Source: Terriglobia bacterium
GTDB lineage: Bacteria; Acidobacteriota; Terriglobia; Terriglobales; Acidobacteriaceae
NCBI GenBank assembly: GCA_020072815.1
Contig: JAIQGE010000001.1
Span: forward strand, 496,001-560,000
Direction: 5' to 3'
DNA: 64,000 nt
A program made the position numbers and the translations under genes. The notes under the pieces were generated by a model. The model ran no database searches. It was not told the origin of the DNA and saw only the letters and a program-made list of their open reading frames with translations. Shown here piece by piece: positions 1-64,000 of this stretch (position 1 is the first letter of the stretch; each line of letters begins with the position of its first letter).

Positions 1-12
1 GCCGGGCTTTCC

Positions 13-2160
13 TTACCAGATCCTTACTCTGTCGTCCGGCGCGAGATACAGTCTCTCTCCTGGCTTCACCTCGAACGCTTGGTACCAGGCATCAATGTTG
101 CGCACCGTGGACGCGCGGTACTGGCCCGGCGAGTGGACGTCGGTCATCACTTGCCGCCGCAGCGCGGCTTCGCGCGCCTTGGAACCCCAATTCTGGCCAA
201 ACGCGATGAAGAACTGCTGGTCGCCCGAAAGATCATCCTGCTTGGGCGCCGGCTTGCCGTTGAGCGACGCGCGATAGCCGTCAAAGGCCGCGGAGACGCC
301 CGCCACGTCGGCAATGTTCTCTCCCAGCGTTTGCTTGCCGTTCAGCGCCAGGTCCGGGAAAGGCTTGTAGCCGTCATACTGCACGGCCAGCTTCGCTGTG
401 GCGGCTTCAAAGTGGTCCAGGTCTTCCTTGGTCCACCAGTTGCGGACCTTGCCCTGCGCGTCAAACGCGGCGCCTTCACTATCGAACGTGTGGCTGATTT
501 CGTGCCCAATCACCGTCCCGATCGCGCCGTAGTTCAGCGCCGCGGGCGCCAGAGGATCAAAGAACGGCGGCTGCAGGATCGCGGCCGGGAAATTCAAGGC
601 ATTTTGCAGCGGAAGATTCACGGCGTTCACCGTTTGCGGCGACATGGACCACTCCTTGCGGTCCACCTTGCCGCCCAGTCGCGCCACCTGCCGGTGATAC
701 TCAAACACTCCGGCCCGCCACTGGTTTCCGAAGATGTCGCCCGCCTTCACCTCATATCCGGAGTAGTCATGCCAGCTCTCCGGATACCCGATGCCCACGT
801 ACAACGTGCTCAGCTTGGCCTGGGCCTCTGCCTTGGTGGCCGGGGCCATCCATGTGAGACCATCAATGCGTTTGCGGAAGGAGGCAATAATATTGGCCAC
901 CATCTCTTGCGCCTGGGCCTTGGCTTCAGGAGAGAAGTAGCGCTCGGCATAGATCTTTCCCACCGCATCCGGCACATAGCGGTTCACCACGTTCACGCCG
1001 CGTTCCCAGCGCGGCGCCTCCTGGGACACGCCGAACAGGACCTTGCCGAAGAAGCCAAAGTTCTCTTCGGTAAAGGCCTTGGGAAGCACCGGCGCGTACT
1101 CTTCAATCAGGTGATACGCCATCCAGTCTTTCCAGGAGTTCAGGGGCGTGGAGGCCACCAGCGCGGACTCGCCCGTGAACGCCGACGGCTGCCAGACGAT
1201 GAACTCCGCCTGCTTGCTCAGCCCGGCGCCGCGGAAGTATTCCGCCCAGTCCAGTCCCGGCGCTTTCGCGGCGAAATCAGCGCGCTTCCACGGATTGTTC
1301 GCTTTGTGGATGTCGTTGTTGTCGGCCAGGCTCCAATGCTTCTCGGCGATGGCGTGCTCCAATTCCACAATGCCCTTGGCGCGGGCGTCGGTGTCAGTGA
1401 AGCCGGCGAGCTTGAGCAGAGCGGAAATGTGCGCCACATATTTTTCTCTGACGTCCTTCATGCGCTGGCTGTCAGAAAGGTAGTACTCGCGGTCCGGCAG
1501 CTCCAGGCCGCCCTGCATCAGATACGCCGCGTAGTGGTCCGGCTCATTGAAGCCGCCCGCGGTCCACAACCCAAACAGGTTGGCCGTATGGAAGTTGGTG
1601 TTGTTCAGCGCGTCCACATCGGCGCGCATGCTCTCACCCAGCGCGTGGGCCAGTTGCTTCTTGTTGCGGATGGCCTGGATCGCGTCCAGATGCGGCTTCA
1701 ATGGCGCAACACCTGTGGCCTCAATGCCCGCCTCGTCCATATACGAGTTGTAGAGATCGGCGATCTGGCGCGAGCTGGAACCTGCCGCCGCCTTGGACTT
1801 TGCCGCTTCTTCAATAATGCCTGCCGTGCGCTTGTTGGTCAGCTCGGCCAGCTTGGTGAACATGCCCACGCGCGAGCGGTCAGCAGGAATCTCCGTGCGC
1901 TTGAGCCATCCGCCGTTGGCGTAGTTGTAAAAATCGTCGCCCGGCCGGACGGAAAGGTCCATGTTCGTCACGGACACGCCGTGCACGTCTTCCGTCACGG
2001 CGACATCGTGCGAACGTTCCGTCACGGCGAGAACGCGCGCGCGTTCCGTCAGCGCTTGGCCGTGCGCGTGTTGCAAAGCCAGGGCAGGGACAAAGAAGGC
2101 CAGCGCAACCAGTCGCCACGCTGCGCGCGCAACCACTAAATTTCTGAATGTAATTTTCAT
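13..2160 (-). CDS. Secreted M13-family zinc metallopeptidase (neprilysin/PepO-like)
   Basis: A 715-residue protein of normal M13 length. An N-terminal hydrophobic stretch (about residues 12-35, ending HAHGQA) looks like a signal peptide, so it probably acts in the periplasm or outside the cell. The zinc motif HEISH lies near residue 553 and the third-ligand motif GENIAD near 612; the upstream NAVNLP and NFPAAIL segments and the C-terminal tryptophan are also family features. M13 enzymes cut short peptides on the amino side of hydrophobic residues. Odd: residues about 37-67 are low-complexity with repeated V-x-V-T-E/N units between signal peptide and catalytic domain. GGAG lies 13 bases upstream of the chosen ATG. 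Transcribed alone; the next gene upstream, rpsT, has its own terminator. Confidence 0.95.
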   Translation of the reverse strand: MKITFRNLVVARAAWRLVALAFFVPALALQHAHGQALTERARVLAVTERSHDVAVTEDVHGVSVTNMDLSVRPGDDFYNYANGGWLKRTEIPADRSRVGMFTKLAELTNKRTAGIIEEAAKSKAAAGSSSRQIADLYNSYMDEAGIEATGVAPLKPHLDAIQAIRNKKQLAHALGESMRADVDALNNTNFHTANLFGLWTAGGFNEPDHYAAYLMQGGLELPDREYYLSDSQRMKDVREKYVAHISALLKLAGFTDTDARAKGIVELEHAIAEKHWSLADNNDIHKANNPWKRADFAAKAPGLDWAEYFRGAGLSKQAEFIVWQPSAFTGESALVASTPLNSWKDWMAYHLIEEYAPVLPKAFTEENFGFFGKVLFGVSQEAPRWERGVNVVNRYVPDAVGKIYAERYFSPEAKAQAQEMVANIIASFRKRIDGLTWMAPATKAEAQAKLSTLYVGIGYPESWHDYSGYEVKAGDIFGNQWRAGVFEYHRQVARLGGKVDRKEWSMSPQTVNAVNLPLQNALNFPAAILQPPFFDPLAPAALNYGAIGTVIGHEISHTFDSEGAAFDAQGKVRNWWTKEDLDHFEAATAKLAVQYDGYKPFPDLALNGKQTLGENIADVAGVSAAFDGYRASLNGKPAPKQDDLSGDQQFFIAFGQNWGSKAREAALRRQVMTDVHSPGQYRASTVRNIDAWYQAFEVKPGERLYLAPDDRVRIW

Positions 2161-2331
2161 GGATAGTCGCTCCGATTAGGTCTTGAGCTAAGGACGGACA
2201 CGGGAACAGAAGGGTAGCATAAACGCGCGGCGATGATCGACGCGCCTTTCGGTTTTTCGGTTTCTCAGCAAGGTTTGGATTCCATACTGCATGCTCCTCG
2301 CACCAGGAACCGCGCAACCTCTTCCCAAAGC

Positions 2332-2356
2332 AAAAAGCCCGGCTTTCACCGGGCTT
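2332..2356 (-). terminator. Rho-independent terminator of rpsT
   Basis: An 8-bp perfect stem (AAGCCCGG at 2335-2342, CCGGGCTT at 2349-2356) with a 6-base loop. On the minus strand it is followed by a run of T. It lies about 40 bases past the rpsT stop, between rpsT and the M13 peptidase gene. Confidence 0.85.
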
Positions 2357-2394
2357 CTTCTAAAAGCTAATCGCCAGCAGCTAGAAGCTGCTTG

Positions 2395-2658
2395 CTACTT
2401 CACTGCCACCATGCGCGCGTTCAACCGCGACTTATACCGCGACGCGGCATTCTTGTGGATCAGGCCCTTTTTCACCGCCTTGTCAATCATGGAGACGGTG
2501 CCCGCGAACGCGGCTTTGGCGTCGGCGGCTTTGCCCGTGGCCAGGGTCTCGCGGAACTTGCGCAACGCGGTGCGCAGTTGCGAGGTGTTGGCGCGGTTGC
2601 GCGCGGTGCGTTTTACGGTCTGGCGGGCGCGCTTAAGCGCTGAAAAATGGTCTGCCAT
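2395..2658 (-). CDS. rpsT: 30S ribosomal protein S20
   Basis: An 87-residue, strongly basic protein (pI clearly high; K/R throughout) with the S20 pattern: N-terminal H-x-SALKRARQ, central R-x-R-N-x-A, and the late MIDKAVKKGLIHKNAASR segment that is diagnostic of bacterial S20. It binds 16S rRNA early in 30S assembly. Monocistronic: its own sigma70-like promoter lies upstream (2709-2738) and a terminator follows (2332-2356). An AGAGGA lies about 14 bases before the ATG. Confidence 0.97.
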   Translation of the reverse strand: MADHFSALKRARQTVKRTARNRANTSQLRTALRKFRETLATGKAADAKAAFAGTVSMIDKAVKKGLIHKNAASRYKSRLNARMVAVK

Positions 2659-2708
2659 GGGCTGCTTGGTGTCCTCTTGAATGGATTTCAGCGGGTGCTG
2701 AAGGACTT

Positions 2709-2738
2709 ATTTTACTTGGATTTAGCGCCTTCGGTCAA
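2709..2738 (-). promoter_or_regulatory. Sigma70-like promoter of rpsT
   Basis: On the minus strand TTGACC (2733-2738) and TAAAAT (2709-2714) are separated by 18 bp, about 50 bases before the rpsT ATG. Confidence 0.75.
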
Positions 2739-2805
2739 ATGGCGAGCATCTACCGGCTAGCCTTGCAAGGTTCTCAAATGTTGGGATGGACAGGTAGCAG
2801 CGAGA

Positions 2806-2851
2806 GATCCTTCGACTCCACTTCGGCAAGAGCCTCAGTGTCGCTCAGGAT
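2806..2851. repeat. Dispersed repeat copy A (GATCCTTCGACTC...GCTCAGGAT)
   Basis: Starts GATCCTTCGACTC and ends GCTCAGGAT. Related copies lie at 49800-49830, 49890-49932, 59585-59606 and 60564-60608, all in or at the edge of intergenic DNA. The ends are conserved, the middle varies. Confidence 0.7.
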
Positions 2852-3102
2852 TTCACCTGTCGGCTCCCGCTTACGCTCACGCCGCCATAGCGGCTCAACT
2901 TTCACCGAACACCAGTTGACTTGCGCCATCGAACGGGATTACGCTCACCTTGAATGGCATTGCCTCCACGGCCGGTGGAACAAAACGCAGGCCAAACGCA
3001 GGGCCTCTCCAAACACAATACAAATCCTATGCTCTCAGCTTGCGCTGAGGGCCGGAATGCTGTGCGCACAAAAGAAAGCAACGGAGTAAAGAAGAAGTCT
3101 GA

Positions 3103-4119
3103 ATGAAGAAGAATATTGACATTGTTCCGAACATCCAAAAGCTCTTCGGGACCCGCGATGAGAACCTGCAGATCATGGAAGACGGCCTGGGCGTGGCCAT
3201 TGATCTCAAGCCGGACTCCGTGCTGATCGAAGGCGCGCCGCGTGACGTGGCCCGCGCCGAGCAGATCTTCACTGACTTCGACTACCTGCATCGCGCCGGC
3301 CAGGACATGAGCCCCGGTGACCTCAACTCCATGCTCCGCGTGGTGGCGGAAGACGTGTCCGCGACGCTGCGCGGTCTCGCCGAAGCCGGCAAGCAGCGCC
3401 AGTTCGGCAAGCGCCAGGTACAGCCCAAGAGCATGAACCAGCGCCGCTACATTGACGCCATCGAAAAATACGACATGGTGTTCGGCATTGGTCCCGCCGG
3501 GACGGGCAAGACGTACCTGGCCGTGGCCATGGCGGTTTCCGCGCTGAACAACAAGAAGGTCGCCCGCATCATCCTGGCGCGTCCGGCGGTGGAAGCCGGT
3601 GAGCGTCTGGGGTTTCTCCCCGGAACCCTGCAGGAAAAAGTCGATCCCTACCTGCGTCCTCTGTACGACGCGCTCTACGACCTGATGGACCCGGAGAAAG
3701 TGGACCGCTTCCTGGAGAAGAACGTCATCGAGATCGCGCCCATCGCTTTCATGCGCGGGCGCACGCTCAACGACTCCTTCATCATCCTGGACGAAGCGCA
3801 GAACACAACTTCCGAGCAGATGAAGATGTTTGTGACCCGCATGGGATTCAACTCCAAAGCGGTCATCACCGGCGACGTCACGCAGATTGATTTGCCCAGC
3901 GCGCGCCGCAGCGGGCTGGTGGAAGCCGCTGAGGTGCTGAAGAACGTGGAAGGAATTTCTTTCAACTACTTCACGGAAGAAGACGTGGTGCGCCACCAGT
4001 TGGTGCAGCGCATCGTCCGCGCGTACGACGAACGGGCGCGCAACCAGCAGCTGTCGCTGGACATGCCGCGCGCCGTGGCTGAAGATCAGGAGCCGCAGGA
4101 ACCGCCTCTGCAGCAGTAG
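3103..4119 (+). CDS. phoH: PhoH-family ATPase (YbeZ-like)
   Basis: 338 residues, the usual length for YbeZ-type PhoH proteins. Residues about 1-100 form the N-terminal KH-like/PhoH-N region. Walker A GPAGTGKT is at 130-137 and Walker B ILDEAQ at 228-233, followed by the [10 protein letters not shown] sensor motif. Cytoplasmic NTPase, associated with YbeY and RNA processing in other bacteria. It precedes ybeY, corC-like and era, the commonly conserved order. A 9-bp hairpin (4139-4164) separates it from ybeY, so it may be partly uncoupled. The C-terminal tail (about 315-338) is Gln/Glu/Pro-rich and probably disordered. Only a weak AAGAAG precedes the ATG. Confidence 0.95.
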
Positions 4120-4137
4120 GAATCTAGTAGAATCTTC

Positions 4138-4174
4138 TCGGGAGGGCGGTCAGAAGCCCTCCCGATTTGCTTTC
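4138..4174 (+). terminator. Terminator-like hairpin between phoH and ybeY
   Basis: Perfect 9-bp stem CGGGAGGGC (4139-4147) / GCCCTCCCG (4156-4164), 8-base loop, followed by ATTTGCTTT. The T tract is interrupted, so termination may be partial. Confidence 0.6.
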
Positions 4175-4192
4175 TGAACCTGTGATGATTTT

Positions 4193-4774
4193 GTGATTGT
4201 TTTTGAAAAATCCGTGGCCGGCGTGAGCCAGCGGGCCTTGGCCCGTTTCGCCCGCGAAGCGCAGCGGCTCGCCCGCGTGCCGGGTGACGTGGCCGTGCTC
4301 ATCTCTGGCAATCGCCGTCTGCGGGCTTTAAACCGCGGCTTTCGCCGCAAGGACAAGCCCACGGACGTGCTGAGCTTCCCGCAACGCAATGTTCGCGGCC
4401 TCGCCGGAGGCGACATCGCCATCTCCGCCGATATCGCCCGCGAAAATGCCGCGCGCTACGGTCACAAGACCGCCGACGAACTCAAGATCCTGGTCTTGCA
4501 CGGCATGCTGCACCTGGCCGGCTACGACCATGAAACCGACAACGGCCGTATGGAAAAGACAGAAGCCCGCTTGCGCGCGCGATTGAAGCTGCCTGCTTCT
4601 CTGATTCAGCGGTCATTGTTTCAACGGTCTTTGATTCAACGCTCGCTCAGCGCCCGCAAGCTCGCCGCGCGCTCGTCAAAGCCACGCGCTCGCACGGCAC
4701 GCTCTTCGGCAACTCGCGCGCCGCGTGTCCGGGCGAAAGCTTCATCTCCACGCAGAAGCAGGGGCCCGCGATGA
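4193..4774 (+). CDS. ybeY: Endoribonuclease YbeY with a long basic C-terminal tail
   Basis: The catalytic core (residues about 1-135) carries KPTDVLSFP and the zinc-binding HGMLHLAGYDH (H103, H107, H113). YbeY is a metal-dependent RNase for 16S rRNA 3'-end maturation and 70S quality control. The start is GTG: the in-frame stop at 4175 leaves no earlier choice, and no clear Shine-Dalgarno is visible. Odd: residues 136-193 are an Arg/Ser/Ala-rich extension with three S-L-x-Q-R type repeats, beyond the usual 150-160 residue length. The stop overlaps the next ATG (ATGA), so it is translationally coupled to the CorC-like gene. Confidence 0.93.
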   Translation: MIVFEKSVAGVSQRALARFAREAQRLARVPGDVAVLISGNRRLRALNRGFRRKDKPTDVLSFPQRNVRGLAGGDIAISADIARENAARYGHKTADELKILVLHGMLHLAGYDHETDNGRMEKTEARLRARLKLPASLIQRSLFQRSLIQRSLSARKLAARSSKPRARTARSSATRAPRVRAKASSPRRSRGPR

Positions 4775-6048
4775 GCATCCTGCTGGTTTACATCTCGATC
4801 CTTCTGCTCTGCGCCTTGCTGGTGCTGGTCTCATACGTGGACCGTCTGTACACCGAGTCCGGCAAATTCCTCTCGCGTGAGTTTCAGGAAAACATTGAAG
4901 CCTTTGACAAGTGGGTTGAGCCGCGCCTGCACTCGGCCAGCGGGCGCGCCGCATTGGCCTTCGCCATGCTCACCCAGCTCTGCACCGCGGCCATCGCGCT
5001 GCTGATCGCCTACCTGGTCTTTGTGGACCTCCGCTGGACCATCCCGGAGATCATCCAGGCGGCGGTGGGCATCATTCTGGTGGTAATCGTCTGCCACCGC
5101 CTGCTGCCCTTCGTCCTGTTCACCCGCACGCGCGGTGAATGGCTGGTGCGCTTCGCCCTGTTGCTCCAGTTGCTCATCTACATCATGCTGCCCTTCACCC
5201 TGGTGCTGGGCTTCGGGCTTTCCGTGGCCGCGCTGGCCGAACCGCATGAGCCCGAACAAGTGGAACATCCTTCCGAAGCGGTGGACGCCCTGATTGAAGC
5301 CGGGCAGGAAGAAGGCATCCTGCAGGAGAGTGACCGCCAGCTCATCCAATCCGTGGTCGAGTTTGGCGACAAGACCGTGCGCGAAGTCATGACCCCGCGT
5401 CCGGACATCGTTGCCGTTCCCGCCGACGCCACCATTGAAGAGCTCACCACGCTGCTGCGCCAGAAACCCCACTCCCGCGTTCCCGTGTACGTGGACAACA
5501 TTGATCAGATCCAGGGCATGGCGCTTTCCCATGACATCATCCAGATTGCCGACACCGAAGCCAAGACCTCGCTGGTGAAACATATGATGCGTCCCGTGCT
5601 GTTTGTGCCGGAAACCAAAAAGACCTCCGCCCTGCTGCGCGAGATGCAGAAAGAAAACATCCACATGGCCATTGTGATTGACGAATACGGTGGCGTCGCC
5701 GGCCTGGCCACGCTGGAAGACCTCGTCGAAGAAATCGTCGGCGAGATTCGCGACGAACATGAAGATTCCAATGACGTGGTCCGCGAAGGCGAGAGCGCCT
5801 ATGTCATCAAAGGCACCGTGGACGTGGGACGCCTCGAAGACCTCTTCGACCTGCGCCTGGAGCCGCGCGACACCACCACCGTCGGAGGCCTGGTCAGCGC
5901 GATGGTTGGCCGCATTCCCCAGCCGGGCGAGGTCATCGAAGAGGAAGCCCTGCGTTTTGAAATCCTGGAATCCACTGACCGCAAAGTGGATAAAGTCCGC
6001 GTCAGCCGCGCCCAACCGGGTCCGCAGCCGGCTCAGGCGGCGGTCTAA
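4771..6048 (+). CDS. HlyC/CorC (CNNM-like) CBS-domain membrane protein
   Basis: 425 residues. Hydrophobic segments lie at about 1-22, 60-86, 92-112 and 126-152 (DUF21-type membrane part). A CBS pair follows (about 205-325, with VMTPRPDIVAVP and IDEYGGVAGLATLEDLVEEIVGEI) and then a C-terminal CorC/HlyC domain (about 338-412, with TTVGGLVSAMVGRIPQPGE). Family members are implicated in Mg/Co ion export or regulation; substrate cannot be told from sequence. ATGA overlap with ybeY upstream and TAATG overlap with era downstream make a tight three-gene unit. Confidence 0.92.
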   Translation: MSILLVYISILLLCALLVLVSYVDRLYTESGKFLSREFQENIEAFDKWVEPRLHSASGRAALAFAMLTQLCTAAIALLIAYLVFVDLRWTIPEIIQAAVGIILVVIVCHRLLPFVLFTRTRGEWLVRFALLLQLLIYIMLPFTLVLGFGLSVAALAEPHEPEQVEHPSEAVDALIEAGQEEGILQESDRQLIQSVVEFGDKTVREVMTPRPDIVAVPADATIEELTTLLRQKPHSRVPVYVDNIDQIQGMALSHDIIQIADTEAKTSLVKHMMRPVLFVPETKKTSALLREMQKENIHMAIVIDEYGGVAGLATLEDLVEEIVGEIRDEHEDSNDVVREGESAYVIKGTVDVGRLEDLFDLRLEPRDTTTVGGLVSAMVGRIPQPGEVIEEEALRFEILESTDRKVDKVRVSRAQPGPQPAQAAV

Positions 6049-6965
6049 TGGCCTTTCACTCCGGATTTGTCTCCATCATCGGCCGGCCCAACGCCGGCAA
6101 AAGCACGTTGCTCAATGCTCTGGTCGGCGAGAAAGTGGCCATCGTCACGGAGAAGCCGCAGACCACGCGCACCCGCATACAGGGCATGGTGAATGTGAAA
6201 GCCCAAAAAGGCCGCGAGGCGGGACAAATCATCTTCATTGATACGCCCGGAGTGCATCGCCCGGACAGCCGTCTCAACCGCAAGATGATGTCAGAGATTC
6301 ACGCCGCGCTGGAAAGCCGCGACATTATTCTGCTCATCGTTGATGTGACAACCGCTGACGCCGCCGGCAAGGTCGGCCTCGCCGACCAGCACGTCCTCGA
6401 CCTCGTCAAGCGCTCCGGCGGCCCGGTCTTTCTGCTGCTCAACAAAATTGACCGTTTGCAGAAAGACAAACTGCTGCCGATCATCGAGCATTACAGCAAG
6501 CTGCATGACTTTCAGGAGATTATTCCCATCTCCGCCATGAAGGGCGTTGGCCTGGATGTCCTGACCGACAAAGTCATCCGCGCGCTGCCCGTCGGCCCGC
6601 GCTATTTTCCGCAAGACCAGTTTACGGACCAACCGGAGCGCGTCATCGCCGGCGAGATCATCCGCGAGAAAGTCCTGATCAAGACCGCCAAGGAACTTCC
6701 TTACGCCACCGCCGTAGTGGTTGAGCGATACGAGGACACGCCCAAGCTGACGCGCATCGCCGCCGCCATCTTCTGCGAACGCGATGGACAAAAAGCCATC
6801 CTGATCGGCAAAGGCGGCCAGAAGCTGAAAGAGATAGGCACGGCCGCGCGCATGGAACTGGAAAATCTGCTCGGCAAGAAAGTCTACCTGGAACTGTTCG
6901 TCAAGGTAAAAGCCGGCTGGCGGGAGTCAGCGTCGTTTGTGGATGAGCTGGATTGGCGAAGGTAG
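6048..6965 (+). CDS. era: GTPase Era
   Basis: 305 residues. G1 GRPNAGKS (12-19), G3 DTPGVH, G4 NKID, then a C-terminal KH domain with the IGKGGQKLKEIG loop and the closing KVYLELFVKVKAGWRE segment characteristic of Era. It binds the 3' end of 16S rRNA and monitors 30S maturation, functionally linked to YbeY two genes upstream. The start overlaps the previous stop by one base. Confidence 0.97.
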   Translation: MAFHSGFVSIIGRPNAGKSTLLNALVGEKVAIVTEKPQTTRTRIQGMVNVKAQKGREAGQIIFIDTPGVHRPDSRLNRKMMSEIHAALESRDIILLIVDVTTADAAGKVGLADQHVLDLVKRSGGPVFLLLNKIDRLQKDKLLPIIEHYSKLHDFQEIIPISAMKGVGLDVLTDKVIRALPVGPRYFPQDQFTDQPERVIAGEIIREKVLIKTAKELPYATAVVVERYEDTPKLTRIAAAIFCERDGQKAILIGKGGQKLKEIGTAARMELENLLGKKVYLELFVKVKAGWRESASFVDELDWRR

Positions 6966-7209
6966 GACAGCGTAAACCTACGTAGACGATGGTGTAAGTG
7001 ATAGCAGAATCAAGCATTTACAGCGCCGAATACGGAGGCTCGTAAGACTGGTTTTGACCGTCAAGGCTTCGGACAATCGTGCTATCCTTTAAGAATGCGA
7101 TCTGCTTTGTCCGGCACGGCCATGCGGCCAATCCATCCCACTGCGTCGCGAACGACAAATTCTTGTGCTGGGCCAGAAAATTCCCAAACGCTTGGGTTAT
7201 TCAATAAAA

Positions 7210-7584
7210 ATGGCAGATGATCCGAAAGTACGTTTTAACTGGGTTCGAAGCAGTCATTTCCGCGTCATTCATGCTGATGGAGCTTATGGCGGTATAACTC
7301 CATACGGGAATGTGTTTTTTTCGCTGTACAGTGATCACCCCGCGTTGCCAGTGTCGACCGTCCATTCGCTTACAGACGAAGGAGCTCTAGGACCGGAGCT
7401 TTCAGGAGAGAAGAAGCTCCAAGACGGAGTAGAGCGCGAATTAGAAGTAAGCGTGGTAATGACCTTGGATACCGCAAGAGCTTTGCAGCGATGGCTGGAT
7501 GAGCGAGTGAAGGTTCTTGAAGCTCTGCAACCGAGCGTTGCCCAGCAGGTTGATAAGTCTCAAGAAAGTGAAGTGAAGAAATGA
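7210..7584 (+). CDS. Unknown small protein, first gene of a three-gene cassette
   Basis: 124 residues from ATG 7210 (MADDPKVRF...). An upstream GTG at 7165 would add 15 residues but I prefer the ATG because the extra stretch looks non-coding. Visible features: an H-A-D-G-x-x-G-G-I-T-P-x-G segment near the start, S-L-Y-S, then an acidic R-E-L-E-V-S-V-V-M block and a WLDERVKVLEAL helix. I recall similar uncharacterised proteins but no function. GC is about 45%, well below era and ntrX. ATGA overlap with the next gene. Cytoplasmic; no signal peptide or membrane segment. Confidence 0.75.
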   Translation: MADDPKVRFNWVRSSHFRVIHADGAYGGITPYGNVFFSLYSDHPALPVSTVHSLTDEGALGPELSGEKKLQDGVERELEVSVVMTLDTARALQRWLDERVKVLEALQPSVAQQVDKSQESEVKK

Positions 7585-7991
7585 GTGCGCACTGCATCCC
7601 GAGCGCTCCGTCGTCTACAAAGAGGCGCGTCATATTTGCATACCCTGAGTTGGTGGACAGGTTTGCCAGGGATTTGCTGGTAATTCGAGCCTATGAGCCG
7701 GGAGAACCTGTTCTCGATCAGTTCACTGTGATCCGCGTTGCCGATTCGATCGGCGATGCGATCCCGAATGCCGCGCAACAGGAAATGGAAATTGAGCCTT
7801 ACTGGGGAGAAGTCCACGTTACTTGGGGAAATAGACGTATCGGGAAACGAGTGAAGGCTATTTTCGCTCCAGGCGGGCGTACCTTCTCCGTTTATCACGA
7901 GGAAGATCGTGATGGACAAGTGCAGTGCGACATGATTCGCAGTGCCACGGGCGATCAGCTTAGACAATGGGTTGAATGGGTGTATGTATAG
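7581..7991 (+). CDS. Unknown protein, second gene of the cassette
   Basis: 136 residues, no recognised domain. Predicted soluble, mixed alpha/beta, ending in a Trp-rich QLRQWVEWVYV. Starts in the ATGA overlap with the preceding gene and is followed after 6 bases by the third gene, so the three are almost surely one transcript. Lower GC than flanking genes. No function can be proposed. Confidence 0.75.
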   Translation: MSAHCIPSAPSSTKRRVIFAYPELVDRFARDLLVIRAYEPGEPVLDQFTVIRVADSIGDAIPNAAQQEMEIEPYWGEVHVTWGNRRIGKRVKAIFAPGGRTFSVYHEEDRDGQVQCDMIRSATGDQLRQWVEWVYV

Positions 7992-7997
7992 CCTCAA

Positions 7998-8441
7998 ATG
8001 TGCGATCAAGACTTTGAGAATAGGGGCGATCTAGTTCCCGAAGAGACCGTCTTATTTAGAGGCTGCAGTAGTTCCAATTTCCTTTCCAAGCCCAATCGCG
8101 ACAGCGTGCGAGATCGGGCATTCCTTAAAGACGGAGCGCGTCACCCCGACGGAATGTCTTTGGGGTTCACGATGATCGATTCTGTTAGAGACCTAAGGGA
8201 AAACCATGGAGCCGTGAGCATTCTTGTCAGGGATATCTACACAGCTGCTGCAAGCGTAGGCATTGCTGTGGAGGTTCGGTATGACCTTTCTGACCGAGAG
8301 CATCACGCTCGCATCCATAACATGCCATGCAAGAACAGGGCGCAAGAAGAACGCGATGCACTGAACTTTGCTGAACAGCTCGCGAAGCGAGCCCAAGTCG
8401 CGTCTCCTAACCCGATTGTCATTGCGCAAGAGCAGCCATGA
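7998..8441 (+). CDS. Unknown protein with an FRG-like start and HARI motif, third gene of the cassette
   Basis: 147 residues. N-terminal V-L-F-R-G, a D-G-M-S-L-G-F middle, then E-H-H-A-R-I-H-N-M-P followed by an Ala-rich helix. From memory this pattern (L-[FY]-R near the start and HAxIxGLP near the end) occurs in an uncharacterised family scattered through bacterial accessory DNA; I cannot confirm it. No signal peptide or membrane segment. GC about 50%. At its stop another ATGA overlap opens a 38-codon Arg/Ser-rich frame ending at 8554, which may be a decayed fourth gene. Confidence 0.72.
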   Translation: MCDQDFENRGDLVPEETVLFRGCSSSNFLSKPNRDSVRDRAFLKDGARHPDGMSLGFTMIDSVRDLRENHGAVSILVRDIYTAAASVGIAVEVRYDLSDREHHARIHNMPCKNRAQEERDALNFAEQLAKRAQVASPNPIVIAQEQP

Positions 8442-9041
8442 GCCTGCGCGCTATTCGACTGCGATCCGAGTGCCTACGATGCTCGCCTCGGCGACGTACC
8501 GGGCTACCATCGGCGAGTCCCTGGCGGGACTCAAGCAGCGTGAGCCTGACCTAAGCATGTTTATGGCGCCCGGCTGTCCGCTGTCCGGAAACGAACACCT
8601 CCACAACACCCTCTTGTCAAGATGTACTACTTCGTACTGTATTCGTTACTGAAATTGCGCTAGGATGAAGCTGCGCCAAGGTGCGCAGGGTCTTTGACAA
8701 TCAGCAGCTAGCAATTAGCAACTGGCAAATAGCCAAGGCAAACCAGACTTTGACGGAGCGGCTTCGACTGGGCGGTTACCGTTCGGTGACCGGCCGATGA
8801 CCGACCGGTGACCGGCCGGTGACCGGCCGGTCGAATGTGTTTGGGCCTTTGTTTGCAACACATCCTGGCGAAAGGGGGGTGGCCAAGGAGATTGCCAGAA
8901 TCGCCGCAATTGCCAAAGATTGGCGATTTGAATTCTCTGCTCCGTGCTTCCGTGGTGAGATTCGATTGGGATGGATCGCCCTAAAGGGTGGCTATCACGA
9001 AGCAGGCGTTCCCTCGCTCCGCTTCGGGATAAAGAAACAAA
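8442..9041. other. 600-base non-coding stretch downstream of the cassette
   Basis: No convincing gene. It contains the possible decayed frame from 8438 to 8554, a run of AGCTAGCAATTAGCAA-like sequence near 8705-8735, the 11-bp tandem repeat at 8774-8828, and a TCCGTGCTTCCGTGGTGA segment near 8943 that resembles the C/T-rich repeats at 22408 and 57846. It separates the cassette from convergent ntrX. Confidence 0.6.
8774..8828. repeat. 11-bp tandem repeat, five units
   Basis: Five consecutive 11-bp units, three of them exactly GGTGACCGGCC (8785-8795, 8807-8817, 8818-8828), the others variants (8774-8784, 8796-8806). A GGTC remnant follows. Confidence 0.9.
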
Positions 9042-10389
<1,348 letters not shown>

Positions 10390-10397
<8 letters not shown>

Positions 10398-12627
10398 TCC
10401 GGGCCTCCGCCAGCGTCACTTCGCCGGCCAAAGGAAGTTCAACGATGAACTTGGCGCCCGCCGGTTTGTTCTCCTCTACGCGAACGTTGCCGCGATGGTC
10501 TTCCACAATGCGCCGCACAATCGCCAGGCCCAGGCCGGTCCCGCGCTTCTTGGTGGAAAAATAAGGCAGGAAAAGTTTCTCTTTCATGTCGCGGTTAATG
10601 CCGTGGCCGGTATCGGCAATCATCACTTCCAGCGCGTCATGGTCTTCCAGCAAAGTTGTGGTGATATGAATTTCCCGCACCAGCGAGTCCTTCATGGCTT
10701 CCGCGGCGTTATCAATCAGGTTGGCCAGCGCGCGCTTGATGGCGTCCGGATCGGCCATGGCCAGGGGCAGGCCGGAGTCCAGCTGCTTCTCCACGCGGAT
10801 GCCGTCCAGCCGGCCGTTGAACATGGCCAGGGTGCTCTCGACAATTTCATTGATGTCCGACGGCCGCGGCTGGGCTGCGGGAAAACGCGCCAGCGACGAA
10901 AATTCATCCACCAGCGCTCGCACCGTCTGTACCGCTTCGGTGATGGTCTCCGCGCAACCGTTGATCACCGCCAGCGACGCCTCTTCCGGCTTGGCGCCGC
11001 GCTCCAGGTGGCGGCGGATGCGCTCCGCGGACAGCGCAATCGGCGTGAGCGGGTTCTTGATTTCGTGGGCGACGCGGCGCGCCACCTCGCGCCACGCGGC
11101 TTCTTTCTGCGCCTTGAGCAGTTCGCTGAAATCTTCAAACACGATCACGTAGCCCAGCCGCTGCTTCCCGTGCTGCACCGACGACACGGTCACGCTGGCG
11201 TTGATCTTGTCTTTGTCCACCGGAATCTCAAACTGGGCGGCGGTCACCGTCATGCGGTCAGCCCGTCGCAAAAGGTGCTCCAGATCAGAAGCCACGTCCG
11301 GCGGGAAGATATGCTGCAGGCTGGAACCCACCAGGGGCGCGCCGCCCTGCGGCTGGAACATGCGTTGGAAGGCCATGTTGCTGTGGGTGACGCGCTGCTC
11401 CGGCCCCAGCGAGAGCACGCCGGTGGGAATGCTCTCCAAAATGGTTTCAATATGGCGGCGGCGCTGGTCCAGTTCGGTGTTGGTTGCCGTCAAGGCGCGC
11501 GCCGAGTCGTCAATCTTTTTGCGGCTGGATTCCAGCTCCGCGGCCATGCGGTTGAAAGACGCCACCAGTTCGCCCAGTTCGTCCGCCGCGGAGACCTCCA
11601 CGCGATGTTCCAGATGGCCGAGCGAAATTTCGCGGGTGGCTTCCGCCAGGGCTTCCACCGGCCGCGTAACCAGCCGGGCCACGAACAGTGACGTCCAAGT
11701 GGCGACAAACAGCACGAGCACCGTCAGCAGGGTGAGCAGGAGCATCCACAACCCGCGAATCCGCTTGCTCTCGCGGCTCAGGGCAAGATAGTTCTTCTGG
11801 TTCTGGTTGATCTGCTCCAGCGTAGGCGAGAAATTCGGAGGCAACGGCAGCCCCACCATGATGCTGCCTTTGTCGCCGGCCGCCGCCATGGCCAGGATGT
11901 ATTCCCTGTCGTGGTAATTCCACTTTTGCCAACCGCCTTCCACCTGCGCCAAAACCGGCAGGTCACGCTGCAGCGTAGGCCAGGGCCGGGGAAGGTTGAC
12001 GCTGGCCACCGCCGTGCCGTCCGCTATGGCCAGGGCAAATCCTCCCTGCAGCGTGGGCTGGTGGCGGCGAAACTCATGCAGCACGCCGGTGTAGTTGGCG
12101 GTCTCAAACGCATGCTGCACGTCAGCCGACTGCGCGATCTCCACCGCCTCCTGGTGCGCGTTGTCGCCGGCGTAATCGGCCAGCAGCTTGGCCACGCGTC
12201 CGGAGTCCTGCTGCAGTTCGTTCACCGGGGTGGAGAACCATTTGTCAATGGAGCGGTTCATCAGCCCGTAAGAGAACATGAACATCACCAGCGCCGGAGC
12301 AAACGACAGCGCCAGCGCTCCCAGCACCATGCGCGTGCGAAAATGCGAGCCCAGCACTCCCAGCCGCCGCTCCGCGTAAAGTTTGACCAGGTTACGGAAC
12401 AGGACAAATGTGAGCACCACCAGCAGCAGGAAAACCAGGGCGGAGAGCGCCAGCAGCACCAGCGTTTGCTGCGCTGAATCCGGCTCCAGTTGTTTGAGGT
12501 TGAAGGCTTGCTGGGAGAAAACCAATCCAAAAAGCACGACGATGCCCAGCGCCAGCGGGATGAGCACGATGCGCCGCAGTGAAACTGGGCGCGAAGTCTT
12601 GGGCGAATCTGGATTGGGTGCGGCCAC
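10390..12627 (-). CDS. ntrY: NtrY-like sensor histidine kinase
   Basis: 745 residues. Membrane segments at about 18-40, 57-80, 100-122 and 290-312, with a periplasmic sensor region between the third and fourth. Then HAMP (about 310-365), PAS (about 378-490), HisKA (VAHEIKNPLTPI, H521) and HATPase (NLIDNAAEAM N box, ADTGHGI G1, GTGLGLAIV G2). This order and size match NtrY. Autophosphorylates H521 and passes phosphate to the adjacent NtrX. A possible small membrane-protein gene lies 170 bases upstream on the same strand. Confidence 0.93.
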
Positions 12628-12798
12628 TTCTGTCTTAACTCACGCCGGGCGCGCGGGCGGTCCGGAGGTGAGCACTGGCCCAATTATAAGGCCCGCTTCC
12701 ATTTGCAGGCTTGCATTCTAGCTGGAGCCGTCAACGATAAGGAGTGATGCAAATTTATTCGTGTTTTTGACGGCAATCTTACGGCTGACGATTCATTT

Positions 12799-13119
12799 TC
12801 AGCGAAAGCCCTGCAATGTAGGGCTCGCTGGAAAGTCCTGCCGGAATGCGCGATTTGCCTGGTGCACCATCAACCTGCAGAAAGCGCGACTCCTGAGGTT
12901 TGTCCTGGTTAAACCGGACCACAATCCGCCTGCCGATCCACGCCCTGCCGGCTTCACTGGCTTCTCCGCTGTCGGCACGCCGTCGGCTGCCGGCCAGTTC
13001 TGCGCGCGCGCGATTCCTCTTAGCTGCGCGCCTTTGCGCCAAACATAAAGCAGGCGGAATGCCGCTCCCACAAGGACCAAACACACAGCTACGTAGAGAT
13101 AAATCAACAATTGAGGCAT
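12799..13119 (-). CDS. Possible small single-pass membrane protein
   Basis: 106 residues from ATG 13119, with AGGA four bases upstream. Residues 4-27 form a clear transmembrane helix (LLIYLYVAVCLVLVGAAF), followed by basic residues. The remainder is not recognised. An overlapping frame (12779-13159) reads through the same DNA and its C-terminal half also looks protein-like, so a frameshift between the two is possible. Lies upstream of ntrY on the same strand. Confidence 0.4.
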   Translation of the reverse strand: MPQLLIYLYVAVCLVLVGAAFRLLYVWRKGAQLRGIARAQNWPAADGVPTAEKPVKPAGRGSAGGLWSGLTRTNLRSRAFCRLMVHQANRAFRQDFPASPTLQGFR

Positions 13120-13215
13120 ATCCTGATTCCCGCAAAGAGAGGATACCTCGAAACTCCAATTACAAACTGTTAATATGCGCGAGCCTGTCTCGAAGTCGCT
13201 CTCCCGGAGAAGACC

Positions 13216-14919
13216 ATGCTCAAGGCAAGACTTCTGGTAACTCTTTTCACCGCCCTCGTTATCGCGAGCCCCGCCCTACCTGGCTCTGCCCAAAACAAAG
13301 ACAAACAGCCGTTCGACGTGATCATCCGCAACGGCCACATCATTGATGGCACGGGTTCGCCGTGGTACTCCGGCGACCTGGGCATTCGCGACGGAAGAAT
13401 CGCGACCATCGGCACCCTGGCGTCCGCCGCGTCCACGCGGACCATTGACGCTCGCGGCATGGTCGTGGCTCCGGGGTTCATTGACATGCTGGGGCAGTCT
13501 GAACTGACCATCCTGGTAAATCCCCAGCTTCCTTCCAAGATTTTTCAGGGCATCACCACCGAGTTCACCGGAGAAGGCGGTTCGGCCGCGCCGTTGAATG
13601 ACGCCATCATCAAGGCCGACCAGGTGACCTATGACCATCTCAAGATCACGCCCGACTGGCGGACCTTCCGCCAGTACTTTGCCCGCCTGGAAAAACAAGG
13701 CATGGGCATCAACCTGGGCAGCTATGTTGGCGTCACGCAGGTACGAAGGATGGTCCTGGGCGATGACAATCGTGCGCCCAGTCCGGCGGAGCTGGAACGG
13801 ATGAAAGCCCTGGTGCGCGACGCCATGCGCGACGGCGCCGTGGGCGTTTCCACTTCACTGCAATACGCGCCAGCGCCCTACGCCACCACCGAGGAACTGA
13901 TCGCCCTGGCTGCTGAGGCCGCAAAGTTCGGCGGCGTCTATGCCACGCACATGCGCAGTGAAGGCGATGCCATCACCGCTGCTCTCGATGAAGCCATCCG
14001 CATTGGCCGTGAAGCAAAAATCCCGGTCGAGATCTGGCATCTCAAGGCCGCCGGCAAACCCAATTGGGGACGCATGCCGGAAATCGTCGCTCACATTGAA
14101 AAGGCACGCGAGTCCGGCGTGGACATCAGCGCCAACACCTACGCTTATCCCGCGTGGTTCAATTCTTTTTCCGCATTCATCCCGCCCTGGGCGCACGACG
14201 GTGGTGACGCCAAGCTGCTGGAGCGTCTTCGCGCCCCGGCCATGCGCGCGCGCATCCGCAAGGACATGGAAACGCCCACCACCGAATGGGACAACGAGTG
14301 GCAGGAAATTCCCGGCCCCGAAGCCATCCTGGTCAGCGTCGTACAAAACCCCAAGCTGCTGCCGCTCCAGGGCAAGACCATCGCCCAGATCGCGAAGATG
14401 TGGGGCAAGGACCCCATTGATACCATCTTCGACCTGCTGATTGAAGACAAAACATTCACTGAAGTTGCTGTCTTCGGCATGTCCGAACCGGACGTGGCCT
14501 TGGCGCTCACCCAGCCCTGGGTTTCCGTGGACAACGATTCACAAGGCACCGCCCCGGACGGCCTGCTGGGACAGGAGCATCCGCACCCCCGCGCCTACGG
14601 AACTTTTCCGCGCATCCTGCGCAAGTACGTGCGCGAAGAGAAAAAGTTGCGGCTGGAAGAAGCCATCCGGAAATTTGCCGCGCTGCCCGCGCAGAGGATG
14701 CGTCTGACGGACCGCGGCGTTCTCAAGGCCGGAATGTGGGCGGACGTCGTGGTCTTTGATCCGCAAACCATCACTGACCGCGCAACCTTCGAAAGTCCCA
14801 ATCAGCTTTCTGAAGGAATGCAATACGTCCTGGTGAATGGCGTACTGGTGATTGACGCCGGCAAAGCCACTGGCGCGCGTCCCGGGAAAGTCATGCGCGG
14901 ACCGGGATACTCAAAGTAG
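13216..14919 (+). CDS. Secreted D-aminoacylase-like amidohydrolase lacking the first HxH motif
   Basis: 567 residues with a signal peptide (about 1-25, cleaving after GSAQ). The amidohydrolase frame is clear: IIRNGHIIDGTG, then APGFID near 86-90, YATHMRSEGD, EIWHLKAAG, and the C-terminal ADVVVFDP and VLVNGVLV of N-acyl-D-amino-acid deacylases. Odd: where family enzymes usually have H-x-H after PGFID, this one has MLGQSE, so one metal pair is missing; the later histidines are kept. GGAGAAG lies 5 bases before the ATG. The gene ends 22 bp from the convergent aldehyde dehydrogenase gene. Probably periplasmic; substrate unknown. Confidence 0.88.
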   Translation: MLKARLLVTLFTALVIASPALPGSAQNKDKQPFDVIIRNGHIIDGTGSPWYSGDLGIRDGRIATIGTLASAASTRTIDARGMVVAPGFIDMLGQSELTILVNPQLPSKIFQGITTEFTGEGGSAAPLNDAIIKADQVTYDHLKITPDWRTFRQYFARLEKQGMGINLGSYVGVTQVRRMVLGDDNRAPSPAELERMKALVRDAMRDGAVGVSTSLQYAPAPYATTEELIALAAEAAKFGGVYATHMRSEGDAITAALDEAIRIGREAKIPVEIWHLKAAGKPNWGRMPEIVAHIEKARESGVDISANTYAYPAWFNSFSAFIPPWAHDGGDAKLLERLRAPAMRARIRKDMETPTTEWDNEWQEIPGPEAILVSVVQNPKLLPLQGKTIAQIAKMWGKDPIDTIFDLLIEDKTFTEVAVFGMSEPDVALALTQPWVSVDNDSQGTAPDGLLGQEHPHPRAYGTFPRILRKYVREEKKLRLEEAIRKFAALPAQRMRLTDRGVLKAGMWADVVVFDPQTITDRATFESPNQLSEGMQYVLVNGVLVIDAGKATGARPGKVMRGPGYSK

Positions 14920-14940
14920 ATCGCCCGAAGGGAGTCAGGA

Positions 14941-16431
14941 CTACTCGGTGTCTATCTGCGCGCGCTGCAATTTGTCCGAGTAATCCACGTAGATCGCCTT
15001 CCACTGCGTATAGAAGTCAACGGCGCCCAGGCCGCCTTCGCGATGCCCGTTGCCCGTGGATTTCACACCGCCGAACGGCAGATGCACTTCCGCGCCAATC
15101 GTCGGCGCGTTCACGTAGGTGATGCCCGCGTTGATGTCGCGCATGGCGCGGAACGCGCGGTTCACGTCCTTGGTGTAGATCGAAGACGAGAGCCCGTAGT
15201 TCACCCCGTTGGCAATCTCAATCGCGTTCTCAAAGCTTTCGCACGGGATCACGCTGATGACCGGGCCAAAGATTTCTTCCTGGGCAATGCGCATTTTGCC
15301 GTCCACGTCCGTGAAGACCGTGGGCTCAAAGAACCAGCCGTACGCGTGTTCCGGCTTGTTCAGCGCCTTGCCGCCGGCTTCCAGCTTGGCGCCTTCGCCT
15401 TTGCCGATCTGGACGTACTTCTCCGTGGTGGCCACCTGCTGCTCGTTGATCTGCGGGCCCACTTCCACCGTTTCATCCAGGCCGTTGCCGACTTTCAGCC
15501 TTTGTGCGCGATAGATCAGCCGGTCGGCGAACTGGCGATACACGCCTTTTTGCACGATCACCCGGCTGGCCGCGGTGCATCGCTGGCCGGTGGTGCCGAA
15601 GGCGCCCCACAGCACGCCTTCCAGCGCCAGATCAAGGTTGGCGTCGTCTAGCACGATGATGGCGTTCTTGCCGCCCATCTCCAGCGAGCACGGTTTAAAG
15701 CCGCGGGCCGCCACTTCGCCAATGGTCCGCCCCACCTCGCTCGATCCGGTAAAGGAAACCGCATTTACTTTTGCATGCTCCACGATGGGCGCGCCGGCGT
15801 CCGGTCCGAACCCGGTCACAATGTTGATCACGCCTTTGGGCAGGCCGGCGTCGGTCAGGGCTTTCACCAGATTGAAGGTGGAAAGCGGCGTATCTTCCGC
15901 GGGCTTGATCACGCATGTGTTCCCGCAGACCAGCGCCGGCAAAAGTTTCCACGACGGGATGGCCATGGGAAAGTTCCACGGAGCAATCATGCCGCATACG
16001 CCCACGGGCACGCGCACGGCCATGGCAAATTTGTTTGGCAGTTCCGAGGGCACGGTGGCGCCGAACAGGCGGCGGCCTTCGCCCGCCATGTAGAAGGCGG
16101 TATCCACGGCCTCCTGAACGTCGCCCCGGGTCTCTTTGAGGACTTTGCCCATCTCTCGCGTCATGTCGCGGGCATAATCTTCCTTGCGCTCCAGCAGAAT
16201 CTGGCCCGCGCGATAGATGATCTCCGCGCGTTTGGGCGCCGGCGTGAGCCGCCACCGGTCAAAGGCCAGCGCAGCGGCGGAAACCGCGTCATCCACGTCG
16301 CGTTTGTCCGAACGCTGAAACACCCCGATAACGTCGCGGGTATCGGCGGGATTAAGGTTTTCGTAGGTTTGGCCGCTGCGGGATTCTACCCACTCGCCGC
16401 CGATCAGGTTCTTATAGGTTTTTGCCGACAT
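14941..16431 (-). CDS. NAD(P)-dependent aldehyde dehydrogenase
   Basis: 496 residues, full ALDH length. Cofactor-binding PWNFP (N153) and KPAED (K176), FTGSSEVG, general base LEMGGKN (E251) and nucleophile GQRCT (C285), plus the closing EIFGPV and [16 protein letters not shown]. Oxidises an aldehyde to the acid in the cytoplasm. It resembles semialdehyde dehydrogenases of amino-acid or sugar catabolism but the exact substrate cannot be read from sequence. Convergent with the amidohydrolase gene; monocistronic. Confidence 0.93.
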
Positions 16432-16837
16432 GCGTTACGGATGGCTGCCTTTCCAGAGATCAAACTGGTTATCGTATCAGGATTACGCCGGCCTCAGAAA
16501 GAGGCTCACGCGGTGACTGCGTCCGGCAAGCGGTTTCAGCGCTTCGCCCGGTACGCGCAAAGCAATGATAACACTGGCCCTGAAAAAATGAGCGCTACCG
16601 CCTCGTCGCACGGGCTTCCGCGTGTAAGCAGAAGTTTTTAAGGAATAATTTAGGAGCGCCCTAAAGGATGAATCGTGGTCTAAAATAGATTGCTATAGTT
16701 CCAAAATGGAACCTTAGCTCAGGTCTTCCACGGTTTTTACTCAGAAGTGTATAGCTTTAATTAATATCTAAAGTATTCTTCTGGCGAGACGCCATTTTGT
16801 TTTGCGTAGGACCCTCTTTAATGTAAGGAAGGTGGCC
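16432..16837. other. AT-rich regulatory region upstream of the fused response regulator
   Basis: 406 bases between divergent genes; the right half (16620-16800) is clearly AT-richer than the genes. It holds two short dyads, TTTAGG-N5-CCTAAA (16649-16665) and GTTCC-N5-GGAAC (16698-16712). No gene was seen. It must carry the promoters of the aldehyde dehydrogenase and the regulator, but I could not place them with confidence. Confidence 0.5.
16698..16712. promoter_or_regulatory. Dyad GTTCC-AAAAT-GGAAC, possible operator
   Basis: Perfect 5-bp inverted repeat with a 5-bp spacer in the AT-rich leader, 126 bases before the start of the fused response regulator. Confidence 0.35.
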
Positions 16838-18265
16838 ATGTCTATTCTTCTGGCCGATGATGACGCCCAACTAGCGAATTTCCTTTCCAGGTCGCTGGAA
16901 TCTGAAGGTTATTCTGTACACACCGCGCTGGACGAACAGGCGGCCCTGGCCGAGCTCCAGCGGCAAAACTACCAGCTCATCATTTTGGACCTGAATTTTG
17001 GCCAGACCGATGGCCTCGAACTGCTGGAGCGCTTGCGCTCAGAAGGCCTGGAAACGCCCGTCATCGTGCTCAGCGCGCGCAACCGCGTTTCTGACCGCAT
17101 CCAGTCCTTCAACCTCGGGGCTGACGACTACATCACCAAACCGTTTTCTTTCCAGGAATTGGCGGCGCGGACCAGTGCCCTCCTGCGGCGCAAGACTGAC
17201 CCTTCCCTCAGCGTGTTGCGGGTGGAAAATCTGGACTTGGACCCGGTTACGCACAAAGTACATCGCGGCAAGATGGAAATTAAGCTGACTCCCAAGGAGT
17301 TTGACATGCTCCACCTGCTCCTTCGCCGCGCCGGGGAGACCGTACATCGTAGCGAACTTCTCAAGGAATGCTGGGGAGGAGAATCCGGCACGGACAGCAA
17401 CCTTGTTGACGTTTACGTTAACTACCTGCGCAAGAAGGTTGACTCCGGCAACGAACCCAAGCTGATCTACACGGTGCGCGGAGCGGGATACCGCCTGGGA
17501 CGGCCGGTGAACGGCGGGGCGGCCGGCCGCACTTTGTACGATTCCGGCCACTCCGCGGCCCATGACCCGAATTTACCGGGAACGTTTGGCGATACAGAAA
17601 GCTCGTCTTTGCAGCAAAGTCCGTTGCGCGCCCTGGTGCACTCCGTGTCCCACGATCTGGCACAACCGCTCACCAGCATCCGCTGTTTTCTGGAAGTGCT
17701 GGCACTCCGCAAAGGCGCCGTCGCAGACCAGGCCGCGGACATCAGGAACATCGAGCAACAAGCCGACCGCGCCATCGCGCTGGCCAAAGGAATTTCCGGC
17801 ATGGTGCGGGAATCGCCCCTTCCCACCGGACCCTGGACGCCACTGGATAGCTTGCTCAATGACATCTTTAACGACTTCAGTGTCCTTCTGCATTCAGGAT
17901 TGCTCAGCCTGGACCGCCAATGGGACAACTCTCTTCAGGTGACCAGCAGCCCGGTGCTGCGCCAGTTCCTGGCCCTTACCATCAGTAAACTGGTCGGCCG
18001 CAACACCCGGCCGCTGGTGCTTGCGGTTTCCTCCACCTTCGTGGACGGCCGGTGCCATTTGGACTTCCGCTGGAAACCCAGTGACGGAAAGCCGGAAGCG
18101 CTGCAGGACGTCCGCACTATCTTTGCCAAGGAGTTGCCGCACGTGGAAGAAATGGTCTCTTCCATCGGCGGAGTTCTTGCTTTTCAGGAAAATGTCCCGG
18201 AGATGACCTTGCGGCTTCCTGCGTTGTTGCAGCCCCATGCCGGGAAGTCTGGCGTCACGCAGTAG
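16838..18265 (+). CDS. OmpR-type response regulator fused to a degenerate histidine-kinase-like module
   Basis: 475 residues from ATG 16838, chosen because AAGGAAGGTGG lies directly upstream; an in-frame start 12 codons earlier is less likely. Receiver domain 1-118 (phospho-acceptor D51; K101 in TKPF), winged-helix DNA-binding domain about 125-222 (LTPKEFDMLHLLLRR ... YTVRGAGYRLG), Gly/Ser linker, then a HisKA-like helix pair with H box SHDLAQPLTSIR (H272) and about 180 further residues where an ATPase domain should be. I see no N, G1 or G2 box there, so ATP binding is doubtful. REC-wHTH followed by a HisKA half is an unusual order. Convergent with yjbQ. Confidence 0.88.
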   Translation: MSILLADDDAQLANFLSRSLESEGYSVHTALDEQAALAELQRQNYQLIILDLNFGQTDGLELLERLRSEGLETPVIVLSARNRVSDRIQSFNLGADDYITKPFSFQELAARTSALLRRKTDPSLSVLRVENLDLDPVTHKVHRGKMEIKLTPKEFDMLHLLLRRAGETVHRSELLKECWGGESGTDSNLVDVYVNYLRKKVDSGNEPKLIYTVRGAGYRLGRPVNGGAAGRTLYDSGHSAAHDPNLPGTFGDTESSSLQQSPLRALVHSVSHDLAQPLTSIRCFLEVLALRKGAVADQAADIRNIEQQADRAIALAKGISGMVRESPLPTGPWTPLDSLLNDIFNDFSVLLHSGLLSLDRQWDNSLQVTSSPVLRQFLALTISKLVGRNTRPLVLAVSSTFVDGRCHLDFRWKPSDGKPEALQDVRTIFAKELPHVEEMVSSIGGVLAFQENVPEMTLRLPALLQPHAGKSGVTQ

Positions 18266-18275
18266 GGCGGTTACT

Positions 18276-18689
18276 CTACTCACCCATTACGGCCACCACC
18301 ACGCGCTTGGACCGCTGCCCGTCAAACTCCGCATAAAAAACCCGCTGCCACGTGCCCAGCACCAGACGACCCTGGCTGATGGGCAAGATCACTTGGTGAT
18401 GCACCAGAATCGCCTTCAGGTGTGAGTCGCCGTTGTTTTCGCCGGTGTGGTGGTGCAGGTACTCTTCATGGAACGGCGCCAGCTTTTCCAGCCAGGAGTC
18501 AATGTCATGAATCAGCCCAGGTTCATTGTCATTCACATAGACCCCCGCTGTGATGTGCATGGCGGAAACCAGCGCCAGCCCGTTGCTTACCCCGCTGGCT
18601 TGCACAATCTTCTCCACCTGCGGCGTGATGTGCACGTACTCGCGATGGTGCCGGGTGTTGAAAGTCAGGTAATCGGCGTGGAATTTCAT
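18276..18689 (-). CDS. yjbQ: YjbQ family protein (UPF0047)
   Basis: 137 residues from ATG 18689, which has a GGGGGAAG upstream; a longer in-frame extension to 18926 runs across the divergent regulator gene and is not supported. Family signatures: [34 protein letters not shown] and the closing [15 protein letters not shown]. Conserved His/Glu/Asn residues are intact. Family members can have weak thiamine phosphate synthase activity; the physiological role is uncertain. Cytoplasmic, monocistronic. Confidence 0.93.
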
Positions 18690-18753
18690 CCGTGCTTCCC
18701 CCATTCCATTTCCGAGGCAGTGTAAATGAGTCGCAGGTCGCCAGGCCTTGCGT

Positions 18754-18787
18754 TTGACATTATCTTGGTATTTTAGTACATTGGTAC
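18754..18787 (+). promoter_or_regulatory. Consensus promoter and operator-like repeats of the RHH-like gene
   Basis: TTGACA (18754-18759), 17 bp, TACATT (18777-18782). The predicted start of transcription falls on or one base before the ATG at 18790, so the mRNA should be leaderless. TTGGTA occurs at 18765-18770 and 18781-18786, and GTAC-ATTG-GTAC (18776-18787) is a dyad over the -10 box, suited to binding a dimeric repressor. Confidence 0.65.
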
Positions 18788-18789
18788 AT

Positions 18790-19059
18790 ATGACATCGCC
18801 ACCCAAGCAATTTGTGGAAGTGGAGCGCGCCCAGACCGGCGTGCGCCTGGAGAAGAGGCTGCTCAAGGTCCTGAAGGCCGTGGCCGAACTGAAAGACATG
18901 ACCCTGGGCGACCTGCTGGAGGGCATCGTGCTTCACGCGTTTGAAGGCAAGGCGCCGTTCTCTCCGGACACCCTCAAGGAAATCGAACAGTTCAAGAAAA
19001 TCTACGGGCTGACGCTGCGGGCCGCGGACAGCCACCAGCTCAAGGAGCGTCGCAAATGA
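18790..19059 (+). CDS. Ribbon-helix-helix-like small protein
   Basis: 89 residues from ATG 18790. Residues about 12-50 (a short strand with T-G-V-R-L, then two helices [15 protein letters not shown] and [13 protein letters not shown]) fit a ribbon-helix-helix fold, the fold of Arc/MetJ-type repressors. Possibly autoregulatory, given the dyad over its own -10 box. No Shine-Dalgarno precedes the ATG, consistent with a leaderless transcript. ATGA overlap with the following SRPBCC gene. The DNA-binding role is inferred, not shown. Confidence 0.7.
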
Positions 19060-19610
19060 TTCTGTCAACCTTCGCCATCACTTTGGGATTCGTGGCCGCA
19101 ACGGCCGCGTCCCAGGCCTCCAAGCCCCAGACTTCCGAGTACAAGACGCAGCCGCTGCACGTGCGCAACAGCTTTGACTTCACGGTGAATGCTCCGCAAA
19201 ACGTGGTGGCGCCGCTCTTCGGCGCGCATCGCGAACGCGCCTGGGCGGAAGGTTGGGACCCGCAGTTTATCTATCCGCAGTCGGCGCCGATAGAAGACAA
19301 GCCGGGAGAAGTCTTCACCATCCAGCACGGCGCCCACACCAGCACCTGGGTCAACACCGCACTGGATTTTGAAAACGGCCACATTCAGTACACCTACGTC
19401 ATTCCCGATGCCATGGCCGTGCTGATTGACATTCGCCTGGCCGCGAGCGGAGCTTCTGCAACGCACGTAGCGGTTACCTACGAGCGCACCGCGCTCTCGC
19501 CTGCGCTGAATGACCACGTTCGCCAGCAGGGCGAGTCGGACGCTAAGTCTGGGCCGCACTGGCAAAAGGCGATTGAGGACTATCTAAAGAACCGAGCCGC
19601 CACGAAATGA
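19056..19610 (+). CDS. Exported SRPBCC (START-like) fold protein
   Basis: 184 residues. N-terminal hydrophobic stretch (1-20) looks like a signal peptide. The body has the SRPBCC pattern: NSFDFTVNAPQNVVAPLF strand-helix start, a GWDP...F motif, a central W-V-N strand and a long C-terminal amphipathic helix. Such folds bind hydrophobic ligands in a cavity. Translationally coupled (ATGA) to the RHH-like gene, suggesting the regulator and the exported protein work together. Ligand unknown. Confidence 0.75.
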   Translation: MILSTFAITLGFVAATAASQASKPQTSEYKTQPLHVRNSFDFTVNAPQNVVAPLFGAHRERAWAEGWDPQFIYPQSAPIEDKPGEVFTIQHGAHTSTWVNTALDFENGHIQYTYVIPDAMAVLIDIRLAASGASATHVAVTYERTALSPALNDHVRQQGESDAKSGPHWQKAIEDYLKNRAATK

Positions 19611-19629
19611 CGGCGGGGAACCGCGAAGA

Positions 19630-20484
19630 TCAGTTCAACCTGGCCATCTGGCGGCGCAAGGACAGCGCTGTCTGCTTGATCTCTTCCGCGTCGGAGGCGT
19701 CGGGCGACATCTTGCCGTAGTCTTCAAAATCCGCCACCGCGCCGCCCAGATCGTCCAGGTTGTAACGCAAGACGGCGCGCTGCTTCACATCTTCCGGCGA
19801 GCGCGGATAGATCACCAGGATCAGGTCCACCACCTGCACGGCGCGCTTCAGGTCGCGCCGCGCCATGTAGATGGTGCGCAGATTGTTGAGCATGCGTGTG
19901 AGCATCTGGCGTTTGGTCACACTGTGCAGGAACTCCGGCTGGAGCGCCGCTTGCCCGGCGGTGACGTTCTTGATCCTCTGGCGGCAATCTTCTTCGGTGA
20001 CGATCAGGCCGCGCTCAAAGGCGTCAATGAGCGTTGCCCGGCCGCTGACGTCGTAGTGCTTAACCAGGAAATGTCCGGGCATGCCCACGCCCAGCAGAGG
20101 AAATCCGGCGCGCTGGCCCACTTCCATATAGATGAGCGCCAGCGAAATGGGAATACCCAGGCGGCGGTCCAGTACGTCATTGATGAACGAGTTCAGCGGG
20201 CTGTAATAGTCCACGGTATTGCCGCGGAACATTTCTTCCTGGTAGAGCACGCGGTTGAGAGCGGCAATGGACTGCTCCGGATCGCCTGTTACCTGCACCT
20301 GGGCCGCTACCCGCTGCGCCAGCTCTTCCACGCGGCGAATGTAAGGCTCGGGCTTGAGTTGCGGATATTCAATGCGGGCAAAGGTCAGCGCCGCCCGCAG
20401 CAGGTCAATGCGCTCGTCGTCAATTTCTGCGCGCACCAGCTCAGTGAAAGCCTGCACCACTTCCGGACTGCAACGCGATATCAC
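19630..20484 (-). CDS. SirB1-family transglutaminase-like/TPR protein
   Basis: 284 residues. Central Transglut_core2 region with NSFINDVLDRRLGIPISLALIY and GVGMPGHFLVKH, then a TPR-like C-terminal part (about 200-275). This is the SirB1/YchA family, which lacks the catalytic cysteine of real transglutaminases. Function is not established. Probably cytoplasmic. Minus-strand neighbour upstream is the CDF-like transporter, 71 bases away. Confidence 0.88.
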   Translation of the reverse strand: MISRCSPEVVQAFTELVRAEIDDERIDLLRAALTFARIEYPQLKPEPYIRRVEELAQRVAAQVQVTGDPEQSIAALNRVLYQEEMFRGNTVDYYSPLNSFINDVLDRRLGIPISLALIYMEVGQRAGFPLLGVGMPGHFLVKHYDVSGRATLIDAFERGLIVTEEDCRQRIKNVTAGQAALQPEFLHSVTKRQMLTRMLNNLRTIYMARRDLKRAVQVVDLILVIYPRSPEDVKQRAVLRYNLDDLGGAVADFEDYGKMSPDASDAEEIKQTALSLRRQMARLN

Positions 20485-20555
20485 GTCAAAATCCTTGCAA
20501 GCCGCGCCCGGTATTTTCTGCTCGAAGCAGCCGGCGCCCGGCCTCGTTCTTCACC

Positions 20556-21185
20556 TCAACAGCAATGGCACGCCTTCTCTCGCCAGGCCTCACGGCCCTC
20601 TTTGAGAATGATAGGCGTCAGCAGCAGGGCGGCAGCGGGATCGGCCCACGGAATCGCAAACAGCGAATTTAGCGCCAGCCCTCCCAGCGCAATCCAGGAC
20701 ATCCATGCGCACAGCGAGCTTTGCACCGCGTCAGCTGCCAGCGCGGAACTGGCGGTTTCCTGCGCCAGTTTTCTTTTTCGCCGTGCCAGCCAGGGCATCA
20801 CCACCGCGGCAGCCAGCAGCAGCAAGATTCCCAGATAGCTGGGCGTGGGTTGCGGCCCCAGCCCCAGCAAAGACAGGCTTGAGGTGGCGACGATGAAGGC
20901 CGCCAGCACGAACAGCAAGAGCGCCGCGATCTTGGCGGCCCGGCGCTCACTCAGCCACGTGCCGGTGAAGCGAAAAAGCACCACCATCGCTGACGCCAGT
21001 TCAATCGCGCTGTCGCCGCCGAACCCCAGCAGCGCCACGCTGTGCGCCCGGGCTCCGGCAATCACGGATACCAGCACCTCAACCGACATCCACGCCACGC
21101 TGATCCACTGCAGCACGCGGACCGCGGCATACCTCTGCTCCGCAGTCACCACGGGAAGCAGAGTCGGGGTGGTGGGCAACGCCAT
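20556..21185 (-). CDS. CDF-like (cation diffusion facilitator) membrane protein
   Basis: 209 residues with about six hydrophobic helices. The segment GFGGDSAIELASAMVVLFRF resembles the metal-binding helix of cation diffusion facilitators. It lacks the cytoplasmic C-terminal domain of full CDF transporters and ends in CHCC, which could bind metal. Probably exports divalent cations (Zn, Co, Fe or Mn), but the substrate is a guess. Nearby genes also concern metals (receptor and Czc pump a few kb away). Confidence 0.75.
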   Translation of the reverse strand: MALPTTPTLLPVVTAEQRYAAVRVLQWISVAWMSVEVLVSVIAGARAHSVALLGFGGDSAIELASAMVVLFRFTGTWLSERRAAKIAALLLFVLAAFIVATSSLSLLGLGPQPTPSYLGILLLLAAAVVMPWLARRKRKLAQETASSALAADAVQSSLCAWMSWIALGGLALNSLFAIPWADPAAALLLTPIILKEGREAWREKACHCC

Positions 21186-21280
21186 CAGGCCAATTGTAGC
21201 TTGCGTCGCCGAAAACTCATGGCGGAAATGCCGCCGGCGCCTGCAACGTCATCCGGCGAATGCGGCAGCTGGCAAAGCTC

Positions 21281-22201
21281 TTACTTCCACAACTTGTGCG
21301 GCAGCAAATATGTGAACCCGGCAAAGCCCTGCCAAGTGACGGAGCTGCCAGTTAGTCCGCGGTTGAACCCGGCGTCCACCACCAGGTTCTTGCGGACCGG
21401 ATACGAGATGCACCACAGGCTCCCCACGGCATTGCCGCGCGTCAGCGGCTGGGTAAAGTGCCAAAGTTCAGTGGCGATGGTGAACTTCTTTAGGGGATGC
21501 GAGATGGACACGGTCTGTCCAAACTGGGCCCGACGCACGCGGTCGTCTTTTTGCTCGTTGAACCAGCCGTTGATGTCAAAGTGGAACCCGAACATATCGT
21601 TGCTGATGAGCAGCAGCAAACTGTGCTCGGGCGTGCCGATGTCAATATCAGGCGCCGAGCCCGCGTACACATGCTTGAAATAGCTCACAGCGACGGTGGG
21701 CTTGGCTTTCTCCCCTGGAAACAGCACCGCTTGAAATCCCGCCAGCACGTCACCGGGATCGAACTGTCTGACCGGCCCCAGTCCGCTGTGCACAAACGGC
21801 TCGCTCTGCACCAGAAATTCCAGGCGAGGATGCACCGTCAGCTTGGTGACCTGATTGGCGCCCATCCGGCTGGAGAATCCCGGAAACCCGGTGGCATAGA
21901 GCACGCCGTTTTCAAATTGCAGATAGCCCACGGGCGTGAGCGTGGCGGGCGTGGCCACGGTGGGCCGCGCGGGATTCGCCTCCGGAACCTCGTGGGCGAC
22001 CGTTTCCGATGCGGTTTCCCCGACGGGTTGCGATCTGGTTTGCGACGCGGGTTGCGCGAAACACCCGTCCCCGACGCCCGTAAAGAGGCATAAGCCAATT
22101 ACCACGCTGCTGGTTTTGAGCGCCGCCACTCTCAAACCCCAACCCAATGTTGAAGATTTCGGCAATCTCGTAGCCCCCCACCCCTTACCCTCGACTAGCA
22201 T
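21281..22201 (-). CDS. Probable outer-membrane beta-barrel protein of unknown function
   Basis: 306 residues at most. A signal-like hydrophobic stretch (KTSSVVIGLCLFTGVGDGCFA, split here as the segment around residues 30-50) sits well inside the frame, so the true start is probably a later TTG or GTG near residues 20-28; no Shine-Dalgarno decides it. The mature part alternates beta-strand-like stretches with aromatic ends and closes with FTYLLPHKLWK, typical of small barrels. It resembles outer-membrane proteins annotated as transporters in acidobacteria, but I cannot name the family firmly. Confidence 0.65.
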   Translation of the reverse strand: MLVEGKGWGATRLPKSSTLGWGLRVAALKTSSVVIGLCLFTGVGDGCFAQPASQTRSQPVGETASETVAHEVPEANPARPTVATPATLTPVGYLQFENGVLYATGFPGFSSRMGANQVTKLTVHPRLEFLVQSEPFVHSGLGPVRQFDPGDVLAGFQAVLFPGEKAKPTVAVSYFKHVYAGSAPDIDIGTPEHSLLLLISNDMFGFHFDINGWFNEQKDDRVRRAQFGQTVSISHPLKKFTIATELWHFTQPLTRGNAVGSLWCISYPVRKNLVVDAGFNRGLTGSSVTWQGFAGFTYLLPHKLWK

Positions 22202-22653
22202 TCTAAAGAGCTTACAGGACTCATCCCAACCCTACCCTTGTGGCGCCGCCGACCTCGGCGGTGGTTTCTTGGTTTCCGATCACGTTGCGATTCCGGCGAT
22301 CACGTGCGATCTACCCTCCCCCTCTCCGTCCATCCCAATATCTAAAAGGCTTTACGCGACTCATCCCAATTTGGCGTGGGTTTTGAGCGGATTCTGCTGA
22401 TCTGCCCTCCGTGTTCCTCTGTGCCCTTCTGTGGTTAAAGTTCTCCCTCCTCCTCTTTAAAACGCAAAACGCAACGGAATATTCCGTTGCGCCCAGTTTC
22501 ATTCTTTGCCCCCTGGCCATGGCCAGAGCAAGGAATCGGAACCTATTTTAGGCGAAACTGGGACGAAAGTAAAGGGCAAAATCGCGGGCGCAACTAACTT
22601 TGCGCTTTTGCTGGCTTTTTGTGCGGATCCTGGAGCCTCCTCTGGCCCCCGCT
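22202..22653. other. Repeat-rich intergenic region
   Basis: About 450 bases without a convincing gene. GGCGCCGCCGACCTCGGCGG-type hairpin near 22241-22265, ACTCATCCCAA twice (22218 and 22360), a C/T-rich CCTCCGTGTTCCTCTGTG segment near 22408 and a 20-bp perfect palindrome at 22471-22490. Confidence 0.6.
22471..22490. repeat. 20-bp perfect palindrome
   Basis: GCAACGGAATATTCCGTTGC reads the same on both strands. On the minus strand it is followed by GCGTTTTGCGTTTT, so it could end transcripts coming from the TonB-receptor side; alternatively it is a protein-binding site. Confidence 0.8.
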
Positions 22654-22860
22654 CTATTTGAGCGGGCCCAAGTCAGAACCAATGGCCCTCAGGACAACCA
22701 CGGCAATCGCTGACAGCACCACCATGGCCACAAAGATAGCGACCACCACCGATGTTGGGCGTGAAACCCCACGACCAGCCACTGCCGGTCCACCGGGTTG
22801 ATCCGGCGCCAACGACCGGCGCCGGTTTTGAACCAAGGAGCAACGCGAAATATTCATCAT
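22654..22860 (-). CDS. Small single-pass membrane protein behind the TonB-dependent receptor
   Basis: 68 residues. A good AAGGAG lies 5 bases before ATG 22860, and the gene starts 9 bases after the receptor stop, so it is co-transcribed. The N-terminal half is basic and Pro/Gly-rich; residues about 37-60 form one transmembrane helix (SVVVAIFVAMVVLSAIAVVVL). It has no recognised domain. The position suggests an inner-membrane accessory of the receptor, but that is inference. Confidence 0.65.
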   Translation of the reverse strand: MMNISRCSLVQNRRRSLAPDQPGGPAVAGRGVSRPTSVVVAIFVAMVVLSAIAVVVLRAIGSDLGPLK

Positions 22861-22869
22861 GGTGGCTCC

Positions 22870-25590
22870 TTAGAAGTGAAACGCCAGTTGCGCCGTGTAG
22901 GCCCGCGGCGTAACAAAGTGCGTTCCGCTGAATGTGGACAAGAAGTTGTAGAGCGCCGTCTTGTTCGTCAGATTGATGACCGTGCCCTGCAGGCTCCACT
23001 TGTATCGGTCGCCGTGAAACAGGTTGTCATGACCCAGCGCCACGTCGAACAGGTTGCGCGGAGCAATGCGCGGCGGATTGTGGTCGTCACTTTCCGTCCC
23101 CGGCGCCGGGATGGACACTCTCGTTGACCCGAATTGCGAAGGCGCGCAAGTGGTCAGCGGCGCGCTGAGCGTTGGGAACACGTTGCCGCAGAACAAACCG
23201 GCTTGCATCTGTTGATCGGCAGTAAGCCCGGTCAAGTCAACCGGAGTAGTGCCATCCGTGGCAAAGGGCACAGCGCCGGCCACCAGACCGCTGTCGTAAC
23301 GCCAGTTGAACCCCACCCACGGCCCGCGCTTTCCCATCTGGTATTGCAGGTGCGTGGTCTCGTTGAATTTTTCGTCGTGGTCAATGCGGAAAGGAGTGCC
23401 GCCCTGTCCCACGGTCACGCCCAATCCGCCAATTTGCGGCGGGAAGAAGCGGGCATTCACGCTGGAGAACACAAAGAGCGCGGTGAATCCGCGGATGTTC
23501 GTCACGTTCACGCGCCCATCGAACCCGGTGATCTTGGAATTGTTCCAGGCAATCGGGAACGTGATGGGAGTAGCGCCCAGCACGCTGAAATCGTAGCCAT
23601 TGTGGGTGTACTTCCAGATGTAGTCTCCGGAGAACACCAGATGCTTGCCAAAGGCTTGTTGCAGACCGCCATGGAATTCATTGCGCCAGCCGGGACTGAA
23701 CGCTGCGGGTACGCACGGCACCAACGCGGCAATCACGCCAAAGTTGCATCCCGTGGCCGAGAGCACCAGGTTCTCATTGAACGGCGTTTCCAAAATTCGC
23801 GCGTAGGAAGCGCGAAAGACCGTGTTGGTCTTCTTGAAGTTGTAAGACACGCCCAACCGAGGCTCAGCTTCACGGTGCGTCGCTAGGCCGTTGTACAGAT
23901 CGCCGCGTATCCCCAGACTCAAAGACCAGTTTCCCTTGGTGATCGTGTCTTGCAGATACAACGAAAGCTCTTTCACGTCCGTATGTCCGCGGAACAAGAA
24001 CGACGTTGCGTTAGAACCCGTGCAGCCGTCCGTCGCCGCTGGATTAGCCCGCGTCAGATCGAAGCACGCCAGGAACGGCAGGAAAGGCGAGGTGGTGTTA
24101 GGATTGGCAGCTATGTTCGGCGTGAACCCCGCAGCCGCGCACTGCGAGGGGTCAGTGAATCCCGGAACCGGCGCGCCACCGGCAGCATCCAGGCACGGTG
24201 CGTTAAGTCCTGGATCAACGATCCCCAGGCTGTCATTTTCCGTCAGCAGCGTATGTTGATAGGTGACTCCCCCCTTGAAGTTGTGCATGCCTTTCACGTA
24301 CGAGACATCTGAGCGCACGCCCAGGTTGGTGAGCATGCGGGTCTGGCTGATGGTCTCTTGCTGCAGCGGGCCAAAATCGGCAAATGGATTGTTGCTGGGA
24401 TAATAGTTGTACTGGTCGTGACGCGCGAAAGCACCCAGCGTGAACACCGTGGACGAACTGAGCAGGTGCGTCCAGGACGGCGCCAGGTTGAAAGTCCTGA
24501 TTTGCGAACGCTGATCGGTAGAGCCCACGGCATTCCCGAACTGGTCCTGCAAATTCAGATTGTCAAACGCATTGGGGTTCTGGAACCAGGACCGCGTAAG
24601 TCCCAGATTCACGTGGACGGAATCAGCGCTGGACAGCTGAAAATCCAGGCGGTCGAAGATGTTCTGCTGGTTTCCTTTGTCGTGGATGGCGGTCACTTCC
24701 GGCGGGTCCAGGAAGCGGCCACTGGCGAGCCCGTTCACGGAAATGAAGTTGCCCCATTTTTCTCCGCCATAGCCCAGGTTGAAGCCCACGCTTGATGTGC
24801 CGAAACTTCCATATGATGTGGTGAAGCTCCCCTTGGGGGTGGTCATGCCCTGGCCGGAGCGCGTGGTCACGTTGATCACCACGCTGGTCTTGTCGCCGTA
24901 TTCAGCCGGCGGCGCACCGGCGAACACCTCTATGGACTCAATGGAATCAAGAGGAATCTGGTTGGAGAAGACTTTGCTCTGCTGGTCCGTGATGGGTTGG
25001 CCGTCCACGGAGAACGAGTTTTCGGCATGGTCGCCCAGGCCGTGGAAAAGACCGTTGGAATCCGCGGCGATTCCCGGCGTGGCCAGCGTGACCAGCGAGC
25101 TCACCGAAGACGACGCGCTTTCCAGCGGCATCTTGTCAAACAACGCCCGGTCCACGTCGGTATGCGAGTGCGAGTCAGTCTCGATCAAGTCTGCCGCTCC
25201 GGCCTCCACGGTAACCGTAGTCGCGGCGCTGCTGACTTTGAGCGCGATGGTGAGATTTACAGGGACCACCGAGCGCACATCAATGTCCTGCACTGTAGTC
25301 GCAAAACCCGAGGCACTGACCGTGAGGTGATACGGATTAAAGGGAACGTTGGGGACGGTGAATTTCCCCGTTGCATCGGTAGTTGCTGACCGCTTTAACC
25401 CGCTAATTGGGTTGTGAACTTCAATCGTAGCTTTGGGCACCACCGCGCCACTGGGGTCGGTGACCGTACCCTGAATCGTTCCTGAACTGCCTGAAGTCTG
25501 TCCTTGCGCGCGCAGGCAAAACAGCAATATCAAAGCAAAATAGAAGAAGGCTGACAAAAGCAGGAAGCCTCTCCGTAAAGAGATATGCAT
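22870..25590 (-). CDS. TonB-dependent outer-membrane receptor with N-terminal carboxypeptidase-regulatory domain (Oar-like)
   Basis: 906 residues. Signal peptide 1-30 (hydrophobic, ending AQGQ). Residues about 36-120 are a CarboxypepD_reg-like Ig fold (TIQGTVTDPSGAVVPKATI). A plug domain follows (about 140-250, with SFSVDGQPITD and IESIEVFAGAPPAEYGDKTS), then a 22-strand-type barrel ending AQLAFHF with terminal Phe. Imports an unknown ligand using TonB energy. GGAGGAG lies just before the ATG. A Cys/His-rich small protein gene is 62 bases upstream on the same strand and a small membrane protein follows, forming a three-gene unit. Confidence 0.93.
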   Translation of the reverse strand: MHISLRRGFLLLSAFFYFALILLFCLRAQGQTSGSSGTIQGTVTDPSGAVVPKATIEVHNPISGLKRSATTDATGKFTVPNVPFNPYHLTVSASGFATTVQDIDVRSVVPVNLTIALKVSSAATTVTVEAGAADLIETDSHSHTDVDRALFDKMPLESASSSVSSLVTLATPGIAADSNGLFHGLGDHAENSFSVDGQPITDQQSKVFSNQIPLDSIESIEVFAGAPPAEYGDKTSVVINVTTRSGQGMTTPKGSFTTSYGSFGTSSVGFNLGYGGEKWGNFISVNGLASGRFLDPPEVTAIHDKGNQQNIFDRLDFQLSSADSVHVNLGLTRSWFQNPNAFDNLNLQDQFGNAVGSTDQRSQIRTFNLAPSWTHLLSSSTVFTLGAFARHDQYNYYPSNNPFADFGPLQQETISQTRMLTNLGVRSDVSYVKGMHNFKGGVTYQHTLLTENDSLGIVDPGLNAPCLDAAGGAPVPGFTDPSQCAAAGFTPNIAANPNTTSPFLPFLACFDLTRANPAATDGCTGSNATSFLFRGHTDVKELSLYLQDTITKGNWSLSLGIRGDLYNGLATHREAEPRLGVSYNFKKTNTVFRASYARILETPFNENLVLSATGCNFGVIAALVPCVPAAFSPGWRNEFHGGLQQAFGKHLVFSGDYIWKYTHNGYDFSVLGATPITFPIAWNNSKITGFDGRVNVTNIRGFTALFVFSSVNARFFPPQIGGLGVTVGQGGTPFRIDHDEKFNETTHLQYQMGKRGPWVGFNWRYDSGLVAGAVPFATDGTTPVDLTGLTADQQMQAGLFCGNVFPTLSAPLTTCAPSQFGSTRVSIPAPGTESDDHNPPRIAPRNLFDVALGHDNLFHGDRYKWSLQGTVINLTNKTALYNFLSTFSGTHFVTPRAYTAQLAFHF

Positions 25591-25652
25591 GACTCCTCCA
25601 ATAAAGTGGGTCTATATGATTTTTTTAGAAATTTTGGGGCCGAAAAAATCAG

Positions 25653-26012
25653 TTAGACCAGCGGAGGAGGCCGCGAGAAGAGCGCGAAAGAGGTCAGATT
25701 GGAGTGAGGTTCAGAATCACCCACAGCATGCAGATACGCTGTGGCGTGGGCAGAAACTGTCAGCGCTGCCGGCGCCGAAACATGTATGGCCGAGTGGGCC
25801 AACTGGCAGACCGAGCAGTGCTTGGCATCGTCGAGGTCAGTAGGGTGGAGATGAAGGGCTTGCACCGCCGCAGACATCACCACCAGCAGCAGGCAGGCAC
25901 ATACCACCGTGCCTTTCCATGGCAATGACCGGGCGAAATTGCGAAGCTTCCGTCTCACACGTTGCCTACAATAATATGCCGCAGCATAACACGAAACTAA
26001 CCATACCAACAC
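25653..26012 (-). CDS. Small Cys/His-rich membrane-anchored protein (DUF2946-like), copy 1
   Basis: At most 119 residues; GTG at 25958 (101 residues) is the alternative start. One hydrophobic segment (GTVVCACLLLVVMSAAVQAL) followed by HLHP, then HCSVCQLAH, and a C-terminal FALFSRPPP. It matches the layout of the protein at 33096-33452: hydrophobic helix, H-x-H-P, C-x-x-C/C-x-V-C, and a closing F-x-R-P-P-P. Likely exported and able to bind metal through Cys/His. Lies 62 bases upstream of the TonB-dependent receptor on the same strand, suggesting joint function in metal handling. Confidence 0.65.
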   Translation of the reverse strand: MLVWLVSCYAAAYYCRQRVRRKLRNFARSLPWKGTVVCACLLLVVMSAAVQALHLHPTDLDDAKHCSVCQLAHSAIHVSAPAALTVSAHATAYLHAVGDSEPHSNLTSFALFSRPPPLV

Positions 26013-26304
26013 ACTAAAAATCGGCTTTCAAGAGGATCCATTGCAAGGTGCTTTCTTCAGTGATTTCAATAGTTTACGCCCGTCCGCGAGTGTTCCTCTC
26101 AACCTTCAGGCCATTCGGTTTAAGCACATTCGCGTTCCGACCGGCATCTTAGTTTGTTTGGGGAGTTTTTTGGAGGTTCTCCGAAACCGCAAACGGACCT
26201 CGTGTGATGTGATCCTTTTTGGACAGACTTCCAAGCCGCACCTGAACTAACCTCGAAAGACGGAGCGTCTACGGACCATTCGCGCTCAAAAGGAGCATAG
26301 AAAC
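26013..26304. other. Intergenic region between divergent genes
   Basis: 292 bases, AT-richer than the flanks. No gene seen; promoters for the receptor unit (minus) and for the Gln-rich secreted protein (plus) should lie here. I could not fix their boxes. Confidence 0.5.
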
Positions 26305-27006
26305 ATGAAACGCGCAGGCATTATCAGTACGGGAATTTTTTTGCTGTTTTTTGCAACCGCTGCCCTTGGCTACGGACAGGGTGACCAAAAAGGTAAGGGG
26401 CAGGGAAAATCGCAAGGGCAGCAACATCAAAAAGCGCAACCTGCACAGCATCAGCAACCCGCGCAGGCGCACCAGCAGCCGGCGCAAACTCGCCAGCGGC
26501 CGGAACAGCAGCGTCAGCCGCAGGCCAGTAGACCTGCGCAACGCGAGACAAGGCCGGGGCAGGCATACGGCGGCGCTTATTACGGCGGCGTCAGGCCCAA
26601 CGGCCCTGCTTACGGCGGCGTCCACCATAGCGGCATTCCGCAACAACAAAAACAGGTGCGCAGCGGCTTCGGCCAGTCTCGCGCCAGGGCGTGGAATGAC
26701 GACCACCGCTCCTGGGGCCAGCGCGGCGGCTACAACGGCTACCGCATACCAGAAGCGCGCTTCCGGTCGTACTGGGGAAGGGACCACTTCTTCCGCATTT
26801 ACGGACTGCCCATGATCTTCGTCGGCGGCTACCCGCGTTTCCGCTATGACGGCTATTGGGTCACGTTCGTTGATCCCTGGCCGGAAATGTGGCCGGACAC
26901 TTGGTACGAAACCGACGACGTATATCTTGATTACACTGACGATGGGTACTACCTGTACAACCGCTCGCGCCCCGGCGTCGGGATAGCGGTCACCATCGCC
27001 TTCTAA
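26305..27006 (+). CDS. Secreted Gln/Pro-rich repeat protein
   Basis: 233 residues. Signal peptide 1-24 (MKRAG start, hydrophobic, ending LGYGQ). Residues about 25-85 are low-complexity, dominated by Gln with H-Q-Q-P-A-Q type repeats. Residues 86-140 are Gly/Tyr-rich. The C-terminal third (about 150-233) has aromatic YWGRDHFFRIYG and DGYWVTFVDPWPEMW segments, which occur in acidobacterial and proteobacterial exported proteins of unknown role. AGGAG lies 9 bases before the ATG. Convergent with the metal efflux operon. Confidence 0.8.
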   Translation: MKRAGIISTGIFLLFFATAALGYGQGDQKGKGQGKSQGQQHQKAQPAQHQQPAQAHQQPAQTRQRPEQQRQPQASRPAQRETRPGQAYGGAYYGGVRPNGPAYGGVHHSGIPQQQKQVRSGFGQSRARAWNDDHRSWGQRGGYNGYRIPEARFRSYWGRDHFFRIYGLPMIFVGGYPRFRYDGYWVTFVDPWPEMWPDTWYETDDVYLDYTDDGYYLYNRSRPGVGIAVTIAF

Positions 27007-27009
27007 CGA

Positions 27010-27054
27010 GATGGACAAGAAACGGAGCGGGACCAACTCCCGCTCCGTGCCATC
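27010..27054. terminator. Bidirectional hairpin between convergent genes
   Basis: An 11-bp perfect stem ACGGAGCGGGA (27022-27032) / TCCCGCTCCGT (27038-27048) with loop CCAAC, plus an outer GATGG/CCATC pair (27010-27014 and 27050-27054). No T run, but the location between convergent stops fits a shared terminator. Confidence 0.65.
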
Positions 27055-27058
27055 TTCA

Positions 27059-30000
27059 TCACACTTGCAGCACATCGCCTTCCCGCGCTACCGTCCGATA
27101 GAGCACGGGGTTGACGAAGAACCCCAGGAACAATCGCGAAATCAGGCCGGCCACGATTACGATCGCGAACGGCTTCTGCGTATCCGATCCGATGCCCGTC
27201 GAAAGCGCCGCCGGCAGCAGTCCCAGGCAAGCCACCAGCGCGGTCATCATGATGGGGCGCAAGCGCAGCAACGCGGCGGCACGCGTGGCCGTGGGAATGT
27301 CCATGCCTTCCCGCCTCATCTTGTTGATGTAAGAAACCAGGATCACGCCGGTTTCCACCGATACGCCCATCAGCGCCAGCAGACCCAGCACGGATGAAAC
27401 GCTGAACGGCGTGTGCGTGAGCTTCAGCGCGATCAGCGCGCCCACCGGTTCGGTCATGATCACGTCCAGCGCGATGATGGCCGGGAACTTGAAATTCCCG
27501 TACAGGGCAAACAGGATGAAGAAGATCAGCAGCACCGCCAGTGGTCCGATAATGCTGAGTTGCTGCTTGGCTGCCAGGAATTGGTCGTATTCGCCGCCCC
27601 ACTCCACCCGGTATCCGGCGGGGATGGTGACGCTTTTCTTGATCGTCGCTTGGCCATCCTCCACCGCGCGCTGCAGGTCGCGGCCTTCAATGCTGTATTG
27701 CACTCCGATGTAGCGGGAGTTGTTCTCGCGATAGATGAAGGACGCGCCAATGCCCTCGTGGATGTCCGCCAGTTGGCTGATGGGAATCTGCTGGCCGTCA
27801 GGCGTGCCCACCAGCAGGTTGCCGATTTCCTGCGCGTTGCTGCGGAACTGCGGTTCCATGCGCACCACCAGGTCGAACAGCTTTTCTCCCTGCACCACTT
27901 GCGTCGCCGCCTGTCCTCCCACCGCCGCCTGCAGCACGGCTTCCACATCGGACACGTTGATGCCGTAGCGGGCTATCTTTTCCCGGTCAACGTTAATGAT
28001 CAGGCTGGGCTGGCCCAGTTCCCGCACCACCGTCAGGCCGGTGAAGCCGGGCACGTTTTCCAGCGCCTTCTTGATATCCAGCGCCTTGGCTTCCAGTACC
28101 TGCAGATCATTGCCGTAGATTTTCACCGCCAGGGAACTCTTGAGTCCGGTGAGCGCTTCATCCACCGCGTCTTCCGCCGGTTGGGTGTAATTGAAGATGA
28201 TTCCCGGAAACGCGCTCAGCTTCTTGTCCACGGAGGCAATCAGCTTCTCTTTGGTATCAATGGCGCCGCTCCAGGACTTGTCGCTGTATGGCTTAAGGCC
28301 CACGTAAAACTCGGAATTAAAGAAGCCCGTGGGATCGGTGCCGTCGTCCGGTCGCCCGTGTTCCGAACCAACCACGGTGACCTGGGGATACGAGATCAGA
28401 ATGTTGCGGACCTGCGGCACGATCTTGCTGGACTCCTCAAAGGAGATGGTGTAAGGCATGGTGGCCCGGACCCACAGCGCGCCTTCGTCCAGATGCGGCA
28501 TGAATTCGCCGCCGATAAACGGCACCAGCAGGAGCGTGGAGCCGAACACCAGAGCGGCCAGCAGAAGCGTCATCCGGCCATGTTCCAGGCACCAGTCAAG
28601 CTGCCAGGTGTAAACGCGCTTGATCCATTCAAACGCGTGGTTGGTGGTTTCCTTCACGCCTTTCTTGAACCAGTACGAAGCCAGCACCGGCACCAGGGTG
28701 AGCGTAAGAATCAAAGCGCCGATCAGCGCGAAGGACATGGTCTCCGCCATCGGATGGAAGAGCTTCCCTGAGGGGCCGCTCAGCGCGTAGATGGGCAGGT
28801 AGCTGGCAATGATGACGGCCACCGAGTAGAAAATAGGCCGGTCAACGTCGGCCGCCGCGGCCAGGATCACGTCCGTAAGCTTGTATTCCTGGCCATGGCG
28901 CAGCGCCAGCTCGCGGTAGATGTTCTCCACCATGACCACGGTGCCGTCAATGATGATGCCGAAATCAATGGCCCCGATGGACAGCAGGTTGGCGGAAACA
29001 TCATGCGCATGCAGCACGATGAAGGCGAACAGCAGGCCCAGCGGTATGGTCAGCGAAACAATGATGGCTGCGCGCAGGCTGAACAGGAAGAACAACAGCA
29101 CCAGCATCACCAGGATCATGCCCCGCACCAGGTTGCCTTCCACGGTGTCTGTTGTCACGCTAACCAGATCGCTGCGGTCGTAGAACGGATGGACCTTTAC
29201 GTCCTTGGGCAGAATGGAACTGTTCAGTTCCTCGGTCTTTTTCTGCACCGCCTTGAGCACGTTCTGGGTCTGTTCATCGCGGCGCATCAGGATCACGCCT
29301 TCCACGGCATCGTCCTGATTGGAATTGTGGGTCTGGAAGCCAAACAATCCCAGGCGCGGCGCGTGCCCGATGGTCACCTCGCCAACGTCACGGATGCGGA
29401 TCGGCGTTCCTTTGTTGCTGGCGACGATGATGTTGCCGATGTCCTTGGTGTTTTGCACCAGGCCGATGCCGCGCACGTAGTAAGACTGCCCGCCTTGCGA
29501 GTAAAAACCTCCGCCGGCGTTGGAATTGTTGTTGGCCAGCGCGGTCATCACCTGCGGCACCGTCATGTGATAGCCGTACAGGCGCGCGGGATCAAGCAGC
29601 ACCTGATACTGCATGACCGTGCCGCCGAGGCCGGAGTCGTCAGCCACGCCGGGAACGGACTTATACGCGCGCTCCACGATCCAATCTTCAATCGTTTTCA
29701 ATTCTTGCGGGCTGCGGTCCGGACTTTCTAATACGTAGCGGTAGACCAGGCCGCTGGGGCTGAACAGCGGCGCCATGCTGGGCGTGACGCCGCTAGGCAG
29801 CTGCGCGTCGCTGATACGCTGGAAGATCACCTGACGGGCAAAGTAGTTGTCCGTGCCGCCCGCGAACGTGATCCGGATGTCAGAAAGCCCGTACAGCGAG
29901 ATGGAACGCATCACTTCCATCTTGGGCGCGCCGGAGAATTCTACTTCCAGCGGAAGGGTGATCAGCCGCTCCACCTCTTCGGCGGCATGTCCGGGCCACT

Positions 30001-30154
30001 GCGTAATGATCTCCACCATCGGCGGAGCCAGGTCCGGATAGGCGTCAACCGGCATGCGCTGGAATGAGATCGTCCCAGCGATAATCAACATCACCACCAG
30101 CATCAGCACCAGAAAGCGCTGACGCAGGGCCATTTGTACGACCTTATGGATCAT
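27059..30154 (-). CDS. czcA: Heavy-metal efflux RND pump, CzcA-type inner-membrane subunit
   Basis: 1031 residues, full HME-RND length, twelve-helix architecture with two large periplasmic loops. The transmembrane-4 proton-relay motif reads D397-F-G-I-I-I-D403 ... E410-N. In characterised pumps this D-F-G/D/E pattern is the divalent Co/Zn/Cd (CzcA) type, not the Cu/Ag CusA type. Energy from the proton gradient drives export across both membranes together with CzcB and CzcC. It is the last gene of the minus-strand operon czcC-czcB-czcA, separated from czcB by a 323-base repeat block, which is unusual inside an operon. Confidence 0.93.
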   Translation of the reverse strand: MIHKVVQMALRQRFLVLMLVVMLIIAGTISFQRMPVDAYPDLAPPMVEIITQWPGHAAEEVERLITLPLEVEFSGAPKMEVMRSISLYGLSDIRITFAGGTDNYFARQVIFQRISDAQLPSGVTPSMAPLFSPSGLVYRYVLESPDRSPQELKTIEDWIVERAYKSVPGVADDSGLGGTVMQYQVLLDPARLYGYHMTVPQVMTALANNNSNAGGGFYSQGGQSYYVRGIGLVQNTKDIGNIIVASNKGTPIRIRDVGEVTIGHAPRLGLFGFQTHNSNQDDAVEGVILMRRDEQTQNVLKAVQKKTEELNSSILPKDVKVHPFYDRSDLVSVTTDTVEGNLVRGMILVMLVLLFFLFSLRAAIIVSLTIPLGLLFAFIVLHAHDVSANLLSIGAIDFGIIIDGTVVMVENIYRELALRHGQEYKLTDVILAAAADVDRPIFYSVAVIIASYLPIYALSGPSGKLFHPMAETMSFALIGALILTLTLVPVLASYWFKKGVKETTNHAFEWIKRVYTWQLDWCLEHGRMTLLLAALVFGSTLLLVPFIGGEFMPHLDEGALWVRATMPYTISFEESSKIVPQVRNILISYPQVTVVGSEHGRPDDGTDPTGFFNSEFYVGLKPYSDKSWSGAIDTKEKLIASVDKKLSAFPGIIFNYTQPAEDAVDEALTGLKSSLAVKIYGNDLQVLEAKALDIKKALENVPGFTGLTVVRELGQPSLIINVDREKIARYGINVSDVEAVLQAAVGGQAATQVVQGEKLFDLVVRMEPQFRSNAQEIGNLLVGTPDGQQIPISQLADIHEGIGASFIYRENNSRYIGVQYSIEGRDLQRAVEDGQATIKKSVTIPAGYRVEWGGEYDQFLAAKQQLSIIGPLAVLLIFFILFALYGNFKFPAIIALDVIMTEPVGALIALKLTHTPFSVSSVLGLLALMGVSVETGVILVSYINKMRREGMDIPTATRAAALLRLRPIMMTALVACLGLLPAALSTGIGSDTQKPFAIVIVAGLISRLFLGFFVNPVLYRTVAREGDVLQV

Positions 30155-30477
30155 TAGTTTTTGTCGCTTCGCTCCACACCGCTCACGAGCGTGGCGTCTT
30201 CCAAGTTTTCACTGCTCCCATAACAGGCCGCTAAGCACGCTAGTCGGCTTCGCGGCCTCTCGTACCCTCGTTGCGTCTTTTGTCGCTTCGCTCCACACCG
30301 CTCACGAGCGTGGCGCCTTCCAAGTTTTCACTGCTCCCATAACAAGCCGCTCAGCACGCTAGTCGGCTTCGCGGCCTTCATTTGTTGTCGCTTCGCGACA
30401 AACCGCTCACGACTCCCGTCCCGACAAACATTTCACTGCTCCTGCCACAGCGGGCTCGGCGCACCTGCTAGCCACCT
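30155..30477 (-). repeat. Three imperfect direct repeats in the czcB-czcA spacer
   Basis: Copies begin TGTCGCTTCG at 30162, 30281 and 30386. Copies 1 and 2 (119 and 105 bases) are nearly identical for most of their length, copy 3 is partial (to about 30450). Copies 1 and 2 contain a stem-loop (AGGCCGC 30225-30231 / GCGGCCT 30252-30258 in copy 1). They fill the gap between co-directional genes, so they should be in the transcript. Confidence 0.9.
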
Positions 30478-31641
30478 TCACTGCAACGAATTTGCAAACT
30501 GAAGGAACAAGCTGCCGTCACCGACGATGCGTTCCCCCGGCTTAAGCCCGCTCAAGATGTGCGTTTTGCCTCCGAAGTTTCCACCCGGCTTGATCTGCCG
30601 GCGGGCGAACTGGCCGGGCGCCACCTCCACGTACACGAACGGCTCATTCTCCGCGTCGCGCAGCACCGCCGAATCCGGCGCCAGCAGCGCGTTGCTGATC
30701 TTGCCCGCGACCACGGTGGCCGTCACGTACATGTCTTTCTTCAATTTGTTCCCGGGATTGGCCGTATCAATTCTCGCTTGCAGCGTGCGCGACGTGGGAT
30801 CAAGAGCGGCGCCCATGAAGGAAATGCGCCCGTGGAAAGCATCGGGATAGGAGCCGGTCTTGATGGTTACCGGGTCGCCCACATGCACAAAGGCCAGTTG
30901 GTCTTCATACAAGCTGGCCAGGACCCACACTGTTTTCATGTTGGAAATGGTGAAGCACTGGGTCGCGGCGGCCTGGATCACCTGTCCTGGCGCGCACAAC
31001 CGCTCGACTACCTCGCCCGTGATCGGCGCCAGCAGCGGGACTTCCGGAGAAACTGGACGTTCTACCAGCGTATCGGGCTGGGGAATGCCCAGAATTTTCA
31101 GCGACTGCTCCGCCGCCTGCAAGTCGGCCTGCGCCTGTATCTCCGCCGACTCCGCGGCCTGCAGGTCCCGTTCGGCGATTGCATGGTGGGCATAGAGGTC
31201 CTGCGCGCGAGCGTAATTTCGGTGCGCCAGGGAATGTGTATCGCGGGCCTTGAGGTAACTGGCGCGCAGCAGAGAATAATCCGGACTGCTGACGTAAAGC
31301 ATGGGCTGGCCCTTGTTCACTTGCTGCCCGGGCGATACCACCAGACGGCTTACCGGCCCGCCCACTTGGGTGATCACCGGTGTGGTCAGGAAACCATTGA
31401 AGGCCACAGATCCGGTGAGACGAAGGATTCGGGGAAAGTCGGCCGGCTGCACGGTGACCACCTGAACGTGCTCCATCTGCTCCTTGGGAACGGTGAAAAG
31501 GTTTGAGTTGGAGCCGGAGTTGTCCGCGCTCGCGGACTTTACGCCGGAGTTCCCGGAACACCCCGTGATGGCCAGGCCCAGCAGCAGGCCGGCCAGAGTG
31601 AGCCGTCCAGTCTTGCTTGGTAAATAGTGTCTGTGATTCAT
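30478..31641 (-). CDS. czcB: RND efflux periplasmic adaptor (CzcB/CusB-type lipoprotein)
   Basis: 387 residues. Lipoprotein signal with lipobox LAITGC (C28). Membrane-fusion layout: VVTVQPADF beta domain, lipoyl-like halves (VSRLVVSPGQQVNKGQPM and LLAPITGEVVERLCAPGQVI), a helical hairpin about 135-195, and barrel/membrane-proximal domains to the end (GLKPGERIVGDGSLFL). Bridges CzcA and CzcC. The start overlaps the czcC stop (ATGA). No His-rich metal-binding N terminus is evident. Confidence 0.9.
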   Translation of the reverse strand: MNHRHYLPSKTGRLTLAGLLLGLAITGCSGNSGVKSASADNSGSNSNLFTVPKEQMEHVQVVTVQPADFPRILRLTGSVAFNGFLTTPVITQVGGPVSRLVVSPGQQVNKGQPMLYVSSPDYSLLRASYLKARDTHSLAHRNYARAQDLYAHHAIAERDLQAAESAEIQAQADLQAAEQSLKILGIPQPDTLVERPVSPEVPLLAPITGEVVERLCAPGQVIQAAATQCFTISNMKTVWVLASLYEDQLAFVHVGDPVTIKTGSYPDAFHGRISFMGAALDPTSRTLQARIDTANPGNKLKKDMYVTATVVAGKISNALLAPDSAVLRDAENEPFVYVEVAPGQFARRQIKPGGNFGGKTHILSGLKPGERIVGDGSLFLQFANSLQ

Positions 31642-32909
31642 GGCAAACTCCTGGTACCCACCGCCTGCCGCAGCTGCTCCAGGCTGAGCATGTAAGCAGC
31701 CAGCGCCTGGCGATAGGCCAGTTGGGTGGCGCGATAACTGCGCTCCGCGTCAAGAAAGTCCAGCAGCGTGGCGGCGCCTCCTTTGTAGGCATATTGGCTG
31801 ATATCCCGCGAATCGCGCGCCTGCTTCAGGTATCCGGACATGTAAAGCCGGACCACTTCCTGGTTGGTCGCGGTGGTTTCATACGCGTTGGTTACATCCG
31901 TCATCACCGTGTCCTGGCCGGCTTTCTCGGTAAATTCCGCCTGCGTCAGGGCAAACTTTGTGCGCGCGATTTCACCCTGGTTGCGGTCGAAGACGGGCAG
32001 CGGAATGCTGACAAACCATGAGACAGAACTCAGGCCCGGCGTGTGCGAGTAGTTTCCGGTGAGATTTACGTCATGTTTGCCGTTGGCTTTGGCCAGCGCG
32101 ATCTGGCTTTTTGCCGCGGTAATACCTTGCTGATTGGCGCGCAGATCAGGACGCTCCGTCAGGGCCTTGGCCTGCAGGTCTTCCAGCCGGGCGGTGAGCG
32201 GCTGGTACTCCAGATCGCCGGCGACGTCAAAATCGCGCGGGACGGAGGCAAAGCCGAGCAGCTGACGCAGGCTGCCCAACGCCTGCACTTTGGCCACGCG
32301 CGCCGAGCTTACGTCCGTCCGGAACTGGAGCAATTGCAGCTTGATCTTAAGGTTGTCGCCTTCACTGATGTCGCCGGCTTTGTAGCGCTCGTCGCTGATG
32401 TCCACGGTCTGCTGGAAGCTCTGCAAGTTTTCTTCGGCCAGCTGCAAATTGGATTTGGCCAGCAACGCATTGATGAACTGCTGCGCCACGTTGAAGGTGA
32501 GCGAGCGCTCGGCATCGGCCACCTGCGACTTGGTCATCGTCGTCTGGTCGCGCGCCGCCTGCAGCCGCTTGGACCGCTTTCCCCCGCGTTCAAAGGTGTA
32601 CCCCAGCCCGACATCGAACTGTTCCACGTCATTGGGAAACTGGCTTGGGTTGAAGAGGGGAATGAACTGGGAATCTCCGGACAGCACGGGGTTGGGCCGC
32701 AGATTGGCGGTGATCTCCTGCGCCTGGTTCTGCTGGATTTGCGTGCGGGTGGCGATGATGCTGGGGCTGTTGGCCATTGCCAGGGCAATCGCCTCCTCCA
32801 GCGTGATGACCTTGGTTGGGGCCGGGGCCCTCTGTCCGCCGGGCGGCGACTGCGCGCATAAACTGCCGGCCACGGCCAGAGCGGCGAGCACGGTATGAAA
32901 ACGCTTCAT
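31638..32909 (-). CDS. czcC: Outer-membrane efflux protein (TolC-like, CzcC-type)
   Basis: 423 residues from ATG 32909, chosen because AGGAGG lies directly upstream; a longer frame to 32978 is not needed. Signal peptide about 1-19 (ending SLCAQ). Two OEP repeats with long helices (TLEEAIALAMANSPSI, and TERPDLRANQQGITAAKSQ for the second). Forms the outer-membrane channel of the Czc pump. First gene of the operon; ATGA overlap with czcB. Confidence 0.92.
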   Translation of the reverse strand: MKRFHTVLAALAVAGSLCAQSPPGGQRAPAPTKVITLEEAIALAMANSPSIIATRTQIQQNQAQEITANLRPNPVLSGDSQFIPLFNPSQFPNDVEQFDVGLGYTFERGGKRSKRLQAARDQTTMTKSQVADAERSLTFNVAQQFINALLAKSNLQLAEENLQSFQQTVDISDERYKAGDISEGDNLKIKLQLLQFRTDVSSARVAKVQALGSLRQLLGFASVPRDFDVAGDLEYQPLTARLEDLQAKALTERPDLRANQQGITAAKSQIALAKANGKHDVNLTGNYSHTPGLSSVSWFVSIPLPVFDRNQGEIARTKFALTQAEFTEKAGQDTVMTDVTNAYETTATNQEVVRLYMSGYLKQARDSRDISQYAYKGGAATLLDFLDAERSYRATQLAYRQALAAYMLSLEQLRQAVGTRSLP

Positions 32910-33095
32910 TGATACCTCCTGATGGTTCCCCGGGAGAGCGCGTGGCTTCCCAAAAATCACGGAAAAATGGGATAACACCGGTCGCGTCAGATTGACGGAC
33001 CCAAGCGGAGGCCTGATTCTTTGGCTCGATTACAAATTGTCTTGATGGCCCAAAAAGGAGCTTCTCAAAATCGCGAGAATGGCGGCCAGCCGCTT

Positions 33096-33452
33096 TCAGG
33101 CGGAGGGTGGAGGACGGATGAAGAGGCTGAAAACCTTGCTGATGTCCTTGCTTTCGTCGCTCAACGGAAAGGTGACGACGGCCACCGTGAGCATCGTCGG
33201 CAGGGGACGGAACGTGGCCGTTGGGGCGTTGGAATGGGCGGAAACGCAGACCGCGCACGCGCCTGACCCGCCAGCCATCTTGCCATGCGGATGGGAATGC
33301 ATGGCTTCCAGGCCGCTGAATGCCAGCACCAGCAGGACGCACACCACCGCGGCACAGCGCAGCAGCAGGCCCCTCTCGATTTGGCGATTTTCAGTCACAG
33401 CGCAAGACCGGTTACCAGCATACCCTTGCAACCTATGCTTAGAAACACACAA
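33096..33452 (-). CDS. Small Cys/His-rich membrane-anchored protein (DUF2946-like), copy 2
   Basis: At most 118 residues; a GTG at 33398 (100 residues) is an alternative start. One hydrophobic helix (LLLRCAAVVCVLLVLAF), then HSHPHG, ACAVC, and a closing FSLFIRPPP. Paralogue of the protein at 25653-26012. It lies 187 bases upstream of czcC on the same strand, with a sigma70-like promoter and a TACGAT direct repeat upstream, so it is probably metal-regulated with the pump. Role as periplasmic metal binder is inferred. Confidence 0.65.
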   Translation of the reverse strand: MCVSKHRLQGYAGNRSCAVTENRQIERGLLLRCAAVVCVLLVLAFSGLEAMHSHPHGKMAGGSGACAVCVSAHSNAPTATFRPLPTMLTVAVVTFPLSDESKDISKVFSLFIRPPPSA

Positions 33453-33459
33453 GATTGGT

Positions 33460-33504
33460 TACGATAGAGTACGATTATTCTAGCAGAGCATTTTGTTGCC
33501 CCAA
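33460..33504 (-). promoter_or_regulatory. Promoter and direct repeats upstream of the Cys/His-rich gene copy 2
   Basis: Minus strand: TTGGGG (33499-33504), 16 bp, TAGAAT (33477-33482). Just downstream on the plus strand TACGAT occurs at 33460-33465 and 33470-33475, spaced exactly one helical turn, a layout seen in repressor sites. Confidence 0.45.
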
Positions 33505-33589
33505 TGGCCTAATTTTTCCCTTAGAACCGCTGCGGGCAACACTCGATTGGGCATTTGTTATTTAGCATTTACGTTGAAGAGAGGCCGTT

Positions 33590-34423
33590 TTGCGCGCAAT
33601 TCCTCAAGGTCTGGACCGTAAAGAAGCTGAGCTGTACAGCCAGCTTGATCCCGGCCAGTTCCCCAACCACGTAGCCATCATCATGGACGGCAATGGACGC
33701 TGGGCCAAACGCCGCCATCTGCCCCGCATCGCCGGGCACCGCCGCGGCGTGGAGGCCGTCCGTTACGTGATTGAGACGGCGTCGCGCATTGGCTTGCCCG
33801 CCGTGACGCTCTACGCTTTTTCGGCGGAAAACTTCCTGAAGCGCCCGCCCGGCGAAATCACCTTCCTGATGAAGCTGCTGCACCGCTATTTGAAGAACGA
33901 ACTGCCGCTGATGCAGCGCAACAATATCCGTCTGCAGTTCATCGGACGCCACCATGAGCTGCCGCAAGAAGTGCAGGAGCGCATGGCCTGGGCCAAGGAG
34001 CAGACGTCGCACAACACCGGCATGGTGCTCACCCTGGCGCTGAATTATGGATCGCGGTCTGAAATTGTGGATGCCTTCAAGGCCATGGTCACCGCGGCCG
34101 CCCACAACGGCGGCATTGACCATCTGACGATTGACGAAGAGACCGTCAGCCGCCACCTTTATACCCACAATCTTCCCGAACTGGACCTGGTCATCCGCAC
34201 CAGCGGAGAAATGCGCTTGAGCAACTTCCTGTTGTGGCAGGTGGCGTACGCTGAGATCTACGTGACCAAAACTCTGTGGCCGGACTTCAACGGCCTGCAT
34301 CTGCTGGAAGCCATCCAGGAATTCCAGAAGCGCGACCGCCGCTATGGCGGCCTGAACGAGCCGGCCGCGGCCACCGGCGCGCCGCATCATCCACCAATCC
34401 ATCCGCATTCCCACACCAAATGA
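33590..34423 (+). CDS. uppS: Undecaprenyl diphosphate synthase
   Basis: 277 residues with TTG start preceded by GAGAGG. Catalytic NHVAIIMDGNGRWAKRR (D33), HRRGVEAVR, TLYAFSAENF and the closing RTSGEMRLSNFLLWQ region are all present. Condenses isoprenyl diphosphates to C55 lipid carrier for peptidoglycan and O-antigen synthesis; its precursor comes from the dxr step two genes downstream. The C terminus is extended with a Pro/His-rich tail. ATGA overlap with cdsA. Confidence 0.95.
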   Translation: MRAIPQGLDRKEAELYSQLDPGQFPNHVAIIMDGNGRWAKRRHLPRIAGHRRGVEAVRYVIETASRIGLPAVTLYAFSAENFLKRPPGEITFLMKLLHRYLKNELPLMQRNNIRLQFIGRHHELPQEVQERMAWAKEQTSHNTGMVLTLALNYGSRSEIVDAFKAMVTAAAHNGGIDHLTIDEETVSRHLYTHNLPELDLVIRTSGEMRLSNFLLWQVAYAEIYVTKTLWPDFNGLHLLEAIQEFQKRDRRYGGLNEPAAATGAPHHPPIHPHSHTK

Positions 34424-35325
34424 AGCGCGTCCTGACGGCCGTTGTGCTGATTCCGGTGGTGCTGCTGTTGGTGTTCAAAGCGCCCTTGTGGCTGTTCGCG
34501 CTGGCGCTGGCGGCGATCGTCGTTCTCAGCATCCATGAGTACTTGAATGTGATCAAAGGGTACGGCATTCAACCGATGATCTGGCTAACCTACCTTACTT
34601 CGCTGGCCTTGATTGCGGTGCTGCTGTTCGATAATGACCCCCACTTCGCGCGGCTCCAATCGGTTGCCAGGTCTTTCCCAATCGTTCCCTTCCTGCCGTT
34701 GGTCTTTGGAATTCCACTGGTTTTTCGGCATGACATGCATATGGCATTCCCTGCCGCGGGTTCCTCAGCATTTGCCGTACTCTATCTTGCCCTGCCGCTT
34801 GGGTTACTGATACCACTCCGTAATGCTCCCGACGCAGGATTCCTGGTTCTATTCGCGTTGCTCTCTGTGTGGGCTGGGGATACGGCTGCCTACTACGTCG
34901 GCAGGAACCTGGGACGCCTCAAGCTAGCTCCTGTGGTGAGCCCAAAGAAAACCTGGGAAGGCGCAATCGCGTCCGTAGTTGCTAGTGTAGGAGTGGCGCT
35001 TTTGATCTTTCATTTCAGAGGACCGCTCAACAGCCTGTTCTCTGCTGGGCCCGCGTTGCACCATGATCCATCCCTGGCTGGAACCGAAAAAGGCCTAGCA
35101 CTCGTCTCCATCATTGCTCTAGGAATCATCACGAACGTGGCAGCACAATTCGGGGATCTATTCGAATCTGTGCTGAAACGAGGCGCGAACATCAAGGACT
35201 CGGGCACTCTTCTGCCGGGCCACGGCGGCATTCTGGACCGCATTGACGCGTTGCTCTTTGCCATTCCCGTCGTGTGGTACTATGCGAATCTAACCGGATT
35301 TCTCCAATCAAATTCCCTTAAATGA
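34420..35325 (+). CDS. cdsA: Phosphatidate cytidylyltransferase
   Basis: 301 residues from ATG 34420, which overlaps the uppS stop; a longer frame from 34276 is only a shadow of uppS. Multi-pass membrane protein with about eight helices. Family signature near the end: LKRGANIKDSGTLLPGHGG with the following DRIDALLF, plus SPKKTWEG. Makes CDP-diacylglycerol for phospholipid synthesis. GC and codon use in the middle (about 34560-35220) are lower than in uppS and dxr. ATGA overlap with dxr. Confidence 0.94.
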   Translation: MKRVLTAVVLIPVVLLLVFKAPLWLFALALAAIVVLSIHEYLNVIKGYGIQPMIWLTYLTSLALIAVLLFDNDPHFARLQSVARSFPIVPFLPLVFGIPLVFRHDMHMAFPAAGSSAFAVLYLALPLGLLIPLRNAPDAGFLVLFALLSVWAGDTAAYYVGRNLGRLKLAPVVSPKKTWEGAIASVVASVGVALLIFHFRGPLNSLFSAGPALHHDPSLAGTEKGLALVSIIALGIITNVAAQFGDLFESVLKRGANIKDSGTLLPGHGGILDRIDALLFAIPVVWYYANLTGFLQSNSLK

Positions 35326-36491
35326 AACGCATCGCCATCCTCGGTTCCACCGGTTCCATCGGTCAAAGCACGCTCAGCGTGATCGCGTCGCATCCTGAGC
35401 GCTTTGAGCTGGTGACCATCGCCGCTGGAGCAAACGTTGACTCCGCGCTGGAACAAGCCCGCCGCTGGAAACCCAAAGTTCTTTCGCTGGCGTCTGAGCA
35501 GAGCGCGGAAAGAGTCTCTAAGCAACTCAAGGCCGAGGGCCTGGGGCACATTGAAGTCGTAAGCGGACAGGCTGGCACAGTGCGCGTGGCCACGCACCCG
35601 GAAGTTGATTTTGTAGTCAGCGCCATCGTGGGCGTCGCTGGACTCAAAGCCACGTACGAAGCCGTCCGCGCGGGCAAGGCCATTGGCCTGGCCAACAAAG
35701 AATGCATGGTCGCCGCGGGCGAGTTGATCACCGCGGAAGCACGCAGGCAGGGCAAGCCGCTGCTGCCCATTGACAGCGAGCACAACGCCGTCCACCAGTG
35801 CATGCGCGGCGGACGGCTCAACGAAGTCGAGCGCGTGTGGCTCACAGCCAGCGGCGGGCCGTTCCTGCACACGCCGCAAAAAGAATTTGAAAAGATCACC
35901 GTGGAGCAGGCGCTGAACCATCCCACGTGGAAGATGGGCCGGCGCATCACCATTGATTCCGCCACCATGATGAACAAAGGCTTCGAGGTGATTGAAGCCT
36001 GCCGCCTCTTCGACCTGCCGCCGGCCAAGGTCAGCGTGATCGTGCACCCGCAGTCCACCATTCACTCCATGGTCGAGTTCAATGACGGTAGCCTGCTGGC
36101 GCAGCTCTCAGTGACCGACATGCGGCTGCCTATCCTGTACGCGCTGACGTTTCCGGACCGCGTCGCCAGCGACCTGCGCTTCAACGTGCTCGACCTCAAG
36201 AAGCTGGACTTCTGCCCTCCGGATTTCGCCAAATTCCCCTGCCTGCGCCTGGCCTATGAAGCGGCGGAATCGGGCGGTTCTAAGTCAATCGCCCTAAACG
36301 CCGCCGACGAAGTGGCTGTAGCAGCATTCCTTGGCCGCGAGATCGGCTTTACCGACATATCTAAGGTCGTAGAACAAACAATTCGTGAAACAAAAACCCG
36401 CCAGCCCGAATCTATAGAAGAGGTACTTGCCTTGGACGCCCAGGCGCGCGAACTGGCCCGACAAAAATTGTCACATCAGCTAACTCGCTAG
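35322..36491 (+). CDS. dxr: 1-deoxy-D-xylulose 5-phosphate reductoisomerase
   Basis: 389 residues. NADPH-binding ILGSTGSIGQSTL (about 6-18), LANKE, the metal-site SEHNAV, flexible-loop ASGGPF, NHPTWKMG and TIDSATMMNKG, HPQSTIHSMVEF. Second step of the non-mevalonate isoprenoid pathway, feeding UppS in the same operon. The last 70 residues show lower GC than the rest. Starts in an ATGA overlap with cdsA. Confidence 0.96.
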   Translation: MKRIAILGSTGSIGQSTLSVIASHPERFELVTIAAGANVDSALEQARRWKPKVLSLASEQSAERVSKQLKAEGLGHIEVVSGQAGTVRVATHPEVDFVVSAIVGVAGLKATYEAVRAGKAIGLANKECMVAAGELITAEARRQGKPLLPIDSEHNAVHQCMRGGRLNEVERVWLTASGGPFLHTPQKEFEKITVEQALNHPTWKMGRRITIDSATMMNKGFEVIEACRLFDLPPAKVSVIVHPQSTIHSMVEFNDGSLLAQLSVTDMRLPILYALTFPDRVASDLRFNVLDLKKLDFCPPDFAKFPCLRLAYEAAESGGSKSIALNAADEVAVAAFLGREIGFTDISKVVEQTIRETKTRQPESIEEVLALDAQARELARQKLSHQLTR

Positions 36492-36533
36492 CCCGCCTCG
36501 CTCCTTTTGCAGTTAAAATGGATACAGTCTCAT

Positions 36534-37865
36534 ATGCATTTGTTCATCCCTTCCACTTTCGGTCTTTTCCTGGCGATTCCTGATCCGCTGATAACTCCAC
36601 TGGCGTTCGTGTTTGTGCTGGGCGTGCTGGTTTTTGTCCATGAGTTCGGCCACTACGCGGTGGCCAAGTTGTGCGGCGTGCGGGTTGAAGTCTTCAGCCT
36701 GGGTTTTGGCAAGCGTCTTTGGGGCTTCCATCACGGCGACACCGACTATCGCGTCAGCCTCTTGCCTCTGGGCGGCTACGTGAAGATGGCGGGCGAGAAC
36801 CCCATGGAAGACCGCACGGGGGATCCCGGCGAGTTCATGAGCCACCCGCGCTGGCAGCGGTTTTTGGTCGCCATTGCCGGGCCGGCGATGAATGTCATCC
36901 TGGCCATCGCAGTGCTCACCGGCGTGAACATGGTGCACCATGAATACCGCGCCTCTCTGCGCGAGCACGTGGACGTGATTGCCGTGACGCCCGGCTCCAG
37001 CGCCGCCAACGCCGGCATTCAAAAGGGCGACCGCATTGTGCGCGTGCAGGACACCGCGAACCCGAACTGGAAAGAAGTGCTGAACGCCGCTATGATCCCC
37101 CGCAAGACGGTGGACCTGACCATCCTCCGTGGCGGCCAGACACATACCGTACAGGTACTGTCTCAGCCCACCGGGCCGGACGGAAGCGGCGATATCGGTC
37201 TTGAACTGCCGGAGGCTGTAGGCTCACTGGAACCCGGCGGACCGGCTGTGCTGGCCGGCGTCCACATTGGCGATGTGCTGGTGTCGCTGGACGGCGTCGT
37301 CGTTACCGATATCTCAGAACTCCTGGCCTCCCTGCAAAAAACCAAAGACAAGCCGGTGGAGCTGACCGTGCTTCGCGACGGCCACGAATTGAAGTTTCAA
37401 ATGACCCCCCGGCCCATGCCCGTAAAGTATCGCGTGGGCCTGGGACCGTATCACTTGGACAAACTCCCGTTTCTCGCGGCCTTGGACGAATCCTACCTGG
37501 AGTGCAAAGAGAACTCCGTGCAGATCTTCAGGCTGCTGCACAGCATGATGGGGGACACCAAACTGGTCAAGCAGATGAGCGGGCCAATCGGGATCATGAA
37601 GATCACCGGCGAAGCCGCCCGGATCAGCCCGCCCATGCTGTTCAAAATCATGGCCCTGATCAGCGTCAACCTGGCCATCTTCAACCTGCTGCCCATTCCT
37701 ATCCTGGATGGAGGCCTGGTCCTGATGCTGCTGATTGAAAGCGTGATGCGCCGGGACATCAACCAGCAGGTCAAAGAACGCGTCTATCAGGCTGCTTTTG
37801 TATTCCTGATCCTGTTCGCCGCCATGGTCATCTACAACGACCTGGCCAAGCAGTTCCATGGGTGA
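36534..37865 (+). CDS. rseP: RIP metalloprotease RseP
   Basis: 443 residues from ATG 36534; an in-frame TTG at 36507 is possible. Zinc site HEFGH (36-40) in the first membrane helix, two PDZ domains (about 130-290), the third zinc-ligand motif LPIPILDGG near 391, and a last membrane helix. Cleaves membrane proteins within the bilayer, in the classic case the anti-sigma factor of the envelope stress response; the substrate here is unknown. Last gene of the uppS-cdsA-dxr-rseP operon, 42 bases after dxr, followed by a terminator. Confidence 0.94.
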   Translation: MHLFIPSTFGLFLAIPDPLITPLAFVFVLGVLVFVHEFGHYAVAKLCGVRVEVFSLGFGKRLWGFHHGDTDYRVSLLPLGGYVKMAGENPMEDRTGDPGEFMSHPRWQRFLVAIAGPAMNVILAIAVLTGVNMVHHEYRASLREHVDVIAVTPGSSAANAGIQKGDRIVRVQDTANPNWKEVLNAAMIPRKTVDLTILRGGQTHTVQVLSQPTGPDGSGDIGLELPEAVGSLEPGGPAVLAGVHIGDVLVSLDGVVVTDISELLASLQKTKDKPVELTVLRDGHELKFQMTPRPMPVKYRVGLGPYHLDKLPFLAALDESYLECKENSVQIFRLLHSMMGDTKLVKQMSGPIGIMKITGEAARISPPMLFKIMALISVNLAIFNLLPIPILDGGLVLMLLIESVMRRDINQQVKERVYQAAFVFLILFAAMVIYNDLAKQFHG

Positions 37866-37894
37866 CGAGTTGAGGCAAGTTTGATTTCTTCAGG

Positions 37895-37923
37895 ACCGCC
37901 GGAAACCCGGCGGTTTTGATTTT
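37895..37923 (+). terminator. Rho-independent terminator of the uppS-rseP operon
   Basis: An 8-bp stem ACCGCCGG (37895-37902) / CCGGCGGT (37907-37914) with loop AAAC, followed by TTTGATTTT. It sits between rseP and the convergent DUF1835 gene. Confidence 0.85.
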
Positions 37924-37934
37924 GCGGCGAACCG

Positions 37935-38891
37935 TCATCTCATGGGAACCAACTTCTTCGCTGCGCCATCCCACCGCCACGCGGCTTCTGTTCCCGTCAG
38001 GTGCACCCCGCCCAGCCACACGTCAATCCCGCCGCACAGCTTGATCCAGTCGGCTTTGCCGGCCAGCAGCATGCGGCCGTCTTCGCTGATGGCGTAATCG
38101 TCATCAGACTTTTTTTGCAGGGCCGGATGCGGACCAGCCGCGAGGCCGGCGATCCGCAGAAAGACCGACGCGTCGCCCCACGGGCACTCTTCGAATTTAC
38201 TCGCGGCAAAATAGATGTCCCGCTGGCTTCGGGCGCCGGATTCGGCGGCACGCAGGACCTGCCGCTGGGTGCGCGAGAGTCCATCGCTGACCCCGGGATA
38301 CTCCTCAAACCAGCGCATCAGCGCCGCGCGCAGGAACCGCATTTCAGGAAAGTCGCTGCCCGCCAACTCGAACAGCTCTTCCGGCGAAGGCGCGCGAAAG
38401 GCGTGCCATACGTCTTTGCCAATCGCCAACTGGGTTGCGGAAACCGTGCGGCGCACGGGAAAAAGCCGCGCCAGTTGCCGGGCGCTCAACTGTCCAAGAC
38501 CGTAAAACGGCTGTACGCCGGGAAAGGCATTCTCCTGGATCAGGCTGAGCCGGGTCTTGCCCAGGTCCTGCGTGGAAAACCAGTCGAGCAACTGGAGAAG
38601 CTGCAGCTGGTCGTAAAGATCATGCTCAAACCACAGCACCACTTCTTCGTGTTTGCGGAAGCCGGCCAGCGCGCGGTCGCGCTCGGCAAAACTGGCGCGA
38701 ATTTGCTCAACGCTCCAGCCGAATCCCGCCAGCGCCTGCGCGCGCACCTCAGACAGCGCCTCGAGGGTGTCCAATTGCGGGACGGGCCCGTCATGCAGCA
38801 CGTCAGCCCAGGAGATGTATTGGCCGGGAAACCTGCCCTGGCGAAACGTCTCCACTACGGAGTCGCCGTTGGTGATATGCAGCACACGCAA
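37935..38891 (-). CDS. DUF1835 domain-containing protein
   Basis: 318 residues. The N-terminal half carries the DUF1835 pattern: L-H-I-T-N-G-D-S, W-A-D-V-L-H-D-G-P-V-P, and W-F-E-H-D-L-Y-D-Q-L-Q-L-L. The C-terminal half is a separate region (DUF3658-like) with several Trp and acidic residues. Function unknown; cytoplasmic. Convergent with rseP, divergent from the TonB-C protein. Confidence 0.85.
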   Translation of the reverse strand: MRVLHITNGDSVVETFRQGRFPGQYISWADVLHDGPVPQLDTLEALSEVRAQALAGFGWSVEQIRASFAERDRALAGFRKHEEVVLWFEHDLYDQLQLLQLLDWFSTQDLGKTRLSLIQENAFPGVQPFYGLGQLSARQLARLFPVRRTVSATQLAIGKDVWHAFRAPSPEELFELAGSDFPEMRFLRAALMRWFEEYPGVSDGLSRTQRQVLRAAESGARSQRDIYFAASKFEECPWGDASVFLRIAGLAAGPHPALQKKSDDDYAISEDGRMLLAGKADWIKLCGGIDVWLGGVHLTGTEAAWRWDGAAKKLVPMR

Positions 38892-39189
38892 AGGCTACCA
38901 CAGGGCGAACAGGGCTTATCCCGAAGAAAATGGATTCCGTGAGAGGAAGGGGGAACCCTTGGATCGTGGAGGTGAAGGGCTCCCCTTTTGAGCAGTGAGG
39001 CATTCAATCACTATGCGATGGTTATAAGCTTGGCATCTCGGCCATGGGTTAAAGGACGATGAAATTCTTCTGGAAATTGCCGTCGCTAGAGGGCGTGGCA
39101 CAGGACGCAGCCAGCGGCCCCTCGCGGCCGTTCTGGTCTATCGTCCCTTGCCCGACAAACGGTAAAATAGTTGCCCGGAGAAGGATGCC
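38892..39189. other. Intergenic region between divergent genes
   Basis: 298 bases. A G-rich stretch with AAGGGGGAACCCTT (near 38947-38960) and AAGGGCTCCCCTTT could form small hairpins. No gene was seen. Confidence 0.5.
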
Positions 39190-40083
39190 ATGATGCCCAG
39201 GATTCTTGCCTCTTTATTGCTGCTGCTGCCGGTGTTCTCCGCGGCCTCTGGTTCTCGCAACGACGAAAAACCCTATGACCGCAAGGAAGTGGAAGCCAAG
39301 CTCAAGCAAATCCTGGTGGGTAAAGTAGCGGTCATGCAACAGTTCTACCGCGAGCACGAACTGCATTTTGACTCTTACGGCAATCTGGTGGGCACCGCAA
39401 AAATCGGGCCGTGGACGGCTTACGGCCGCGTGGAAATCGCGACTGCGAAGCTGGGCGATAAGACGCTGCTGTTGACCGGCAAACGCAACGTCATGCGCTG
39501 GGAAGGCACCGAGATGGGCAACTACACGCTGGACGATGATGAAGTCCGCATTACTATTGACCTGCCGCCCAATCCCAGCGGTAATGCCATTTCGGCCACG
39601 CTGGCCAAAATCTTCCTTTTTCGGGCACAGCGCTTGTCAGACATTGTGCCCGAGTACTGGAAAGATTTTCTCACCACCGAGCGGTCGCGCAGCGCGCAAT
39701 GGCAGCAGCGGCAGGCGGAGATGCTCAAGGACGTAAAGAACGTTGGCGACGACGTCAAGCCGCCCAAACTGCTTTCCAAGGCCAATAGCATTGAGATTGG
39801 ACCGGCGCCGTTCAAGGACGTGAACGCCGAAACGGTCACGCTGCAGTTCATCGTTGACCCCAGCGGCAGCGTGAAGGACGTGCAGATCACCAAACCAGTG
39901 GGCGCCGGAGCCGACGACCCCGTGGCGGAAGTGATTGAGCAGTGGAAATTTGAGCCGGCCACCAGCAGCGCCGGGCCGGTTAGCGTGTTGATGTACGCCA
40001 AGCGCCTGATCAGGTTTGAAAAGCAGCAGGGTATGCCGCTGCACCCCTGCCCCTTGGCGACGGATGCCAGCGTCTGCCAGTAG
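39190..40083 (+). CDS. Exported protein with TonB C-terminal-type domain
   Basis: 297 residues. N-terminal signal peptide (about 1-22, ending SAASGS). Central region of about 150 residues not recognised. Residues about 205-272 match the TonB-C fold (VTLQFIVDPSGSVKDVQITKPVG ... VIEQWKFEPA, here split). Unlike TonB it has no proline-rich linker and the N terminus looks cleavable rather than anchoring, so it may not drive receptors. GGAGAAGG lies 7 bases before the ATG. Confidence 0.75.
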   Translation: MMPRILASLLLLLPVFSAASGSRNDEKPYDRKEVEAKLKQILVGKVAVMQQFYREHELHFDSYGNLVGTAKIGPWTAYGRVEIATAKLGDKTLLLTGKRNVMRWEGTEMGNYTLDDDEVRITIDLPPNPSGNAISATLAKIFLFRAQRLSDIVPEYWKDFLTTERSRSAQWQQRQAEMLKDVKNVGDDVKPPKLLSKANSIEIGPAPFKDVNAETVTLQFIVDPSGSVKDVQITKPVGAGADDPVAEVIEQWKFEPATSSAGPVSVLMYAKRLIRFEKQQGMPLHPCPLATDASVCQ

Positions 40084-40173
40084 GAACCAGCCGTCGCGGG
40101 ATCAGCAGGCGTCGCCACGCAATGCTGCACCACAAGCGGGCGGCTGCGGGGCCCTTGATTTTTCGCGCTCAAG

Positions 40174-40179
40174 TATAAT
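40174..40179 (+). promoter_or_regulatory. Perfect -10 box upstream of frr
   Basis: TATAAT 37 bases before the frr ATG. No good -35 at 16-18 bp spacing was found. Confidence 0.45.
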
Positions 40180-40215
40180 CGGACGTTTGCAACTTTCCCT
40201 GTGAGGCTATCCGGC

Positions 40216-40800
40216 ATGGCACAGCCAATTGCGACTATCCCCGCATTGAAAGACGTGTTCACACAACTGAAGACCCGCATGGACAAGGCGGTGGAAGACT
40301 TCCGCACCAACCTGGCGGCGGCGCGCACCGGACGCGCGTCTGTGCATATGGTGGATACCGTCCGCGTTCCTTACTACGGCTCTGAGATGCCGCTGAATCA
40401 GGTGGCCAGCGTGCACGTGCCGGAAGCCCAGTTGATCACCGTGCAGCCGTTCGATCCCAGCATTATGGGCGAGATCGAAAAGGCCATCCGCTCCGCCGGG
40501 CTGGGACTGAACCCCATGAATGACGGCAAGCTGATCCGCGTCCCCGTGCCTCCTCTCACCGAAGAACGCCGCAAAGACATGGTCAAGCACCTGCACAAGA
40601 TTCTTGAAGACCACCGCACGGCCATACGCAACATCCGCCGCGACGGCAATGACGCCGTCAAGAAAGCCATGAAGGACAAGAAAATCGCCGAAGATGACGA
40701 AAAGAAAGCGCTGGACGAAGTCCAGAAGCTGACTGACGCGGAAATCAAGAAGATGGAAGAGATGTCCGCCGCGAAAGAGAAAGAGTTGATGACGGTGTAA
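40216..40800 (+). CDS. frr: Ribosome recycling factor
   Basis: 194 residues from ATG 40216, with GTGAGG upstream; an in-frame GTG at 40201 adds five residues. RRF signatures: FRTNLAAARTGRASVHMVD, VPPLTEERRKDMVKHLHKI, IRNIRRDGNDAVKKAMKDKKIAEDD. Splits post-termination ribosomes with EF-G. In many bacteria frr neighbours uppS and bamA; here those genes are scattered over 20 kb. Confidence 0.97.
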   Translation: MAQPIATIPALKDVFTQLKTRMDKAVEDFRTNLAAARTGRASVHMVDTVRVPYYGSEMPLNQVASVHVPEAQLITVQPFDPSIMGEIEKAIRSAGLGLNPMNDGKLIRVPVPPLTEERRKDMVKHLHKILEDHRTAIRNIRRDGNDAVKKAMKDKKIAEDDEKKALDEVQKLTDAEIKKMEEMSAAKEKELMTV

Positions 40801-40903
40801 CATCGTCATCTGGTGACCGGGTGATCGGGTGATCTGAACGCCAAGCCGGCCCGGATTTTCTTATGGCCCGATGATCCGATCTCCCATCGCCAGATCTTAA
40901 TTC

Positions 40904-43900
40904 ATGTCCGATCCAGCCGCCACGCAAGCGAACGCAGTGCCCGCCGCCGATGTATTTCCTCCGCAGCAGCCCGTCAACCCCAACTGGCGGCGCAGCTTCT
41001 GGGCGCTCATCATCACGCAATTTCAAGGCGCGTTCAGCCTCAACGTCCTGCGTTATCTGCTCACCTTCATGGTGCTGGGCACGGCGTTGGATGAGGTCCG
41101 CAGGAACTCTCTGGCTTCGCTCATTACTGCTCTGTTCTTCATTCCCCTTGTGTTGTTCAGCATGGCCGGCGGCTTCCTGGCTGACCGCTTCAGCAAGCGC
41201 CAGGTCACCGTCGCCACCAAGGTCATCGAAATTGCCGCCATGGTGCTGGCCATCTTCGCCTTGTCGGCCACCCAGCAGCAGCGCCTGGTGCAGTTGACTG
41301 ATCTTTGGCGGGACCCGAGTTTGCTGTTCTCGCACTTTCCGCTGGCCCTGCTGGTGCTGTTCGTTGTGGCCATGCAGGCCGCCCTGTTTGGTCCCTCCAA
41401 GTACGGGCTGCTGCCGGAGTTGCTGCCGGAGAAGTGGCTCTCCTGGGGCAACGGCATCATTGAACTGGGGACGTTCCTGGCCATCATCTCCGGCGCCATG
41501 GCCGCCGGCTGGATTGCCCAGACCTTCCAGGGACGCGAACCGTATGCGGGCGGAATGCTTGTGGCCCTGGCCGTCCTGGGATGGCTCACCAGCCTGGCCA
41601 TCGCCAAGATTCCCGCGGCGGCGCCGCAGAAAAAATTTCGCGCGAACTTTGTAGCCGAACTCAGCGAGCAGGTCCAGCTCATGCGTCCGGACCGTGCGCT
41701 GTGGCTGGCTGTGTTGGGCAACACTTACTTCTGGTTCCTCGGCACTCTGTTCCTGCAGACCGTGCTGGTCTACGGCAAGGACGTGCTCAATCTCAGCACC
41801 ACGCGCATCGGCTTTCTCGATGCCGCCCTGGCCCTGGGGATTGGCGCGGGCAGCGTTCTGGCCGGATATCTTTCCGGGAACAAGATCGAATACGGCTTGA
41901 TCCCGCTGGGTGCGCTGGGCATGACGGTGATGGCCGCGCTCTTCGGCGGCGTGCCGCACAGCTTTCTCTCCGCGCTGGGAGTGCTGGCCGGACTGGGGAT
42001 CTTTGGCGGCTTCGTCGCCGTGCCGGTCAATGCGCTCATCCAGCATCGTCCTGCGGCGGACAACAAAGGCGGAATCATCGCCGCCGCTAATCTACTCTCT
42101 TTCATTTCTGGAGCGGCTGCCGCGGGAATGTATTTTGCCCTGACCCGCTACGGTCATCTGCACTCGCCCGGCGTGTTCGTCGCCGGCGCCGTCTTTACTT
42201 TGGCGGGAACTGTCTATGTTCTCTACCTCTTGCCCGACTGGTTCCTGCGCCTCCTGCTGTTCTTCCTCACACACACGCTCTACCGCATCAAGGTCATAGG
42301 CCGCGACAACATCCCGGAAAAAGGCGGCGCGCTGTTCGTCTCCAACCACATGTCATTTGTGGACGTGGCGCTGCTCATCGCCTCCACTGACCGGCCGATC
42401 CGCTTTGTCATGTTCCAAGGAATTTATGACCAGCCCATGATCAAGCCGTTCGCCAAAATGATGGGGGCGATTCCCATATCGTCCGAGCTGCGGCCGCGGG
42501 AGATGATCCGTTCGCTCCGCACCGCCAGCGACGCCATCCGCAACGGGGAGATTGTCTGCATTTTCGCTGAAGGCCAGATCACGCGCACCGGGCAGCTGCT
42601 GCCTTTCCGCCGCGGGATGGAACGCATCATGAAGGGAGTGGACGCGCCCATTGTTCCCGTCAATCTCCACGGCGTGTGGGGCAGCGTCTTCAGCTTTGAG
42701 CGCAATCGCTTTTTGTGGAAGTTTCCCCGGCGCATTCCTTATCCGGTGACCGTGAGTTTCGGCAAGTGGCTTCCCGCCGACGCGCCCGCCGTGGAAGTGC
42801 GGCGCGCGGTGCAGGAGTTGCAGACCGCCGCCTTCGCCGCCGACTACAAACCCAAGCTCACGCTGGACAAGACTTTTGTGCACACCTGCCGCCGCTATCC
42901 GTGGCGTTTTGCCGCCGCCGACGGGCGCGTCCCCAAAATCAGCTTTGCCGGACTGCTCAACAAAACCATCTTTGTCGCGCGACGCATGAAGCCTTTGTGG
43001 CAAGACCAGGAAATGGTGGGCATCCTGCTGCCGCCGTCCGTGGGCGGAGCGCTGGTGAACTACGCCGCCTCGCTGCTGGGACGCGTTCCAGTCAACCTGA
43101 ATTACACGGCCAATAATGAAGTGCTGGCGTCGTGCGCCAAGCAATGCAACCTGCAAACGGTGATTACATCGAAGGCGTTCCTCGAGCGCTTCCCGGCCAT
43201 GCAGATTCCCGGCAAGACCATCCTGCTGGAAGACGCGCTGGACGCGCCGCGGCTCGGCGAAAAGCTGGCCGCGCTGCTCTTGGCGTGGACGTTCCCCTTT
43301 CAACTGCTCAAGCGCGCGCTGGGCGCAAAACCGCAAGGCGCCGGTGACCTGGCCACGGTGATCTTCTCCAGCGGCAGCACCGGCGATCCCAAGGGCGTGA
43401 TGCTCACGCACTACAACATCTATTCCAACATTCGCCAGGTCACCCAGGTCTTCATGCTGCAAGGCAAAGACAAGGTCCTGGGCATTCTGCCGTTCTTCCA
43501 TTCGTTCGGTTTCACCGCAACGCTGTGGATGCCGGTGGTGCACGGCATTGGCGTGGTGTTCCATCCCAGCCCGCTGGACTCAAAGTCCATCAGCGCGCTG
43601 GTGTCGAAGTACAGTGTCACCTTCCTGGTGGCCACGCCGACGTTTCTGCAAGCCTACATGCGGCGCTGTTCGCCGGAACATTTTGGCAGCTTGCAGTACG
43701 TGATGGTCGGCGCGGAGAAACTGCCGGAACGCGTGGCCCTGGCGTTTGAAGATGTTTTTGGCATTCGTCCGCTCGAAGGCTACGGATGCACGGAGTGTTC
43801 GCCTGTCGTCGCCGTGAACGGGCGTGACTTCCGCGCTCCCGGCTTCCGCCAGGTGGGCGGCCGCCGCGGGACCATTGGACATCCTCTGCCCGGCGTAAGC

Positions 43901-44434
43901 GTAAAGGTGGTTGATCCTGACACGCTCGAACCTTTGCCGCCCGGCAAGCCCGGCATGCTGATGGTGAAAGGCCCCAACGTGATGAAAGGTTACCTGGGCC
44001 GTCCGGAGAAGACCGCAGAAGTGTTGAAAGACGGCTGGTACATCACTGGCGACATCGCCAACCTGGAAGAAGACGGCTTCTTGACCATCACCGACCGCTT
44101 GACGCGCTTCAGCAAGATCGGCGGCGAGATGGTGCCGCACATCAAAGTTGAAGACAAATTGCACGAGCTGGCCGGCGCGACGGAGCAGGTGTTTGCCGTG
44201 GCCGCCGTCCCCGACGAGAAAAAAGGTGAGCGCCTGGTGGTGCTGCACACCCTCAGCGACGACAAGCTGGCTCCGGTCGTGGAAAAACTTGCCGGCTGTG
44301 ATTTGCCTGCATTGTGGAAGCCGCGCAAAGACCAGTTCTTCCACGTGGACGCGCTGCCCTACCTGGGCACCGGCAAATTGGACCTGCGTAGTATGAAGGC
44401 CAAGGCCGCGGAACTGGCGGGAGCGTCTGCGTAG
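40904..44434 (+). CDS. Fused LplT-like transporter, PlsC acyltransferase and acyl-ACP synthetase (Aas-type)
   Basis: 1176 residues in three parts. About 1-440: an MFS/LplT-like 12-helix transporter for lysophospholipid. About 455-650: PlsC-type acyltransferase with NHMSFVD (near 481) and EGQITRTG. About 690-1176: AMP-forming ligase with SSGSTGDPKG (near 820), GYGCTECSP, YITGDIA and the C-terminal GTGKLD. Together these would flip lysophospholipid inward, activate a fatty acid and re-acylate the lipid. A paralogue without the transporter part follows 157 bases later. Confidence 0.9.
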   Translation: MSDPAATQANAVPAADVFPPQQPVNPNWRRSFWALIITQFQGAFSLNVLRYLLTFMVLGTALDEVRRNSLASLITALFFIPLVLFSMAGGFLADRFSKRQVTVATKVIEIAAMVLAIFALSATQQQRLVQLTDLWRDPSLLFSHFPLALLVLFVVAMQAALFGPSKYGLLPELLPEKWLSWGNGIIELGTFLAIISGAMAAGWIAQTFQGREPYAGGMLVALAVLGWLTSLAIAKIPAAAPQKKFRANFVAELSEQVQLMRPDRALWLAVLGNTYFWFLGTLFLQTVLVYGKDVLNLSTTRIGFLDAALALGIGAGSVLAGYLSGNKIEYGLIPLGALGMTVMAALFGGVPHSFLSALGVLAGLGIFGGFVAVPVNALIQHRPAADNKGGIIAAANLLSFISGAAAAGMYFALTRYGHLHSPGVFVAGAVFTLAGTVYVLYLLPDWFLRLLLFFLTHTLYRIKVIGRDNIPEKGGALFVSNHMSFVDVALLIASTDRPIRFVMFQGIYDQPMIKPFAKMMGAIPISSELRPREMIRSLRTASDAIRNGEIVCIFAEGQITRTGQLLPFRRGMERIMKGVDAPIVPVNLHGVWGSVFSFERNRFLWKFPRRIPYPVTVSFGKWLPADAPAVEVRRAVQELQTAAFAADYKPKLTLDKTFVHTCRRYPWRFAAADGRVPKISFAGLLNKTIFVARRMKPLWQDQEMVGILLPPSVGGALVNYAASLLGRVPVNLNYTANNEVLASCAKQCNLQTVITSKAFLERFPAMQIPGKTILLEDALDAPRLGEKLAALLLAWTFPFQLLKRALGAKPQGAGDLATVIFSSGSTGDPKGVMLTHYNIYSNIRQVTQVFMLQGKDKVLGILPFFHSFGFTATLWMPVVHGIGVVFHPSPLDSKSISALVSKYSVTFLVATPTFLQAYMRRCSPEHFGSLQYVMVGAEKLPERVALAFEDVFGIRPLEGYGCTECSPVVAVNGRDFRAPGFRQVGGRRGTIGHPLPGVSVKVVDPDTLEPLPPGKPGMLMVKGPNVMKGYLGRPEKTAEVLKDGWYITGDIANLEEDGFLTITDRLTRFSKIGGEMVPHIKVEDKLHELAGATEQVFAVAAVPDEKKGERLVVLHTLSDDKLAPVVEKLAGCDLPALWKPRKDQFFHVDALPYLGTGKLDLRSMKAKAAELAGASA

Positions 44435-44591
44435 AAGCAGATAGCTCTCAATCGCCGAGGCCATGTCGTCACAGCCATGAAATGCATTCACTCCTAACCT
44501 CAAGAGCCTGTTCGGCTTTCGCAACCCTGTTTACATCGCCGACAACAAGTGCCAGAATAACCGCCGGCCAGCATCCAATAAACAGGCCTTG

Positions 44592-46880
44592 ATGTCCTCT
44601 CCTGGAACCATCCACGAAGGCGCGCAGCCCCGGCAACCCATGCTGGTCCGGTTGGTTATTGCGCTGCCCAACTGGGGACTGCGCGTTCTGCTGTGGGTGC
44701 TGAGCCGCATCGTCTATCGCATCAGGGTCCTGGGCAAAGAGAACATCCCGCGCAAGGGCGGCGCGCTGCTGGTGTCGAACCACATGTCATTTGTGGATGT
44801 GGTACTCATCAGCGCGGCAGCCAACCGTCCCATTCGTTTTCTGATGTTCCGCGACGTCTATGACAGCCCCTTCATCAAACCGTTTGCGCTGCTGATGCGG
44901 GCGATTCCCATCCCCACTGAACTGCGCCCGCGGGACCTGATCGAGTCCTTCCGCGTGGCCAGTGCCGCCATCCGCGCCGGCGAACTGGTCTGCGTGTTCG
45001 CCGAAGGCCAGATCACGCGCACCGGCTCCATGCTACCTTTCCGCAAAGGCATGGAGCGGATCATCCGCGGCGTGGACGCGCCTATCATCCCGGTGAACCT
45101 GCACGGCGTGTGGGGAAGCATCTTCAGTTACGAGCGTGAGCGTTTTCTGTGGAAAGCCCCGCGGCGCATGCCGTATCCGGTGACGGTCAGCTTTGGCAAG
45201 TGGCTGCCTTCCACGGCGAGCGCGTCAGAGGTTCGGACGGCGGTGCAGGAACTGCATGCCGCGGCCTTTGAGGCCGATCGCGCGGCCGATCGCACGCTCG
45301 ACCGCGTGCTGGTGCGCACCGCGCGCCGCTATCCGTGGCGTTTCTGTATGGGCGACGCGCGCTTCCCCAAAGTCAGCTTCGCTGACATGCTGCTCAAACT
45401 GATCTTCGTGACCCGGCGTCTGCGCGCACACTGGAAAGACCAGGAGATGGTGGGCGTGCTGTTGCCGCCGTCGGCCGGCGGCGCGCTGGTGAATTTCGCG
45501 GCCACGCTGCTGGGTAAAGTTCCAGTGAATTTGAATTACACCGCCAGCACTGAGGTGCTGGAATCCTGCGCGCAGCAGTGCAAGCTGCAAACGGTGATTA
45601 CTTCCAAGCTGTTCATGGAGAAGCTGGCGGCCATCAACAAGATTGAAGTTCCCGCGCACACGGTGTATCTGGAAGACGTGCTGGCCAATCCTAAGACCAA
45701 GGAAAAGCTGGCGGCGCTGTTCATCGCCTTCTTCCTGCCGTATGCCCTGATGAAGCGCGTGCTGGGCGCGACGAAGCGCACCACCAACGATCTGGCCACC
45801 GTCATCTTTTCCAGCGGCAGCACGGGCGATCCCAAGGGCGTGATGCTCACCCATCACAACGTGCTGGCCAACATCCGCCAGATGACCCAGGTGTTCTCGT
45901 TCACCAGTGAAGACAAGCTGCTGGGCATACTGCCGTTCTTCCACGCGTTTGGCTTCACCGTAACCCTGTGGCTCACGGCGACCTACGGCGTAGGCGTGGT
46001 CTACCATCCCAGCCCGCTGGACGCGCAGATCATCGGCGAGATGACGCGCAAGTACAAAGCCACGTTCCTCATCGCCACGCCGACTTTTTTGCAGGCGTAC
46101 ATGCGCCGCATTCCGCGCGAAGACTTTGCCAGCCTGCGCTGCGTGCTGGTGGGAGCGGAAAAGCTATCGGAGCGCGTGGCGCGAGCCTTTGAGGACACGT
46201 TCGGCGTCCGGCCGCTGGAAGGTTACGGGTGCACCGAATGCTCGCCCGTGGTGGCGGTCAATATCTTTGATTTTCGCGGGCCGGGCATCGTGCAGCGCGG
46301 CGCGCGCCCGGGGACCATTGGCCAGCCGCTGCCCGGCGTGAGCATCCGCATTGTTGATCCAGATAGCGGCGCGGCGCTTTCGGCGAACACTCCGGGCATG
46401 CTGCTGGTACGCGGGCCCAACGTAATGCAGGGTTACCTAGGACGGCCGGAGAAGACGGCGGAAGTACTGCGCGACGGCTGGTACACCACTGGCGACATTG
46501 CCGCTGTCGCCGAAGACGGCTTCTTGACCATCACTGACCGGCTCAGCCGCTTCAGCAAGATCGCCGGCGAAATGGTCCCGCACGTGAAAGTGGAAGAGAC
46601 GCTGCACGAACTGGCGGACACAGCGGAGCAGATTTTCGTAGTTTCCGCCGTGCCGGACGAGAAAAAAGGCGAGCGGCTGATCGTTTTGCACGTTCTCAGC
46701 GAAGACCAACTGGCGCCAATCCTGCAGAAGCTTGCGGAGTCCGACCTGCCGGCGCTGTGGAAGCCGCGCAAAGACCAGTTCTTCCGCGTGGACACCCTGC
46801 CCTACCTGGGCACCGGAAAGCTCGATCTGCGCGCATTGAAGACGCGAGCCAATGAAGTGGTGATGCCAGTCGCCGGGTGA
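44592..46880 (+). CDS. Aas-like PlsC acyltransferase/acyl-ACP synthetase
   Basis: 762 residues from ATG 44592; a TTG one codon earlier is possible. PlsC domain about 20-230 with NHMSFVD (near 63) and EGQITRTG, then AMP-forming ligase with SSGSTGDPKG near 405, GYGCTECSP, YTTGDIA and GTGKLD. It aligns with the last two thirds of the preceding protein along its length, so it arose by tandem duplication, followed by loss or gain of the transporter domain. Likely re-acylates lysophospholipid or activates exogenous fatty acids. Confidence 0.9.
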   Translation: MSSPGTIHEGAQPRQPMLVRLVIALPNWGLRVLLWVLSRIVYRIRVLGKENIPRKGGALLVSNHMSFVDVVLISAAANRPIRFLMFRDVYDSPFIKPFALLMRAIPIPTELRPRDLIESFRVASAAIRAGELVCVFAEGQITRTGSMLPFRKGMERIIRGVDAPIIPVNLHGVWGSIFSYERERFLWKAPRRMPYPVTVSFGKWLPSTASASEVRTAVQELHAAAFEADRAADRTLDRVLVRTARRYPWRFCMGDARFPKVSFADMLLKLIFVTRRLRAHWKDQEMVGVLLPPSAGGALVNFAATLLGKVPVNLNYTASTEVLESCAQQCKLQTVITSKLFMEKLAAINKIEVPAHTVYLEDVLANPKTKEKLAALFIAFFLPYALMKRVLGATKRTTNDLATVIFSSGSTGDPKGVMLTHHNVLANIRQMTQVFSFTSEDKLLGILPFFHAFGFTVTLWLTATYGVGVVYHPSPLDAQIIGEMTRKYKATFLIATPTFLQAYMRRIPREDFASLRCVLVGAEKLSERVARAFEDTFGVRPLEGYGCTECSPVVAVNIFDFRGPGIVQRGARPGTIGQPLPGVSIRIVDPDSGAALSANTPGMLLVRGPNVMQGYLGRPEKTAEVLRDGWYTTGDIAAVAEDGFLTITDRLSRFSKIAGEMVPHVKVEETLHELADTAEQIFVVSAVPDEKKGERLIVLHVLSEDQLAPILQKLAESDLPALWKPRKDQFFRVDTLPYLGTGKLDLRALKTRANEVVMPVAG

Positions 46881-46888
46881 TCTTCCAT

Positions 46889-47278
46889 TTACCAGATGGT
46901 GCGCAGCAACGGGCTGGCACGTAATCTCGCGTCGCGGGTGACCAAAGACATTCCTTCCGCCACGGCGGTCGCGCCAATCAACCGGTCGGCGGGATCGGCG
47001 GGAAAATCCGCGGGAAATTGAGCTGCCAGCGCTGCGACTTCGGGCGTGATCGGCTTGATGACCACCCCTTCGGTCAGCAGCCGGACCGAGGCATCCACCG
47101 TGCCAAAAGCTTGAATCCTACCGCGTGCAATGAGCATGGCCAGTTCCCACAGCGAAATGGAGGCAATGGCCACGCCATCCATTTTTTGCGCCTGCAAGAT
47201 GGCGGCGTGGGCGGCATGGGACAGACGCTTCCGCTCAGCGACGGCCCACACCAACGCATGAGTATCCAGCAGGATCAC
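46889..47278 (-). CDS. PIN-domain toxin (VapC-like)
   Basis: 129 residues with GTG start. The PIN acidic residues are present: D5 (LLDTHALVWA), E45 (SISLWELA), D98 (DPADRLIGATA) and D116 (LVTRDARLR). Expected to be an Mg-dependent RNase. Its GTG overlaps the antitoxin stop (GTGA). Ends 9 bases from the convergent Aas gene. Confidence 0.9.
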   Translation of the reverse strand: MILLDTHALVWAVAERKRLSHAAHAAILQAQKMDGVAIASISLWELAMLIARGRIQAFGTVDASVRLLTEGVVIKPITPEVAALAAQFPADFPADPADRLIGATAVAEGMSLVTRDARLRASPLLRTIW

Positions 47279-47508
47279 CGCAGCGCGTCCCAGGTTTCCG
47301 CGGGCACAACCGGCGATTCAATGTCCCCGGTAATTTTCACGGTCCCTTCCAATCGTCCAAGAAAGGGCGCGGGAGTGTCGTCGGCTGGGATCAATTTGGC
47401 CACGGCCCGTCCGCGCTTGGTGATCAAGACGGTTTCTTTGGTTCTCTGCACGCTGTCCATCACCGCCAGGCAACGCGCCTTAAACTCGCCGGCAGGCATC
47501 TTCTTCAT
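47275..47508 (-). CDS. Phd/YefM-family antitoxin
   Basis: 77 residues from ATG 47508, with AGGATG upstream; longer in-frame starts run across the operator. The N-terminal half has the Phd fold pattern (MPAGEFKARCLAVMDSV ... VLITKRGRAVAKLIP). The C-terminal half should bind the toxin. Its operator-like dyad lies just upstream (47527-47548). Confidence 0.87.
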   Translation of the reverse strand: MKKMPAGEFKARCLAVMDSVQRTKETVLITKRGRAVAKLIPADDTPAPFLGRLEGTVKITGDIESPVVPAETWDALR

Positions 47509-47526
47509 GGTTATATCATCCTGTTC

Positions 47527-47548
47527 ATGGTCATAATAACATGACCAT
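47527..47548. promoter_or_regulatory. Operator-like dyad of the toxin-antitoxin pair
   Basis: ATGGTCAT (47527-47534) and ATGACCAT (47541-47548), perfect 8-bp inverted repeat, 6-bp spacer, 18 bp before the antitoxin ATG. It overlaps a TATTAT -10-like box on the minus strand, so binding would repress. Confidence 0.7.
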
Positions 47549-47650
47549 ATTAAGAAGAGAAAGGATTTTGACGAATCCGCCGAGTACGGCAAACCGGCAA
47601 ATGTGGCCTTCCACCGGCACACTTGCCCACCCAAGCCTTCGCCATCGACA

Positions 47651-47656
47651 TATAAT
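47651..47656 (+). promoter_or_regulatory. Perfect -10 box close to the oxidoreductase start
   Basis: TATAAT ends 8 bases before ATG 47665, so the transcript would be leaderless or nearly so. No good -35 box at standard spacing. Confidence 0.45.
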
Positions 47657-47664
47657 TGCCTCTT

Positions 47665-49806
47665 ATGAAGAAAGTTGTCCGCGCCGCCTGCCCGCATGAT
47701 TGTCCTGACGCTTGTGGCGTGCTGATTACCGTGGAAGACGGGCGCGCGACCAAGGTCCAGGGCGATCCCGCGCATCCGGTGACGCGCGGGTTTCTCTGCG
47801 CCAAAGTCACCAAGTACCTGGACCGCGTGTATTCCCCGGACCGCGTGCTGTACCCCATGCGGCGCATCGCGCCCAAGGGAAAAGGCAAGGGCGACGCCTC
47901 AGACTTTGCCCGCATCAGTTGGGACGAAGCGCTCAACGAAATTGCAGCGCGCTTCAAGCAAGTTTCCGCCGAGTTCGGCCCGGAAGCGATTCTCCCTTAC
48001 TCCTACGCCGGCAACATGGGCGTGCTCACCTTTGCCGGTATGGCGTTCCGGTTCTTCCACCGGTTGGGCGCCTCGCAATTGAACCGCACCATCTGCGCCA
48101 CGGCCGGCGCGGCGGGCAACATGTCGGTTACTGGGCGCAACATCGGGACGGAGCCGGAGCAATTCGCAAAATCGAAATACATTATTGCGTGGGGCGCCAA
48201 CATCCACGGGACCAACATCCATCTGTGGCCGTTCATCGAAGAAGCGCGGCGCGACGGCGCCAAATTGGTGGTGATTGACCCGTATTTGACGCGCACCGCC
48301 AAGGCCGCCGACTGGTATCTGCCCATCAATCCCGGCACGGACGTGGCTCTGGCGTTGAGCATGATGCACGTGATCATCGGCGAAAACCTGCACGACGCTG
48401 ACTACCTGAGCAAATACACCGTCGGCTTTGAGCAGCTGAAGCAGCGAGTGCAGGATTACCCGCCGGAAAAAGTCGCCCAATGGACCGGAATCTCCGCGGA
48501 CGACATCCGCAAGCTGGCGCGGGACTACGCCACGCAACGCCCCGCCACCATTCGCGTGAACTACGGCGTGCAACGCGCGGAGAACGGAGGCTCCGCCGTT
48601 CGGGCCATCGCCATGCTGCCGTGCGTAACGGGGTCGTGGAAAGAAGTGGGCGGCGGGATGCAACTCTCGCTCAGCGGCTCGTTCGGGCTCAACAACCCGG
48701 CCCTGGAACGCCCTGACCTGATGGCCAAAAGCCCTCTGGGACGCGGCGCTCGCATGATCAACATGGTGGAGCTGGGCACGGCGCTTAACCAGCTCGACAA
48801 TCCTCCGGTCAAGGCCGTGTTTGTTTTCAACTCCAACCCGGCCGTCGTCGCGCCCGACAACAACGAAGTGGTCCGTGGCTTCTCCCGGCCAGACCTGTTT
48901 ACCGTAGTCCACGAACAGTTTTTTACTGACACCACGAATTTCGCGGACATCGTGCTGCCGGCAACCACGTTCTTTGAACACAAGGACCTGACCAAAGCGT
49001 ACGGGCATACTTACGTACAGGTTTCCAATCAGGCGATTGCGCCGCTGGGCGAGTGCCGCTCCAATCATGACGTCTTCACCGATCTGGCCGCCCGTATGGG
49101 CTTCACCGAAGACTGCTTCCTCCAGAGTGTGGACGAGATGATTGACCTGGCCCTGGTCCCCAGCACCGGCAACCCGAGGTTGGACGGCTGGCTGGACGGC
49201 ATCACGCGCGAGCGTCTGGAAAATGAAGGCCCCACGCGCCTGAACTTCGGCAACGGCGATGCCCCCTTCCTGCCCTACACGCAGGGAGGCTTCTTCACCC
49301 CCAGCGGCAAGGCTGAACTCTTCAGTGAAGCTCTGGCCGCCCAGGGCAAGGACCCGATTGCGGCGTTTGTTCCGCCGCAGGAATCACGGCATTCGGAAAA
49401 AGCCAAAAAGCTTCCGCTGGAACTGCTGTCGCGCAAGGCCGATAACTTCCTGAACTCCAGCTTCTGCAACGTGGATTCGGTCAAAAAAATGGAGCAGCCT
49501 GATCTGCTGGAGATCCACGCGGACGACGCCGGCCAACGCGGCATTCGCGAGGGCGACTGGGTGCGGGTCTTCAACAACCGCGGCGAAGTGCGGCTGCGCG
49601 CCCACGTCAACGGCGCGGTGCAGCGCGGCGTGGTGGCCGCCAAGTTGAACTGGGCCCGTCTGGCTCCTGACGGCAAGAGCATTAACGTGCTTACTTCTGA
49701 AACGCTTACCGACCTGGGAGAGGGTCCGGCGTTCTACTCATGCCTGGTGGAAGTTGAGCCGGTTTGCGGGCGTGAGCGCAGCGGGAGCCCGCAGGCGAAA
49801 TCCTGA
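47665..49806 (+). CDS. Molybdopterin-dependent oxidoreductase with [4Fe-4S] cluster
   Basis: 713 residues. An N-terminal cluster motif C9-x3-C13-x3-C17-x27-C45 (Molybdop_Fe4S4), a central bis-MGD binding domain (TAGAAGNM, GANIHGTNIH, SNPAVVAP), and a C-terminal molydop-binding domain (about 575-690). No twin-arginine signal, so probably cytoplasmic or carried by a partner. It belongs to the anaerobic-dehydrogenase/DMSO reductase family, substrate unknown. The last 13 residues and the stop come from a repeat element (49800-49830), so the natural C terminus may have been replaced. Confidence 0.88.
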   Translation: MKKVVRAACPHDCPDACGVLITVEDGRATKVQGDPAHPVTRGFLCAKVTKYLDRVYSPDRVLYPMRRIAPKGKGKGDASDFARISWDEALNEIAARFKQVSAEFGPEAILPYSYAGNMGVLTFAGMAFRFFHRLGASQLNRTICATAGAAGNMSVTGRNIGTEPEQFAKSKYIIAWGANIHGTNIHLWPFIEEARRDGAKLVVIDPYLTRTAKAADWYLPINPGTDVALALSMMHVIIGENLHDADYLSKYTVGFEQLKQRVQDYPPEKVAQWTGISADDIRKLARDYATQRPATIRVNYGVQRAENGGSAVRAIAMLPCVTGSWKEVGGGMQLSLSGSFGLNNPALERPDLMAKSPLGRGARMINMVELGTALNQLDNPPVKAVFVFNSNPAVVAPDNNEVVRGFSRPDLFTVVHEQFFTDTTNFADIVLPATTFFEHKDLTKAYGHTYVQVSNQAIAPLGECRSNHDVFTDLAARMGFTEDCFLQSVDEMIDLALVPSTGNPRLDGWLDGITRERLENEGPTRLNFGNGDAPFLPYTQGGFFTPSGKAELFSEALAAQGKDPIAAFVPPQESRHSEKAKKLPLELLSRKADNFLNSSFCNVDSVKKMEQPDLLEIHADDAGQRGIREGDWVRVFNNRGEVRLRAHVNGAVQRGVVAAKLNWARLAPDGKSINVLTSETLTDLGEGPAFYSCLVEVEPVCGRERSGSPQAKS

Positions 49807-49830
49807 GCGAGCAGAGCGAGTCGAAGGATC
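49800..49830. repeat. Dispersed repeat copy B
   Basis: ATCCTGAGC...GAGTCGAAGGATC form. It includes the stop codon of the molybdopterin oxidoreductase gene. Confidence 0.7.
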
Positions 49831-49889
49831 TGCTATTAGCAGGCGTGAGCGATCCCGCATAGCGGGAGGAGCGGGAGGCTGCTGCCAAC

Positions 49890-49932
49890 ATCCTGAGCGA
49901 CCCTGAGCCTTGCCTAAGGGGAGTCGAAGGAT
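49890..49932. repeat. Dispersed repeat copy C
   Basis: ATCCTGAGC at the left, GAGTCGAAGGATC at the right, variable middle. Confidence 0.7.
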
Positions 49933-50280
49933 CTGTTTTTCTACGGCAGCAAGAATGCCGGCGACGATTAACGGCAAGCGTCGAAGAAATCCCACAAAAA
50001 CCCCGCAAGGTTCCGGCAATGCGGCGTTCTTATCCCACGGAGTAGACCGTCTCGGGCAAGGGCCTGCTCCGGCGAACCACTGGATTTTGAAAGATGTACC
50101 GGCAAGTGATCGAGCCGATGAGGAGTTCATGGGAACCCACGTGTTGCTCCTCAAGGACGGAACTCTAACAGCGGAGTCACTAGGAAAAACGCCACGGGCG
50201 GGCGGAGGGCAAAAGCGCTGCGGTGGGCAGGCTACGGGCAGACGCTGAATGGTCAAGTGGCACTCCAGCGATAACTCCCG

Positions 50281-50286
50281 TATAAT
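50281..50286 (+). promoter_or_regulatory. Perfect -10 box upstream of bamA
   Basis: TATAAT 37 bases before the bamA start; no clear -35 box. Confidence 0.5.
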
Positions 50287-50323
50287 CTGAGTTTTCCCAA
50301 CTTGTTCTGAGGGTAGTCATATC

Positions 50324-53149
50324 TTGGTGTCTTTCAAGGAAACCAGTCGGAAGTGCGCCTGCCTGTCGCTGACGCGGGTCCTCGTCCTGTGTCTTGTCGT
50401 CTTCTGGCTGGCCCCCGTGGTGGCCCAGCAAAATGGCCAACTCATTCAGGATATTGACGTCAGCGGCAACCGCAAGGTCCCCAGTGAGACCATCAAAGCC
50501 CGCATTTACAGCCGCGCGGGCGATGTTTACGACGAAGCCGCCTTGCAGCGCGACCTCCGCTCGGTATGGAACACCGGGTACTTTGACGACGTCCGGGTGG
50601 AACGCGAAGAGTCCCCCAAGGGCTGGATCATTCACTTTTACGTCCGGGAAAAACCCACCATCCGGACCATTGACTATCACGGGCTGAATTCGGTTTCCCA
50701 GAGTGACGTGCTGGAGCGCTACAAAAAAGCCAAGGTCGGCCTGACCGTGGACAGCCCTTACGATCCCACCAAAGTGATCAAAGCCAAAGTGGCCCTGCAG
50801 CAACTGCTGTCCGAGCACGGGCGCCAGTTCGCCGCCATCGCCGTTCAGGTGCAGCAGATACCGCCGGCTTCGGTGTCCGTGACCTTCAGTGTGAAAGAAG
50901 GTCCCAAGATCAAGGTGGGCAAGATCACTTTCCAAGGCAACCAGCATGTTCCCAGCCGCAAACTGCGCGCGGCCATGAAGAACCTGCATCCCATCGGCAT
51001 TCCCAGCTCCATCTTCCTGGAAAACATCTTCAGCAAGACCTTTGACGCCTCCAAGCTGGAAGAGGACGCCGAGCGCGTGCGCGACGCCTTGCAGCAGCGC
51101 GGCTACTTCAAAGCCACCGTGGAAGACCCCAAGACCCAGTTGCGGGACGTGACCGGAGGCCTGCACATTCCGGTCATCCAGAAGCGGCCGGCCAAGGTGA
51201 TGGACATTACCATCGCTCTGGAAGAAGGCCCCAAGTTCAAGCTCAAGGGCATCACGTTCAAGAACTACAAGGCCATCACCAACACGGTGATCATGCGCAA
51301 TCTGTTCCCCATCAAAGACGGCGATACCTTTGATACACACATGCTGCAAAAAGGCATTGAGAACCTGCGCAAGGCCTACGGCGAACTGGGATTCATCAAC
51401 TTTGCCCAGGTCCCCAGCTTTGACATTGATGACGAGAAGAAACTGATCAAGGTCAATATTGATATTGATGAAGGCAAGGCGTATTACGTTCGCCGGATCG
51501 AGTTTCAGGGAAACACTACCACCCGCGACCGCATTATCCGGCGCGAACTGTTGATCCAGGAAGGCCAGGTGTTCAACAGCCGGGCGTGGGAAGTGAGCGT
51601 GCTGCGCCTGAACCAGCTCAACTACTTTGAATCGCTGAAGCCGGAAGACGATACCGAACGCAAGCTCGACGACGCCAACGGGACCGTGGACCTGATCGTC
51701 AAGGTAAAAGAGAAAGGCAAGAACAGCATTGGACTCACTGGCGGCGTGAGCGGCCTGGAAGGCTCGTTCATCGGGCTGAATTACCAGACCAACAATTTCC
51801 TGGGACTGGGCGAGACCCTGACCGTCCAGGCCAACGTGGGCAGCCTTTCCCGCGTGCTGCTGTTTGGATTTACCGAGCCGTACATGTTTGACCGGCCGCT
51901 GCAACTGGGGTTCACGGTGTTCAGCCGGAAGTTTGATTTCAACCAGGCGCGCCAGGCTTCCATTGCCGCCAACCAGCAATTGAACCTGCCGACGTCCGTG
52001 CTCAACCAGTTGCTGAATTACAACCAGTCCAGCACAGGCTTCACCGCTTCAGCCAGCTACGCGCTGGGACATTCCTTTAAGCGCGTCGGGTTGACGTATT
52101 CGCTCGACAACACCACCATCAACACGTTCAGCGATGCTTCGCGCAATCTGTTCCAGACCCTGAATTTCCGCAACATTTCCGGTCCCAACGCGCTCAAGGG
52201 AATCGTTACCAGTTCGGTGACGCCGACGTTTGGGTTCAGCACCATTGATAATCCCATCCGTCCCCACAAAGGCAAGAGCCTGTTCATTTCCACCGAAGTG
52301 GCGGGGCTGGGCGGCAACGTAAAGTTCTATCGCCCGCTGATCGCGTACACGCAATGGAAGCCGCTGTACCACAACAACGTGCTGGGCGTGCACTTCCAGG
52401 GCAGCTTCATCAACGGCTTTGGCGGCGAAGCAGCGCCGCCCTACCAGCGCTTCTACATGGGCGGCGAAAACGATCTGCGCGGCTTTGACGTCCGCACCGT
52501 GTCACCGTACGTCTTTGTCACCACCATCCAGCCGTTCCAGTTGCACAACCCGGACGGCAGCCTGGTGCCGATTGATCCCACCAACCCGCGGCGAGGCAGC
52601 GTGATCGTGCCCATACCGGTCAACAACATCACCCTGCCCGGCGGCGATACCTCCCTGGTGGGCAACGTCGAGTACCGCATCAAAGTGTTCGGACCGGTGG
52701 TGCTGGCGCCTTTTGCCGACTTTGGCATGGACTTTGTCGCGCGGGACACGCAGTTGAAGATCGCCGGCGATGCCTTGACGCAACTGAACAGCACGGTGTT
52801 TGGCTGTCCCACCATCGTCGGGTTCCAGTGCGCCGGCGGCAACACCATCCCGTTCAGCGGCGCCTTGCAGCCGGTGCCGGGCACCAACTACGTGCCTCGC
52901 TTGTCCACCGGACTGGAATTGCAGGTCCTGCTGCCCATTGTGCAGCAGCCGTTCCGCGTTTACTACGCGTACAATCCGCTGACTCTGGACACCATTGTGC
53001 GCCAGCCCAGCCCGATCACCCGGGCCATGTTCCCCGCGGGCGCGATTGGCGACTTCAGCTTCCAGCAGGCCATTGCCACGCTGTCCCCGGACTTCCACCT
53101 GCAGGAGCCGAAAAAGACGTTCCGCTTCACCATCAGCACCACGTTCTAA
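50324..53149 (+). CDS. bamA: Outer membrane protein assembly factor BamA
   Basis: 941 residues, TTG start with GAGGG upstream. Signal peptide about 1-38 (ending APVVAQ). Five POTRA-like repeats follow to about residue 470, recognised by repeated IKVGKITFQGN, FKLKGITFKN and YYVRRIEFQGN strands. A 16-strand Omp85 barrel follows, with the RGF motif in GENDLRGFDVRTVSP and a C-terminal Phe (FTISTTF). Inserts beta-barrel proteins such as the TonB receptor and CzcC. Longer than E. coli BamA because of barrel loops. Followed closely by two Skp-like chaperone genes with their own promoter. Confidence 0.95.
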   Translation: MVSFKETSRKCACLSLTRVLVLCLVVFWLAPVVAQQNGQLIQDIDVSGNRKVPSETIKARIYSRAGDVYDEAALQRDLRSVWNTGYFDDVRVEREESPKGWIIHFYVREKPTIRTIDYHGLNSVSQSDVLERYKKAKVGLTVDSPYDPTKVIKAKVALQQLLSEHGRQFAAIAVQVQQIPPASVSVTFSVKEGPKIKVGKITFQGNQHVPSRKLRAAMKNLHPIGIPSSIFLENIFSKTFDASKLEEDAERVRDALQQRGYFKATVEDPKTQLRDVTGGLHIPVIQKRPAKVMDITIALEEGPKFKLKGITFKNYKAITNTVIMRNLFPIKDGDTFDTHMLQKGIENLRKAYGELGFINFAQVPSFDIDDEKKLIKVNIDIDEGKAYYVRRIEFQGNTTTRDRIIRRELLIQEGQVFNSRAWEVSVLRLNQLNYFESLKPEDDTERKLDDANGTVDLIVKVKEKGKNSIGLTGGVSGLEGSFIGLNYQTNNFLGLGETLTVQANVGSLSRVLLFGFTEPYMFDRPLQLGFTVFSRKFDFNQARQASIAANQQLNLPTSVLNQLLNYNQSSTGFTASASYALGHSFKRVGLTYSLDNTTINTFSDASRNLFQTLNFRNISGPNALKGIVTSSVTPTFGFSTIDNPIRPHKGKSLFISTEVAGLGGNVKFYRPLIAYTQWKPLYHNNVLGVHFQGSFINGFGGEAAPPYQRFYMGGENDLRGFDVRTVSPYVFVTTIQPFQLHNPDGSLVPIDPTNPRRGSVIVPIPVNNITLPGGDTSLVGNVEYRIKVFGPVVLAPFADFGMDFVARDTQLKIAGDALTQLNSTVFGCPTIVGFQCAGGNTIPFSGALQPVPGTNYVPRLSTGLELQVLLPIVQQPFRVYYAYNPLTLDTIVRQPSPITRAMFPAGAIGDFSFQQAIATLSPDFHLQEPKKTFRFTISTTF

Positions 53150-53163
53150 AGGAGAAACCAGGT

Positions 53164-53193
53164 TTGACGCTGCCGGAGAACACAACCTATAAT
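53164..53193 (+). promoter_or_regulatory. Sigma70-like promoter of the first ompH gene
   Basis: TTGACG (53164-53169), 18 bp, TATAAT (53188-53193), 15 bases after the bamA stop. The leader before the ompH ATG would be about 130 bases. Confidence 0.75.
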
Positions 53194-53331
53194 CGGACGT
53201 ATTCGTCCCTTCTAAGGCAAGCAAGCATTCCTGTCGCGCAGGCGCTTTTGGGACCTCTGGTCCGGCCTGATGTGGAAGCAGCAGTGCAATCAAAAGAGAA
53301 CGTAATAAGATCGAAGGAGTAATCTAAACCC

Positions 53332-53997
53332 ATGTTTGGTACGTCAAAGATGCGAACCCTGTCCCTCAGCCTGGCGCTGAGCGCCCTATTGGCCCTGGTG
53401 GCAAATGCGCAAAGCGCAACGGCTCCGGCAACCAGCGCGGCGCCTGCCGGCGCCAAGATCGGCATCATCAACATTCAGGAAGCCATTGAGAACTGCGCCG
53501 AAGGCAAGAAGGAAGCTGATGCCCTGCAGGCCAAGTTCGGCGTGAAGCAAGCCGACCTGAAGAACCGCAAAGACGAGTTTGACAACCTGACCAAGCAACT
53601 GCAGGCACAGGGCGACAAACTGAGCGATGAAGAGCGCGCCAAACGGGTGAAAGACCTTGAAGGGCGGCAGAAAGGCCTGCAGCGCGATTACGAAGACTTC
53701 CAGAATGAAGTGCAAGGCGCCCAGCAGGAAGTGATCAACCGCATCGGCTCCAAAATGATGGTGGTGCTGGGCAAATACGCCAAAGCCAACAATTACACGG
53801 TGGTGATGGACGTTTCCACCGGGCAAACCGTCCTTTGGGCCAACGATGGCACGTTGATCACCAAGGAACTGGTGGACGCTTACAACGCGGAGAACCCGGT
53901 GTCCGGCGCACCCGCGGCGAAACCCGCGGCTGGCGCAGCGGCCAAGCCCCCCGCGCCCAGGCCCGCCGCTCCCGCTGCCACACCCAAGAAGCCGTAA
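53332..53997 (+). CDS. OmpH/Skp-like periplasmic chaperone, copy 1
   Basis: 221 residues. Signal peptide about 7-26 (LSLALSALLALVANAQ). Skp core 40-180: IGIINIQEAIENCAEGKKEAD, a long coiled coil (LKNRKDEFDNLTKQLQAQGD) and the returning helix, then TVVMDVS. The Ala/Pro/Lys-rich tail (about 186-221) is probably disordered. Holds unfolded outer-membrane proteins for BamA, the gene just upstream. AAGGAG lies 13 bases before the ATG. A terminator follows. Confidence 0.88.
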   Translation: MFGTSKMRTLSLSLALSALLALVANAQSATAPATSAAPAGAKIGIINIQEAIENCAEGKKEADALQAKFGVKQADLKNRKDEFDNLTKQLQAQGDKLSDEERAKRVKDLEGRQKGLQRDYEDFQNEVQGAQQEVINRIGSKMMVVLGKYAKANNYTVVMDVSTGQTVLWANDGTLITKELVDAYNAENPVSGAPAAKPAAGAAAKPPAPRPAAPAATPKKP

Positions 53998-54016
53998 TTG
54001 TTTCGAACATGTTCCC

Positions 54017-54044
54017 AGGCCGCCGCCAATCGGCGGCCTTTTTT
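54017..54044 (+). terminator. Rho-independent terminator after ompH copy 1
   Basis: Stem AGGCCGCCG (54017-54025) / CGGCGGCCT (54031-54039), loop CCAAT, followed by a run of T. Confidence 0.92.
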
Positions 54045-54163
54045 CGGCAAAGGTCATCTTTTCGGCTAGGTCATCCGCGATTTGCTCTTCCGCCCGTGCG
54101 AATGAAGATCGCGCCGTTGAAACACAAGTCTGAAAAAATAAATCTTAGGAGCCTCCAACCTCA

Positions 54164-54808
54164 ATGTCGCACAAACTACAACTTCAGCTTCGCGTGTTCG
54201 GCCTTGCGTTGTGTTCGCTGTTTTCCATCCTCGCTGCCGCGCAGGGCGGTTCCGCACCCGGCAGCGCGCCCGCCAGGACAAAAATCGGCGTCGTGAGCAG
54301 CCAGGAAGCCATCCTGGCCACCGACGAGGGCAAGAAGGAGTCAGAGACCATACAACAGCGCTTCGGCCCCAGAGGCAACGCGCTGAAGGCCCAGAATGAA
54401 GAAATCGAGAAGTTGAAGTCCCAGTTGCAGGCCCAGAGCGACAAACTCAGCGACGCGGAACGCGCCAAACGAGCGAAAGAAATCAGCGAGAAACAAAAGA
54501 CCCTGCAGCGCTCCTATGAAGACTTCCAGGCGGAGGTCCAGCAAGCGGAGCAGGAGATCATGACGCGGTTGGGCCAGAAGATGATCAAGGTCCTGGAGAA
54601 ATACGCTGACAAGAACGGGTACGCGGTCATCCTGGATACCGCCAACCCGCAGACTCCAGTGGTGTGGGTCTACCCGGGAAACAACATTAACAAAGAACTG
54701 GTGGATGCTTACAACGCGGAGAACCCGGTCTCCGGCGCGCCTGCTGGCGGCGCGGCAAAGCCCGCAACACCCGCGGCCAAGCCCGCGGCGACACCAAAGA
54801 AACCGTAA
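54164..54808 (+). CDS. OmpH/Skp-like periplasmic chaperone, copy 2
   Basis: 214 residues. Signal peptide about 1-27 (ending ILAAAQ). Same layout as copy 1: strand with IGVVSSQEAILATDEGKKE, coiled coil rich in K/E/Q, returning helix, then the same DAYNAENPVSGAPA tail and PKKP end. The DNA of the last 40 codons is nearly identical to copy 1. AGGAG lies 13 bases before the ATG. Has its own terminator with the same stem core, so the duplication included the terminator. Confidence 0.88.
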   Translation: MSHKLQLQLRVFGLALCSLFSILAAAQGGSAPGSAPARTKIGVVSSQEAILATDEGKKESETIQQRFGPRGNALKAQNEEIEKLKSQLQAQSDKLSDAERAKRAKEISEKQKTLQRSYEDFQAEVQQAEQEIMTRLGQKMIKVLEKYADKNGYAVILDTANPQTPVVWVYPGNNINKELVDAYNAENPVSGAPAGGAAKPATPAAKPAATPKKP

Positions 54809-54827
54809 TTGTTCCGTAAATCTGCGC

Positions 54828-54860
54828 AGGCCGCCGCTTACCGGCGGCCTTTATTTTTTT
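54828..54860 (+). terminator. Rho-independent terminator after ompH copy 2
   Basis: Stem AGGCCGCCG (54828-54836) / CGGCGGCCT (54842-54850), loop CTTAC, then TTATTTTTTT. Same stem as the terminator of copy 1. Confidence 0.92.
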
Positions 54861-54927
54861 CCATGACAGCTTCGCGTGGAGCTTGCGCGCCGCTCTCCGG
54901 TGTCAAATCTCTCACCGGAGGTACGGA

Positions 54928-55638
54928 ATGTTTCTAGAAACTCTGCTTGAATCTTCGCCGGCTGCGCGCAAACGCAAACGCTGGCCCATGTTGACGGCGT
55001 TCACACTGGAGCTGACGGCCGCCGCGGTCCTCATCCTCATCCCGCTGTTTTCTACCGGCATTATTCCGATTTTTGCACGCGTACCGCAGCCGGCTTTGCA
55101 CGTTGTGCGCGTGGCGGACAAGACCCCGGTGAAGCCGGCAGGTGGCGCGACCACGGGCGGAACCCGCGGCTCGGCTGCACGCTTCGTAGAGGTCGCAGCC
55201 ATCGGGAACCAAATAAACTATCCGCCGCAGACTGACATCGGGCCGGCGAACGAACCCACCTACATCATTGGCAACTGCACCAGCAACTGTCTGCCGGATG
55301 GTCCGCCGACCGGTGGCAACAGTTCTCGTCCTCAGCCAGGACCGGCGACGCCGGGCAGAATCTCCGTCCTGTCAGAAGGCCGGCTGCTCCACCGGGTGGA
55401 ACCGGTCTACCCGCATCCCGCAACCGTCATCCATTTGCAGGGCGTGGTCAAGCTGCATGCGCTCATCGCCAAGGACGGCACGGTGCAAAGCCTGAACGTA
55501 ATCAGCGGCCATCCGCTGCTGGCCGCCGCCGCGATTGACGCCGTCCAGCAGTGGCGTTATCGCCCGTACATTTTGAATGGCGAGCCGGTGGAAGTGGAGA
55601 CGTTCATCACCGTGACTTTCAAGAGGAATGGGGATTAG
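54928..55638 (+). CDS. TonB-like protein with C-terminal TonB domain
   Basis: 236 residues from ATG 54928, which has GGAGG 7 bases upstream. One transmembrane segment (about 21-45: FTLELTAAAVLILIPLFSTG) after a basic N terminus, a Gly/Pro linker region, then a TonB-C domain (about 160-234) with VKLHALIAKDGTVQSLNVISG and AIDAVQQWRYRPYILNGEPVE. This topology fits energy transduction to TonB-dependent receptors such as the one at 22870. No ExbB/ExbD is in the window. Confidence 0.82.
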   Translation: MFLETLLESSPAARKRKRWPMLTAFTLELTAAAVLILIPLFSTGIIPIFARVPQPALHVVRVADKTPVKPAGGATTGGTRGSAARFVEVAAIGNQINYPPQTDIGPANEPTYIIGNCTSNCLPDGPPTGGNSSRPQPGPATPGRISVLSEGRLLHRVEPVYPHPATVIHLQGVVKLHALIAKDGTVQSLNVISGHPLLAAAAIDAVQQWRYRPYILNGEPVEVETFITVTFKRNGD

Positions 55639-55967
55639 CTTTCAGTGTTGGCGCAGACCCGTGGGAATCCCGGACAAGCTCAGGCGAACCCATCAGTTCC
55701 CGGCCGGACGGGGATTCCCCGGCCGGCCTTAGCTTTTCTGTGGAAAAATCTGTGCAATTCGCATCGTCAGGATTCCCGGCTGGCGCTTTTCCCGTGACTT
55801 ACGGGACGTTTGCCCAAATCGTGTTGCAATTGCAAACTGTAGATTTCGCACAACTTACGTTGCATCCGTTGCAAGCGAAATGAGTTGCAGAGGCTGGGGG
55901 AGCAAGCTTGCACCAGGAATCAAGGATTTACACATTTTCGGGGAGCAACGAATGCCACTTGTGAGCA
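55639..55967. other. Intergenic region between convergent tonB-like and lepA genes
   Basis: 329 bases without a gene. A GC-rich hairpin at 55700-55726 follows the tonB-like gene. Farther on, TTGCA recurs several times (55823-55890), including the palindrome TTGCAATTGCAA (55824-55835). Confidence 0.6.
55700..55737 (+). terminator. Hairpin after the tonB-like gene
   Basis: CCGGCCGG (55700-55707) pairs with CCGGCCGG (55719-55726), followed by CCTTAGCTTTT. T tract is modest. Confidence 0.55.
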
Positions 55968-57773
55968 TCATTGGTTCTCGCCCACCTTAAGCACGGCCAG
56001 AAAGGCTTCCTGGGGGATGTCCACACGGCCAATGCGTTTCATGCGCTTCTTGCCCTCTTTTTGCTTTTCTAAAAGCTTGCGTTTGCGCGTGATATCACCG
56101 CCGTAACACTTGGCCAGGACATTTTTGCGAATAGCCGACACGGTTTCACGGGCAATGATCTTGGCGCCGATGGAGGCCTGAATCGGCACCTCAAACATCT
56201 GCCGCGGGATCAGCTCCCGCATCTTGGAAACCAGCGCCCGCCCGCGTTCGTAAGCGAAGTCGTGGTGCACGATGATGGAGAGCGCGTCCACCGGCTCGCC
56301 GGCCACCAGAATGTCCAGCTTGACCATGGGCGACTCCCACGTACCGGACAGATGATAGTCGAGCGAAGCGTAGCCGCGGGAGACGGTCTTCAGCCGGTCA
56401 TAGAAATCCAAAACAATTTCATTGAGCGGCAGCTCGTAGGTGAGCATCACCCGGCTGGCGCTCACGTACTCAAAACCTTTCTGCTTGCCGCGCTTGTCTT
56501 CCACCAGCTTGAGTATCCCGCCGACGTACTCTTCGTTGGTCAGGATGGTGGCCATGATCACCGGCTCTTCAATCTTGGCAATCTCGCTGGGCGAGGGCCA
56601 GCGCGAAGGGTTGTCAACCTCGATCTTCTCTTTGTCCGTTTTGGTGATCAGGTAGCGCACTGAAGGAGCGGTGGTGATCAGCTCCAGCCCAAACTCGCGC
56701 TCCAGGCGCTCCTGGATGATTTCCATGTGCAGCAGGCCGAGAAAACCACAGCGGAACCCGAAGCCCAGCGCGGCGGAGCTTTCCGGCTCAAAGAAAAAAG
56801 ACGAGTCGTTAAGCCGCAGTTTTTCCAGGGCCTCGCGCAGCGCCGTGTGCTCATGGGCGTCCACGGTGTAGAGTCCGGCGAAGACCATGGGCTTGAGTTC
56901 TTCGAAGCCGGGAAGGGGCTCGATGGCAGGGCGCGCGTCGTCCGTGATGGTGTCGCCGATCTTGGTGTCCGAAACCGTCTTGTTGTTGGCGATCATGAAG
57001 CCCACTTCGCCCGCCACCAGTTCGTCAATCTCCACCGCCTTGGGCGTCAGCACGCCGAGCGTCTCAACATCCAGCGTCTTTCCGTTCCACCACAGACGGA
57101 CTTTCATTCCTTTGCGCAGCGTCCCCTGGAACAGCCGGGTCAGCACGATCACGCCGCGATAGGGATCAAACCAGGAATCAAAAATCAGCGCTTGCAGCGG
57201 ATTGCCGGGATCGCCTTTGGGCGGTGGAAGACGATGCACAATCGCTTCCAAAAGCTCCGGCACGCCCAGACCGCTTTTGGCGCTGACCAGCACGGCGTCT
57301 TTGCAGTCCAGGCCCACGGTCTGCTCGATCATCTCTTTGACGCGCGGAATGTCCGCGCTGGGAAGATCAATTTTGTTGATGACCGGGATAATTTCCAGAT
57401 GGTTGTTGATGGCCAGGTAAGCGTTGGCCAGGGTCTGCGCTTCCACGCCCTGGGCGGCGTCCACCACCAGCAGCGCGCCTTCACACGAGGCGAGCGAGCG
57501 GGAAACCTCGTAAGAAAAGTCCACGTGGCCGGGCGTGTCAATGAGATTGAGCTGGTACTCTTCGCCATTTTTCGCGGTGTACTTCATGCGCACGGCGTGG
57601 GCCTTGATGGTGATGCCGCGTTCCCGCTCCAGGTCCATGGCGTCCAGAACCTGGGCATGCATCTCACGCATGGCGAGCGACCCCGTCAGCTCCAGGAGCC
57701 GGTCAGAGAGCGTGGATTTGCCATGATCAATGTGCGCGATGATGGCAAAATTGCGGATGTGTGAACGGTCCAT
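55968..57773 (-). CDS. lepA: Elongation factor 4 (LepA)
   Basis: 601 residues, standard length. G1 AHIDHGKST near the start, [14 protein letters not shown], then EF-G-like domains II, III and V and the LepA-specific C-terminal domain with [17 protein letters not shown]. Ribosome-associated GTPase that back-translocates or remodels stalled ribosomes. Convergent with the tonB-like gene; it has its own upstream region with a TAGAAT box but no clear -35. Confidence 0.97.
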
Positions 57774-58131
57774 CGGATGGGCTTCTTTTCTATTCTAGCA
57801 TCTGCGGGAATGGCGCTTTCGTAGAGGCAGAGAAACCCAAAACCCTTGAAACACGGAGGAACAGAGGTAACGGAGGACTTCGACGCAATCCTGCCTCCAT
57901 CTATTCTGTAGTTTCCTGATTCAGGTTCTCTTCCGTAGTTTCAGCGTCTTGCGCTTTTGAGTTCTCAAATTATCGATTACCCGATCTTGGCAATCACCAT
58001 TTTCCCTCCCCTTCCTCCTTTCCTCCGTGTTTCAAAGATGTTGGGCTTTGCTCTGGCGCAGATCGCACTATTGCGCAACCCTTGACGCTCCCGTTATGCT
58101 GCAACGTTCCCGCTTCCTCGGAGGATTGCCC
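57774..58131. other. Intergenic region between lepA and the amidohydrolase gene
   Basis: 358 bases between divergent genes. It holds a 190-bp element with 16-bp perfect inverted ends (57846-58035). No gene seen. Confidence 0.6.
57846..58035. repeat. 190-bp element with 16-bp inverted ends
   Basis: TTGAAACACGGAGGAA (57846-57861) and its exact reverse complement TTCCTCCGTGTTTCAA (58020-58035) bound 158 bp. The interior near the left end is C/T- or A/G-rich (AACAGAGGTAACGGAGG). No open frame inside. It looks like a small non-autonomous element or a long stem. Confidence 0.7.
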
Positions 58132-59547
58132 ATGCGCCGCCTGCTCGTCGTTCTACTACTGTTTTTCTCAGTTGCCGCCGCTCAGTCACAGCCTGCACCA
58201 TCCATCAAAGACTTCATCCGCGAACAGTCGCCGGTGATCGCGCTGGAACACGTCCGGGTGATTGACGGCACGGGCGCGGCGGCCAGGAACGATCAGACCA
58301 TCGTGATCTCGGGCGGGAAGATTGCGGCCATCGGCGCCAGCGGTTCGGTGCAGGTCCCGGCGGACGCCAAGCGGATGGACTTCAGCGGATACTCGGCGTT
58401 GCCCGGGATGGTGGGCATGCATGACCACATCTTCTATCCTGCGGGCGGCGGGCTGTACCACGACATGCCGCTTACCTTCCCCCGGCTCTACCTGGCGATG
58501 GGCGTCACCACGATTCGCACCACGGGAAGCATTGAACCCTATCTGGACCTGGAGTTGAAGAAAGGCATTGACGCGGGCAAGCTGATCGGCCCCAAGATCA
58601 ACATGACCGGGCCGTACCTGGAAGGCGAGGGGCTGCCGCTGCTGCAGGTGCACGGCCTGAAAGATCCGGACGACGCGCGCCGCACCGTGGCGTACTGGGC
58701 GGAAGAGGGCGCGCGGTCATTCAAAGCCTATAACTTCGTTACCCGCGCCGAACTCAAAGCGGCCATCGAAGAAGCGCACAAGCGCGGGATCAAAGTGACG
58801 GGACATTTGTGTTCCATCGGGTTCCGCGAAGCAGCTGAGCTGGGCATTGACGACCTGGAACATGGGCTCACCGTGGATACGGAGTTTCATCCTGACAAGA
58901 AGCCGGACGTTTGCCCCAATCCCACGCAGGCCGTGGTCGCGGCGAACAAACTGGACGTGAACGGCCCGGAGATCCAAGCGACGATCAAAGTGCTGGTGCA
59001 GCATCACGTGGCATTGACTTCAACCCTGCCGGTGTTTGAGCAATACGTGACCACGCGGCCGGACGAGCCGCAGAAGGTGCTCGACGCGCTGAGCGAGGAC
59101 GCGCGCAAAGCTTACCAGGCCAACCGCACGCGCATTGCGCAGAACAAAGAAAGCCCTTGGCCGGCGATGTTCCAGAAAGAAATGGAATTTGAACGGGCGT
59201 TTGTCAAAGCCGGCGGCGTGCTGCTGGCCGGCCTGGATCCGACGGGCATTGGCGGGACCATCGCCGGTTACGGCGACCAGCGTGAAGTGGAGTTGCTGGT
59301 GGAAGCCGGGTTCACGCCGCTGGAAGCTATCAAGATCGCCACGCTCAACGGCGCGGAGTTTATGGGAGAGCAGACGCATGTGGGCTCGCTGGCAGTGGGC
59401 AAGCAGGCGGACATTATGGTGGTGAAGGGCGACCCCTCGTCGGCGATCACCGACATTGAGAACGTTGAAGTGGTCTTCAAAGACGGTGTGGGATGGGACA
59501 CAAAGAAGCTGGTCGAGTCGGTGAGGGGACAGGTGGGCGTAAGGTAG
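58132..59547 (+). CDS. Secreted metal-dependent amidohydrolase
   Basis: 471 residues from ATG 58132, which has GGAGG 8 bases upstream; the in-frame extension upstream is not supported. Signal peptide 1-17 (ending VAAAQ). Metal motif H97-D-H99 after ALPGMVGM, FKAYNF lysine region, VTGHLCS, DDLEHGL, and GLDPTG with the last Asp. Imidazolonepropionase/dipeptidase-like amidohydrolase superfamily. Substrate unknown; periplasmic. Monocistronic or with the following lipoprotein. Confidence 0.87.
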   Translation: MRRLLVVLLLFFSVAAAQSQPAPSIKDFIREQSPVIALEHVRVIDGTGAAARNDQTIVISGGKIAAIGASGSVQVPADAKRMDFSGYSALPGMVGMHDHIFYPAGGGLYHDMPLTFPRLYLAMGVTTIRTTGSIEPYLDLELKKGIDAGKLIGPKINMTGPYLEGEGLPLLQVHGLKDPDDARRTVAYWAEEGARSFKAYNFVTRAELKAAIEEAHKRGIKVTGHLCSIGFREAAELGIDDLEHGLTVDTEFHPDKKPDVCPNPTQAVVAANKLDVNGPEIQATIKVLVQHHVALTSTLPVFEQYVTTRPDEPQKVLDALSEDARKAYQANRTRIAQNKESPWPAMFQKEMEFERAFVKAGGVLLAGLDPTGIGGTIAGYGDQREVELLVEAGFTPLEAIKIATLNGAEFMGEQTHVGSLAVGKQADIMVVKGDPSSAITDIENVEVVFKDGVGWDTKKLVESVRGQVGVR

Positions 59548-59584
59548 GACGTACGCGGATTCGCGCGGATGAACGCGGACAAGA

Positions 59585-59606
59585 ATCCTGAGCGGAGCGA
59601 AGGATC
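59585..59606. repeat. Dispersed repeat copy D
   Basis: Short copy ATCCTGAGCGGAGCGAAGGATC; a near-perfect hairpin-type form with most of the middle lost. Confidence 0.65.
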
Positions 59607-59639
59607 CCTATGATCGCCAGAATGTTCAGTTCTGAAAGT

Positions 59640-60494
59640 ATGAAGCTAGTCTCCACGATCGCCATTCTCGGCGTCGCGCTGGCCTCCGGCTGCAAACTCT
59701 ACACCATGCAGGCTGCCGCGCCGAGCGATGCGCCTTCCGCACAGGCGACGCCGTCCGTGACCAAAACCGCCACGAAATGGAAGACGGTAGAGGAGTTCGA
59801 CTACGCGTGGAGGCCGGGGCAAGCTTCTGCGCACTTCAAGCTTGAGCTGCCGGAAGGTTACGACGATCCGGGCGACTTCACGCGAATTCACATTCAGGTG
59901 AAAGGGCAACCGGAGTTCGTGCTGGACAATCAAGATGGGTGGATTGCGTACAACAGCCAGGAACAGCCGTCTGATGTTTATGCCAAGTTGGCGAAGCAGA
60001 ATCTGGCGCAATCGAAATACGTGCTGGTTCTGCCTGACTCCCCGAGCGCGAGCGAGCCGCCGTTGTTGTTTCTCCGCAGCTGGGTCTATGCCAGCGACGC
60101 GGAGCGGCTGCACGTGATCGGGTTCAAGCCGTCCGGCGGGCCGATCACGCTGCTGAATACAGAGCTGGACCTAGAAGCAGTGGTGGACCTGGACAGCGAC
60201 GGGCATCCAGAGATCGTCGGGATGCCGTGCATGAGCCAGGAATCGGGGCCCGGAATCTTAACCTACGATCCTCACCACGTTTACAAAGTGCCGCATCCCA
60301 TCACGGAGCCGGCCAAGCTGTCTGTTGAACTGTCCAAGGCATACAACCTGAAGCACTATTACGGATGGGCTGGGCCGGATTGCAGCGAGAAACTCGTCGT
60401 GGTCTTGCATCCGCCCTCTGGCGGAAAGCCGGTGATTATGGACGCTGCGGAGGCGGAGAAACTGATGAAGCAAGCGCCAAACCGCAAGAAATAG
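59640..60494 (+). CDS. Lipoprotein of unknown function with a DxDxDG calcium-type loop
   Basis: 284 residues from ATG 59640; starts farther upstream overlap the repeat copy D. Lipobox LASGC (C18). Two regions: a central beta-rich part and DLDSDGHPEIVG, which resembles the calcium loops of FG-GAP repeats. No family recognised. Weak ribosome-binding site. Follows the secreted amidohydrolase on the same strand. Confidence 0.7.
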   Translation: MKLVSTIAILGVALASGCKLYTMQAAAPSDAPSAQATPSVTKTATKWKTVEEFDYAWRPGQASAHFKLELPEGYDDPGDFTRIHIQVKGQPEFVLDNQDGWIAYNSQEQPSDVYAKLAKQNLAQSKYVLVLPDSPSASEPPLLFLRSWVYASDAERLHVIGFKPSGGPITLLNTELDLEAVVDLDSDGHPEIVGMPCMSQESGPGILTYDPHHVYKVPHPITEPAKLSVELSKAYNLKHYYGWAGPDCSEKLVVVLHPPSGGKPVIMDAAEAEKLMKQAPNRKK

Positions 60495-60563
60495 TTTTTT
60501 ATTTGTTAAGAGGGAGCTTCGAGAAAATTCCCTGGAGCTGCATGGTAGCAGAAGCATCCTCGG

Positions 60564-60608
60564 GGTCCTTCGACTCGCCCTCGCGTTCGCTCGGACTCGC
60601 TCAGGATG
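60564..60608. repeat. Dispersed repeat copy E
   Basis: GGTCCTTCGACTC ... GCTCAGGAT orientation, between the lipoprotein and maf genes. Confidence 0.7.
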
Positions 60609-60680
60609 ACAAATCTAGTGGAGTTTGTATAACCGAAACATCTTGGGTATTACCCGCGGAATGCAACCTGACAATCTACA

Positions 60681-61310
60681 ATGAAGCAGCCGCTCATCCT
60701 CGCATCAGCTTCTCCGCGCCGGCAGGAACTGTTGCGCCAAGCCGGAATTATGTTCGAAGTGGACCCGGCGCACATCGCCGAAGACCAGAAGCCGGGCGAG
60801 GAGCCGCTGGCTTATGCGCTGCGGCTGGCGGAAGAGAAAGCGCGGGCCGTCGCCATCCGGCATCCGGGCCGCTACGTGCTCGGCGCGGACACGATTGTAG
60901 TTGTGGATTCGGAAGTCCTGGGGAAGCCGCTGGACCAGGCTGACGCCGCGCGCATGCTGCGAAAGCTTTCAGGCCGCACACATGAGGTGACCACCGCGGT
61001 GAGCCTGATTTCGCCAAGCCAGATTTTGCCGGGCGTGATTGCGCCCAGTCGCGCCTCGCCGAGCGAGAGCGGCGCGCCGGCAAAAGCCGACACGCGGTCC
61101 TGCACCACGAGGGTGTTCTTCAGGAAGATCGCGGAAGAAGAAATTCAGAAGTACGTCGCCGGGGGCGAACCCATGGATAAAGCCGGAGCTTACGCGATCC
61201 AGGGTGGAGCTGCCCAATGGGCCGACCGCATGGAGGGGGAGTATTCCAATGTGGTTGGATTACCTCTGCAGTTAATAGCAGAAATGTTAAGAGCCGGCGG
61301 GCTCGCCTGA
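60681..61310 (+). CDS. maf: Maf-family nucleotide pyrophosphatase
   Basis: 209 residues. SASPRR (9-14) phosphate motif, GADTIVV (catalytic D70), GKP, and AYAIQGGAAQW near the end. Hydrolyses non-canonical or pyrimidine nucleoside triphosphates (dTTP/UTP type). Odd: a Ser/Pro/Ala-rich insert at about 111-140 breaks the usual spacing between the central strand and TRVFFRKI. Convergent with tatA. Confidence 0.93.
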   Translation: MKQPLILASASPRRQELLRQAGIMFEVDPAHIAEDQKPGEEPLAYALRLAEEKARAVAIRHPGRYVLGADTIVVVDSEVLGKPLDQADAARMLRKLSGRTHEVTTAVSLISPSQILPGVIAPSRASPSESGAPAKADTRSCTTRVFFRKIAEEEIQKYVAGGEPMDKAGAYAIQGGAAQWADRMEGEYSNVVGLPLQLIAEMLRAGGLA

Positions 61311-61322
61311 GATTGCCGGGTT

Positions 61323-61511
61323 TTATTTCTTGTCCGCGGCAGGCGTCGAAGGCTGCTGGTCTTTCTCGCCTTCTTTCATCGCGCCTTTGAAGTTCTTGAT
61401 CGCGTCGCCCAGTCCTTTGCCCAGATCGCCGAGCTTGCTGGGGCCGAAGAAAATGAGGGCTATGCAAAGGATGATAAGCAGTTCCGGAACGCCAATTTTT
61501 CCACCAAACAT
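61323..61511 (-). CDS. tatA: Sec-independent protein translocase TatA/E
   Basis: 62 residues from ATG 61511, with GGAG 8 bases upstream; the in-frame GTG at 61520 is not needed. One transmembrane helix ([20 protein letters not shown]) followed by the amphipathic helix ([12 protein letters not shown]), then a charged tail. Exports folded twin-arginine proteins. Promoter at 61586-61615. No tatB or tatC in the window. Confidence 0.93.
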
Positions 61512-61585
61512 TTTTTCCACTCCATCCGGAACCGCCGTTGCGCGAGCGTTCCGCTGGTCTTAAAGGTTTAACTTACAGGACTTAG

Positions 61586-61615
61586 ATTGTAGGCCATGAT
61601 CGCATGGGGAGTCAA
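61586..61615 (-). promoter_or_regulatory. Sigma70-like promoter of tatA
   Basis: Minus strand TTGACT (61610-61615), 18 bp, TACAAT (61586-61591), about 75 bases before the tatA ATG. Confidence 0.75.
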
Positions 61616-61683
61616 AGAAACTGTGGAACTTGAGTAACTTAGCCGCAGGAGCGATTAGTTTCTTTAATAAAAACCCCTGGAAT

Positions 61684-62856
61684 TTACAGGGTTTCAATCA
61701 TGCTGGTGAGCAGGGCGGTGCGCCGGGGCAATTCCTCCAAAACAATGGACTCGTGCGCGGCATGAGCGCCTTCCCCCACGGCGCCCAGGCCGTCAAGTGT
61801 GGGCACTCCCAGCGCGGAGGTGAAGTTGCCGTCCGACCCGCCGCCGGTGGCGGCTTCATCCAGTTCCATGCCGATCTTTTTCGCCTGTTCCTGCGCCGCG
61901 CGGAACAAACGTACGGTCCCTTCCGTGCGCTCCATGGGCGGACGATTCAACCCTCCGGTGACCTCCAGAGTGCACGCGGGATCGAACGGCTTCAATGCGG
62001 CGAAGCGGGCTTCGAGCTCTTTGGCGTCAGCGGCGCGGGCGATGCGAATGTCCACTTCGGCACAGGCTTCCGCAGCCACCACGTTGGTCCGCGTGCCGCC
62101 CTGGACCACGCCGGGGTTTACCGTAATGCCACGGGCCAGATCAGTAAACTTGGCCACCTCCAGGACCTGGCGCGCCAGCTCCACCACGGCGCTGTGGCCT
62201 TTTTCAAAATCCACGCCGGCGTGGGAGGCGCGTCCGCGAACGCGAATGGTGAAGTCGCCCACACCTTTGCGCGCGGTCTTCAAGCAGCCTTGCACGCCTT
62301 GCGACGGCTCCAGGACCAGCGCGGCCTCGCAATTCTTGGCCGTGGCTTCCACCAGAGGACGGCCGGTCGCGCTGCCGACTTCTTCGTCGCTATCCAGCAG
62401 CACGGTCACCGGGCGATGGGCGGCGCCGCTGGTGCGCAACGCGCGCAGCGCAAACAGCATCATGGTGATGCCGGCTTTCATGTCATAGACGCCGGGGCCG
62501 AAAGCGCGTCCGCCTTCGATGCGGAACGGCATCTTCCTGAGCGTGCCCAGGGGCCACACGGTATCAAAGTGGCCGAGCAGCAGCACCGGTTTGTCGGCCG
62601 TACCAGGAATCGCTGTGCCGGGGAACTCAGCTTTCAGGTTGTCTCCGGCGTCCTTTTGCCGATCAAAGGTGACCTTGCCGCCCAGACGCTCAAACTCCTG
62701 GGCCAGGTATTCGCCCAACTGGTCGAGCGCCGGCTTGTTGTCACTGGGCGACTCCATCTCCACCAGGCGTCTGAGCGTTTCCAGCATGTCTGGCAAGTGC
62801 TGCTGGCAGAATTGGTGGTAGGCGACCACGGATTGTCCGGCGCTCGGGTTGGGCAT
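61684..62856 (-). CDS. M20-family zinc peptidase (carboxypeptidase G2-like)
   Basis: 390 residues. Metal and catalytic motifs: LGHFDTVWP (H96, D98), GPGVYDMKAG (D125), DSDEEVGS (E158, E159), and ATGGGSDGNF with GEGAHAAHE near the end. No signal peptide visible. Resembles carboxypeptidase G2 and related acyl-amino-acid hydrolases. Divergent from fabZ with a shared spacer of about 110 bases. Confidence 0.9.
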   Translation of the reverse strand: MPNPSAGQSVVAYHQFCQQHLPDMLETLRRLVEMESPSDNKPALDQLGEYLAQEFERLGGKVTFDRQKDAGDNLKAEFPGTAIPGTADKPVLLLGHFDTVWPLGTLRKMPFRIEGGRAFGPGVYDMKAGITMMLFALRALRTSGAAHRPVTVLLDSDEEVGSATGRPLVEATAKNCEAALVLEPSQGVQGCLKTARKGVGDFTIRVRGRASHAGVDFEKGHSAVVELARQVLEVAKFTDLARGITVNPGVVQGGTRTNVVAAEACAEVDIRIARAADAKELEARFAALKPFDPACTLEVTGGLNRPPMERTEGTVRLFRAAQEQAKKIGMELDEAATGGGSDGNFTSALGVPTLDGLGAVGEGAHAAHESIVLEELPRRTALLTSMIETL

Positions 62857-62950
62857 GTGGCGAAGGAATGATAAATCGTAGGGGATGAGGAAGGCGAGAT
62901 TCGCTGAACGGCCGATCAGGCGGTTGGTAGGCTTTGCGCAGTAAATCCTC

Positions 62951-62956
62951 TATAAT
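62951..62956 (+). promoter_or_regulatory. Perfect -10 box close to the fabZ start
   Basis: TATAAT ends 10 bases before the fabZ ATG; the transcript would start at or just before the start codon. The -35 region is weak. Confidence 0.5.
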
Positions 62957-62966
62957 TCGCGACTGA

Positions 62967-63515
62967 ATGAGTGAGACAGCCACTTCGCAAAAAGCTGACG
63001 CGCCCGCGGCCGACGGCCAGGCCGGGCTGCTGGACATCACGCAGATCCAGGCCATTCTGCCGCACCGCTACCCTTTTCTTCTGATTGACCGCGTGCTGGA
63101 GATTGAACGCAAGAAGAAAATCGTGGCCATCAAGAACGTCACCATCAATGAGCCGTTCTTCCAGGGACATTTTCCCGGCGTCCCCGTCATGCCCGGCGTG
63201 CTGCTGGTGGAGGCCATGGCCCAGACCGGGGGCGTGCTGCTGCTCACCGAAGTAGCGGACCGCGGCGACAAGCTGATTATGTTCACCGGCATTGAGCGGG
63301 CGCGCTTCCGCCGGCCGGTGGTGCCCGGCGACCAGGTGCGGTTTGAAGTAGAACTGCTGGCCTGGAAGGAGACGCACGGCGCCATCATCGTGCGCATGGC
63401 GGGCAAAGCGCTGGTGGAAGGCAAGCTGGCGTGTGAAGGCACGGTGAGCGCGCAACTGGTCAGCCGCGAACGCGGACGCCAGGATTCCGGTTCGGCGTCC
63501 AACCCAAACGCATGA
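62967..63515 (+). CDS. fabZ: 3-hydroxyacyl-ACP dehydratase FabZ
   Basis: 182 residues, longer than the usual 145-150 because of a 22-residue N-terminal extension and a tail. Hotdog-fold catalytic [20 protein letters not shown] with H68 and E82. Dehydrates 3-hydroxyacyl-ACP in fatty acid synthesis and balances flux to lipid A with LpxA, the next gene. ATGA overlap with lpxA. Confidence 0.96.
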
Positions 63516-64000
63516 TCCATCCCACGGCAGTCATTGATCCCAGCGCCAAGGTCCCGGCGTCCTGCATGGTTGGGCCGCATTGTACGATTGGCGCGCACGT
63601 TGAACTGGGCGAGAGCTGCGAGCTCATCTCCCACGTGACGATTCACGGCCCGGCGAAGATTGGCGCGCGCAACCGCTTCTTCCCCTTCTGCGCGATTGGC
63701 GGCGAGCCCCAGGACCTGACCTACAAAGGCGAGCCGACCCGCCTGGAAATCGGCGACGACAACCTGTTTCGCGAGTTCGTCACCGTAAACCGCGGCACGG
63801 TGAAAGGCGGCGGGCTGACGCGCGTGGGCAGCCACACGCTGATCATGGCGTACGCCCACATCGCCCACGATTGCGTGGTGGGCGACCACGTGATCATGGC
63901 CAACGCCGCCACACTCGCCGGACACGTCACGATTCAAGAGTGGGCGTCAGTAGGAGCGTTTTCCGCGGTCCACCAGTTTGACGTGGTGGGCGCGCACGCC
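63512..64000 (+). CDS. lpxA: UDP-N-acetylglucosamine acyltransferase LpxA (partial, runs off the window)
   Basis: The first 163 residues are present. Hexapeptide-repeat left-handed helix, beginning [31 protein letters not shown], then [10 protein letters not shown] with H119 in the position of the E. coli catalytic H125. First step of lipid A synthesis, supporting an LPS-bearing outer membrane. Overlaps the fabZ stop (ATGA). The remaining roughly 100 residues lie past the window edge. Confidence 0.95.

Follow-up and report, generated by a model that had tools for sequence, protein, structure and literature searches.

The gene at positions 16838-18265 of the window (the whole stretch of 64,000 nucleotides analysed here) encodes in one open reading frame a receiver, a winged helix and a tail related to histidine kinases. 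With moderate confidence, we read the predicted protein as an OmpR-type regulator fused to its own kinase-derived histidine phosphotransferase, and, as relatives encode the two halves in neighbouring genes, it has the look of a built-in phosphate-relay module. The phosphotransferase part would derive from an ordinary HisKA kinase through loss of ATP binding, and two chains would pair their DHp parts into a four-helix bundle. A receiver phosphorylated elsewhere and acting in trans, belonging either to a hybrid kinase or to a single-domain regulator, would pass its phosphoryl group to H272, which would hand it on to D51 of the attached receiver. The phosphorylated receiver would then activate the winged helix at its presumed target genes, and the fusion would fix both partner and stoichiometry.

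Few kinase-derived phosphotransferases are known (Spo0B, ChpT and PhyT), and a 'pseudo-HK' is named as one phosphotransferase form (PMC9981736, in part). Members of the present family are encoded beside, or fused to, their likely target, which removes much of the uncertainty about the partner. They also offer a testable example of a kinase decaying into a relay part, of which half-decayed forms (L048, L040, L070 and L074) persist, and a possible independent parallel to the Caulobacter cell-cycle and flagellar relay. No description of a regulator-pseudokinase pair or fusion was found among the open-licence literature matches listed (titles and starts of abstracts), and no report of a ChpT-type phosphorelay in Acidobacteria was found in the open-licence literature. 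The order receiver-winged helix-DHp-CA goes unmentioned in the available part of a survey of HK/RR fusions that counts fusion types (PMC4558063).

Domain organisation

The reading frame starts with an ATG at 16838 and runs through 475 codons to a TAG at 18263-18265; the same start (MSILLADDD) is aligned in six fused orthologues. Its features are listed below, with pN/pS values that are rough because synonymous sites are near saturation.

16838-18265, + strand: whole open reading frame, receiver - winged helix - linker - DHp (HisKA) - degenerate CA; 475 aa and stop
16844-17170, + strand: receiver, residues 3-111 (Pfam Response_reg, E 2.6e-28)
16988-16990, + strand: phospho-acceptor D51, assigned by sequence
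17276-17497, + strand: OmpR/PhoB-type winged helix, residues 147-220 (Pfam Trans_reg_C, E 4.8e-25)
17507-17611, + strand: variable linker, residues 224-258 (mean identity 0.23 and pN/pS 0.80 among seven fused proteins)
17612-17827, + strand: DHp helical hairpin, residues ~259-330 (Pfam HisKA; pN/pS 0.30; helices in a low-confidence model)
17651-17653, + strand: putative phospho-acceptor H272 in the motif HDLAQPLTS (H, Q at +4, P at +5 and T at +7 invariant in 32 of 32 family members)
17828-18232, + strand: degenerate CA (HATPase-like), residues 331-465 (hhalign and motif counts; pN/pS 0.44)

Response_reg, Trans_reg_C and HisKA (residues 264-315, E 3.5e-7) each exceed their own Pfam gathering score in the window protein and are matched in all seven fused proteins; the predicted domain assignment is far beyond chance. 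HATPase_c has no Pfam match in the window protein up to a limit of E 10 (HMMER filters drop most weak matches), nor in any of the seven fused proteins at E<=1. Compared with ordinary OmpR/PhoB regulators, the protein has about 250 extra residues beyond the winged helix, which are conserved in orthologues, and its order is not that of a hybrid kinase, as the receiver is not C-terminal to the CA domain. The original prediction had placed a receiver, a winged helix and HisKA-like helices in this order, with D51 and H272 as the key residues, and both coordinates and residues proved correct by Pfam and alignments. Beyond the reach of that prediction were the overlapping gene pair that forms the two halves in other genera and the finding of the fusion in one genus only. 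The variable linker is presumably the junction of the two ancestral genes.

Distribution in the genus

The fusion is not an oddity of one genome, although it was found only in the window's genus. Homologues with the same domain order, which the original prediction had proposed to look for, are present as full fusions in seven of the nine genomes of the genus; in one further genome (G006) the sequence stops after residue 173 of the fused gene, as at a contig end, and in another (G003) only the pseudokinase part is present. No second copy of the tail was found in the window's own genome. An aldehyde-dehydrogenase-like neighbour is matched at 80 % or more in all eight genus regions examined, and in the window a UPF0047 (YjbQ-like) gene (18276-18689, - strand) is convergent with the fused gene.

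In G003 the tail forms a 219-aa open reading frame of its own (L039:6643-7299), which adjoins the same aldehyde-dehydrogenase-like neighbour (86 % identical), with no regulator sequence left at the syntenic place. The tree of the kinase part nests G003 among the fused proteins; support is uneven (99/43), and the placement fits a loss of the regulator half after fusion. A tail kept without its regulator half may have another partner or be decaying, and counts against the phosphotransferase reading.

The missing regulator half of G003 and the linker, with its rough pN/pS of 0.80, would also suit a tail left over from the gene fusion and evolving neutrally. This reading is hardly credible, being largely refuted by conservation: the full reading frame is open in all seven genomes with both halves, and within the fused clade the DHp and CA parts are conserved in mean identity (0.69 and 0.59) and in pN/pS, for which rough values of 0.30 and 0.44 stand beside 0.11 for the receiver and 0.24 for the winged helix.

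The degenerate CA domain

Residues 331-465 are, by sequence, a decayed histidine-kinase CA domain rather than sequence of no known kind. A profile of the tail from eight genus members (seven fused proteins and G003) aligned with intact CA domains over 140 columns (hhalign probability 97.5, E 2.6e-11), with the stretch of lid and G2 gapped. In the fused clade the lid, G1 (DxGxG), G2 (GxGxG) and the N-box Asn are all gone, and the Asn is replaced by Lys (K384 in the window protein) in eight of eight genus members. Across the family, DxGxG is found in 0 and GxGxG in 1 of 32 members, compared with 34 of 35 intact kinases for each motif. The N-box Asn, scored from the aligned column since a regular expression found it in only 2 of 35 controls and was dropped, is kept in 4 of 32 members (L048, L040, L070 and L074). 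The earlier observation that the ATP-binding boxes are absent after H272 is thus borne out (HATPase_c in none of seven fused proteins, G1 box absent in all 32), and the homologue set does not present the C-terminal part as an intact kinase.

The decay is graded and has gone furthest in the window's genus. While HisKA is matched at E<=1 in all 32 family members, HATPase_c is matched at the same threshold in 8 of 32 and in none of the seven fused proteins, and a CA profile made from the intact control kinases recognises 23 of 25 unfused members at E<=1e-5 but none of the eight genus members.

A single-sequence AlphaFold model had a confidence too low to carry weight (pLDDT 52) and showed the expected order of two long helices, helix, helix, two strands, helix and two strands; a Foldseek search with this model gave no match at E<=0.001, the best matches being kinase cores, while ChpT ranked 23rd. 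Over most of its own length, a profile made from 17 members matched PDB sequences of solved kinases, among them KinB (2.1e-20), DivL and RetS; ChpT was not among these 55 matches. Pfam HPTransfase, the ChpT family, has no match in the window protein at E<=10 and none in 31 of 32 family members, with a weak match (E 0.016) in the remaining one, which counts against the phosphotransferase reading; the Spo0B and HPt families are not among the Pfam matches of the window protein or of the 32 members.

By these sequence criteria, the window protein has probably lost the use of ATP. It is quite improbable that the tail still works as a kinase through an ATP site that has escaped recognition, in which case H272 would be autophosphorylated and feed D51 in cis: the acidic residue of HDLAQPLT is kept in the genus clade (8/8) and some unfused members have a partial site (HATPase_c in 8 of 32, N-box Asn in the four named above), but all four elements of the site have gone from the fused clade and none of its seven proteins matches HATPase_c.

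Conserved residues

In the alignment of 32 members (L160 left out, L043 included in the residue counts), H272 and, relative to it, Q276 (+4), P277 (+5) and T279 (+7) are invariant, although identity between the unfused members and the window protein amounts to only 14-23 %. On the receiver side D8, D51 and K101 are invariant in seven of seven fused proteins and in 25 of 25 unfused partners, the acidic pocket, Asp and Lys of the receiver thus being intact. Conservation of H272 and D51, on which the original prediction had staked its reading, was therefore found throughout. That the His-Asp partners are kept while the ATP-site motifs are gone supports the phosphotransferase reading.

The residue after the His is D in 10, E in 1 and another residue in 21 of 32 members, so that an acidic residue is absent in 21 of 32; it is kept as D273 in all eight members of the genus clade, which counts against the phosphotransferase reading. 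At +4, Q in 32 of 32 members faces T (28), N (5) or S (2) in 35 intact kinases, counted from 41 offered. The search pattern for these controls (E, D or Q after the His; T, N, Q, S or A at +4) restricts the residue after the His, so that the controls' counts at +1 arise partly by construction. In CrdS and three other HisKA kinases, the acidic residue is needed for autokinase and the T/N residue for phosphatase activity, and an N-to-Q change at the T/N site of CrdS abolishes the latter (PMC3510030, in part). By this yardstick, much of the family would lack the marks of both activities while keeping the phospho-acceptor, and Q in place of T/N/S supports the phosphotransferase reading. FixL-type kinases with HELNQP likewise carry Q at +4, so that Q alone cannot exclude phosphatase activity.

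The same conserved residues would fit a phosphate sink, in which D51 is phosphorylated directly by another kinase and H272 or the DHp bundle removes the phosphoryl group, by reverse transfer or hydrolysis, so that the regulator stays active for a limited time. The phosphorylating enzyme could then be any kinase that the genome encodes, and PhyT was at first taken for a phosphatase (PMC5898713, in part). We consider a sink unlikely, as the T/N phosphatase residue of HisKA is Q in every member and the equivalent change removed CrdS phosphatase activity (PMC3510030, in part), an argument by which reverse transfer is unaffected.

A tail that acts by binding only, dimerising the regulator or sensing the state of a receiver, with the His kept for docking and not for chemistry, is also unlikely, if marginally less so. 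DivL and RetS are thought to act in this way by sensing receiver state; both are among the PDB sequence matches of the family profile, and the CA domain is less constrained than the DHp domain (pN/pS 0.44 against 0.30, both rough). DivL, however, has Tyr in place of the phospho-acceptor His, and here the His is invariant in 32 of 32 members despite their divergence. The original prediction had offered two roles for the tail; of these, phosphotransfer at a site supplied by another kinase has the better support, and a pure dimerisation module has less.

Unfused relatives and ancestry

In other genera the halves are separate genes. The pseudokinase, about 214-283 aa long, lies directly 3' of an OmpR-type regulator gene in 25 of 25 unfused loci, and the two genes overlap by 4 bases in 17 of 23 measured loci (L040 and L160 left out; gene starts chosen mechanically). 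In L040 the regulator and the sigma-54 activator downstream of it (8076-8787 and 5962-7204, - strand) are both split between frames, the regulator by a frame shift, perhaps through assembly errors.

When 397 genomes of the order were searched with a profile, 394 gave some match at E<=1e-15, and the best 30 loci were opened (7 fused, G003 and 22 stand-alone); to these came G128 and G149, reached through weak matches in a separate search, and G014 from a sample of the phylum. In that sample of 396 genomes, matches well above the level of ordinary kinases came from two genomes, the window's and G018. Of the 30 phylum loci opened (L115-L144), 27 held ordinary kinases and the other three were members of the family (window, G018 and G014); a receiver upstream within one reading frame was seen in the window gene alone. 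As at most seven candidates were scored per genome and G014 was not distinct from ordinary kinases, members may have been missed in this search. Outside the phylum, the sole search was a scan of a contig collection with the full protein, which gave one locus, a receiver match on a Lachnospiraceae contig (L038) that was left out of the analysis.

Phylogenetic analysis of 59 regulators (29 of 30 offered unlinked regulators included; L043 and L160 left out) placed the seven fused regulators in one group (100/100), within a branch (99/96) that holds all 23 pair regulators, the seven fused ones and four others, namely three orphan regulators of the window's genus, sister to the fused group, and one long-branch row. 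These orphan OmpR-type regulators (L002, L094 and L097) have no adjoining pseudokinase; L002 and L094 adjoin reading frames that appear to encode PAS-containing kinases. Among 68 DHp-CA sequences placed in a tree, L043 included, the 35 intact kinases stand apart from all 33 pseudokinases (100/98), with L043 and L048 closest to the intact kinases. At 1.2 and 2.5 changes per site the branch of the fused proteins is long, which leaves its exact position unsure. In seven genomes with the unfused pair, the best regulator match adjoins the pseudokinase in six (G149, G057, G018, G029, G036 and G128); in the exception, G031, the regulator is frame-shifted. With pseudokinases apart from intact kinases and partner regulators in one branch together with four others, the simplest account is one ancestral two-gene pair followed by fusion in the window's genus.

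Gene neighbourhoods

In neighbourhoods that differ in length, some of them stopping at contig ends, the gene immediately downstream of the pseudokinase is a sigma-54-activator homologue in 10 of 25 unfused loci (in L040 it is split), and homologues of both FliF and FlgC occur no more than about 8 kb away in 5 of 25; Pfam confirms FliF and a rod protein in L047 and FliF in L044. A kinase that we take to be CckA-like from its HDFNN-type H-box (HDFNN or HDVNN) adjoins the pair in three loci, two with hybrids. These are a PAS-HisKA-HATPase-REC hybrid directly 5' of the pair (L044:5511-8529), a kinase without a receiver upstream of it (L047:5710-8423) and a HisKA-HATPase-REC hybrid convergent with it (L048:3929-6968); L044 and L047 also hold the sigma-54 activator and flagellar genes. 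Hybrid kinases of the PAS-HisKA-HATPase-REC kind are the usual type of phosphoryl donor. A locus with a CckA-like kinase and the pair is a candidate for a complete relay, and the hybrids beside the pair in L044 and L048 support the phosphotransferase reading, against which the 22 of 25 loci with no adjoining CckA-like kinase count.

A hybrid kinase as a constant part of the unfused loci was rejected, CckA-like kinases adjoining the pair in only 3 of 25. Kinases of the HEIRNP/HEVRNP or HEINNP type lie farther off in L044, L045, L146, L148 and L153. In L040, L145 and L149 a gene transcribed divergently from the pair encodes a receiver protein, which in L040 is of the receiver-HD type by Pfam; this protein is a possible phosphoryl donor. 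By a CA profile (E<=1e-12) the 64-kb window holds a single intact kinase, which is NtrY-like and lies about 4 kb from the fused gene; the region 9045-12627 (- strand) holds this kinase with an NtrC-like receiver protein beside it. This, too, counts against the phosphotransferase reading; the NtrY-like kinase may be considered as a donor.

The flagellar M-ring gene, for FliF, was found in 8 of 14 pair-bearing genomes and in one of eight genus genomes searched, which is not the window's. The fused gene as a flagellar regulator is therefore unsupported, and a flagellar link, if real, would not be its role in most of the genus. We tentatively suggest, as a possibility that we would not yet favour, that the phylum evolved its own relay of the CckA-ChpT-CtrA kind separately from the alphaproteobacteria, and that in the window's genus phosphotransferase and regulator were fused into a single relay protein with another purpose. 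The relay locus envisaged consists of a hybrid kinase, a kinase-derived phosphotransferase and an OmpR-type regulator, with a sigma-54 activator and early flagellar genes as neighbours.

Comparison with known systems

ChpT of Caulobacter, in the CckA-ChpT-CtrA relay, combines a DHp domain whose His shuttles phosphate with a CA domain that no longer binds ATP (PMC3433190, in part). The window family appears similar in sequence, with a DHp phospho-acceptor His and a CA domain without an ATP site. CtrA, the partner of ChpT, is an OmpR-type DNA-binding regulator, as is the partner here, and some unfused loci add a CckA-like kinase and flagellar genes. Unlike ChpT, the window family matches HPTransfase in only one member and is encoded directly behind, or fused to, its regulator, and it looks to have been derived separately.

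Spo0B of Bacillus is a dimeric phosphotransferase regarded as a degenerated kinase (PMC3433190 and PMC5898713, both in part). The window tail appears to be a degenerated kinase as well, but without a Pfam match of its family to Spo0B. To our knowledge, Spo0B is neither linked nor fused to a DNA-binding regulator of the OmpR type.

PhyT of Sphingomonas, a kinase-like protein with a degenerate ATPase domain, takes phosphate from a receiver protein and hands it to a regulator, at whose locus its own gene lies (PMC5898713, in part). It is membrane-anchored with an HRxxN motif, whereas the window family is short, with HxxxQPxT and a winged-helix partner. LvrB has the order Rec-DHp-CA and autophosphorylates (PMC13269768, in part); it shares with the window protein a receiver N-terminal to DHp-CA in one chain, but the latter has a DNA-binding domain between receiver and DHp and, judging from its motifs, a dead CA domain. 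As to OmpR/EnvZ-type pairs, 21 of the 27 ordinary-kinase loci that the profile reached in the phylum sample have a receiver-winged-helix regulator reading frame nearby; unlike such kinases, the window tail lacks a sensor and an ATP site and has Q instead of T/N/S at +4. By analogy, the window family would work like ChpT, Spo0B and PhyT, while falling outside the Pfam families of ChpT, Spo0B and HPt.
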